Assembly (NCBI GenBank): GCA_020846875.1
Contig: JADLDB010000014.1
Location: 1 to 37,897 of the forward strand
From: Myxococcales bacterium
Lineage (GTDB): Bacteria > Myxococcota > Myxococcia > Myxococcales > Myxococcaceae
Direction of reading: 5' to 3'
DNA length: 37,897 bases
Positions 1 through 37,897 of the stretch are shown here, in pieces. The position numbers and the translations under genes were made by a program. Below the pieces are notes generated by a model that made no database searches, was not told where the DNA came from, and saw only the letters and a list, made by a program, of their open reading frames with translations. Position 1 is the first letter of the stretch; each line of letters starts with the position of its first letter.

Positions 1-102
1 CGGGCGAAGGAGCTGGGGCAGCGGGCGTTGGTCGAGCTCGAGGCCGGACCGGGCTTTGCCCCGCAGCGCGCCGAGGTGGCGCGTTGGCTGGAAGGCCGCT
101 GA
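1..102 (+). CDS. C-terminal end of an unidentified protein (partial)
   Basis: An open frame enters from the left edge and stops with TGA at 100-102. Its 33 residues are Glu/Ala/Leu/Arg-rich and finish with ARWLEGR. They look helical, like the last helices of a TPR-type protein, but too little is present to assign a family. The codons have the high C/G third positions of the real genes nearby, which is the main reason to call it coding. The next gene starts 34 bp downstream on the same strand, so the two could be co-transcribed. Confidence 0.5.
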   Translation, partial: RAKELGQRALVELEAGPGFAPQRAEVARWLEGR

Positions 103-136
103 AGGCCCGCGCTCCAGGGTGCCCCGGACGGGCGGC

Positions 137-697
137 TTGCGCGCGCGTCACGGAACGCGGGACGCTGCGGGGGTGCTCACCACGCTCTCGCTGGCCCTGG
201 CGCTCACGCTGACGGCTCCACCCGCCGACGCGGGCGTCACCTTCGTCCCGGTGAGGGTGCTGGACGTCATCGAGCTGGAGGACGGCGGCTGGGCGGTGCT
301 GCTGGCCGAGAAGGGCACCGACACCGTGCTGCCCATCTTCATCGGCGGCACCGAGGGGCTGGCGATCCGCCTGCGGCTCGATCACCAGGTGACGCCCCGT
401 CCCCTCACCCATGACCTGCTGGAGGACGCCATCGAGGCGCTGGGCGGGACGGTGGTGCGCGTGGAGATCGACGACCTGAAGGCCGACACCTTCCTCGGCC
501 GCGTCGTCCTCAAGCAGCGCGCCGGGAAGCTGGTGACGCTGGACGCGCGGCCCAGCGACTCCATCGCGCTGGCCCTGGGCACCGGCGCCCCCATCCACGT
601 CGCCAGCTCGGTGCTGGAGCGCGCCGGCCTCGACCGCAAGACGCTGCGCAGCAAGCAGCGCGCGCGCGAGCCCGGCACCAAGACCGAGTCGCTGTGA
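137..697 (+). CDS. Exported DUF151 / bifunctional nuclease family protein
   Basis: The mature part matches the DUF151 (bifunctional nuclease) family almost end to end: VRVLDVIEL, VLPIFIGG, EGLAIRLRL, PLTHDLLE, IDDLKADTFLGR and the hallmark LDARPSDSIALAL. Plant and bacterial relatives have reported DNase/RNase activity, but most bacterial members are uncharacterised. A longer frame opens with TTG at 56, but it would overlap the preceding gene. I chose TTG at 137 because it gives a basic n-region (RARHGTR) followed by a hydrophobic stretch and a PPADA cleavage-like site; GTG at 173 is the alternative. A signal peptide on this usually cytosolic fold is unusual and points to periplasmic or secreted action. 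Family assignment is secure; start and location are inferred. Confidence 0.85.
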   Translation: MRARHGTRDAAGVLTTLSLALALTLTAPPADAGVTFVPVRVLDVIELEDGGWAVLLAEKGTDTVLPIFIGGTEGLAIRLRLDHQVTPRPLTHDLLEDAIEALGGTVVRVEIDDLKADTFLGRVVLKQRAGKLVTLDARPSDSIALALGTGAPIHVASSVLERAGLDRKTLRSKQRAREPGTKTESL

Positions 698-711
698 TGG
701 CCGGTAGAAGC

Positions 712-824
712 AGCACGCCAGCGCTCCGGAAAAGCAGTTGTGGATCGACACCACCACCGAGCACCTGCTCACCACGGCGCCGGAAGGCAGCGCCGCCGCG
801 AAGCCGCCCTCTGCGCACCCCTGA
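712..824 (+). pseudogene. Possible C-terminal gene fragment
   Basis: A short frame with strongly coding-like codons runs from an in-frame TAG near 709 to TGA at 822-824 and reads KQHASAPEKQLWIDTTTEHL and onward. It has no start codon and no room for an N-terminus before the DUF151 gene. It looks like the tail of a lost gene, possibly an alpha/beta-hydrolase because of the PEKQLWI stretch, but that is a guess. It could also be chance in GC-rich DNA. Nothing else is visible in the 130-bp gap. Confidence 0.25.
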
Positions 825-827
825 CGC

Positions 828-1934
828 CTACTGCGGCGTCACCGCGGGGGGCCTGATGTCCAGGTGCAGGTGGTTCTTGTGCACGGGTCCGCCGTCGAAC
901 AGCTTGTGGGCCCAGGGCTGCTTCGTGTCCGTCGCCCGGGCCAGCAGCGTGGCGTCCGAGAAGAGCACCCGCTCCACGCGCGGGTTGGAGGCGATGGCCT
1001 GCAGCATCGCCCAGGTGGCCTCGCGGTCGTAGTTGGCCCAGCGCACGTCGGAGCCGGAGCCGCCGTCGCTGCGCGGCAGCCGAAGATCCACGTCCAGGCC
1101 ATTCTCGTGCGTCTGGTGGTCCCTGGTGTCGCCGCCGTGGCGCTCGGACACGTCGTTGACGGAGAGCCGCGCCGCGTCCGGGTGGCTCGCCAGGTAGTCG
1201 CGCTCGTAGGCGGCGCCGATTTCTTCGATGGCCGCGCGCGTCTCGGCGGCGCCGAAGCCGAAGCCGTCGGTGTCTTCGTTGACGAAGCCCGGCCCGCTCT
1301 TCGGCATGCGCTCCCACCGCGGCGGCTCGCTGGACGCGAGCGCGTGGTGGAGCAGATCGTCCGGGTCGACGCGGCCGCTCACCTCGTTCGTCTCGTCGGC
1401 GCCGGTGAGCATCGCCCGGTACGTCTTGAGCGCCTGCTCCGTCCTCGGGCCGAACTGCCCGTCGACGCCCACCTCGAAGCCCACGTCCTTGAGGCGGCTC
1501 TGCACCAGGCGCACGTCGTCGGACCGGTTGGGGGCGCCCCGGCCCACCGCCGCGCTCAAGGGGAGCCGCGCGCGCCCCGCCTCCGTCAACGCAGGCAGAG
1601 GGCCAGAGCCCGCCGAGGCCTCGAAGCGCCCGTCCAGCGCGTCCAGCGCGCGCTCCACCGGGCCAAAGGACCAGCCCAGGGGCTTCACCGTCAGCGTGTC
1701 CGCCGCGCCGCCGCGCTCCAGGCCCTTGAGCAGGTCGAAGAGGGCGCGCAGCTCCCGCGGCCCTTCCAGCCGCCCGTCGCGCTCGTAGAGGTCGAGCTTG
1801 TCCAATTCGTCCAGCGACAGGCCCGCCGCCTCCACCTTCTGCCGGAAGACGGGATCGGCCTTCGCCGCGGCCAGGTCGAGGCGCTGGGCCTGCCGGGCCT
1901 CGAGGAACTCGGTGCGGGAGATTCTCCGGGGCAT
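828..1934 (-). CDS. MepA-like murein endopeptidase (M74) with peptidoglycan-binding domain
   Basis: 368 residues. The C-terminal domain carries the metallopeptidase signature of penicillin-insensitive murein endopeptidase MepA (M74, LAS group): H276 with D283 in HENGLDVD and H355/H357 in HKNHLHLDI. These are the expected zinc ligands and catalytic histidine, so the enzyme should cleave peptide cross-links in peptidoglycan. Residues about 138-176 form a PG_binding_1 domain (VRLVQSRLKDVGF, DGQFGPRTEQAL). The first 110 residues are a charged helical segment I do not recognise. No signal peptide is visible, which is odd for a wall hydrolase; export by another route, release by lysis, or prophage/tailocin ancestry are possible. 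ATG start at 1934. The stop lies in a small hairpin, GACGCC...GGCGTC. Confidence 0.85.
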   Translation of the reverse strand: MPRRISRTEFLEARQAQRLDLAAAKADPVFRQKVEAAGLSLDELDKLDLYERDGRLEGPRELRALFDLLKGLERGGAADTLTVKPLGWSFGPVERALDALDGRFEASAGSGPLPALTEAGRARLPLSAAVGRGAPNRSDDVRLVQSRLKDVGFEVGVDGQFGPRTEQALKTYRAMLTGADETNEVSGRVDPDDLLHHALASSEPPRWERMPKSGPGFVNEDTDGFGFGAAETRAAIEEIGAAYERDYLASHPDAARLSVNDVSERHGGDTRDHQTHENGLDVDLRLPRSDGGSGSDVRWANYDREATWAMLQAIASNPRVERVLFSDATLLARATDTKQPWAHKLFDGGPVHKNHLHLDIRPPAVTPQ

Positions 1935-2045
1935 GCGGCGAAGGAGCCTACCTCAGCCCACCCGCGCCTGCTCGCGGCTGAAATCTGCGCCGAGGTCGCC
2001 CCCGGGTGCAGCTTCTGCGGGCTGGGGGAAGCCGCGTGACGGCCA

Positions 2046-2735
2046 TCACCCAGCGAGCGCGCGGGCGCTGTCGACGGCCCACCACGCCCCCAGCAGGACG
2101 GACAGCGCGCCGATGGCCAGCATGAGCCGCGTCGCCCACGCCCCAGCGCGGTGTAGCCGGGCCAGCGGCGTGCCCACCAGCGCGGTCAACACCGCCATGC
2201 CCAACACCGAGCCCAGCCCGAAGAGGACGATGAAGGCGAGCCGACTAGACGAGTCGGGGAGCTCGGCGATGACGAGGGCTGACAAGGCGCCGCTGCCTGC
2301 CAGGCCGTGCACGAGGCCGATCACCAGCGGTCGGGCCGACAGCGTGAAGCGCCCGGCGTGCACGTGCGCCCTCGGAGCGGCGTGGGCGTGCGCCGTGGCT
2401 CCGTGGTGGTGGAGGTGGTGCGCGCCCTCTCGGCCTTCGCGAACGGCGTGCACCATCGCCCGCGCGCCCAGGCCCACCAGCATCACCCCCACCACGAGCT
2501 CGAAGAGCGCACCAAAGCGAGGAGGCAGCTCCGCGCCCAGGGCCGCCAGCGTTCCCCCGACGAGGACGAGGGCCACGGTGTGCCCCAGCCCCCACGAAGC
2601 GCCCAGCCAGAAGCCTCCGCGCGCGCCGGGGCGCTCGTGCGCCAGCGTCGACACCGCCGCGAGGTGATCCGGCTCCAGGGCGTGGCGAACGCCCTGCAAG
2701 ACCCCCAGGAGACTGGCCAACCAGGACACGCCCAT
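2046..2735 (-). CDS. NiCoT-type nickel/cobalt transporter
   Basis: 229 residues, mostly hydrophobic, with six or more predicted membrane helices. Helix I/II carries the nickel-cobalt transporter signature HX4DH as RHALEPDH (H18, D23, H24). A His-rich loop at about residues 90-125 (HHLHHH, HAHAAPRAHVH) is typical of metal handling. The role is nickel movement across the inner membrane; import for hydrogenase maturation is the natural reading, since the gene is divergent from the hydrogenase operon with a shared 211-bp region. RcnA/TauE-like efflux cannot be excluded. I chose the ATG at 2735 because the upstream extension of the frame is Cys/Arg-rich and covers the shared promoter region. Confidence 0.82.
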   Translation of the reverse strand: MGVSWLASLLGVLQGVRHALEPDHLAAVSTLAHERPGARGGFWLGASWGLGHTVALVLVGGTLAALGAELPPRFGALFELVVGVMLVGLGARAMVHAVREGREGAHHLHHHGATAHAHAAPRAHVHAGRFTLSARPLVIGLVHGLAGSGALSALVIAELPDSSSRLAFIVLFGLGSVLGMAVLTALVGTPLARLHRAGAWATRLMLAIGALSVLLGAWWAVDSARALAG

Positions 2736-2885
2736 GCGCGCAACGCCCCCGCAATAAGCGGGCCCACCGCTGCCCCCGTCGGCGCACGACCAGGGCGTAA
2801 GCGTTGCGCCGGACAGCGGTCGAGCGCAGGCGCTGCGATGACGCGTCGGGGCGAACGCGGCGCACCACCTCCCGCACCGGGGCCT

Positions 2886-2901
2886 GGGCACGCGGCCTGC
2901 A
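2886..2901 (+). promoter_or_regulatory. Candidate sigma-54 promoter of the hydrogenase operon
   Basis: GGGCACGCGGCCTGCA resembles the -24/-12 consensus TGGCACG-N4-TTGCA. The invariant GG and GC are present with exactly 10 nt between them, and GCACG is intact. The differences are T to G at the first position and TTGC to CTGC. A start near 2913 would leave a leader of about 34 nt before the ATG at 2947. Hydrogenase operons of the same gene order in Cupriavidus and Rhizobiales are known to be RpoN-dependent, which raises the prior. I saw no clear activator site upstream. Confidence 0.42.
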
Positions 2902-2946
2902 CTGAGGCCGCCGCGACAGCACTCCTCCCAAACCCGGGGGTCGTCG

Positions 2947-4056
2947 ATGGCTCGCGTGGAGACGTTCTACGAGGTGCTTCGCCGGCACGGCGTCAGCCGG
3001 CGCAGCTTCATGAAGTTCTGCAGTCTCACCGCCGCGTCCCTGGGGCTTGCTCCCGCCTTCGCGCAGAACGTGGCCCACGCCATGGAGACCAGACCGCGCG
3101 TGCCGGTCATCTGGCTGCACGGCATGGAGTGCACCTGCTGCTCGGAGTCCTTCATCCGCAGCGCCCACCCGCTGGCCAAAGACGTGGTGCTGTCGATGTT
3201 GTCGCTCGACTACCACAACACCCTGATGGCGTCGGCGGGCCACCAGGCCGAGGCGATCCTCGACGAGACGCGCGCGAAGTACAAAGGCCAGTACATCCTC
3301 GCGGTGGAAGGGAACTCGAGCCTGTCGCTCGACGATCCGTACTGCTTCGTCGGCGGCAAGCCCTTCCTCGCCCAACTCCAGGAGATGGCCCAAGACTCGA
3401 TGGCCGTCATCGCCTGGGGCAGTTGCGCGTCGTGGGGCTGCGTGCAGGCGGCCAAGCCCAACCCGTCGAACGCGGTGCCCATCGATCGCGTCATCCACAA
3501 CAAGCCGATCATCAAGGTGCCCGGCTGCCCGCCCATCGCCGAGGTGATGACCGGCGTGGTCAGCTACGTGCTCACCTTCGGCAAGCTGCCTGAGCTCGAC
3601 CGCCAGGGCCGGCCGAAGATGTTCTACAGCCAGCGCATTCACGACAAGTGCTACCGGCGGCCGCACTTCGACGCCGGGCAGTTCGTCGAGGCGTGGGACG
3701 ACGCGGGCGCGCGCCAGGGTTTCTGCCTGTACAAGATGGGCTGCCGCGGCCCCACCACCTACAACGCCTGCAGCACCACCCGGTGGAACGGCGGCGTCAG
3801 CTTCCCCATCGAGTCGGGGCACGGCTGCATCGGCTGCAGCGAGAACGACTTCTGGGACAACGGCCCCTTCTACGAGCGCCTGGTGAAGGTGTCGGGCTTC
3901 GGCATCGAGGGCACCGCCGATGACCTCGGGCTGAAGGCGCTGGGCGTGGTGGGCGTAGGCCTGGCGGCGCACGCCGCGGCGTCCACGGTGAAGAAGCTGG
4001 TGACAGGACACAACAAGCCGCCACCGCCAGCCGGCAAGGCGGGAGGTGCGTCATGA
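2947..4056 (+). CDS. hyaA: [NiFe]-hydrogenase small subunit, O2-tolerant group 1d type
   Basis: 369 residues, closely matching E. coli HyaA and Cupriavidus HoxK. A Tat signal (SRRSFMK, residues 17-23) exports the folded dimer. The proximal-cluster ligands are C62, C64, C65 (ECTCCSES), C160, C165 (WGSCASWGC) and C194 (GCPPIAEV). The two extra cysteines, C64 and C165, replace the glycines of O2-sensitive enzymes and mark a [4Fe-3S] cluster. H232, C235, C260 and C266 bind the distal [4Fe-4S]; C275, C294 and C297 the medial [3Fe-4S]. A C-terminal hydrophobic helix ([15 protein letters not shown]) anchors the protein near cytochrome b. It passes electrons from the Ni-Fe site to the membrane. ATG at 2947 follows a GGGGG Shine-Dalgarno-like run. 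The stop overlaps the large-subunit start (ATGA). Confidence 0.98.
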
Positions 4057-5843
4057 CGAAGACGGCGAACGGCTTCGACCTGGACACCAGCGGCAAGCGC
4101 GTGGTGGTGGATCCGATCACCCGCATCGAAGGGCACCTGCGCGTCGAGGTGAACGTCGACGACAAGGGCGTGATCAAGAACGCGGTGTCGTCGGGCACCA
4201 TGTGGCGCGGCCTGGAGGTGATCCTCAAGGGGAGAGATCCACGCGACGCCTGGGCCTTCACCGAGCGGATCTGCGGCGTGTGCACCGGGGTGCACGCCGT
4301 CGCCAGCGTGCGCTGCGTGGAGGACGCGCTGGGGATCAAGATCCCCGAGAACGCCAACACCATCCGCAACATCATCCACCTGACCCTGTTCGTGCAGGAT
4401 CACCTGGTCCACTTCTACCACCTGCACGCGCTGGACTGGGTGGACGTGGTCAGCGCGCTGAAGGCGGATCCAAAGGCCACCAGCGAATTGGCGCAGTCCA
4501 TCTCTCCGTGGGCGAAGAGCTCGCCCGGCTACTACCGCGACCTCGCGGGCCGGCTGGCGAAGTTCGTCGAGTCGGGACAACTGGGGCCCTTCAAGAACGC
4601 GTACTGGGGCCACCCGGCCTACAAGCTGCCCCCCGAAGCGAACCTGATGGCGGTGGCGCACTACCTGGAGGCGCTCGATTTCCAGAAGGAGATCGTGAAG
4701 ATCCAGACCATCTTCGGCGGGAAGAACCCGCACCCGAACTGGCTGGTGGGCGGCGTGCCGTCGCCCATCAACCTGGACGCGGACGGCTCGGTGGGCGCGA
4801 TCAACATGGAGCGCCTCAACCACGTCGGGAAGATCATCGACGACAGCCTGGCCTTCATCGAGCAGGTCTACGTGCCCGACCTGGTGGCGGTGGCCGGCTT
4901 CTACAAGGACTGGCTGTACGGCGGCGGGATCGCCGACAAGAACCTGCTCTCGTACGGTGAGTTCCCCGACCTCGCCAACGACGACTCCAACAAGTCGCTC
5001 TTGTTGCCGCGCGGGGCGATCGTCGACGGCAAGCTGACCGAGGTGCTGCCGGTCGACTTGAAGGACCCAGAGCAGATCCAGGAGTTCGTCACCCACTCGT
5101 GGTTCAAGTACCCCGACGAGACGAAGGGGCTGCACCCCTTCGAGGGCCTCACCGAGCCCAACTTCGTGCTGGGGCCCAACGCCAAGGGCGACCCGAAGAA
5201 GCTGATCGAGGTGCTGGACGAGTCGGCGAAGTACTCCTTCGTCAAGGCGCCGAGGTGGCGCGGCCGGCCGATGGAGGTGGGCCCGCTGGCCCGCTTCGTG
5301 GTCGCCTACTTCTCGGGCCGGGAAGACGTGAAGGCGCTGGTGGACTCCACGCTGAAGAAGCTGGACGTGCCGATCACCGCGCTGTTCTCGACGCTGGGCC
5401 GCACCGCGGCGCGCGGGCTGGAGTGCCTGTGGGCCGCGCAGAACCTGAAGCGCCAGTACGAGAAGCTGCTCGGGGCGATCAAGGCGGGCAACACCGCCAC
5501 CGCCAACACCTCGAAGTGGGATCCGAAGACCTGGCCGAAGGACGCGAAGGGCGCGGGCTTCTGCGAGGCGCCGCGCGGCGCGCTGGGCCACTGGATCCAC
5601 ATCCAGGACGAGAAGATCGCCAACTACCAGGCGGTCGTCCCCACCACCTGGAACGCCGGCCCGAGAGATCCAGCCGGCAACCTCGGCCCGTACGAGGCGT
5701 CGCTGCTGGGCACGCCCATGGCCGACCCGGAGCAGCCGCTGGAGATCATCCGCACCATCCACAGCTTCGACCCGTGCCTGGCCTGCGCGGCCCACGTCAT
5801 CTCGCCCGACGGCCAGGAGCTGGCGAAGGTCACGGTGAAGTGA
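4053..5843 (+). CDS. hyaB: [NiFe]-hydrogenase large (catalytic) subunit
   Basis: 596 residues. The Ni-Fe(CN)2CO site is held by four cysteines: C74 and C77 in [11 protein letters not shown] (L1 motif) and C575 and C578 in DPCLACAAH (L2 motif). Cleavage after H581 by the maturation protease would remove a 15-residue tail starting VISPDG, the usual length for this group. It oxidises H2 on the periplasmic face as the partner of the small subunit. It carries no Tat signal of its own and is co-exported. The start overlaps the small-subunit stop by four bases, which implies translational coupling. Internal motifs such as [21 protein letters not shown] and the tail all agree with HyaB/HoxG. Confidence 0.98.
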
Positions 5844-5854
5844 GGAGGACGCCA

Positions 5855-6682
5855 ATGAAACCACCTCTGTCACCGCCGACGGGACACTCCCACGGCCTCA
5901 CCCGGGCCCCGAAGGCGATGTACGTCTACGAGTGGCCGGTGCGGGTGTGGCACTGGGTCACCACCCTGGCCATCTTCGTGCTGGCCGTCACCGGGTACCT
6001 GATCGCCAAGCCGCTCCACAGCGTGGGCGGCGAGGCGTCGGACTCGTGGGTCAACGGGTGGATCCGCACCATCCACTTCGTGGCCGCCTACGGCCTGTCC
6101 GTGGCCTTCCTGATGCGGGTGCTGTGGATCCCCTTCGGCAACGCGCACAGCCGGGAGATCTTCTGGGTGCCCCTCTGGAAGGCGGCGTACTGGAAGGAGC
6201 TCCTCCAGGAGGTGAGGTGGTACGGCCTCGTGAAGAAGGCGCCGGCCAAGTACGTGGGCCACAACCCGCTGGCGCGCTTCTCCATGCTCTTCATGTTCGT
6301 GCTGGGGACGCTCTTCCTCATCTTCACCGGCTTCGGGCTGTACAGCGAAGGCACCGCCGCGGGCTCCTGGCAGCGCGCGCTGTTCGGCTGGACCAGCTCC
6401 TTCGCCGGCAGCTCGATGACGCTGCGCACCTGGCACCACCTGGCGATGTACTACGTGCTCGCCTTCTCGGTGATCCACATGTACCTCGTGCTCCGCGAGG
6501 ACATCATGGGCCGCACCTCCATGGCGTCCACCATGGTGTCCGGCTGGCGGCTGTTCCGCGACGAAGGCACCGACATCGACGACGCGGAGGAGCCGGCGAT
6601 CCGCAGAGGAATCGAGGCCGAGGTGCGCGCCGAGGAGGCGAAGGAGCCTGTCCCCAGCCCGGCGGCCCAGGGGAAGGGGTGA
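5855..6682 (+). CDS. hyaC: Hydrogenase b-type cytochrome subunit
   Basis: 275 residues with four membrane helices at about 32-50, 70-90, 143-163 and 192-213, the HyaC/HoxZ/HupC topology. Candidate haem-ligand histidines are H33 (VWHW), H74 (IHF), H194/H195 (WHH) and H208 (IHMY). The protein anchors the hydrogenase dimer in the inner membrane and passes electrons to the quinone pool. The ATG at 5855 is preceded at good spacing by GAGGAGG, which decides this start over upstream in-frame codons inside the large-subunit gene. The C-terminal tail (about residues 235-275) is Glu-rich and charged, longer than I would expect and probably cytoplasmic. Confidence 0.96.
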   Translation: MKPPLSPPTGHSHGLTRAPKAMYVYEWPVRVWHWVTTLAIFVLAVTGYLIAKPLHSVGGEASDSWVNGWIRTIHFVAAYGLSVAFLMRVLWIPFGNAHSREIFWVPLWKAAYWKELLQEVRWYGLVKKAPAKYVGHNPLARFSMLFMFVLGTLFLIFTGFGLYSEGTAAGSWQRALFGWTSSFAGSSMTLRTWHHLAMYYVLAFSVIHMYLVLREDIMGRTSMASTMVSGWRLFRDEGTDIDDAEEPAIRRGIEAEVRAEEAKEPVPSPAAQGKG

Positions 6683-6685
6683 CGG

Positions 6686-7318
6686 ATGAGCGAGCGCACG
6701 CCAGCGCTGGTGATGGGCATCGGCAACCTGCTCTGGGCCGACGAGGGCTTCGGGCTGCGCTGCCTGGAGTCCCTGCACCTGCGCTTCGACGTGCCGGCCG
6801 GCGTGGAGCTGCTCGACGGCGGCACCCAGGGCATGTACCTGGTGAACGCGGTGGCGGACGCCGAGCGCCTGCTGGTGTTCGACGCCATCGACTACGGCCT
6901 GGCGCCCGGCACCCTGAAGCTGGTGCGCGACGACGAGGTGCCCCGCTTCGCCGGCGTGCGGAAGATGAGCCTGCACCAGACGGGCTTCCAGGAGGTGCTG
7001 CTGGCCGCGGCCATGCTGGAGAAGAGCCCGGCGAAGGTGACGCTGGTGGGCGTGCAGTTGGGCACCATGGACGACTTCGGCGGCACGCTGTCTCAAGCCG
7101 TCGCCGCCGCGCTCGAGCCCGCCCTCGAGGCCGGGGTGGACGAGCTGGCCGCCTGGGGCTTCCCCCTCACCCGGCGCGCCGCCCCCGCCGCCCACCCCGT
7201 CTTCGCCCAGGCCCTCGCGCGCGACCGCTACGAGCAGGAGCGCCCGGGCCCCGACGTCGTCTGCCGCGAAGGCGACGCCCGCTTCTTGAACGTCCGCGCG
7301 AAGCGCCTGGGAGAGTGA
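6686..7318 (+). CDS. hyaD: Hydrogenase maturation endopeptidase
   Basis: 210 residues of the HyaD/HoxM/HybD family, which clips the C-terminal tail of the large subunit once nickel is in place. The residues equivalent to the HybD nickel-sensing ligands are present: E20 (GIGNLLWADEGFG), D66 (VFDAIDYG) and H97 (SLHQTGFQEVL). It starts 3 bp after the cytochrome gene and ends 3 bp before the HypC-family gene. It is about 45 residues longer than HybD, mostly through a basic C-terminal tail after the core; HyaD-type enzymes are generally longer. It is expected to be specific for the large subunit encoded beside it. Confidence 0.96.
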   Translation: MSERTPALVMGIGNLLWADEGFGLRCLESLHLRFDVPAGVELLDGGTQGMYLVNAVADAERLLVFDAIDYGLAPGTLKLVRDDEVPRFAGVRKMSLHQTGFQEVLLAAAMLEKSPAKVTLVGVQLGTMDDFGGTLSQAVAAALEPALEAGVDELAAWGFPLTRRAAPAAHPVFAQALARDRYEQERPGPDVVCREGDARFLNVRAKRLGE

Positions 7319-7321
7319 CGC

Positions 7322-7630
7322 ATGTGCCTCGGTATTCCCATGCGCGTGGTGACGGGTGACGCCGGCGGCGCGGTCGTCCGACGTCGAGACGGGGAGGAGC
7401 GGCTGGTCAGCTTGATGCTGGTGGGCGGCCCGCAGCCGGTGGGCACCCCGCTGCTGGTGCACCTGGGCACCGCCGTCCGCGTGCTGAGCGAGGACGAGGT
7501 GCCGCTGCTGGAGGACGCGCTTGAGGCGCTGGAGGCCGCCGCGAAGGGCCTCGCCTTCGAGCACCTGGTGAAGGACCTGATCGACCGCACCCCCGAGCTG
7601 CCGCCGCACCTGCGCCAAGGAGGCCCGTGA
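7322..7630 (+). CDS. hupF: HypC-family chaperone (HoxL/HupF)
   Basis: 102 residues beginning MCLGIPMRV, the invariant HypC-family start whose Cys2 binds the Fe(CN)2CO moiety and the immature large subunit. Its position between the protease and the HyaE gene is that of hoxL in Cupriavidus and hupF in Rhizobium, rather than of the general hypC that sits with hypD and hypE. I therefore read it as the system-specific HypC paralogue, delivering or protecting the active site in the presence of O2. The C-terminal region (about residues 80-102) extends past the compact HypC core, as in HoxL/HupF. The stop shares a base with the next start (TGATG). Confidence 0.93.
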   Translation: MCLGIPMRVVTGDAGGAVVRRRDGEERLVSLMLVGGPQPVGTPLLVHLGTAVRVLSEDEVPLLEDALEALEAAAKGLAFEHLVKDLIDRTPELPPHLRQGGP

Positions 7631-8025
7631 TGAACCCCCTGCGTCCCCTGGAGCGCCTCGCCGCCGAGTCCCCTCCCCTCACCTTCGACGCCGCCGACGC
7701 CTTCGTGGCCGCGCCGGGCTGGGGCCTGTTGGTGCTGTCCGGTGACGCCGCCCAGCGGCCCGAGGCGCAGGACCTGGCGGTGGTGGCGCAGGAGCTGAAA
7801 GGACGCGCGCCGCAGGGCAGCCGCGTGGGCGTGGTGACGGACGCCGACGAGGCGAGGGTGAAGGCCTACTTCCAGGTGCCGGCGTTGCCCGCGCTCTTGG
7901 TGCTCCGCGACGGCAAGGTGCTGTCCCGCATCCCGAAGCTTCAGGAGTGGGCGGTGTACTCCCGCGCCGCCGACGTGCTGTGGGGCGCGCGCCGAACGGC
8001 CCCGGCCCCGGAGGTGACGCCATGA
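7630..8025 (+). CDS. hyaE: HyaE/HoxO-like thioredoxin-fold hydrogenase chaperone
   Basis: 131 residues with a thioredoxin-like pattern (WGLLVLSGDA, VGVVTDADEARV, FQVPALPALLVLRDGKVL) but no CXXC, as in HyaE/HupG/HoxO. These proteins bind the Tat signal of the small subunit and keep it from export until it is mature; HoxO is needed for O2-tolerant enzymes. ATG at 7630 overlaps the HupF stop by one base and is preferred over GTG at 7627. The end overlaps the next start (ATGA). Sequence conservation in this family is low, so the call leans on length, fold pattern and exact operon position. Confidence 0.85.
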   Translation: MNPLRPLERLAAESPPLTFDAADAFVAAPGWGLLVLSGDAAQRPEAQDLAVVAQELKGRAPQGSRVGVVTDADEARVKAYFQVPALPALLVLRDGKVLSRIPKLQEWAVYSRAADVLWGARRTAPAPEVTP

Positions 8026-8858
8026 AGCCCGTCTTCGCCCTGCCGCTCCTCCACGAGGCCACCCCCGAAGCCGAGCTCGGCAACCAGCAGGCCTTCGGCG
8101 GCCTCCTCTCACCCGAGCCCGCGGGCTTGAGGCCCGTCGAGGGCGAGCCCGGCACGCGGGAGTGCCTGCCCCTCCTCCAGGCGTGCCGGAAGGCGCTGGC
8201 GCGCGCCGCGGCCACCGGCGAGGGCTTCCTCCTGCCGCTGGAGAACCTGTCGCCGGAGGCCAGCCGCGCCCTCGATGAGGCGCTGGGCGAGGGCGAGGTG
8301 ACGCTGACGGTGGGCGGCCGGCACCGCTACGAGGCTTCCGAGACGGCGCTGCCCGGCCTGTGGCGCGTCACCACGAAGGACGGCGCGCGCGTGCTGTCGC
8401 GGCACCTCGAGGTGGGTGACGTGCCGCACGTGGTGCGCGCCGCGGAGGAGACGGCCACGCTGAAGGACCTCCACATCGGCCAGCCGCCCCAGGGGGCGAT
8501 GAACGCGCTGCCGGTGCTGGCCGAGCTGCGGCACCGCAGCCAGGCGTGGCAGCCGGGCCAGCCCAACCACGTGCTGAGCTTCACCCTGCTGCCGATGAAC
8601 GAGGTGGACGTGGCGTACCTCGAGCAGCAGGTGGGGCACGGGCCGGTGCGCGGCGAGTCGAAGGGCTTCTCGCGCTGCGCGGTGGAGCTGACCGCGGTGC
8701 GCCACGTGTGGAGCGTCAAGCACTTCAACGCCATGGACAAGCTCATCCTCGACACCCTGGAGGTGGGCGACGTGCCGCAGGCGCTGCTGGCCGCCAGCGA
8801 CGACTTCCTGGACTCGGCCGCCCGGCTGTCCGAGTGGCTGGGCCGCGTGCCCGCATGA
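8022..8858 (+). CDS. hyaF: HyaF/HoxQ/HupH hydrogenase-1 type maturation protein
   Basis: 278 residues. The C-terminal half carries the HupH/HyaF-family features (SRHLEVGDVPHVV, GAMNALPVLAEL, WQPGQPNHVLSFTLLPM, CAVELTAVRHVWSVKHFNAMDKLILDTLEVG). It is thought to work with HyaE on small-subunit maturation, specifically in O2-tolerant hydrogenase systems. An interesting internal feature is that EVGDVPHVV and EVGDVPQALL recur at the two ends of the conserved block, suggesting an internal duplication. ATG at 8022 overlaps the HyaE stop by four bases and the stop overlaps the next start by four, so translation is probably coupled through the cluster. Confidence 0.9.
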   Translation: MKPVFALPLLHEATPEAELGNQQAFGGLLSPEPAGLRPVEGEPGTRECLPLLQACRKALARAAATGEGFLLPLENLSPEASRALDEALGEGEVTLTVGGRHRYEASETALPGLWRVTTKDGARVLSRHLEVGDVPHVVRAAEETATLKDLHIGQPPQGAMNALPVLAELRHRSQAWQPGQPNHVLSFTLLPMNEVDVAYLEQQVGHGPVRGESKGFSRCAVELTAVRHVWSVKHFNAMDKLILDTLEVGDVPQALLAASDDFLDSAARLSEWLGRVPA

Positions 8859-9508
8859 GCGGCGAGCGCGAGTGCGGCGTCTGCTGGTACGTCTACCGGC
8901 CCGGGGACGGCGACGGGGTGTGGCAGGTGCCCCCCGGCACGCCCTTCGACGCGCTGCCCGAGGAGTGGCGCTGCCCGCGCTGCGACTCGGACAAGTCCCG
9001 CTTCCTGCCCCCCACGGCACCTGCACCCTCTTCCCCGTCGGGAGAGAAGGCCGGGGTGAGGGGAAGAGTCGACGCGCTCCTGTCCGACTTCGAAGCCATC
9101 GCCGCCACCGCGATGAAGGACCTGCCGCTGAGCAACCCGCGCCTCGGCGTGGAGGCGGTCGACTTCCAGCCGCTGGGCGACGGCCACCTCGGCGTCCTCA
9201 TCACCCCGTGGAGCATCAACGCCGTCTTCCTCCCTCCGGCCGGCGCGCCGGTGCCGGGCGCGAAGGGCCACCAGCGCCTCCTCCCTGCAGGCGCGGTGAC
9301 GTTCTTCCCCCAGCGCCTGCCCACGGCCGGGGACGTGGAGGTGGCGTCGCTCTTCTCTCCCGCACAGGAGTTCGACAGCCAGGCTGCCGCGGTGGCCGCC
9401 GCGCGCGAGGCTTTGGCCCTGCTGCGCGCCGCGCCCGCGCCGCCCCCGGCGCACAGCCGGCGGGAGCTCTTCGCCACCCTGCGCGGACGCCCCCCCACTC
9501 CGCCATGA
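8855..9508 (+). CDS. Rubredoxin-HybE fusion (HoxR-HoxT) hydrogenase assembly protein
   Basis: 217 residues in two domains. Residues 1-52 are a rubredoxin with iron ligands C7/C10 (ECGVC) and C40/C43 (RCPRC) and the typical PPGTPFDALPEEW loop; a Trp replaces the usual Gly after C10. Residues about 72-217 are a HybE/HupJ/HoxT-type chaperone (LSNPRLGVEAVDFQPL, LGVLITPWSINAVFLPP). In Cupriavidus these are separate neighbouring genes, hoxR and hoxT, both tied to assembly of the O2-tolerant enzyme. Here they are one frame joined by a linker (about residues 53-71) encoded by a REP-like palindromic repeat. Starts and stops overlap both neighbours by four bases (ATGA). Domain calls are strong; the functional effect of fusion is inferred. 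Confidence 0.92.
   Translation: MSGERECGVCWYVYRPGDGDGVWQVPPGTPFDALPEEWRCPRCDSDKSRFLPPTAPAPSSPSGEKAGVRGRVDALLSDFEAIAATAMKDLPLSNPRLGVEAVDFQPLGDGHLGVLITPWSINAVFLPPAGAPVPGAKGHQRLLPAGAVTFFPQRLPTAGDVEVASLFSPAQEFDSQAAAVAAAREALALLRAAPAPPPAHSRRELFATLRGRPPTPP
9024..9063 (+). repeat. REP-like palindromic element inside the rubredoxin-HybE gene
   Basis: The segment starts CACCCTCTTCCCCGTCGGGA and ends GGCCGGGGTGAGGGG. It contains an imperfect hairpin, CTCT(T)CCC/GGGAGAG, flanked by CCCTC and GAGGG. It strongly resembles a class of dispersed extragenic repeats I know from GC-rich proteobacterial genomes (variants of CCCTCTCCCC...GGGGTGAGGG). It is read in frame as a Pro/Ser/Gly-rich linker. No second copy was noticed in this window, so membership of a repeat family is inferred. 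Confidence 0.55.
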
Positions 9509-10647
9509 GCCCCGAAGGCGCCCTCACGTTGACTCTGCGCGTCTCCCGAGGGCGCGTGGACGACGTGCAGGTGTCCTCCACCCGGCGCACCGACTACTCC
9601 GCGGCGCTGGCGGGGCGCGACGTGCACGACGCGGCGCTGCTGGTCCCTTCGCTCTTCTCCATCTGCGCGGCGGCCCACGCGGTGGCGGGCCTGGGCGCCT
9701 GCGAGGCGGCGCTGGGTGTGCACGTCGACGAGCAGCAGGCGCGGCTGCGGCGGCTCCTCACCCAACTGGAGGCCCTGGACAACCACGCCTTCCAGGTGTG
9801 CGTCGCCTGGGCCAAGCACGCGGGCGCGCCGCCCGCCGTGGAGGCCTTGCGGCGACTGCGCCGGGCGACCGAGGCGCTGCGCCTGTGGGCCCACGACGGG
9901 ACGCGCTGGACGCGGGTGGGCGGCGTCGGCTTCACCCCGTCGGGCTCTCCCCGGGCGCTGGTGGACGCGCTCCGCGAGGCGGTGGACGCCCTGGTCCCCG
10001 CGGCGGCGCGCGCGGGGGACGCGCGGGAGTTGGAGCGCTGGAGCCACGGCAGCGACAGCCCGGTCGCGGCGCTGCTTCGCCAGGTGCGCGCCCTGGACGC
10101 CGCGCACTTCGGGAAGGCCACCCGGCCGCTGCTGCCGGCGATGAGCGCGGCCTGGTACGGACAGCGGCTGGTGGGCCCCGACTTCGGCGCCCGCCCCGCG
10201 CTGGACAGCGGCGCCGCCGAGGCCGGCGCGTTGTCCCGCGTGGCAGAGCACCCGGCCCTCGCGCCCCTGGTGAGCGCCCACGGGCACACCGTCCTCACCC
10301 GCCTCCTCGCGGTGCTCGTCGATCTTCACGCCCTGGTCGGCACCGTCACCGCCGCCGCGGAGGTGCTGGAGCCGTCGAAGGGCCACGCCCCCGCCGAGCG
10401 GGACAGCGGGCAGGGGGCGGGCGTGGCGGACACCTCGCGGGGAAGGCTGGCCCACGCCGTCGAGCTCACGTCGAACACGGTGGTGCACTGGCGACAGGTG
10501 GCGCCCACCGAGTGGAGCTTCCACCCCTTCGGCGTCTTGCGCGAGGCGCTGCTGGGCGCCCCGGCCGAGGACCTGGCGCGGCGCGCGGGCCTGCTGGTGC
10601 TGTCGCTCGACCCCTGCGTGCCCTGCCGCGTCGTCGTGGAAGACTGA
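9505..10647 (+). CDS. hupK: HupK/HoxV hydrogenase large-subunit-like scaffold
   Basis: 380 residues. The protein is a degenerate relative of the large subunit. Near the N-terminus SLFSICAAAHAVAGLGACEA mimics RxCGxCTxxH but keeps only the first cysteine. The C-terminus SLDPCVPCRVVVED keeps both DPCxxC cysteines but has Arg-Val where the His cleavage site would be, and has no removable tail. HoxV/HupK proteins are thought to hold the Fe(CN)2CO cofactor during assembly before handing it to the real large subunit. The start overlaps the previous stop by four bases; hypA follows after 7 bp. This is the expected position after hoxT. Confidence 0.88.
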   Translation: MSPEGALTLTLRVSRGRVDDVQVSSTRRTDYSAALAGRDVHDAALLVPSLFSICAAAHAVAGLGACEAALGVHVDEQQARLRRLLTQLEALDNHAFQVCVAWAKHAGAPPAVEALRRLRRATEALRLWAHDGTRWTRVGGVGFTPSGSPRALVDALREAVDALVPAAARAGDARELERWSHGSDSPVAALLRQVRALDAAHFGKATRPLLPAMSAAWYGQRLVGPDFGARPALDSGAAEAGALSRVAEHPALAPLVSAHGHTVLTRLLAVLVDLHALVGTVTAAAEVLEPSKGHAPAERDSGQGAGVADTSRGRLAHAVELTSNTVVHWRQVAPTEWSFHPFGVLREALLGAPAEDLARRAGLLVLSLDPCVPCRVVVED

Positions 10648-10654
10648 ACTCCCC

Positions 10655-10996
10655 ATGCACGAGCTCTCGCTGGCCGAAGGCATCGTCTCCCTCATCGAGG
10701 AGCAGGCGAGGCAGGACGGCTTTCGCCGGGTGCGGAAGGTGCACGTGCTGGTGGGCGCGCTGTCCCAGGTGATGCCCGAGGCGCTGGCCTTCGGCTTCAC
10801 CTCGGCGGCGAAGGGCACGCTGGCCGAAGGCGCGGAGCTGGTGCTGACCCGCCCACCCGGCACCGCCACCTGCATGGGCTGCGGGAAGAGCGTCACCGTG
10901 GAGCGCCGCGGCGATCCCTGCCCCGGGTGCGGCAGCTTTCAGCTCCTCGTCACCGGCGGCGAAGAGCTGCGCGTCACCGACCTGGACGTGGAGTAG
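10655..10996 (+). CDS. hypA: HypA nickel insertion protein
   Basis: 113 residues starting MHELS, with nickel ligand H2 next to E3. The structural zinc site is C73, C76 (CMGC) and C89, C92 (CPGC), which matches HypA/HybF. With HypB it delivers nickel to the large subunit. It is the last gene of the hydrogenase run. Unlike in Cupriavidus, hypB, hypF, hypC, hypD and hypE do not follow; a glycolytic gene begins 121 bp later. The rest of the maturation set must lie elsewhere in the genome if the enzyme is functional. Confidence 0.97.
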   Translation: MHELSLAEGIVSLIEEQARQDGFRRVRKVHVLVGALSQVMPEALAFGFTSAAKGTLAEGAELVLTRPPGTATCMGCGKSVTVERRGDPCPGCGSFQLLVTGGEELRVTDLDVE

Positions 10997-11011
10997 CCGG
11001 CGCGCTGCTGT

Positions 11012-11028
11012 CTCCCCAGCCAGGGGAG
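11012..11028 (+). terminator. Small hairpin after hypA, weak terminator candidate
   Basis: CTCCCC-AGCCA-GGGGAG is a perfect 6-bp stem with a 5-nt loop, 16 bp after the hypA stop. No T-run follows, so it may be a Rho-assisted end, an RNA-stabilising hairpin, or chance. Confidence 0.25.
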
Positions 11029-11117
11029 CCTGGTCGGTCTGCCGGGCGAGGCCTGCGAGTTCAGCCGGGCCGATTCTTCGGCAACTCCACCCCGTTGCGC
11101 TAAGTGGAAACGTAGCC

Positions 11118-12224
11118 ATGGGTTCCATCAAGCGCATCGCCATCAACACCGGCGGCGGAGACGCCCCCGGCCTCAACGCCGTCATCCGCGCCGCGGTGCT
11201 GGCCGCGGCCAACCGGGGCTGGGAGGCCTACGGCATTCGCGACGGCTTCAACGGCATCTTCTTCCCGGAGCGCTACCCGGAGGGCGGCGTGTTCCGCCTT
11301 ACCCGGGACAGGGTGCGCGGCATCGCCCACCTCGGCGGCACCGTGCTGGGCACCACCAACCAGGGCAACCCGCTGCAGTACCCCTTGAAGATGCCGGACG
11401 GCACGGTGAAGCAGGTGGACCGCACCGGGGAGATCCTGGAGACGTTCGCCAAGAAGCAGATCGACGCGCTCATCTCCATCGGCGGCGACGGCTCGCTCAC
11501 CATCGCCCACGCGCTGGCCAAGCAGGGGCTCAAGGTGGTCTGCGTGCCGAAGACCATCGACAACGACCTGGACAAGACGTTCACCACGTTCGGCTTCGAC
11601 ACCGCGGTGTCCTTCGCCACCGAGTGCCTGGACCGCCTGCACACCACGGCCGAGAGCCACCAGCGGATCATGGTGGTGGAGATGATGGGCCGCTACGCGG
11701 GGTGGATCGCCCTGCACTCGGGCATCTCGGGCGGGGCGCACGCCATCCTCCTGCCGGAGCTGCCCTTCGACCTCGACAAGGTGGTGGAGAAGATCCGCCA
11801 GCGGGAGCGGGTGGGCCGCGTCTACTCGCTCATCGTGGTGGCGGAGGGGGCGCGCGTCATCGACGGGCAGCGCGCGGTGCTGGCGCCGGCGGAGGTGGGC
11901 AAGGCGGAGCGGCTGGGCGGCATCGGCGAGCAGGTGGCGCGGGCCCTTTCGGAGCGGACGGGCAAGGACACCCGCACGGTGGTGCTGGGCCACCTGGTGC
12001 GCGGCGGCAGCCCCACGTCCTTCGACCGCCTGGCGGCGCTGCGCTTCGGCGCGGCGGCGGTGCGCGCGCTGGACGAAGGCCACTCCAACGTCATGGTGTC
12101 GCTGGCCTTCCCCAACGTGCAGTACGTGCCGCTGGAGGAAGTGGCCGGGCGCATGAAGGCGGTGCCGCTGGACTGCGACACGCTCATCACCGGGCGCGAC
12201 ATGGGCATCTGCTTCGGCGACTGA
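11118..12224 (+). CDS. 6-phosphofructokinase (PfkA family, mixed donor signature)
   Basis: 368 residues with the PfkA fold: GGGDAPGLN at the N-terminus, the nucleotide loop GGDGS (122-126), the catalytic PKTIDND (144-150, D148 the expected base) and MGRYAGW. It phosphorylates fructose 6-phosphate at C1, the committing step of glycolysis. The two donor-determining positions disagree: Gly125 in GGDGS is the ATP-type residue, while Lys145 in PKTIDND is the residue typical of PPi-dependent enzymes. Several bacterial and protist enzymes have this G/K combination and use ATP, but donor choice cannot be settled from sequence alone. It stands alone on the plus strand, and a short hairpin separates it from hypA. 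Confidence 0.93.
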   Translation: MGSIKRIAINTGGGDAPGLNAVIRAAVLAAANRGWEAYGIRDGFNGIFFPERYPEGGVFRLTRDRVRGIAHLGGTVLGTTNQGNPLQYPLKMPDGTVKQVDRTGEILETFAKKQIDALISIGGDGSLTIAHALAKQGLKVVCVPKTIDNDLDKTFTTFGFDTAVSFATECLDRLHTTAESHQRIMVVEMMGRYAGWIALHSGISGGAHAILLPELPFDLDKVVEKIRQRERVGRVYSLIVVAEGARVIDGQRAVLAPAEVGKAERLGGIGEQVARALSERTGKDTRTVVLGHLVRGGSPTSFDRLAALRFGAAAVRALDEGHSNVMVSLAFPNVQYVPLEEVAGRMKAVPLDCDTLITGRDMGICFGD

Positions 12225-12290
12225 CGCCTCGAGGCTGGCCGGCGCCGTCACCGCGAAGGGACGCGCCGACCGCCAGCGCCGCGGCTTCCT

Positions 12291-13397
12291 TCACGGGTGC
12301 AGCACCGCCCCGCCGATGACGTCGCCGCGCCACTTGGCGCGCAGCGCCTCCTTCACCTCGGACAGCGGAAACGCGTGGGAGACGTACGGCACGAGCCGCC
12401 CCGACTCGACCCAGTCGAAGAGCAGCTTCTGCCGCGGCGCGCGGATGGCCGGGTTCACCACCGTGGAGATGATGGTGGGGCACCCCAGCACGTCGAGGCC
12501 CTTCATCATGATGAGGTTGGTCGGCAGCAGGTTCGCGTTGGGCGCGCCGCGGCCGCCCTTCCCCTTCGCCACGAAGGGCGTCGCCGCCCAGCCCACGATG
12601 AGGAAGCGCGCGCCGAACTTGAGGCACTTGAGGCTCTCCACCGAGATGTCCCCGCCCACGCCGTCGTACACCACGTCCGCGCCTTCGCCGCCGGTGAGCG
12701 CCTTCACCTCGTCGCGGAAGCGCCGCGCGCCGCCGTGCCCCTCGGGCGCGCGCGTGTTGAGCACCACGTCAGCGCCCTGCGCCTTCACCACCGCCAGCTT
12801 CTCGTCGCTGCGCCCCGTGGCGATGACGCGTGCGCCCAGCAGCTTCGCCACGTGCACCGCCGCCAACCCCGTCGCGCCCGACGCGCCGTGGACGAGCACC
12901 GTCTCGCCCGCCTGCAAGTTCCCGCGCGTCACCAGGCAGTGAATGGCCGTCTCGTAGCTGCCCAGCAGGCTCGCCGCCTGGTCGAAGGACAGCTTTCCCG
13001 GGAGGCGCCGCACCGCTTCTTCCGGCACCACCGCCCACGAGGCGAAGCCGCCCGCGCCCCGGTACTCCCCCAGCGAGCGCGGCCCCGCCACGAAGCCGTC
13101 CACCAGTACCGCCTCGCCGGCCGACACGCCCTTCACCTCGGCGCCCACCTCCGCCACCTCGCCCGCGTACTCCAGGCCCGGCGTGTACGGCGGCTTCGGC
13201 ACGTGCTGGTACTGGCCGCTCAACATGAGGAGGTCGACCCACCCCACCGCCGCGCTCTTCACCGCCACCAGCACCTCGCGCGGCCCCAGCGTCGACGGGC
13301 GCGCCATCGGCTCCAGCGCCAGGTGCTGCTCGAGCGCGTCGGGCGGCGTCTCGCCCAGCTCCTTCACCACCACCCGTTGGCCACCGGACGCGGACAT
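12291..13397 (-). CDS. Zinc-independent MDR oxidoreductase (quinone oxidoreductase-like)
   Basis: 368 residues of the medium-chain dehydrogenase/reductase superfamily. The GroES-like N-terminal part has GPREVLVAVKSAAVGWVD and YTPGLEYAGEV. The Rossmann fold has GASGATG at 171-177 (the AASGGVG-like NADPH site) and ATGRSDEKL after strand 2. The Cys/His zinc ligands of alcohol dehydrogenases are absent, which places it with NADPH:quinone oxidoreductases and enoyl reductases. The substrate is unknown. The LLPTNLIMMKGLDVLG stretch is seen in relatives annotated as quinone oxidoreductase. It is convergent with the phosphofructokinase gene and 31 bp from the SnoaL-like gene upstream on the same strand. 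Confidence 0.88.
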   Translation of the reverse strand: MSASGGQRVVVKELGETPPDALEQHLALEPMARPSTLGPREVLVAVKSAAVGWVDLLMLSGQYQHVPKPPYTPGLEYAGEVAEVGAEVKGVSAGEAVLVDGFVAGPRSLGEYRGAGGFASWAVVPEEAVRRLPGKLSFDQAASLLGSYETAIHCLVTRGNLQAGETVLVHGASGATGLAAVHVAKLLGARVIATGRSDEKLAVVKAQGADVVLNTRAPEGHGGARRFRDEVKALTGGEGADVVYDGVGGDISVESLKCLKFGARFLIVGWAATPFVAKGKGGRGAPNANLLPTNLIMMKGLDVLGCPTIISTVVNPAIRAPRQKLLFDWVESGRLVPYVSHAFPLSEVKEALRAKWRGDVIGGAVLHP

Positions 13398-13428
13398 GCG
13401 GGCATTGTGGGAAGCGCCGCGCGGGGTG

Positions 13429-13914
13429 TCACGTCAATCCGCGTTCCCTGCCCGTGGGCTCCCGCTGCTCCATGCCCGTGCCCGGCGCCGCGGCGGTGGC
13501 CTTGCCGGGCTGCAGCACGCCCAACTGCCGGAACAGGCCCAGCGCGTCCCACTCGGTGTGGTCTCTCACCACCCGGTTCCTCTTGTACTCGGACAGGGTG
13601 ATGCCGGTGACGCTGGCGGACTTGCCGGTCGCCGGAAGCTCGCCCAGCGCCCCACGGTGCGTCCCCTCCGCCTTCCACTGCACGACGACGAGGTCTGCGT
13701 CGACGTTGAGCTGGTTGACGGTGAACTTGAGGTCCGGGAAGGCGCTCCGGTAGCTCACCACCGCCTGTCTCAACGCGTCGCGGTCGAGCGTGCCGAGCAA
13801 GGGATCGCGCCCCTGGTAGCGCGGGTCGATCGCCTCGTCGATCAGCTCCAGCTTCCCCTTGCTCCACAGCTCGTCGAACAACCGCCGGGACTGCTGCTTG
13901 ATGTCGAGCGCCAT
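13429..13914 (-). CDS. SnoaL-like (NTF2-fold) protein
   Basis: 161 residues resembling the SnoaL-like ester cyclase/polyketide cyclase family: LFDELWSKGKLELIDEAID, DRDALRQAVVSYRSAFPDLKF, VVQWKAEGTHRGALGELPATGKSASVTGI. Such NTF2-like proteins act on small molecules or have no known reaction. ATG at 13914 is preceded by an excellent AGGAGG at 7 bp, which decides the start over an upstream in-frame codon. The C-terminal 20 residues are polar and disordered. It may be co-transcribed with the oxidoreductase that follows on the minus strand. No substrate can be named. Confidence 0.85.
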   Translation of the reverse strand: MALDIKQQSRRLFDELWSKGKLELIDEAIDPRYQGRDPLLGTLDRDALRQAVVSYRSAFPDLKFTVNQLNVDADLVVVQWKAEGTHRGALGELPATGKSASVTGITLSEYKRNRVVRDHTEWDALGLFRQLGVLQPGKATAAAPGTGMEQREPTGRERGLT

Positions 13915-14043
13915 GACAGTCCTCCTTGCCGGACTCCCCAGCGCGAAGAGCCCGCCCGTCGGGGTAACCCGCGGCACCGGCCCGTGCCCGCCCGTCGCGT
14001 TCTGCCTGCTCGAAGGGTTGGGGAGGAAGGCGCAGGCGCCGGA

Positions 14044-15126
14044 TCAATCCACGAGCACCACGTCGACGCCTTCGTGCTGCGGCGGCTCGGACGTGGGATC
14101 CAGAAACAGCCAGCGCAACAGCCCCCGGTAGAAGCCGAACAGGGGCAGCCGCTGGGCCACCTCGTCGCGCACGCGCTCGCGCGTCAGCTTGAAGCTGGCG
14201 TGGCTCTCGCGGGTGAGGCGCTCGCGCTCGTGCAGGAAGTTGGACAGGGGCTGCACCTGGATCTCGAAGGTGCGCCCCGCCCACCTCACCACCGACTTGA
14301 GCGCCGACCAGCCCGACTGCTTGCGGGACGGCCGCGTCAGGTAGTCCTTGGTCTCGACGAAGGCGAGCCTCTGGTGCGCCTCCTCCGCCGGAAGGTGGCG
14401 CGAGGTGAGCGCCGCGGCCGTGAAGCGGAGCTCGGCCAGGCGGGACTGGAGCGCCCGCGCGTCGTCCTCGCTGCCCACCACCACCTTCACCCCGAAGACG
14501 TCCTTCACGAAGCGGGACAGGTGCTGGAGCTGCTTGTCCCGGAGCACGATGGAGTCCAGGTCGAACAGCTCGTCCACCACCTTGTTCCAGATCTCCTCCT
14601 CCGCCTTGATGCGGGTGAGGACGCGGTAGACCTTGAGCGGCGTGGGGCCGGTGGGCTCGTACTCCACCACGTTGGAGACGAGCGACGCGCGCATCCACCC
14701 GCGCTCCGCGGCGATGGCCAGCCGCGCGAGGATGCGGGTGCCGAGGTCCAGGTCGGTGGAGGCCGCCACCTCCTCCTCGGACACGTCCACGGTGATGGTG
14801 AAGCGCTCGCGGGTCCGCTCGACCTCACCGATGGCCGAGCTGCGCAAGGCGTAGGTGCCGAGCAGCTCGCCCGCCAACAGCCCGGCCAGGGCGTGGAGAT
14901 CCTTCTCGCCGCGGCGGATCATCGCCTGGAACTCGCCGCGGGCCCTGGAGAGGGCCGCTCTGGAGAAGACGAGCCGCTTGCCCTGGGTGCCGGCCTCCAG
15001 CTCGCGGCGGGCGTGCTTCAAGGCCACCACCAGCTCGTTGAGCGCCGGGGCCTGGCTCACCATCCACAGCGGGGACACCGAGGCGGAGCCCTTCGGCGGC
15101 ACGTCGTCTGGGGCGCTGGAGGCCAT
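14044..15126 (-). CDS. Diverged RelA/SpoT-type nucleotidyltransferase-fold protein
   Basis: 360 residues. Residues about 160-312 follow the order of RelA/SpoT synthetase motifs. LKVYRVLTRIK (164-174) sits where RxKxxxSIxxK occurs, VKDVFGVKV has the metal-binding Asp (D209), KDYLTRPSRKQSGWSALK (260-277) stands for KDYIxxPKxNGYxSLH, and FEIQV has the catalytic Glu (E288). Several usual residues differ: PK to PSR, GY to GW, SLH to ALK, IRT to VQP. It may make (p)ppGpp, another pyrophosphorylated nucleotide, or nothing. The N-terminal 150 residues are helical and unrecognised; there is no HD hydrolase domain. It lies 35 bp downstream of plsB on the same strand, so the two are probably one transcript. 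Confidence 0.72.
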   Translation of the reverse strand: MASSAPDDVPPKGSASVSPLWMVSQAPALNELVVALKHARRELEAGTQGKRLVFSRAALSRARGEFQAMIRRGEKDLHALAGLLAGELLGTYALRSSAIGEVERTRERFTITVDVSEEEVAASTDLDLGTRILARLAIAAERGWMRASLVSNVVEYEPTGPTPLKVYRVLTRIKAEEEIWNKVVDELFDLDSIVLRDKQLQHLSRFVKDVFGVKVVVGSEDDARALQSRLAELRFTAAALTSRHLPAEEAHQRLAFVETKDYLTRPSRKQSGWSALKSVVRWAGRTFEIQVQPLSNFLHERERLTRESHASFKLTRERVRDEVAQRLPLFGFYRGLLRWLFLDPTSEPPQHEGVDVVLVD

Positions 15127-15161
15127 GCGGGCGCGAGGTGTAGCGCCTTGGGGTGCGCCGG

Positions 15162-17486
15162 TCACTCGATGAGGCCGGCGCGCCGGCTGGCGGCCAGCGA
15201 CTCCACCGCGTCGAGGCGGCGCACCACGTCCTTGAGCTGCTCCGCGAAGGCCCGGCGCTTCTCGACGAGGCCGTCGCCCTTGAGGCACCCGCGGGCCACC
15301 GCCACCTTGAGGCCGGTGGAGAAGAGCACCTTGGACACGCTCTCCTCGGAGTGCACGCGCTTCTGCAGCACGTACTGCCTGCCCAGCGCGAGGCACTTCG
15401 CGACGAAGGGCCCTTCCTCCACCGGACCCTCTTCCCGCAAGAGCGCGTCGGCCGCGATGCGGTACGCGTCGACGAAGGGCCGCAGCGCGCGGTGGGCGGA
15501 GAAGGGCTTGAAGCGGCGCACCACGTCCTCCACCGCGTCCTCGCCGCGGGCGAAGGCGGCTTCCCAGTCCGGCGCGTGGAAGGCCACCTCGTCGAAGAGG
15601 GCCCTCTTGAAGGCGTCCTTCTCGGCGAAGAAGAACTCGAACTTGAGCAGGTCGCGCAGGCACATCGCCTCGTCCTCGAAGGCCTGGCGCTTGTCACCGG
15701 CGGCGGTGGCGGCGAAGAGCAGCGCCAGCTCCGCGATGGAGCCGTCGACGAAGAAGTGGAGGATGGTGTTCCGGTAGTACGCGGCGGTGAGGAACTGGTT
15801 GGGCACCAGGGCCCACACCGGCTCGGGGCCCTCGTCGAAGCAGCGCACGACGCCGTTGTCGGCGAGCCCCTTCAGGTGCCGGGTGAGGCCTTCCTTCGTC
15901 TCCAGGTCGTCCAGCGGGGTGGTGGACGGCAGCCCCCGCAGCCGCGCGTAGCGCACCACGTTGGCGAGGCCGTGCAGCACTTCGTCCACCGTCACCGCGC
16001 GCTCGCCGGCGCCCAACAGCGCGAGGGAGAGGGCGGCGTTGGGGGTGATGGGCGTGGCGCGGTTGATGCGGTGGCACACCTCGAAGGCCAGCTTCTGCAC
16101 CGGCAGGTTCTTCTCTTCGGAGTCTGCGCCGGCCTGGGACGCGTCGGGCTTGCCCAGCGAGGCCTTCAAGGACACGGGCTCGCCGAAGCGCAGGTGGATC
16201 TGCCCGTACTGGCGCTTCAAGGCCTTGAGCATCTTCACGAACCAGCCCAGGCCCTCTTTCTGCTTGGCGCCGCCGCGGGCCTCGTGGGCGTAGTCGCCCA
16301 CGTCGGAGATCTGATCATACGCGATGGCCACCGGCACCAGCAGCACGTCGTCGGCGCGGCCGCGGCGCCAGGCGTCCACCACGTAGGCCAGCATGCCGAA
16401 GCGCGGGGGGAGCAGCTTGCCGGAGCGGCTGCGGCCACCTTCGATGTACCACTCCATGGCGAAGCGCTTCTCCACCAGGAAGTCGACGTACTGGCGCAGC
16501 ACGAACTTGTAGACGGGGTTGTCCTTGAAGGTGCGGCGGATGAAGAAGACGCCGGTGCGGCGGAACACCGGGCCCACCGGGAAGAAGTTCATGTTGATGC
16601 CGCCGGCGGTGTGGTTGGGCGGCGCGCCGTTGTCGAAGAGGACGTACTGGAGGATGGCGTGGTCGAGGTTGGACTTGTGGGTGGGCAGGAAGACGACCGT
16701 CTGCCCGGGCTTCGGCGCGAGCAGCGCCTTCAGGCGCTCCCGGTCGTAGGCGATTTCCTCCGCGTAGCCCTGGCGGTACACCACGCGGATGAGGCGGTGC
16801 ACCAGGTCGATGACGTAGGGGCTGACGCGGGCGGCGATTTCTCGCAGGTAGAACTCGGCGCGGCGGGTGACGCGCTTCGCTTCGAGGCCGGTGGACTTCT
16901 CCAGCGCGGCGAGGCCGGCGCGGAAGTCGCGGTGGGACAGCACCTCTTCGCGGACGAAGCGGGGCACCTTGTAGCGGGCGCCGCGGATGGAGCGCTCGGC
17001 GCGTTCCAGGGCGAGCGCCGCCTGCCGCAGGACGAAGAGGGCGAACGCCTCCGGATCCGCGTCGCCTCCCAGCTTGCAGCGCGCGCGCAGCTCGGCGGCG
17101 GTGGCCGGCTCTCCAGCGACGACGCGGACGCGGTCGGGATGACGGGCCAGCACCCAGCGCTTGCCGAGGTAGCCGGGGGCGCGGGGGTTGCCCAGGGTGA
17201 GCAGGTCGAAGAGGCGCACCGCGCGCTCGCCCTTGAGTTCCCGGGGCAGCCAGGCGACGCGCACCGGGGTGAGGACCTCGGCGTCGGCCCTGCCCAGGCG
17301 GTCCACCAGCGCCTGGTCGAGGCGGCCCACGTCCCAGGCGCGGGTGGGAGGGAGGCGGACGACTTCGTGCGCCGCCCCGCCCAGCTCCTTGGCGATCCAC
17401 TGGCGGATGAGGTGCCGCTCGAGGCCGTCGCCGTCGACGAGGAAGACGCGCGGGCGCGAGTCGGCGGAGGAGCTCACCCGGCGCAT
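15162..17486 (-). CDS. plsB: Glycerol-3-phosphate 1-O-acyltransferase PlsB
   Basis: 774 residues. All acyltransferase blocks of the PlsB family are present: block I THKSNLDH with catalytic H270 and D275, GGINMNFFPVG and FFIRR (block II), YIEGGRSRSGKLLPPRFGML (block III, E349-G-G-R352) and VPVAIAYD (block IV). It acylates sn-glycerol 3-phosphate at position 1 at the inner membrane, the first step of phospholipid synthesis. It is close to the ~800 residues of E. coli PlsB. ATG at 17486 is chosen over upstream in-frame codons because it gives a normal basic N-terminus; no strong Shine-Dalgarno is visible. The downstream gene encodes a RelA/SpoT-like protein, a suggestive pairing because ppGpp inhibits PlsB in E. 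coli. Confidence 0.95.
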   Translation of the reverse strand: MRRVSSSADSRPRVFLVDGDGLERHLIRQWIAKELGGAAHEVVRLPPTRAWDVGRLDQALVDRLGRADAEVLTPVRVAWLPRELKGERAVRLFDLLTLGNPRAPGYLGKRWVLARHPDRVRVVAGEPATAAELRARCKLGGDADPEAFALFVLRQAALALERAERSIRGARYKVPRFVREEVLSHRDFRAGLAALEKSTGLEAKRVTRRAEFYLREIAARVSPYVIDLVHRLIRVVYRQGYAEEIAYDRERLKALLAPKPGQTVVFLPTHKSNLDHAILQYVLFDNGAPPNHTAGGINMNFFPVGPVFRRTGVFFIRRTFKDNPVYKFVLRQYVDFLVEKRFAMEWYIEGGRSRSGKLLPPRFGMLAYVVDAWRRGRADDVLLVPVAIAYDQISDVGDYAHEARGGAKQKEGLGWFVKMLKALKRQYGQIHLRFGEPVSLKASLGKPDASQAGADSEEKNLPVQKLAFEVCHRINRATPITPNAALSLALLGAGERAVTVDEVLHGLANVVRYARLRGLPSTTPLDDLETKEGLTRHLKGLADNGVVRCFDEGPEPVWALVPNQFLTAAYYRNTILHFFVDGSIAELALLFAATAAGDKRQAFEDEAMCLRDLLKFEFFFAEKDAFKRALFDEVAFHAPDWEAAFARGEDAVEDVVRRFKPFSAHRALRPFVDAYRIAADALLREEGPVEEGPFVAKCLALGRQYVLQKRVHSEESVSKVLFSTGLKVAVARGCLKGDGLVEKRRAFAEQLKDVVRRLDAVESLAASRRAGLIE

Positions 17487-17576
17487 TCTGGGGGCGCGGG
17501 TGCGGACGGTCCACAACTCGCGCCGGGCGCACTTCCCAGTTGTGGGAGGCGGCCAGCGGGGCTAACCACCCGGCCC

Positions 17577-18347
17577 ATGCGCCTCTCACTCCTCCTCGTG
17601 GCAGTCGTCTCCTCCGGCTGTGTCACCCAGGGCACCTTCGACGCGATGCAGGCCGATCGCGACGCTCAGGTGGCGACGCTGAAGGAGCGCGACAAGCAGG
17701 TCACCGACTTGAAGTCCGCGCTCGCCGCCGAGCAGGCCACGGTGAAGGTGCTGTCGTCAAAGATCGCCGAGCTCGAGGCCGCCTACGGGAAGACGCAGTC
17801 CGACAAGTCCGCGCTGGAAGGCGCCCTGGCCGAGCTGAAGAAGCGCAAGGAGGAAACTGAAGCCCGCGTCGCCGAGTTCAAGGCCCTGCTGGAGAAGTTC
17901 AAGGGCCTCATCGACTCCGGCAAGCTGAAGGTCACCATCCGCGAGGGCCGCATGGTGGTCGAGCTGGCCACCGACATCCTCTTCGCGTCCGGATCCGCCA
18001 GCCTGTCCAAGGACGGCAAGGCCGCCATCGTCGAGGTGGCCGAGCTGTTGAAGACCATCCCCGTGCGGAAGTTCCAGGTGGAAGGCCACACCGACAACGT
18101 GCCGATGAAGGGCGCCTTCAAGTCCAACTGGGAGCTGGCCTCCGCCCGCGCCCTCACCGTGCTGCACGCCATGGTTGACGCGGGCCTCGCCCCCGAGCGC
18201 ATCAGCGCCGCCAGCTTCGGCGACAGCCGGCCCACCCGCGACAACGCCACCCCGGAGAACCGCGCCGCCAACCGCCGCATCGAAATCGTCGTGGTGCCGG
18301 ACCTGTCCAGCCTGCCCGGCTTCGAGGAGCTGCGCCGCGTGCAGTGA
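17577..18347 (+). CDS. OmpA-family lipoprotein with coiled-coil stalk
   Basis: 256 residues. The N-terminus RLSLLLVAVVSSGC looks like a lipoprotein signal with lipidated C15, though Ser at -3 is less usual. Residues about 20-115 are a long charged coiled coil (repeated Lys/Glu/Leu heptads). Residues about 130-245 are an OmpA/MotB peptidoglycan-binding domain (LFASGSASLSKDGKAAI, VEGHTDNVPM, WELASARALTVLHAMV, NRAANRRIEIVVVP). It should tether the outer membrane to the wall. The gene is divergent from plsB across 90 bp and convergent with the acyltransferase gene, 3 bp away at its 3' end. Confidence 0.9.
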   Translation: MRLSLLLVAVVSSGCVTQGTFDAMQADRDAQVATLKERDKQVTDLKSALAAEQATVKVLSSKIAELEAAYGKTQSDKSALEGALAELKKRKEETEARVAEFKALLEKFKGLIDSGKLKVTIREGRMVVELATDILFASGSASLSKDGKAAIVEVAELLKTIPVRKFQVEGHTDNVPMKGAFKSNWELASARALTVLHAMVDAGLAPERISAASFGDSRPTRDNATPENRAANRRIEIVVVPDLSSLPGFEELRRVQ

Positions 18348-18350
18348 GCG

Positions 18351-19664
18351 TCAGGCCTCCGCCGCGTACTCGTCCAGCCGCGCCAGCAGCGCGCCCAGCA
18401 AGCCCCGCACCGCGTCCTCGCTGGACAGCGGCAGCGGCCAGCACGCCGTCAGCGTCACCGCCTCGCCCACCGTCGTCACCGTGACGCCCAGCCCCGGCTT
18501 CCTCGGCAGCGTGCTGGCGCACCACAGCCGCACCGGCCCCAGCGCGTCCGGCCAGCACCAGGCCCCCGGTGGGCGGATGTGGCTCAACAGCAACGAGTAC
18601 GGGCAGGGCCGGGGCGCCTCGTCCACCGCCCGGTAGACGGCCCGCTGCTGCGCGGGGCTGGCCGCCGCCACCAGGGCCCCCAGCAACGACGGCGTCACCA
18701 GCGCGCGCTCCGGTTGGCGCTCCTCGGCCAGCCGGCGCGACACGAGCGCCTCGAGGCCCCGCGCGCGCACCTCCCCGGGCGTGAAGTCGGCCTCCAGCGT
18801 GCCCACCCAGTTCCCCAGGATGTCGCCCGCGCCGAAGAAGCCCCGCAGGTCCACCCCGCCCACCAGGCGAAACGGCTCGTCGCTGCGCCCACGGCTGGTG
18901 CAGAAGCCGTCCGCGGCCTTCAGCGCCGCCGCCCAGAGCAGGTCGTTGCGCGTGCACCCCCGCGCCCGCGCCGCCTTCCCCAGGGCGCTCCACCGGCCGC
19001 GCGCCACGTCCACCACCGCCAGCCCCGTCCCCTCGGGGACGGCCTCGGGCGCCTCCAGCAGACAGGCGCGGTGCTGCCGGAAGCGCCCCGCGCTCCGCAC
19101 CGTGTTGAGCGCCAGCGCCGCGGCGAAGGCCGCCCCCTGCCGGCCGATGGCCTTCACCAGGGAAGGGCCCGGCGCCTCCGAGAAGGGACACGCCGGCGCC
19201 TCCTCGCCCCGCGCCAGCGCAAGCGCGCTCCGCAGGTACCAGTCGAACAACCCCAGCGCCCCGCGGCCGTCCGTCACCCCGTGGTGCAGGGTGAAGACCA
19301 ACTCGAAGGCGCCCGACTCGAGGCGGCGCGAGCACACCCGGAAGGGCCACTGGGCGTCCAACTGGAAGGGGCGGTCCACCCAGCCCGGCTCGGCCGACCG
19401 CTCCACCGCCGCCCGCGCCCGCGCCTCATCGAAGCGCTCCACTCGCCGCCACAGCCGGCCGTCCTCCTCCTGCACGGTGGACCGCAGCACCGGGCAGCGC
19501 CGCGCCACGTGGGCGGCCGCCTGGCGCAGCGCCTCTTCGTCCAAAGGCGCCCGGTGCACGAGCCCATGGTGGGTAATCATCGGCCGCCCGGGGTACGTCT
19601 GCCCCAGGAGCGCCGCGTCCATCGCGGTCAACGGCCACTCCCACCAGTCCCCGCCGGTGCGCAT
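18351..19664 (-). CDS. HHxxxDG acyltransferase (condensation / WS-DGAT / PapA-like superfamily)
   Basis: 437 residues. HHGVTDG at 127-133 is the HHxxxDG catalytic motif of the chloramphenicol-acetyltransferase-like superfamily, which includes NRPS condensation domains, wax-ester/diacylglycerol acyltransferases and PapA enzymes. Supporting blocks are MITHHGLVHRAPLDEEAL near the start, FRLVGGVDLRGFFG and LGNWVGTLEADFTP in the second half, and LLSHIRPPG where relatives have SNIxGP. It should form an ester or amide between an acyl donor and a lipid or small molecule; the substrate is unknown. It begins 18 bp after the end of an MFS exporter gene on the same strand, which suggests that the product is exported. 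Confidence 0.78.
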   Translation of the reverse strand: MRTGGDWWEWPLTAMDAALLGQTYPGRPMITHHGLVHRAPLDEEALRQAAAHVARRCPVLRSTVQEEDGRLWRRVERFDEARARAAVERSAEPGWVDRPFQLDAQWPFRVCSRRLESGAFELVFTLHHGVTDGRGALGLFDWYLRSALALARGEEAPACPFSEAPGPSLVKAIGRQGAAFAAALALNTVRSAGRFRQHRACLLEAPEAVPEGTGLAVVDVARGRWSALGKAARARGCTRNDLLWAAALKAADGFCTSRGRSDEPFRLVGGVDLRGFFGAGDILGNWVGTLEADFTPGEVRARGLEALVSRRLAEERQPERALVTPSLLGALVAAASPAQQRAVYRAVDEAPRPCPYSLLLSHIRPPGAWCWPDALGPVRLWCASTLPRKPGLGVTVTTVGEAVTLTACWPLPLSSEDAVRGLLGALLARLDEYAAEA

Positions 19665-19682
19665 GGGAAAAGAGGTAACGCC

Positions 19683-21737
19683 TCACTCCGCCACGGGCAA
19701 AGGCGCACTCGACGTGCTGCGCAGCGCGAGCTGGGGCACCTTCAAGGTGAGGAGGAAGGCCAGCAGCGCCAGCAGAAGCTCCACCTCGAAGACCACCCGG
19801 ATGGCGCGGGTGAAGGCCTCCTTGAGCGCCTGGTCCACCGCGTCCACCGCGGCATGAAGGCCCGGCTTCGCCTCGTCAATGGCCCGGTCCACCTGGGCCA
19901 TCGCGCCGGCCAGCGCCGCCTGCTCCGCCACCGCCTGCGCCAGGTCCACCACCAGCTTCAGGCCAAAGAGCGCCGCGCCGCGCGACTGGGGCGACGCCAT
20001 CGCCGAGGCCGGCACCTTCACCAATTCACCCTTCACCGGCTGCGGCACGTCGGCCGCCGCCTGCAGGGCCGCCCACGCCTCGGGGGACTCAGACGCCGCG
20101 CTGATCCGCGCCCGCAGCGCGCCGAAGGTGGTGCGGACCTGCTCCTTCACCCCGCCGTCCTTCACCGCCGCCTTGAGCCGCGCGTCGGCCAGCGCAGACT
20201 GCTCCACCATGGCCGCGGCCAGCGCGTCGCCGCCCAGGGCCTTGCGGGCCACCGCCTTCGCCCCGTCGAGCTGCTCGTCGAGCCGCACCTTCACCGCCGC
20301 GGCGTCGAAGTGGCCCTGGCCCAGGCTGCCTTCCGCGTTCGTCCCCGACGGACCCTGGGTGAAGCGCTGCACCATCGCCGGGGGCAGGCCCTTCGTCGCC
20401 TCCGGCAGCCGCGCGTCCAGCTCGTGCGCCAGCGTGGCCCCGAAGAGGCTGCCCACCACCGCCAGGCCCACCGTCGAGCCCATCTGCCGGAAGAAGGTGA
20501 TCATCGAGGTGGCCACCCCCAGCTTGGGCAGCGGCACCGCGTTCTGGATGGCGATGGTGTAGAGCGGAATGGTGGGCCCCAGGCCCAGGCCCAGCAGCAC
20601 CATCTTCGCCGTCACCTCCCGCTGCGTGGACGAGGAGGTGAGGGTCAGCGCCATCATCACGAAGGCGGCGGACAGCAGCGCCAGTGCGCTCAGCATCAAC
20701 ACCTTGTAGCGGCCCAGGCGCGACACCAACTGCCCCGACAGCACGTTGCCCGCCACCACGCCCAGCACCAGGGGGCTGACGGTGAGCCCCGACGCGGTGG
20801 CCGACACGCCCACCACGTTCACCAGGAAGAGCGGCAGAAACACCATCGGGGTGAGGAAGGCCCCGCCCATCACGAAGACGGTCGCGCTGCCCCACGACAC
20901 CATCGGCGCGCGGAAGAGCGAGAAGTCCATCAGCGGCTCCTTCGCCCGGCGCTCCCACCAGATGAAGGCGCCCAGGCCCACCAGCGCCGCCGCGAACAGC
21001 CCCAGCTCCGGGGCGGAGCGCCACTCGAAGCCCACCTCGCCCGGCCGCACCGTGGGCCGGCCCAAAGAGAGCGCCAGCAGCAGCGGCACCGCGCCCGCCG
21101 CCAACAGGAGCGCCCCCACCACGTCCACCGCGCCCCGCCGCCCGCCCGCCGGCTTGAGCGGCGGCATGCGCAAGAGGATGAAGGCCAGCGCCACCACGCC
21201 CAGCGGCAGGTTGATGAAGAAGACCCAGTGCCAGCCCACCGTGTCGGTGATGAGCCCGCCCAGCAGCGGCCCCACCAGCGACGAGACGCCGAACACCGCC
21301 CCGAAGACGCCCGAGTACTTCCCGCGCTCGCGCGGCGTGAACAGGTCCGCAACCACCGCGAAGGCCGAGGTGAAGATGCTGGCCGAGCCAACCCCCTGCA
21401 CCGCACGGAAGAAGATGAGCTGCTCCGTCGTCTTCGACAGGCCGCAGGCCATGCTGCCTGCCAGGAAGATGACGATGCCCAGGACGACGATGCGCCGGCG
21501 CCCGTAGAGGTCCGACAGCTTGCCGTACACCGGCACCAGCACCGTGGACGCCACCAGGTACGCGGTGGTGATCCACGTGTACAGCGACGGCTCGATGGCC
21601 AACGACTTCTGAATGTCGGGGCCCGCCGTGGCCACGACCGTCTGGTCGAGCGCAGCGAGGAACATGGCCAGCAGCATGCCGGCCAGCGTCAACACCTTCT
21701 GCTGCGTGGTGAGCCCGGCGGCGGGCGGGGACGTCAT
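19683..21737 (-). CDS. DHA2-family MFS exporter with a large periplasmic insertion
   Basis: 684 residues of the EmrB/QacA (DHA2, 14-helix) family: motif D1 FLAALDQTVVATAGPDI, motif A GKLSDLYGRRR, motif C GVSSLVGPLLGGLITD. It is a proton-driven drug or metabolite exporter. Between the penultimate helix (VGLAVVGSLFG) and the last helix (VELLLALLAFLLTL) there are about 200 extra residues at roughly 438-640, Ala/Asp/Lys-rich and helical, where the family normally has a short loop. By topology this faces the periplasm and may dock a partner such as an adaptor. It sits directly upstream of the HHxxxDG acyltransferase. ATG at 21737. Confidence 0.9.
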   Translation of the reverse strand: MTSPPAAGLTTQQKVLTLAGMLLAMFLAALDQTVVATAGPDIQKSLAIEPSLYTWITTAYLVASTVLVPVYGKLSDLYGRRRIVVLGIVIFLAGSMACGLSKTTEQLIFFRAVQGVGSASIFTSAFAVVADLFTPRERGKYSGVFGAVFGVSSLVGPLLGGLITDTVGWHWVFFINLPLGVVALAFILLRMPPLKPAGGRRGAVDVVGALLLAAGAVPLLLALSLGRPTVRPGEVGFEWRSAPELGLFAAALVGLGAFIWWERRAKEPLMDFSLFRAPMVSWGSATVFVMGGAFLTPMVFLPLFLVNVVGVSATASGLTVSPLVLGVVAGNVLSGQLVSRLGRYKVLMLSALALLSAAFVMMALTLTSSSTQREVTAKMVLLGLGLGPTIPLYTIAIQNAVPLPKLGVATSMITFFRQMGSTVGLAVVGSLFGATLAHELDARLPEATKGLPPAMVQRFTQGPSGTNAEGSLGQGHFDAAAVKVRLDEQLDGAKAVARKALGGDALAAAMVEQSALADARLKAAVKDGGVKEQVRTTFGALRARISAASESPEAWAALQAAADVPQPVKGELVKVPASAMASPQSRGAALFGLKLVVDLAQAVAEQAALAGAMAQVDRAIDEAKPGLHAAVDAVDQALKEAFTRAIRVVFEVELLLALLAFLLTLKVPQLALRSTSSAPLPVAE

Positions 21738-21776
21738 GCGCCCCGCCCGTCTAACAGCCGGCGCCGGTCGATGCGG

Positions 21777-22163
21777 CTACTTCTTCGCCTCTTCCTTCTT
21801 CTTGCCCACCCGCGCCGCCACGCCCTCGAAGAGCGCCTTCATGTCCGCCGCCGGCTGGCCCTTCTTGGTGAGGATGGTGTTCACCGCCCGGAGGATCTTC
21901 GAGCGCACCTTCTTCGCCACCGGCTTGTCCCCCAGCGCCGCGTTCACCTGGATCGCCGTGACGCCCCGCCCCAGCGCGTTGGGCTTCTTCAGCCCCAGCT
22001 CGTCGTACTTCTTGCCCTCGTGCTCCTTGGTGGCCCGCTTGATGGACCGCTTGTGCAGCAGATCCCGGTTCTCCGCGTCCAGCGTCTCGATGCGCCGGCT
22101 GGTGATCGCGATCTGCTTCGCGGTGAGACCCTTCGACTCGGTGAAGCTCTTGAACGTACCCAT
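21777..22163 (-). CDS. Small Lys-rich hypothetical protein
   Basis: 128 residues, very basic, with more than twenty lysines and a KKKEEAKK tail. It begins MGTFKSFTESKGLTAKQIAI and has no Cys, no signal peptide and no membrane segment. Codon use is normal for the window, and GAGGAA stands at good distance before the ATG, so it is a real gene. I do not recognise the family. The composition would suit a nucleic-acid or ribosome-associated protein, and the next locus (divergent) encodes ribosomal proteins S14 and L28, but this is only association. The gene lies 40 bp from the exporter start on the same strand. Confidence 0.75.
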   Translation of the reverse strand: MGTFKSFTESKGLTAKQIAITSRRIETLDAENRDLLHKRSIKRATKEHEGKKYDELGLKKPNALGRGVTAIQVNAALGDKPVAKKVRSKILRAVNTILTKKGQPAADMKALFEGVAARVGKKKEEAKK

Positions 22164-22255
22164 GCGTGATTCCTCGGATTTTCAGTGGCGTGGACTGCGA
22201 AAGGGCGGCTCGTATCGCCGATGCGACGGCCGATTGCAAATGATCCACGGGCAAC

Positions 22256-22283
22256 TTGATCGAGCCGGGTAAGTGTGTGTAAA
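22256..22283 (+). promoter_or_regulatory. Candidate sigma-70 type promoter of rpsN-rpmB
   Basis: TTGATC (22256-22261) and TGTAAA (22278-22283) are separated by 16 bp, each matching four of six consensus bases, in a patch of lower GC just upstream of rpsN. An AAGGA Shine-Dalgarno-like site follows at about 22301. No convincing Zur box was seen, although an imperfect TTGC...GCAA pair lies at 22234-22254. Confidence 0.35.
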
Positions 22284-22315
22284 GGGCGCCTCCCAAAACG
22301 AAGGACCACGAATCC

Positions 22316-22621
22316 ATGGCGAAGACCTCTTCCATCCTCAAGAACGAGCGCCGCAAGGCCCTGGTGGCCAAGTACTCAGCCCGCCGCAGGGAACTCAAGG
22401 CGACCATCAAGAACCCGGCCACCTCCGCCGAGGACCGCGCCGCCGCCCAGGCCAAGCTGGCCAAGCTGCCCCGCGACTCCAACCCCGTGCGCGTCACGCT
22501 GCGCTGCGCCGTCACCGGCCGCCCCCGCGGGAACCTGCGGAAGTTCGGCCTGTCCCGCATGCAGTTCCGCGACAAGGCCCTCAAGGGCGAGCTGACCGGC
22601 GTCGTCAAGGCGTCCTGGTAA
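22316..22621 (+). CDS. rpsN: 30S ribosomal protein S14 (zinc-independent form)
   Basis: 101 residues, the long S14 form. It has the C-terminal signature [19 protein letters not shown] and ends GVVKASW. The CxxC...CxxC zinc ribbon of the short S14 form is absent; only one cysteine is present. S14 binds 16S rRNA in the 30S head. In many bacteria the C-minus S14 is encoded next to rpmB or rpmG outside the large ribosomal operons, as here. ATG at 22316, with an AAGGA Shine-Dalgarno-like site about 11 bp upstream. Confidence 0.97.
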
Positions 22622-22648
22622 ACTCTTTCTAGAACTCGGAGAACGACC

Positions 22649-22882
22649 ATGAGCCGCGTTTGCCAGGTGACCGGAAAGCGCCCGATGGTGGGCAACAACG
22701 TCAGCCACGCCAACAACAAGACCAAGACCCGCTCGCTGCCCAACCTCCAGAAGCACCGCTTCTGGGTGGCCAGCCAGCGCAAGTGGGTGACGCTGCGCGT
22801 GTCCGCCCACGGCCTGCGCATCATCAACAAGCGCGGCATCGAGAGCGTCGTCGCAGAGCTGCAGAAGGAAGGCACGCTGTAG
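22649..22882 (+). CDS. rpmB: 50S ribosomal protein L28
   Basis: 77 residues starting [29 protein letters not shown], the standard L28 N-terminus, with [21 protein letters not shown] later. Only one cysteine is present, so this is the zinc-free type. It lies 27 bp after rpsN with a CGGAGAA Shine-Dalgarno-like site, and a strong hairpin terminator follows 21 bp after the stop, so rpsN-rpmB is a two-gene unit. Confidence 0.97.
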
Positions 22883-22903
22883 GCCGCTCTCCGCTGCGCT
22901 TCA

Positions 22904-22949
22904 CGACGGGCCGCACTCCTCAGCGCGAGGAGGCGGCCCGTCGGCGTTT
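22904..22949 (+). terminator. Long hairpin terminator after rpmB
   Basis: CGACGGGCCGC (22904-22914), one bulged A, CTCCTC, loop AGCGC, GAGGAG, GCGGCCCGTCG (22933-22943): 17 paired bases in all. The RNA continues GGCGTTTC, so the T-run is short (three), as is common for terminators in GC-rich genomes. Confidence 0.8.
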
Positions 22950-22958
22950 CGGGCCCTC

Positions 22959-23087
22959 GGCCCACTGGCCACGTTGATCGCCGCTCACGCCCTGGCCCTC
23001 GAGTGGACCCTGGTGACACACAACCCCCGCGAGTTCCCGCGGGTGCCCGGCCTCAAGCTCGTCGACGGGCTCTCCCGAAGCGGACCG
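22959..23087 (+). pseudogene. C-terminal remnant of a VapC-type PIN toxin
   Basis: In frame with 22959 the DNA reads GPLATLIAAHALALEWTLVT followed by HNPREFPRVPGLKLVDGL. This is the end of VapC toxins: the (D)xxIAAHAxxxxxxLVTxNxxEFxRVPGL block, with its C-terminal active-site region. The N-terminal two thirds of the PIN domain are missing; the rpmB terminator lies just upstream, and no vapB antitoxin is seen. Three of the four acidic active-site residues would be in the lost part, so it should be inactive. The frame runs on without homology past 23087. Confidence 0.6.
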
Positions 23088-23879
23088 TCAGCGCAGCCCG
23101 AAGCGCACCGGCACGGTGAAGCACTGGCCGCGGGCCACCTCGGGGAAGGGCGCCGCCGCCGGCAGCACGCAGTCCCCCACCGCCGCGTCGAGGAGCCCCG
23201 CGCCGCTGGTCCGCTGCACCTGCGCGTCGCGCGCCGCGCCCTGTCCATCCACGCAGAAGCGCACCTCGACCGTCCCGCGCTGCTGGTAGCGCCGGGCGCT
23301 GGCCGGGTAACAGCGCTCCGCCGCCGCCGCGAGCCGCGCGTGCACCTGCGCCGCCACCTCAAGGCCCCCCGCGCCCGTCGCCTCAGCCGCTGCGGCCCTC
23401 GGGGCTGCCTCCGGGCCCGCTCCCGCCGGCCCCGAAGCTCCCTCACCAGACGGTACGCCCTGCCCTCCCGGAGACGATTCGGCCGTGGGTCCGTCCGCCA
23501 CGCCTTCGCCCGACTCGGCGGGCGGGGGCGCCTGTCCACCCGGCGCGGTGTCCGGACTGGCTTCCTCCAGCGCAGGTACGGGAGGCGCCGGCTCCGGCGA
23601 GGCCTCCTTCGTCCTGGCGCCACCCGGCTTCGTCGCTTCGCCGGCGGCGGGGAGCGGCGCGCCGGCAACCTCCTTCGGGCGCGACTGCACACCGACCTTG
23701 AAGAGCGTCCGCTTCGCTTCCGCGGGGGCCGCTCCGGTGGGCAACCGCACCGTCGGGAGGCGCGTCGTCAGCAGCGCCGAAAGCACCACGACGTGCAGCC
23801 CCACGGAAACAGCGAGCGCCCAGAGCCAGGCCCGGCGGGTGCCGCCCTGCCTGCCCGGTGCCGTGCCGCGCGCCTCCAT
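23088..23879 (-). CDS. TonB-like energy-transducing protein
   Basis: 263 residues. A single membrane helix near the N-terminus (WLWALAVSVGLHVVVLSALL) is followed by about 120 residues rich in Pro, Ala, Gly and Glu that could span the periplasm. The C-terminal ~75 residues have a TonB/TolA-like fold pattern with paired cysteines: RGTVEVRFCVDGQGAARDAQVQRTSG, GDCVLPAAAPFPE and FTVPVRFGLR. It would transfer proton-motive-force energy to an outer-membrane receptor, but neither exbB/exbD nor a receptor is adjacent. ATG at 23879 gives a short basic cytoplasmic end; an in-frame ATG at 23930 is the alternative. Confidence 0.8.
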   Translation of the reverse strand: MEARGTAPGRQGGTRRAWLWALAVSVGLHVVVLSALLTTRLPTVRLPTGAAPAEAKRTLFKVGVQSRPKEVAGAPLPAAGEATKPGGARTKEASPEPAPPVPALEEASPDTAPGGQAPPPAESGEGVADGPTAESSPGGQGVPSGEGASGPAGAGPEAAPRAAAAEATGAGGLEVAAQVHARLAAAAERCYPASARRYQQRGTVEVRFCVDGQGAARDAQVQRTSGAGLLDAAVGDCVLPAAAPFPEVARGQCFTVPVRFGLR

Positions 23880-23973
23880 GGCCGTCCCATAGCGCCCACC
23901 GCGCAGCGCGCCAATGGCCCGGGCGAGCATCGCTCCCGGCGACGATGGCGGTCTTGCGCTACGCTGAAGGCCG

Positions 23974-24234
23974 ATGAGCCACTTGCGGCGCTTGCCCGGC
24001 TGGGTCACGTCGAACGCAGAATCCGTGTGGCGTGAAACCGAGCAGGCCCGACGCCAGACGCCCGAGCAACGCTGGGCCGAGCTGGTGGCGGCGTGCGACA
24101 TGCTGCGCCTCTACTGGTCGATTCCCGGCTACGCGGAACGGGTGAGGCAGGCCGTCGATCCGCTGCCCGAGTCGTCTCGACGCGCGCTCGCCCGGCTGCG
24201 TGACGAGTACCGTCGGAGCCGAGGCGGACGGTGA
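23974..24234 (+). CDS. Small protein paired with a nucleotidyltransferase (antitoxin candidate)
   Basis: 86 residues, charged and helical (ETEQARRQTPEQRWAELVAACDMLRLYW, then an Arg-rich tail). I do not recognise a named family. Its stop overlaps the GTG start of the next gene (GTGA), so the two proteins are translationally coupled. A small helical gene coupled to an AbiEii/MNT-like nucleotidyltransferase is the layout of several toxin-antitoxin systems, so an antitoxin or regulatory-subunit role is a reasonable guess. It is divergent from the TonB-like gene with 94 bp between them. Confidence 0.72.
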   Translation: MSHLRRLPGWVTSNAESVWRETEQARRQTPEQRWAELVAACDMLRLYWSIPGYAERVRQAVDPLPESSRRALARLRDEYRRSRGGR

Positions 24235-24806
24235 CCGACCAGCCGTTCAACGCGGCGGAGATCGGCCTCGCGTTGGGCCGCGCCCTCGAAGCGAAGGGGA
24301 TTCCGTACGCGCTGGGCGGAGCGCTCGCGTACGGCGTCTGGGCGCTTCCCCGCGCCACCAGGGACGTGGACCTCAACCTCTTCGTGACCCCGGAGCAGCT
24401 CGATCCCGCCTTCGACGTGCTCTCCGCGGCGGGCGTCACCTTCGAGCGCGAGGCGGCGCGCCGGGCCGCGGCCGAGGACGGCCTCTTCGTCGGCTGGCTC
24501 GGTGCCTGCCGCATCGACGTCTTCACGCCCAGCATCCCCTTCTCGTGGGAGGCCCTGAAGACGCGCGTCTCGGTCGCTCTCGGCGGCCAGCCCACCTGGT
24601 TCCTCTCGGCGGAAGCGCTGGCCTTCTTCAAGATGATGTTCTTCCGCGGCAAGGACCTCGTCGACCTCGAGCGCCTCCTCGGCAGCCTGGGCAAGCGCCT
24701 CGACGCTCCCTGGGTCCGGCGGTGGCTCGTCGAGACGATGGGCGAGGACGACGAGCGCGTCCGGAAGTGGGACGAGCTCTGCGGCCAGTTCTGGCGCGAC
24801 CCTTGA
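24231..24806 (+). CDS. AbiEii/DUF6036-like nucleotidyltransferase
   Basis: 191 residues. The polymerase-beta-like fold is shown by LGGALAYGVWALPRATRDVDL: G29-G30 of the GG(S/A) motif, then D45 and D47, and a third acidic residue in CRIDVF (D96). These are the metal-binding residues of MNT/AbiEii-type nucleotidyltransferases. Family members act as toxins that modify tRNA or as AMPylating antitoxins; others have no known role. A lysine-bearing segment, FFKMMFFRGKDLVDLERLL, is typical of the second domain in this group. GTG start overlaps the stop of the small upstream gene. It is convergent with the ABC ATPase gene, 19 bp apart. Confidence 0.82.
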   Translation: MTDQPFNAAEIGLALGRALEAKGIPYALGGALAYGVWALPRATRDVDLNLFVTPEQLDPAFDVLSAAGVTFEREAARRAAAEDGLFVGWLGACRIDVFTPSIPFSWEALKTRVSVALGGQPTWFLSAEALAFFKMMFFRGKDLVDLERLLGSLGKRLDAPWVRRWLVETMGEDDERVRKWDELCGQFWRDP

Positions 24807-24825
24807 AGTCCCCCCCCCCGGCCCG

Positions 24826-25592
24826 TCAGCTCCAGCGCGGCACGTGCACCCGCTCCTCGGCGCTGGCCGGGTGCATCTCGATGCCGTAGAGCGCGGTGAG
24901 CCGCTCGGCCGTCAGCACCTCCTGCACCGGCCCGCGGGCCAGCACGTCCCCGTCCCGAAGCAGCAGCGCGTGGGTGGCGAAGTGCGCCGCGAGGTTGGCG
25001 TCGTGCAGCACCGCCACCACGCCCAGGCCGTCGTCCACCCGCCGGCGCACCGCCTTCAGCACCTCCACCTGGTGGCGCACGTCGAGGAAGGCCGTGGGCT
25101 CGTCCAGCACCAACAGCGACGGCGCCTGCACCAGCGCCCGCGCCACCCACACCCGCCGGCGCTCGCCGCCCGACACCTCGCTCAGCGGCCGGTCCGCCAG
25201 CGCGCCCACGCCGAGCTCGTCCAGGCAAGCGCGCGCCCTCTCGACGTCCTTCTCGCCCGGCAGCCCCCAGGCCCCGAGGTGCGGCGCCCGGCCCATCAAC
25301 ACCAGCTCCAGCGCGGTGAAGCCCGCGTCGTCGCTCATCCCCTGCGGCACCCACGCCACCTGCCTGGCCACCTGCGCAGGCGCGGCGCCCGGCAACGACA
25401 GCCCGGCCACCTCCACCTTCCCGCTGCGCGCGGGGAGCAACCCCATCACCACCCGCGCCAGCGTGGACTTGCCCGCGCCGTTGGGGCCCAGCACCGCCCA
25501 GGCCTCGCCGCGCAGCACCTGGAGGTCGACCGCGCGCAGCACGTCGCGCGCGCCGTAGCCCACGCGCACCTGGGAAAGGGACAGCACCGGGC

Positions 25593-25596
<4 letters not shown>
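24826..25596 (-). CDS. ABC importer ATPase (FecE/BtuD/HmuV-like)
   Basis: 256 residues with a full nucleotide-binding domain: Walker A GPNGAGKST (37-45), Q-loop WVPQG, signature VSGGE (141-145), Walker B LLVLDEPT (161-168), and H-loop H198 in VLHD. Spacing and flanking blocks (QVARQVAWVPQ, ELVLMGRAPHL) match the iron-siderophore, haem and cobalamin importer ATPases. No permease or binding protein lies beside it. Instead its ATG overlaps the stop of a Ser/Thr kinase gene (ATGA), an unusual partnership that suggests coupled translation. Confidence 0.93.
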
Positions 25597-27689
<2,093 letters not shown>

Positions 27690-27891
27690 GGCGGGAGGCG
27701 AAGTGCGACCATTGAACACCACGCGTGGGTGGTCCACCACCAGGGTTTTTCGCCCGCCTGCGCGGGGAGTTGTGGCCCCTTCCCTCCGGCGAACTCCTGC
27801 GGAACTGTCGGGAAAAGCGCTCCAGGGTGCGCTGAGGTCCGAGGACGCGCGCGTGCAACAGGTCCTCGAAGGTCGGCCTGGAACGGCCCGC

Positions 27892-28692
27892 TCACATCCA
27901 ATCGTCGCAGGGCGTGCCCAGCCGGGCGCCCGCGTAGACGCCGAGATCCAGGTAGGTGATGCGGGCGTTGAGCGGAAGGTCGAGGGGCACGTCGGTGAGG
28001 TGCAGCTGCTTCTTGCCTTCAATCCACTTGAAGTCTTCCTTGCGGACCTTGTCGTCTGCGGCCCCGGCGTTGCCGAAGATGAGCCGCAGCTCACCGTTCT
28101 TGGTGGAGAAGATCATGCCCTCCGAGTCGTCCACCACGTCCTTCAGCGGCACCTGCTTCATCTTCCCGCGCGGGCCCACGAAGAGCCGGAAGTCGCGGCG
28201 GTCCAGCCGGTCTTGGGCGCGGAAGCGATCGACCAGGTAGTAGTTGCCCTTGTCGTCGCGCAACAGCCGCTCGGGCATCCGGTCCCAGCTGGGCGGCGCG
28301 AAGGTGGCGGTGCCCAGCAGCTTCGCCGCCTCGTCCGCCTTCACCTCCGAGAGCTCGGTGACGCGCTTGCCGCACACCAGCTTGAAGCGCTTGCCGGAGT
28401 CCTCCATGGACACCTCGACCAGGTTGCCGTCGACGCGGGGGACGCGGGGATCCCACAGCACGGCGCTCCAGGACTCGGCGCCGCTCATGCCGCCGCCGCT
28501 GATCCGCTGCTGCACCAGCTTCGTCGCGTCGCCGTAGAACATGGCGTCGTAGGGGCGCTTGGAGTCGAAGACGAGGAAGTGGCCCTTGCCGTCACTCAGC
28601 GCCCTGGCCTGGGCCTTCCAGGAGGAGATGTCCACGGTGTCGGGGCGGGGCTGCGAGAGGAGGAACGCGACCAGCACGGGGTAGGCGAGCAT
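27892..28692 (-). CDS. Secreted protein of unknown function
   Basis: 266 residues from the ATG at 28692, which gives a signal-like start (LAYPVLVAFLLSQPRP). The mature part has aromatic and charged stretches such as KGHFLVFDSKRPYDAMFYGD, VPRVDGNLVEVSMEDSGKRFKLVCG, WDRMPERLLRDDKGNYYLVDRFR and LHLTDVPLDLPLNARITYLDLGVYAG. I recognise no domain. It looks beta-rich and probably periplasmic, with a pair of cysteines. It is divergent from the following kinase gene with only 46 bp between start codons, and 202 bp upstream of the preceding kinase. No conserved catalytic motif is evident. Real by codon use and signal peptide. Confidence 0.78.
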   Translation of the reverse strand: MLAYPVLVAFLLSQPRPDTVDISSWKAQARALSDGKGHFLVFDSKRPYDAMFYGDATKLVQQRISGGGMSGAESWSAVLWDPRVPRVDGNLVEVSMEDSGKRFKLVCGKRVTELSEVKADEAAKLLGTATFAPPSWDRMPERLLRDDKGNYYLVDRFRAQDRLDRRDFRLFVGPRGKMKQVPLKDVVDDSEGMIFSTKNGELRLIFGNAGAADDKVRKEDFKWIEGKKQLHLTDVPLDLPLNARITYLDLGVYAGARLGTPCDDWM

Positions 28693-28722
28693 GGCGGAAG
28701 AGTGTAGCGGATGAGGGACGTG

Positions 28723-28728
28723 TATAGT
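28723..28728 (+). promoter_or_regulatory. Possible -10 box in the 46-bp divergent gap
   Basis: TATAGT lies 10 bp before the kinase ATG at 28739. No -35 match at 17 bp and no Shine-Dalgarno before that ATG are visible, so if used it would give an almost leaderless transcript. Confidence 0.22.
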
Positions 28729-28738
28729 CACGCGGCTC

Positions 28739-30337
28739 ATGAGCGCCTCCGTGCTCGCGCCCGGCGTCGTCGTCGCCGACACCTACGAGGTCGAACGGCA
28801 GCTCGGCCAGGGCGGCATGGGCGAGGTGTGGCTGGCCCGGCACCGGCGGCTGGCGGGCAAGCAGGTGGCGATCAAGGTGCTGCGCACCCAGGGGCAGTTG
28901 CCGCCCGACACCCTGGCGCGCTTCCGGCACGAAGCAGAGATCGCCGCCCGCCTGGAGCACCCCAACATCGTCCAGGTGCTCGACTTCAATGCCCTGCCCA
29001 GCGGCGAGCCGTTCCTGGTGATGGAGCTCCTCAAGGGGACCAGCCTGGCCCAGCGGCTCAAGGGCGGACCCCTGCCGTGGGACCAGGTGGTAGCGGTGGT
29101 GCGGCAGGTGGGCGCGGCGCTGTCGGCGGCGCACGCGGCGGGCGTGGTGCACCGCGACTTGAAGCCCGAGAACATCTTCCTGGTGCCCACCGGCGTGGGA
29201 GACCAGGTGAAGGTGCTGGACTTCGGCATCTCCAAGCTGGCCGACTCGAAGACGGTGCAGACCACCGACTCGGTGTTGATCGGCACGCCGCTGTACATGT
29301 CCCCCGAGCAGGCGCTGGGGAACAACCGCGACGTCACCGCCCAGTCCGACGTCTTCTCCCTGGCCGGCATCGCCTACGAGATGCTGACCGGCCAGCCGCC
29401 CTTCCTCGCGGACAGCGTGGCCAAGGTGGTGTTCCGCATCGCCTACGAGAAGCACCGGCCGCTGGGGGAAGCGCGCGCCGACCTCCCGGCCCCCGTGGCG
29501 CAGGCGGTGGAGCACGCGCTGGTGAAGGACAAGGCGCAGCGCACCAAGGACATGGCCGCCTTCGTTCACGAGCTGACCGGCCAGCCGCTCGCGCCGCCGC
29601 GGACGGACGCGGCCGACGAGTCCAGCGGGGTGTACACGCCCGATCGCCCGGTGAGCGACTCGATGGCCGGCGGGGCCACCATCTCCCGCGGCTCCAACGA
29701 GCGCGCCACGCCGGCGCCGCCGCAGCCGTCCCCACCTCCCGCCCCGCAGGCCACCTCGCGCGTCCCGGCGCTGGTGGGCCTGCTCTCGCTGGTGCTGGCC
29801 CTGTCCGCGGTGGTGGGGTGGACGTTGCTGCGGCCGGCGGCGGATTCGGCGGCGGACGCCGGAGTCTTTCCGGCGCTGCCGTCCGTAGACGCTGGCGCCG
29901 TCACCGCCGCGAGTCCAGAGAAGCCGGACGCGGCCGTGGAGGGGGCTTCCCTCTCGCCGGACGCGGCGCTGGCCGCCGCCCCTCCCGTGGCCGACGCGGG
30001 GGCGCGCCCGGTGAGGGCCACCCGGAGCGATCCTTCCGGTCCGCTCAGCGACGCCGAGAAGGCGTCCCTCGCCGGGTTGCAGCAACTGGTCGCGCAGAAG
30101 GACCTGGGCGCGGTGCTCGCGCGCCGCCCGGCGCTGCGCCGCGAGTTCCCCTCGGCGGCCGGCTACCACCGGGCCCTGCTGCTGGTGGCCCGGGCGGCCT
30201 GCCTCCAGCACGATGATCGCGTGCTCACCCCCGCCTTCATCGAAGAGCTGGCCTCGACGTCGTCGCCCGCCACCTTCACCAGGCTGAAGAAGGAGTGCCT
30301 GGCCGCCTGGCCGGACGCCGCCGCGCGGTGGGACTGA
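28739..30337 (+). CDS. Membrane-anchored Ser/Thr protein kinase
   Basis: 532 residues. The kinase domain at about 16-275 is complete: glycine loop LGQGGMGEV (22-30), K46 in AIKVL, HRDLKPEN (D140, N145), DFG 161-163 and MSPEQ (187-191). After a Pro-rich linker there is one membrane helix at about 342-365 (VGLLSLVLALSAVVGW). A ~165-residue outer tail follows, rich in Ala/Asp and then helical, ending with a small domain containing two cysteines. It is a standard transmembrane kinase with a possible sensor tail; the ligand is unknown. The start codon has no visible Shine-Dalgarno. Convergent with the FHA-GAF-cyclase gene 11 bp away. Confidence 0.93.
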   Translation: MSASVLAPGVVVADTYEVERQLGQGGMGEVWLARHRRLAGKQVAIKVLRTQGQLPPDTLARFRHEAEIAARLEHPNIVQVLDFNALPSGEPFLVMELLKGTSLAQRLKGGPLPWDQVVAVVRQVGAALSAAHAAGVVHRDLKPENIFLVPTGVGDQVKVLDFGISKLADSKTVQTTDSVLIGTPLYMSPEQALGNNRDVTAQSDVFSLAGIAYEMLTGQPPFLADSVAKVVFRIAYEKHRPLGEARADLPAPVAQAVEHALVKDKAQRTKDMAAFVHELTGQPLAPPRTDAADESSGVYTPDRPVSDSMAGGATISRGSNERATPAPPQPSPPPAPQATSRVPALVGLLSLVLALSAVVGWTLLRPAADSAADAGVFPALPSVDAGAVTAASPEKPDAAVEGASLSPDAALAAAPPVADAGARPVRATRSDPSGPLSDAEKASLAGLQQLVAQKDLGAVLARRPALRREFPSAAGYHRALLLVARAACLQHDDRVLTPAFIEELASTSSPATFTRLKKECLAAWPDAAARWD

Positions 30338-30348
30338 AGGGCCGGCGC

Positions 30349-32151
30349 CTACCGCACCCCGGACAGCGTGCCGGAGTCCGAGTCCTCGTCCACCACCTCG
30401 AACACCGCGGTGCGCACCTTCCCGTGCAGCAGCCGCTCCCCCAGCGGCGTCACGTCGAAGCGCGCGCCCACCGCGGCCAGCGCCTTCCCGGTGATCAACA
30501 CCTGCCCGGGCTCGGCGCTGGTGCACAGCCAACTGGCGATGCTCACCGGTTCACCGATGACGGTGTAGTCCAGCCGCGCCTCGCTCCCCACGGTGCCGGC
30601 CAGCACCTTGCCGGTGTTGAGCGCCACCTTGAGCAAGAGGCGCTCCCTGGGCGGGCGCTTCTGCGTCACCCGCTGCCACTCGGCCTTCAGCGCCATCGCC
30701 GCGCGGACGGCGCGGATCGCGTCGTCGCCCTTCCCGTACGGCGCGCCGAACAGGGCCATCACGGCGTCCCCGGTGAACTTGTCCACCGTGCCCTCGAAGC
30801 TGAAGATGAGCTGGGTGGCCAGCCGGTAGAACTCGTTGAGCAGCTCCAGCACCCGCTCGGGTGCCAGCTTCGAGGACTGGGACGTGAAGCCGGCGATGTC
30901 GGCGAAGAGCACCGTCACCTGCTTCTCTTCCAGCCCCGTCAGCGCCGCGCCCTTCTGCCGCAGCTCGCCCACCCGCCGCTCGACGATGTCGGGCCCGTGG
31001 AAGCGCTCCAGCATCACCCGCAGGCGATCGTCCTTCCCCCCGGCGGGCGCGTCCTGGAACTTCTCGACGCCCGACTGGAGCAACTGGGTGATGGCGGTGC
31101 AGAGGTCGAGCAGCACCTCCACCGGCTCCTCGGTGACGGACGAGCGGTTCAGGTAGAGGACGCCCAGGAAGGGCGCCGCCGCGCCGATCGGCACGCACAG
31201 CACCTGGTCGATGCCGTACAGCACCACGGAGTCCCGTTCCTTGAAGCGCGCGTCGTCGTGCACGTTGACCACCGCCACCGCCTGCCCCTGCGACAGCGCG
31301 GCGTCGATGATCGCGTCGGACACCGGCACCTCGCCGCGCGAGAGGCTCTGGCCGTGCCGCACCGCCGCCGGCACCATCACCCCGGTGGGGTGGCGCAACA
31401 GCACCACGCCGGTGGTGGCGCCCACCCGCCGCATCACCAGGTCGCAGGTCTGGTCGAGGAAGTCCTTGAGGCTGCGCGCGCGCACCAGCGCCTCGGTCAC
31501 CCTGTAGAGGAGCAGCAGCGAAGGCCACGCCACCGGCGCACCCGCGGGCTCTCCTTCGGCGGTGCTGACCATCTCGGTGGTGGGCCGCTCCTGCTCGTCG
31601 GTGTCCGACGCCTTCTCCTTCGCGTCCCTCTTCGCGTCCTTCTTCGGCTTCGAGGCCTCGCCGTGGGGCGCGGCCGGCTCCGACACCGGCGGGGCGCTGG
31701 TGTCGAAGGGGGCGAAGTTGTCGAGCGCCTTGAGCAGGCTGGGGGAGTCGAGCTTCCGGGCCATCACCACGGCCTCGCGGATGTCCACGCCCCGGCCGAA
31801 GCGCTTCACCTGGCCGCCGAAGCCGGTGTCCACCATCTCGGTGGCCATGGTCTCGGCGTCGGCCGGCTGGCGCACCACCAGGGAGTTTTCCCCCACCGCC
31901 ACGCTGTCGCCGGCCTTGAGGGGCAGGCTCCCCACCAGCTTCTGGCCGTTGAGCTGGCTGCCGTTGCGGCTGCCCAGGTCTTCCACCACCAGGCTGGTGC
32001 CCTTGACGTGGAAGCGGGCGTGCCGCCGCGACACCAGGTCCCCCGAGAGGACGATGTCATTCTCGTCGGCGCGGCCGACGTGGGTGACGCCCTCGGGGAG
32101 CTCGTAGGCGGTGTCGAAGTAGCCCGGCCCGTTGATGATGAGCTGCCACAT
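30349..32151 (-). CDS. FHA-GAF-class III nucleotide cyclase, transition-state residues replaced
   Basis: 600 residues. The N-terminal FHA domain (about 15-95) keeps the phosphothreonine-reading residues: HVGR (R27), SRRHA (S41-H44) and SRNG (61-64). A charged linker (160-195) precedes a GAF domain (about 215-360). The C-terminal class III cyclase domain (about 407-590) has metal aspartates D418 (FADIAGFT) and D462 (KFTGD) and base-contact K458. However, the usual GDxVNxAxRL segment reads GEPVSIASWL: the transition-state Asn and Arg are S537 and W541. Full cyclase activity is therefore doubtful. It could be a signal-binding pseudo-cyclase or need a partner. ATG at 32151; divergent from the FHA-kinase gene. 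Confidence 0.93.
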   Translation of the reverse strand: MWQLIINGPGYFDTAYELPEGVTHVGRADENDIVLSGDLVSRRHARFHVKGTSLVVEDLGSRNGSQLNGQKLVGSLPLKAGDSVAVGENSLVVRQPADAETMATEMVDTGFGGQVKRFGRGVDIREAVVMARKLDSPSLLKALDNFAPFDTSAPPVSEPAAPHGEASKPKKDAKRDAKEKASDTDEQERPTTEMVSTAEGEPAGAPVAWPSLLLLYRVTEALVRARSLKDFLDQTCDLVMRRVGATTGVVLLRHPTGVMVPAAVRHGQSLSRGEVPVSDAIIDAALSQGQAVAVVNVHDDARFKERDSVVLYGIDQVLCVPIGAAAPFLGVLYLNRSSVTEEPVEVLLDLCTAITQLLQSGVEKFQDAPAGGKDDRLRVMLERFHGPDIVERRVGELRQKGAALTGLEEKQVTVLFADIAGFTSQSSKLAPERVLELLNEFYRLATQLIFSFEGTVDKFTGDAVMALFGAPYGKGDDAIRAVRAAMALKAEWQRVTQKRPPRERLLLKVALNTGKVLAGTVGSEARLDYTVIGEPVSIASWLCTSAEPGQVLITGKALAAVGARFDVTPLGERLLHGKVRTAVFEVVDEDSDSGTLSGVR

Positions 32152-32272
32152 GCCCACGGTGAGCGAAGTATGCCGCCAACGGCCCCGCTTTGCGCGAAGG
32201 AAACGGGGGCCTGCGTTAAGCTTGCGCCCACGGAGTTTCGTCGGAGCCACGGAGGCCAAGAGCGCAGCGGGT

Positions 32273-34237
32273 ATGACGGAGCTCGAGTTCATCATCGAAA
32301 GCCCGGGGGAGCGCCGCGCGGTGGCCTTCCCGTCGGCGTGCTTCGTGGTGGGCTCCGACGACAGTTGCCAACTGCGCTTCACCCAGGGCCTGCTGCAGCC
32401 CCGCCACGCAGAGGTGGTGCGCGACCTGCGCGGGCAGTGGTGGATCCGCGACCTGGTGGCCACCGGCGCGGTGGTGGTGAACGGCACCCCGGTGCTGGAC
32501 GAGCGGCTGGCCGCCGGCGACAAGGTGCGCATCGGCGCGGTGGTGCTGACGGTGCAGGACACCGGCGTGGACAAGAAGGCCCGCACCATCTCGGGCGAGA
32601 CGCCTACCCCGGGCGGGCAGCCGGACACCGCCGAGCTGCAGACCGGGCGGGTCATCGACAAGCGCTACCGCGTCCTCGGGCGCCTGGCGGCGGGGGGCAT
32701 GGGCGAGGTGTACCGGGCGGAGCACGTCGAGCTGGGCAAGCCGCTGGCGCTCAAGGTGATGCTGCCCGAGCTGTCGGAGGACCCGGACTTCGTCGGCCGC
32801 TTCAAGCGCGAGGCCCTCGCCGCGTCCCGCATCGGGCAGCACAACATCGTCGACATCTCCGACTTCGGGCGCACCGAGGACGGGCGCTTCTACTTCGTCA
32901 TGGAGTACCTCGACGGGGTGACGCTCTCGAAGGCGGTGAAGCGCGACGGCCCCTTCCCCGCCCAGCGGGTGGTGCACGTGGGCCTGCAGGTGGCCCGCGC
33001 GCTGGCCGCGGCGCACGCGCAGCGCATCATCCACCGCGACTTGAAGCCCGAGAACATCATGCTGGTGCAGCGCCCCGGCCAGCCGGACTTCGTGAAGGTG
33101 CTGGACTTCGGCATCGCCAAGGTGACGGGCAACTCCGGCAGCGGGGGCTTCACCGCCATCGGCACGGTGGTGGGCACGCCCCAGTACATGTCGCCGGAGC
33201 AGGCCGCGGGCGTGGCGGTGGACGCGCGCAGCGACGTCTACGCGCTGGGGCTCATCTTCCACGAGCTGATCAACGGCCGGCCCACCTTCACCGGCGACAC
33301 CGCCCCGGCGCTCATGGCGATGCAGCTCAAGCACGAGCCGCCGCCCCTGCGCTCTCCGGTGGGCCCGCTGCCGCGCGATCTCGAGCACCTCGTCTTCCAC
33401 ATGCTCAAGAAGGCGCCGGAGGATCGCCCCTCCTCCATGGAAGCGGTGGCCCACGGGCTGGAGTCCATCGCCGCCTTCCCCACCCCCAGCGCGCGCACCG
33501 CGCCCGTCCAGCCGGTGCAGGCGCCGGCGGTCGCCTCGCTGGCCGCCATTCAGCCCACCGGCTTCGAGGCGGCGGTGAAGGCGGGCTCGAAGACGGACCT
33601 GCTGGTGGCGCCGCGGCCGTCGCCCACGGTGCCGATGCCGCCAGCCCCTGCGCCGCTGTCCACCGCGCCCACCCGCCTCGAGGCCGGCGTGAAGACGCCC
33701 GCCCCGCCCACGTCGGCCGCCCCGGCGCAGAGCCCGACGCCCGCGCCCGCTTCCCTCGAGGACGAGGGGGCGGCCCTCAAGCCCCGGCGCTGGCCGCTGG
33801 TGGCCGGGCTGGGGGCGCTCTTCTTCTTCGGCGCGGTGCTGGTGGTGGCCTTGGCCCGACCGCAAGCGCCGCAGTCCCCGCCGGGCGTCGTCGTCGCCCC
33901 GCCCGCTCCACCGTCCATGCCCGCGCCAAAGGGGCCCTCGCCCCTTCCCACTCCGTCCGCGGTGAAGCTGACCTTCACCTCCGGGGACGTCCGCGCCGAG
34001 GTGTATGAGGACGACGTGCTGCTGGGCACCACGCCGCTCACCTTGAGCCGGCCCCAGGGGACGCTCACCACCCTGCGCTTCGAGGCGAAGGGCCATGAGC
34101 CGGCGACGAGGAAGCTGCGCTTCGAGGCGGACACCGCCGTGGCGCTCGAGCTGGAGAAGACGAGGGCGAAGGGGAAGCCCGCCGGTCCACGGCCTCCTCG
34201 CCCGCCCAGCGAAGAGCTCAAGGACAGCCCGTTCTAA
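32273..34237 (+). CDS. FHA-Ser/Thr kinase-PEGA membrane protein
   Basis: 654 residues. An FHA-like fold (about 5-95) comes first, but its key residues are changed: GR is GS (27-28) and SRxHA is QPRHA (42-46), so phosphothreonine binding is doubtful. The kinase domain at about 132-395 is complete: AAGGMGEVY (139-147), K161, HRDLKPEN (D256, N261), DFG 278-280 and MSPEQ. A Pro/Ala-rich linker leads to one membrane helix at about 506-528 (LGALFFFGAVLVVALA) and a PEGA domain at about 565-620 (VRAEVYEDDVLLGTTPLTL, FEAKGHEP). PEGA domains bind surface layers or polysaccharide. ATG at 32273 matches the FHA boundary. Ends in a six-frame stop sequence. Confidence 0.94.
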   Translation: MTELEFIIESPGERRAVAFPSACFVVGSDDSCQLRFTQGLLQPRHAEVVRDLRGQWWIRDLVATGAVVVNGTPVLDERLAAGDKVRIGAVVLTVQDTGVDKKARTISGETPTPGGQPDTAELQTGRVIDKRYRVLGRLAAGGMGEVYRAEHVELGKPLALKVMLPELSEDPDFVGRFKREALAASRIGQHNIVDISDFGRTEDGRFYFVMEYLDGVTLSKAVKRDGPFPAQRVVHVGLQVARALAAAHAQRIIHRDLKPENIMLVQRPGQPDFVKVLDFGIAKVTGNSGSGGFTAIGTVVGTPQYMSPEQAAGVAVDARSDVYALGLIFHELINGRPTFTGDTAPALMAMQLKHEPPPLRSPVGPLPRDLEHLVFHMLKKAPEDRPSSMEAVAHGLESIAAFPTPSARTAPVQPVQAPAVASLAAIQPTGFEAAVKAGSKTDLLVAPRPSPTVPMPPAPAPLSTAPTRLEAGVKTPAPPTSAAPAQSPTPAPASLEDEGAALKPRRWPLVAGLGALFFFGAVLVVALARPQAPQSPPGVVVAPPAPPSMPAPKGPSPLPTPSAVKLTFTSGDVRAEVYEDDVLLGTTPLTLSRPQGTLTTLRFEAKGHEPATRKLRFEADTAVALELEKTRAKGKPAGPRPPRPPSEELKDSPF

Positions 34238-34249
34238 TTAATTAATTGA
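34235..34249. other. AT-only stretch with stop codons in all six frames
   Basis: TAATTAATTAATTGA begins with the kinase stop codon. TAA occurs at three successive 4-bp steps, closing all plus frames, and the near-palindrome closes all minus frames too. It stands out in DNA of about 70% GC. The AT-rich tract continues to about 34258 (CTTATTTAC). Confidence 0.7.
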
Positions 34250-34259
34250 CTTATTTACG

Positions 34260-34840
34260 CAAGGGTGAGTGTGTTTCCCGGCGTTCCTGGTTCGACCTCG
34301 GGAGGCGCCGCGCTGCTGGCTGTGTTCGTGGTTGGGCTGGCTACTTGCTTGCGAGCAGGAGGCTCGGCCAAGGGAAGACTTGGGTCGAACCCGCGACCCG
34401 GTGCAGGAGATCAGCCTGCTCGATGAACTCGCCGCCAATGTTCCCGTCAACGACCAGGCGCGAGACGCGAGTCCGGTTGTCGTCATCTCCGAGGCGACCT
34501 GGCAGTCGCTCGTCGGGGACGTCGTTGCCTCCGCGGAGCCGAAGGCGAGAGAAGGCGCCGGCTTCGCAGCACAGGGCAGGCCAGTTTCAGACGGGGATTC
34601 GATTGGATTCTGAAAACGACAAGGACAGGCGACTGAACGGCCGGCGGGCGCTGCACCAGTCCAAGGGCTGTCGTCGAGGCCTCGAACATCCCGAGCGTGT
34701 TCTCGTAGTCATACCTCCATACCTGCTCGATTGGGGGCAGGACGACGTCGTTCAGGGTGACGAGACGGCGCCCAGAGTGTCGCTGCCTCGGGCGACGAAT
34801 CCCTGACGGCCGGGCGCGCGAGGCGGTAAGTCGCACGGCC
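34260..34840. other. About 580 bp without a convincing gene
   Basis: GC and codon bias are lower than elsewhere. Several frames are open but none has a start, Shine-Dalgarno site and family match together. On the minus strand one frame (about 34763-34560) reads VTLNDVVLPPIEQVWRYDYE and onward. A second, ending at a TAG near 34346, reads LVVDGNIGGEFIEQADLLHR and onward; the two could be one decayed gene broken by a frameshift. The plus frame ending at 34613 is an alternative. I could not identify any of them. Confidence 0.4.
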
Positions 34841-36154
34841 ATGTTCGACCTCGTCATCCGCGGCGGCACCTGCGTCACTCCCGCGGGGCGCGCGCGGGCC
34901 GACGTGGGCGTCCGCGACGGGCGCATCGCCGCGCTGGGCGCGCTGGACGCGGCGCAGGCGAAGGAGGTGCTGGACGCCGCCGGCCTCCACGTGCTGCCCG
35001 GCGTCATCGACCCACAGGTGCACTTCCGCGAGCCCGGCCTCACCCACAAGGAGGACCTCGGCTCCGGCAGCGCGGCGGCCGCGCTGGGCGGCGTCACCGC
35101 CTTCTTCGAGATGCCCAACACCCAGCCCAACACCGACTCCGCCGAGCGCCTCGCCTGGAAGGTGCAGCGCGCGCGGGAGACGAGCTGGGTGGACTTCGCC
35201 TTCTTCGTGGGCGCCACCAACGACAACGTGGGAGAGCTCGGCGGCCTCGAGCAGCTCGAAGGCTGCGCGGGGGTGAAGCTGTTCCTCGGCAGCTCGACGG
35301 GCACCCTGCTGGTGGACGACCCGGCGGTGCAGCGGCGCGTGCTGGCCTCGGGCCGCCGGCGCGTGGCCGTGCACAGCGAGGACGAGGCGCGCCTGAAGGA
35401 GCGCAAGGCCCTCTTCGCCGGCCGCGGCGTGGACGCGCACCCCGAGTGGCGCGATGAAGAGTGCGCGGTGAAGTCCACCCGGTCCATCCTCGCCCTGGCG
35501 CGCGAGACGAACCGCCCGCTGCACGTGCTGCACGTCACCAGCGCCGGCGAGCTGCCGCTGCTCGAGGCCTACCGCGACGTGGCCACCGTGGAGGTGCCGC
35601 CGCAGCACCTCACCTTTGCCGCGCCCGACTGCTACGCCCGCCTGGGCACCAGAGCGCAGATGAACCCGCCCATCCGCGACGCGCGCCACCAGGCCGCCCT
35701 GTGGGAAGCGGTGCGCAACGGGCTGGTGGACTGCCTGGGCAGCGACCATGCGCCCCACACCCTGGAGGAGAAGGCGAAGCCCTGGCCGTCCTCCCCTTCC
35801 GGCATGCCGGGCGTGCAGACGCTGGTGCCGGTGATGCTCGACCACGTCCACCACGGGCGGCTGACGCTGGAGCGCTTCGTCGACTTGACGTCCGCCGGGC
35901 CGGCGCGCGTCTTCCGCACCCGCCGCAAGGGCCGCCTGGCGCTGGGCTACGACGCCGACTTCACCCTGGTGGACCTCGCCGCCAGGCGCACCATCACCGA
36001 CGCGTGGTCGCAGTCGCGCTGCGGGTGGACGCCCTTCGACGGCCTGGCCGTCACGGGCTGGCCCATCGCCACCGTGGTGCGCGGGCAACCGGTGATGCGC
36101 GACGGGGCGCTGGTGGGTGCGCCGCGCGGCCACCCGGTCGCGTTTGACCCCTGA
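34841..36154 (+). CDS. pyrC: Dihydroorotase (Gln variant of the HxH metal motif)
   Basis: 437 residues of the dihydroorotase/amidohydrolase family; it closes carbamoyl-aspartate to dihydroorotate in pyrimidine synthesis. Visible metal and catalytic residues are H61 in DPQVHFREPG, the carbamylation lysine K146 (GVKLFLG), H178 (VAVHSED), H231 (VLHVTSA) and D302 (GSDHAPHT). The first histidine of the usual HxH is Gln59 (codon CAG). I recall DPQVHFREPG in other sequences annotated as dihydroorotase, so this is probably a subfamily trait rather than a broken gene; an allantoinase/hydantoinase-like role is the alternative. ATG at 34841 is chosen because the upstream frame extension is Arg-rich and non-homologous. 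No pyrB adjoins it. Confidence 0.88.
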   Translation: MFDLVIRGGTCVTPAGRARADVGVRDGRIAALGALDAAQAKEVLDAAGLHVLPGVIDPQVHFREPGLTHKEDLGSGSAAAALGGVTAFFEMPNTQPNTDSAERLAWKVQRARETSWVDFAFFVGATNDNVGELGGLEQLEGCAGVKLFLGSSTGTLLVDDPAVQRRVLASGRRRVAVHSEDEARLKERKALFAGRGVDAHPEWRDEECAVKSTRSILALARETNRPLHVLHVTSAGELPLLEAYRDVATVEVPPQHLTFAAPDCYARLGTRAQMNPPIRDARHQAALWEAVRNGLVDCLGSDHAPHTLEEKAKPWPSSPSGMPGVQTLVPVMLDHVHHGRLTLERFVDLTSAGPARVFRTRRKGRLALGYDADFTLVDLAARRTITDAWSQSRCGWTPFDGLAVTGWPIATVVRGQPVMRDGALVGAPRGHPVAFDP

Positions 36155-36175
36155 AGGACTGAGAGAATTGACCGC

Positions 36176-36188
36176 TTTCAGATATGCA
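36176..36188 (+). repeat. Direct repeat copy 1 upstream of the sigma-54 promoter
   Basis: TTTCAGATATGCA, about 114 bp before the predicted RNA start. It repeats with one mismatch 31 bp downstream. The spacing from the promoter is typical of enhancer-binding protein sites. Confidence 0.6.
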
Positions 36189-36206
36189 ACGCAGCCTTGA
36201 AAGGCG

Positions 36207-36219
36207 TTTCAGATCTGCA
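36207..36219 (+). repeat. Direct repeat copy 2 upstream of the sigma-54 promoter
   Basis: TTTCAGATCTGCA, 31 bp (three helical turns) after copy 1 and about 83 bp before the predicted RNA start. Between the copies lies the inverted repeat GCCTT-GA-AAGGC. Together they could form an activator binding array. Confidence 0.6.
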
Positions 36220-36262
36220 CGCGCGCCGGCGCTCCAAGTGCGCGGCAGCACGACGCAGTGCG

Positions 36263-36279
36263 CTGGCACGGACTTCGCT
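36263..36279 (+). promoter_or_regulatory. Near-consensus sigma-54 promoter
   Basis: CTGGCACGGACTTCGCT compared with YTGGCACGRNNNTTGCW: every conserved position matches except one (TTGC is TCGC). GG and GC are 10 nt apart. The predicted start is about 36290. There is no plus-strand coding gene downstream before the terminator at 36379-36419, so the product should be a small RNA. Confidence 0.72.
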
Positions 36280-36289
36280 ATTCGCCGCC

Positions 36290-36419
36290 CCGCAACGTTG
36301 TAGCAACCGGCGAGTCAGTCATCCCCCCACCTGGCTCGGCGGCTCGGCGTTGAGCAGTAACGCAGTACCGGAAGTCCCGCGGCCCGGTTCGGATTCTCGA
36401 ATCGGGCCGCCTTCTTTTT
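36290..36419 (+). ncRNA. Sigma-54-driven small RNA, Pxr-like
   Basis: The ~130-nt segment between the sigma-54 start and the U-tract folds into three consecutive hairpins. SL1: CCGGCGAGTCAG/CTGGCTCGGCGG (36307-36318/36331-36342), 12 positions with one G-G mismatch and one G-U, and a loop holding six consecutive C. SL2: GCGTT/AACGC (36347-36351/36359-36363). SL3: the terminator. Pxr of Myxococcus xanthus, as I recall it, is a sigma-54-dependent intergenic sRNA of about 130 nt with three stem-loops and a C-run in the first loop; it represses fruiting-body development while nutrients remain. The architecture fits closely, but I cannot compare sequences here. The start point is predicted. Confidence 0.65.
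36379..36419 (+). terminator. Intrinsic terminator of the small RNA
   Basis: A 13-bp stem, GCGGCCCGGTTCG/CGAATCGGGCCGC with one G-U pair and a GATTCT loop, is followed by CTTCTTTTTC. The T-run lies only on the plus side, so it terminates rightward transcription. It stands 225 bp after pyrC, in line with a separate short transcript. Confidence 0.88.
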
Positions 36420-37897
36420 CTACGGCAGGCCGACGTCGAGGGGCCGCGTGGACGAGGGCGGCGACGGCGCGCCCAACTGGCCCAGGGTGTTGTCGCCCCA
36501 GCACATCACGCCTCGGGTGGCGGTGGCGGCGCAGGCGCTGCGGAAGTGACAGGACACCTCCAGCACCGGAGGCAAGTCGACCACCGCCGACGGCGTGGGG
36601 CCGCCCTGGTAGTTGCCGCGGCCCAGCTGGCCGAAGGTGTTGTCCCCGAAGCAGGCCGCGCCCGCGTCTCCCAGCACCACGCAGGTGAAGCGGTCCCCCA
36701 GGCAGACGCTGCGCGCGGGCCCCAGGCCGGGCACCAGCGCCGGCGGCTGCGCGTTGCTCACCGCCACCGGGTAGCCCAGCTGGCCTTCGAGGCCGCGACC
36801 CCAGCACTCCAGCTGCCGGTCGAAGCGGATGACGCAGCCGTGGTTGAGCGAGCGCTCGAGGACGAGGGCGCCGCCGTCCAGCCAGGTGAAGGGCGTGGGC
36901 GTGGAGGTGAGGAGGTCGAGGAGCGCCTCGCCCCAGCGCAGCAGTCCGCCGTCGGGGCGGAGGGCGAAGCTCTCGTTGCCGCCGGTGAAGACGCGGGTGA
37001 CGGGCCCGGGGACGAGCGAGGAGGTGGGGACGCGGTACACCGACATGGTGGTGGAGCCCGTGCCCACCTCGCCCACGAAGTTCGCTCCCCAGCACTGCAC
37101 CCCGGCGTCGGAGAGGCGCACGCAGGCGTGGTTGGCGGCGGCCTGCACCTCGGTGGCGGTGCCGCCCACTGCGGTGACGACGGGCACGAAGGAGTCCGCG
37201 GTGGCGTTGTCGCCCAACTGGCCCAGCATGTTGGTGCCCCAGCAGCGCACGCCGCCGTCAGCGATGAGCGCGCAGCCGAAGTTGTCACCCGTGGCCACCG
37301 AGACGGGCCCGGACAAACCCACCACGAAGCGGGGGAGGCGGCCGCCGTCGTACGGCCCGCTGCCCAGCATGCCGGACGAGCCGGGCCCCCAGCAGGCGAC
37401 GCCGCCGTCGTGCAGGGCGCAGGTGTGGAAGTTGCCTGAGGCGATCCGCCGGCCGATGGGCGCGCAGCCCGTGCCCACCGGCACCTCGTCGGGGCCGCAG
37501 GGGACCCGGCACCCTCCGGCCACGCACACCTCGGGGGAGCTGCACACGGCGCACGCCGGTCCGCAGGCGGCGTTGGACTGCGGCACGCACATCCCGCTGC
37601 ACTTCGCCTGGCCGGCGCCGCACAGTACGTCGCAGACACCGGCGTTGCAGGTGGCGGTGCCGCCGTTGGCCGGGCACGTCACGCAGCTCGCCCCGCAGCG
37701 CGTAGCGTCGTCGTCGGGCGCACAGGCGCCGCCGCAGCGATGAAAACCCGGGCGGCACACGAAGTCGCAGCCCCCGTCGGCGCACACCGTGTCGGCGTCC
37801 GCAGGAGGCGTGCACCCGCCGCAGGCGCCTCCGTCGGCGCCGCCTCCTCCTGCCCCTCCGCCGCTGCCTCCGCCGCTGCCCCCGCCGACTCCGCCGC
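36420..37897 (-). CDS. RCC1-repeat, Cys-rich surface protein (N-terminus outside window)
   Basis: Partial, at least 491 residues; the frame is open to the window edge. From the edge inward it has a Gly/Ser linker (GGVGGGSGGGSGGG), then about 110 residues with some twenty cysteines in short modules (CGGACAPDDD, CATCNAG-like units, KCSGMCVP, CGPACAVC). Seven RCC1-type blades follow, of the form C(A/V)...GGVxCWGxNxxGQLG. One blade (FALRPDGGLLRWGE) has lost its cysteines. Such proteins in myxobacteria are usually secreted or lipid-anchored, with the Gly stretch following the lipobox, which would lie outside the window. The role is unknown; a seven-bladed propeller suggests binding. An internal GTG at 37787 is unlikely to be the start. 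Confidence 0.88.
   Translation of the reverse strand, partial: GGVGGGSGGGSGGGAGGGGADGGACGGCTPPADADTVCADGGCDFVCRPGFHRCGGACAPDDDATRCGASCVTCPANGGTATCNAGVCDVLCGAGQAKCSGMCVPQSNAACGPACAVCSSPEVCVAGGCRVPCGPDEVPVGTGCAPIGRRIASGNFHTCALHDGGVACWGPGSSGMLGSGPYDGGRLPRFVVGLSGPVSVATGDNFGCALIADGGVRCWGTNMLGQLGDNATADSFVPVVTAVGGTATEVQAAANHACVRLSDAGVQCWGANFVGEVGTGSTTMSVYRVPTSSLVPGPVTRVFTGGNESFALRPDGGLLRWGEALLDLLTSTPTPFTWLDGGALVLERSLNHGCVIRFDRQLECWGRGLEGQLGYPVAVSNAQPPALVPGLGPARSVCLGDRFTCVVLGDAGAACFGDNTFGQLGRGNYQGGPTPSAVVDLPPVLEVSCHFRSACAATATRGVMCWGDNTLGQLGAPSPPSSTRPLDVGLP

Follow-up and report, generated by a model that had tools for sequence, protein, structure and literature searches.

A dispersed 42-nucleotide repeat in the linker of a fused rubredoxin-HybE hydrogenase gene from a myxobacterium

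The fused gene and its operon

The window, that is, the whole stretch of 37,897 nucleotides analysed here, carries on its forward strand an uptake [NiFe] hydrogenase operon of ten open reading frames (2947..10996), identified by Pfam matches as hupS, hupL, hupC, hupD, hupF (hypC), hupG (hyaE), hupH, a fused hupIJ, hupK and hypA. The operon is complete, encoding the small and large subunits, cytochrome b, protease, HypC, HyaE, HupH, the fused protein, HupK and HypA, and its gene order is the same in relatives with the fused and with the split form. The fused gene, of the hupIJ or hoxR-hoxT type (8855..9508, forward strand), begins with an ATG and encodes 217 amino acids; fused orthologues are found in other Myxococcaceae. 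Its start overlaps, in an ATGA, the end of hupH (8022..8858, forward strand; PF04809), and its stop is shared in the same way with the hupK-like gene (9505..10647, forward strand), which has a C-terminal match to PF00374.

A preliminary description of this DNA had placed a rubredoxin and a HybE-type domain in one protein, and the profile matches within the open reading frame bear this out. Residues 6 to 50 (8870..9004, forward strand) form a rubredoxin domain (PF00301, 67.9 bits, E 8e-19) with the fold and the two CxxC motifs (CxxC...CPxC) that provide the iron ligands Cys7, Cys10, Cys40 and Cys43, invariant across 15 fused proteins. Residues 71 to 207 (9065..9475, forward strand) match the HybE (HupJ/HoxT) family PF11939 with an E value of 2.5e-34 and 118.8 bits, against a cut-off of 25, over positions 2-146 of the 147 in the profile. 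Solved structures are matched by both halves of the protein: rubredoxins by the first and E. coli HybE (2kc5), the best Foldseek match, by the second. An AlphaFold2 model, for which the 15 fused sequences served as input, is confident for the two domains (pLDDT mostly above 90), and the linker, residues 51-70, is predicted to be flexible (pLDDT 62-70).

The repeat and its copies

The linker DNA contains a copy of a 42-nt REP-like repeat (9025..9066, forward strand), which is translated in frame as residues 57-71. When positions 8990-9100 were compared by BLAST with the rest of the organism's own genome, nine further places matched at E < 1e-3. The best partner, C23, has an E value of 4.7e-9 (90% over 41 nt) and the next match one of 1.6e-8. 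The C23 copy is translated in a different frame from that of the window copy; therefore, the similarity lies at the DNA level and is not that of convergent protein linkers. A search with a covariance model, R1, found 57 places in the genome at E < 1e-3, among them the window copy, which matched at all 42 model positions (56.4 bits, E 8.8e-9). The proposal that a dispersed repeat read in frame encodes part of the linker thus holds, and the genome search suggested as its check shows that the sequence is not unique. Alignment of 30 copies gave a unit that is usually 42 nt long, with the consensus NNCCCTCNCCCCCATCGGGGGAGAGGGCCGGGGAGAGGGGAAG. The repeat had been correctly located in the linker, but its limits, given as 9024-9063, need to be moved to 9025-9066. 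It had also been called palindromic. This is true in a loose sense, in that CCCTC..CCCC is able to pair with GGGG.GAGGG, but the window copy folds no better than shuffled sequences, as DNA or as RNA (z of -0.2 to -0.7). The hairpin stability of four sequences likewise indicated that pairing is possible, with z between -0.5 and -1.7.

Fifteen of 52 copies (about 29%) lie within genes and in frame. Fourteen were called from the codon scores of their flanks; the window copy, which this classifier missed because the rubredoxin flank scores poorly, was added by homology. This number is far below that expected from random insertion (binomial, with an assumed coding fraction of 85-90%), showing that most copies avoid genes. 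Frame SLAPIGGEGRGEGK is used in 11 of the 14 classifier-called copies. The hosts include TsaB (TIGR03725) and RecN (TIGR00634), both above the family cut-off, an AddA/RecB-like helicase-nuclease and a photolyase-FAD fusion (L083, L102, L078 and L125, on C150, C84, C65 and C31, respectively), as well as a PUFA/polyketide-type synthase (two copies), a histidine kinase, Ser/Thr kinases and a 4Fe-4S protein (two copies). The repeat in the hydrogenase linker is thus not an isolated accident and belongs to a wider pattern of in-frame copies.

In TsaB, the site of the element coincides exactly with 12 additional residues, which follow directly on ELYLGRY and are absent in 11 of 11 relatives. In RecN, the element lies in a loop of variable length; of eight aligned relatives, seven are shorter there by a net 3-6 residues, and the eighth, from G012, is longer at this loop than the protein studied here, through a different expansion. 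This suggests, as far as the alignment goes, that the RecN loop is a spot tolerant of insertions. The expansion in the G012 protein (L148) consists of a tandem LAGLDR repeat.

Two genes carry two in-frame copies each: L082, at C104:14750-14791 and 15654-15695, and L079, at C94:26782-26823 and 27018-27059. In L079, one of the two copies is inverted and translated from its other strand. The photolyase-FAD reading frame, L125:3-2723, is a single one in which a photolyase-like region (aa 139-570) is followed by a flavin amine-oxidase-like region (aa 580-902), and it possibly encodes a real fusion protein.

The distribution of the repeat family in Myxococcota is patchy, with 10-38 strong matches in each of G012, G039, G008, G007 and G016 and none in most of the other genomes compared. 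Both the length and the loop of the repeat differ between genomes; the cousin repeats are mostly 41 or 38 nt long in G012 and 42-44 nt in G039. Only 3 of 40 cousin copies from these two genomes were called in-gene, their lengths being 39, 39 and 42 nt, which is suggestive of cousins that rarely enter genes and do so only as 39- or 42-nt copies. The in-gene share differs between the own genome (15/52) and G012 plus G039 (3/40) with p 0.016, and between lengths divisible by three and other lengths in the three genomes with p 0.013; both tests were devised after the data had been seen, with a simple classifier and model-defined ends, and are to be taken as a lead only. One tentative idea, to which we give rather less than even odds, is that of a "length gate": once its length had settled at 42 nt (14 codons), an intergenic REP-like element could repeatedly have been kept by housekeeping proteins as a loop of 14 residues, SLAPIGGEGRGEGK being the usual frame, with its cousins in sister genomes, mostly of other lengths, staying outside genes. 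The existence of cousin repeats of different lengths in related genomes makes the idea that persistence depends on length modulo three directly testable.

Fused and split relatives and the order of events

Fused proteins without the repeat exist within the same family, in G035 (60% identity), G001 and G013. The two closest to the window protein (L010/L031 and L011/L032) come from other Myxococcaceae genera and lack the repeat; each of the pairs L010/L031, L011/L032 and L012/L044 represents one genome present in two collections and was counted once. A set of 41 loci taken from public genomes contained further fused forms in Rhodospirillales, Magnetovibrio, Ponticaulis, Caulobacteraceae, Ancylobacter, Bosea and another member of the Xanthobacteraceae, and split hupI/hupJ in Azotobacter, Acidithiobacillus, Methylocystis, Derxia and others; in the first three of these and in others the separate genes were seen in colinear operons. 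Fusions of the two domains therefore do exist elsewhere, in other Myxococcota and in several alphaproteobacterial lineages, as the preliminary description had allowed, and what it took to be peculiar to this protein, the repeat-bearing linker, is so among the fused proteins examined: none of the 17 loci scored exceeded 16.1 bits, as against 56.4 for the window copy. The linkers of distant fused proteins proved unrelated. The repeat family itself gave no match in the genome of G035 and only weak ones in those of G001 and G013. From the last rubredoxin Phe to the first conserved HybE Pro, the linker measures 40 residues in the window protein, 30, 30 and 25 in the other Myxococcota fused proteins and 32-67 elsewhere.

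In a tree of the HybE domain, the window protein, L031 and L032 form a clade with support 100/97. Mapping the fused or split state on this tree takes four parsimony changes; strongly supported branches make two of these unavoidable. L044, the third fused protein from a myxobacterium, lies apart in the tree on a long branch and may represent a separate fusion or a transfer. Among the papers searched, none was found on a rubredoxin-HybE fusion.

The repeat-free fused relatives and the unrelated linkers of the alphaproteobacterial fused proteins argue that fusion preceded the repeat. In the reading that we favor, with a probability of roughly 0.88, the fusion is the older event, and the repeat entered the linker of an already fused protein and was tolerated there as a spacer. 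The rubredoxin-HybE fusion would be old in the lineage, being common to at least three Myxococcaceae genera, and a copy of the dispersed 42-nt element would have entered the flexible stretch between the domains later. With its length divisible by three and no stop in the frame used, the element would have left the protein whole and about 10 residues longer in the linker region. Most likely, the peptide that it encodes is a spacer that the protein tolerates; there are about 15 such in-frame copies in the genome. The fused protein presumably keeps the role of the separate HupI/HupJ (HoxR/HoxT), protecting the iron-sulfur subunit and helping it to mature. The empty-site comparison was made at a genus-to-genus distance (57-60% identity), and the gain of 10 residues is smaller than the 14 of the element; part of the neighboring sequence may have been lost, or the linker may have drifted, so that the insertion cannot be traced cleanly at the nucleotide level. 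Formally, the two genes may also have come apart and fused anew in this one genome.

The repeat might instead have a function in the linker, as a protein spacer setting the distance between the domains or as an mRNA hairpin tuning expression within the operon. That it is kept in frame, in an operon where neighboring genes overlap, and that REPs have been proposed to act in mRNAs (PMC3733652) would agree with this, but the linkers of fused proteins are free to vary in sequence and length (25-67 residues) and the folding energy is unexceptional, which makes a function unlikely. Less probable still is the origin first put forward for the fusion, according to which the repeat landed at the hupI/hupJ (hoxR/hoxT) junction, took out the stop and so made one reading frame of two. 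It drew on the position of the repeat, exactly between the two domains, and on the adjacency of separate hupI and hupJ in many operons; it conflicts with the clade in which the nearest relatives have the fusion but no repeat, with the lack of a strong copy in the genomes of those relatives, and with fused forms elsewhere whose linkers are different. The tempting story of a repeat that creates a gene fusion is thus corrected by comparison with repeat-free fused relatives. Finally, low-complexity linkers are common and the copy folds no better than shuffles, but a Pro/Ser/Gly/Glu-rich linker in GC-rich DNA that resembles the repeat by chance can be set aside, given the DNA match to a copy translated in another frame, the complete match to the model and the low scores of the 17 fused-relative loci.

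Comparison with known proteins and repeats

HoxR/HoxT of Ralstonia eutropha and HupI/HupJ of Rhizobium leguminosarum are presented, in those passages of PMC3772215 that cite Fritsch 2011 and Manyani 2005, as maturation factors tied to the oxygen tolerance of the uptake hydrogenase. They have the same domains and the same place in the operon as the fused gene; they are separate proteins, whereas their myxobacterial counterpart is a single polypeptide.

Intragenic REPs were described by Di Nocera et al. (2013) as elements of 20-40 bp, mostly intergenic, some of which lie inside open reading frames and tend to occur in genes for DNA repair and tRNA modification (PMC3733652). The myxobacterial hosts (TsaB, RecN, the AddA-like nuclease and photolyase) echo this leaning. 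The GTAG/CGTC REPs are tagged, however, and the consensus of the 42-nt element has neither GTAG nor CGTC; in the alignment of 30 copies, no such tag was present at either end of the repeat. A REP-flanked RAYT transposase was not found in the organism's own genome, where the one weak Y1_Tnp match (C131:31875) is near no strong copy. In the absence of a tag and of a RAYT partner, we keep the 42-nt element outside the GTAG/CGTC superfamilies, though it would appear to work like them. The papers searched yielded nothing on the peptide or DNA motifs of the repeat and nothing relevant on myxobacterial REPs.

The phenomenon also resembles that of the Rickettsia palindromic elements (RPE), small dispersed repeats found within the open reading frames of conserved proteins (PMC3767692, PMC3733652). 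Here too, a dispersed repeat forms part of the reading frame of conserved proteins and is missing from their relatives, as in the window protein and TsaB, and codon scores identified further genes with RPE-like in-frame elements. The organism is a different one, and the element is 42 nt long and GC-rich, with only about 29% of its copies in genes; the likeness is one of mode of action. By analogy with RPEs and intragenic REPs, the repeat would thus belong to a known type, and a GC-rich myxobacterium joins the organisms whose protein genes have taken up small repeats.
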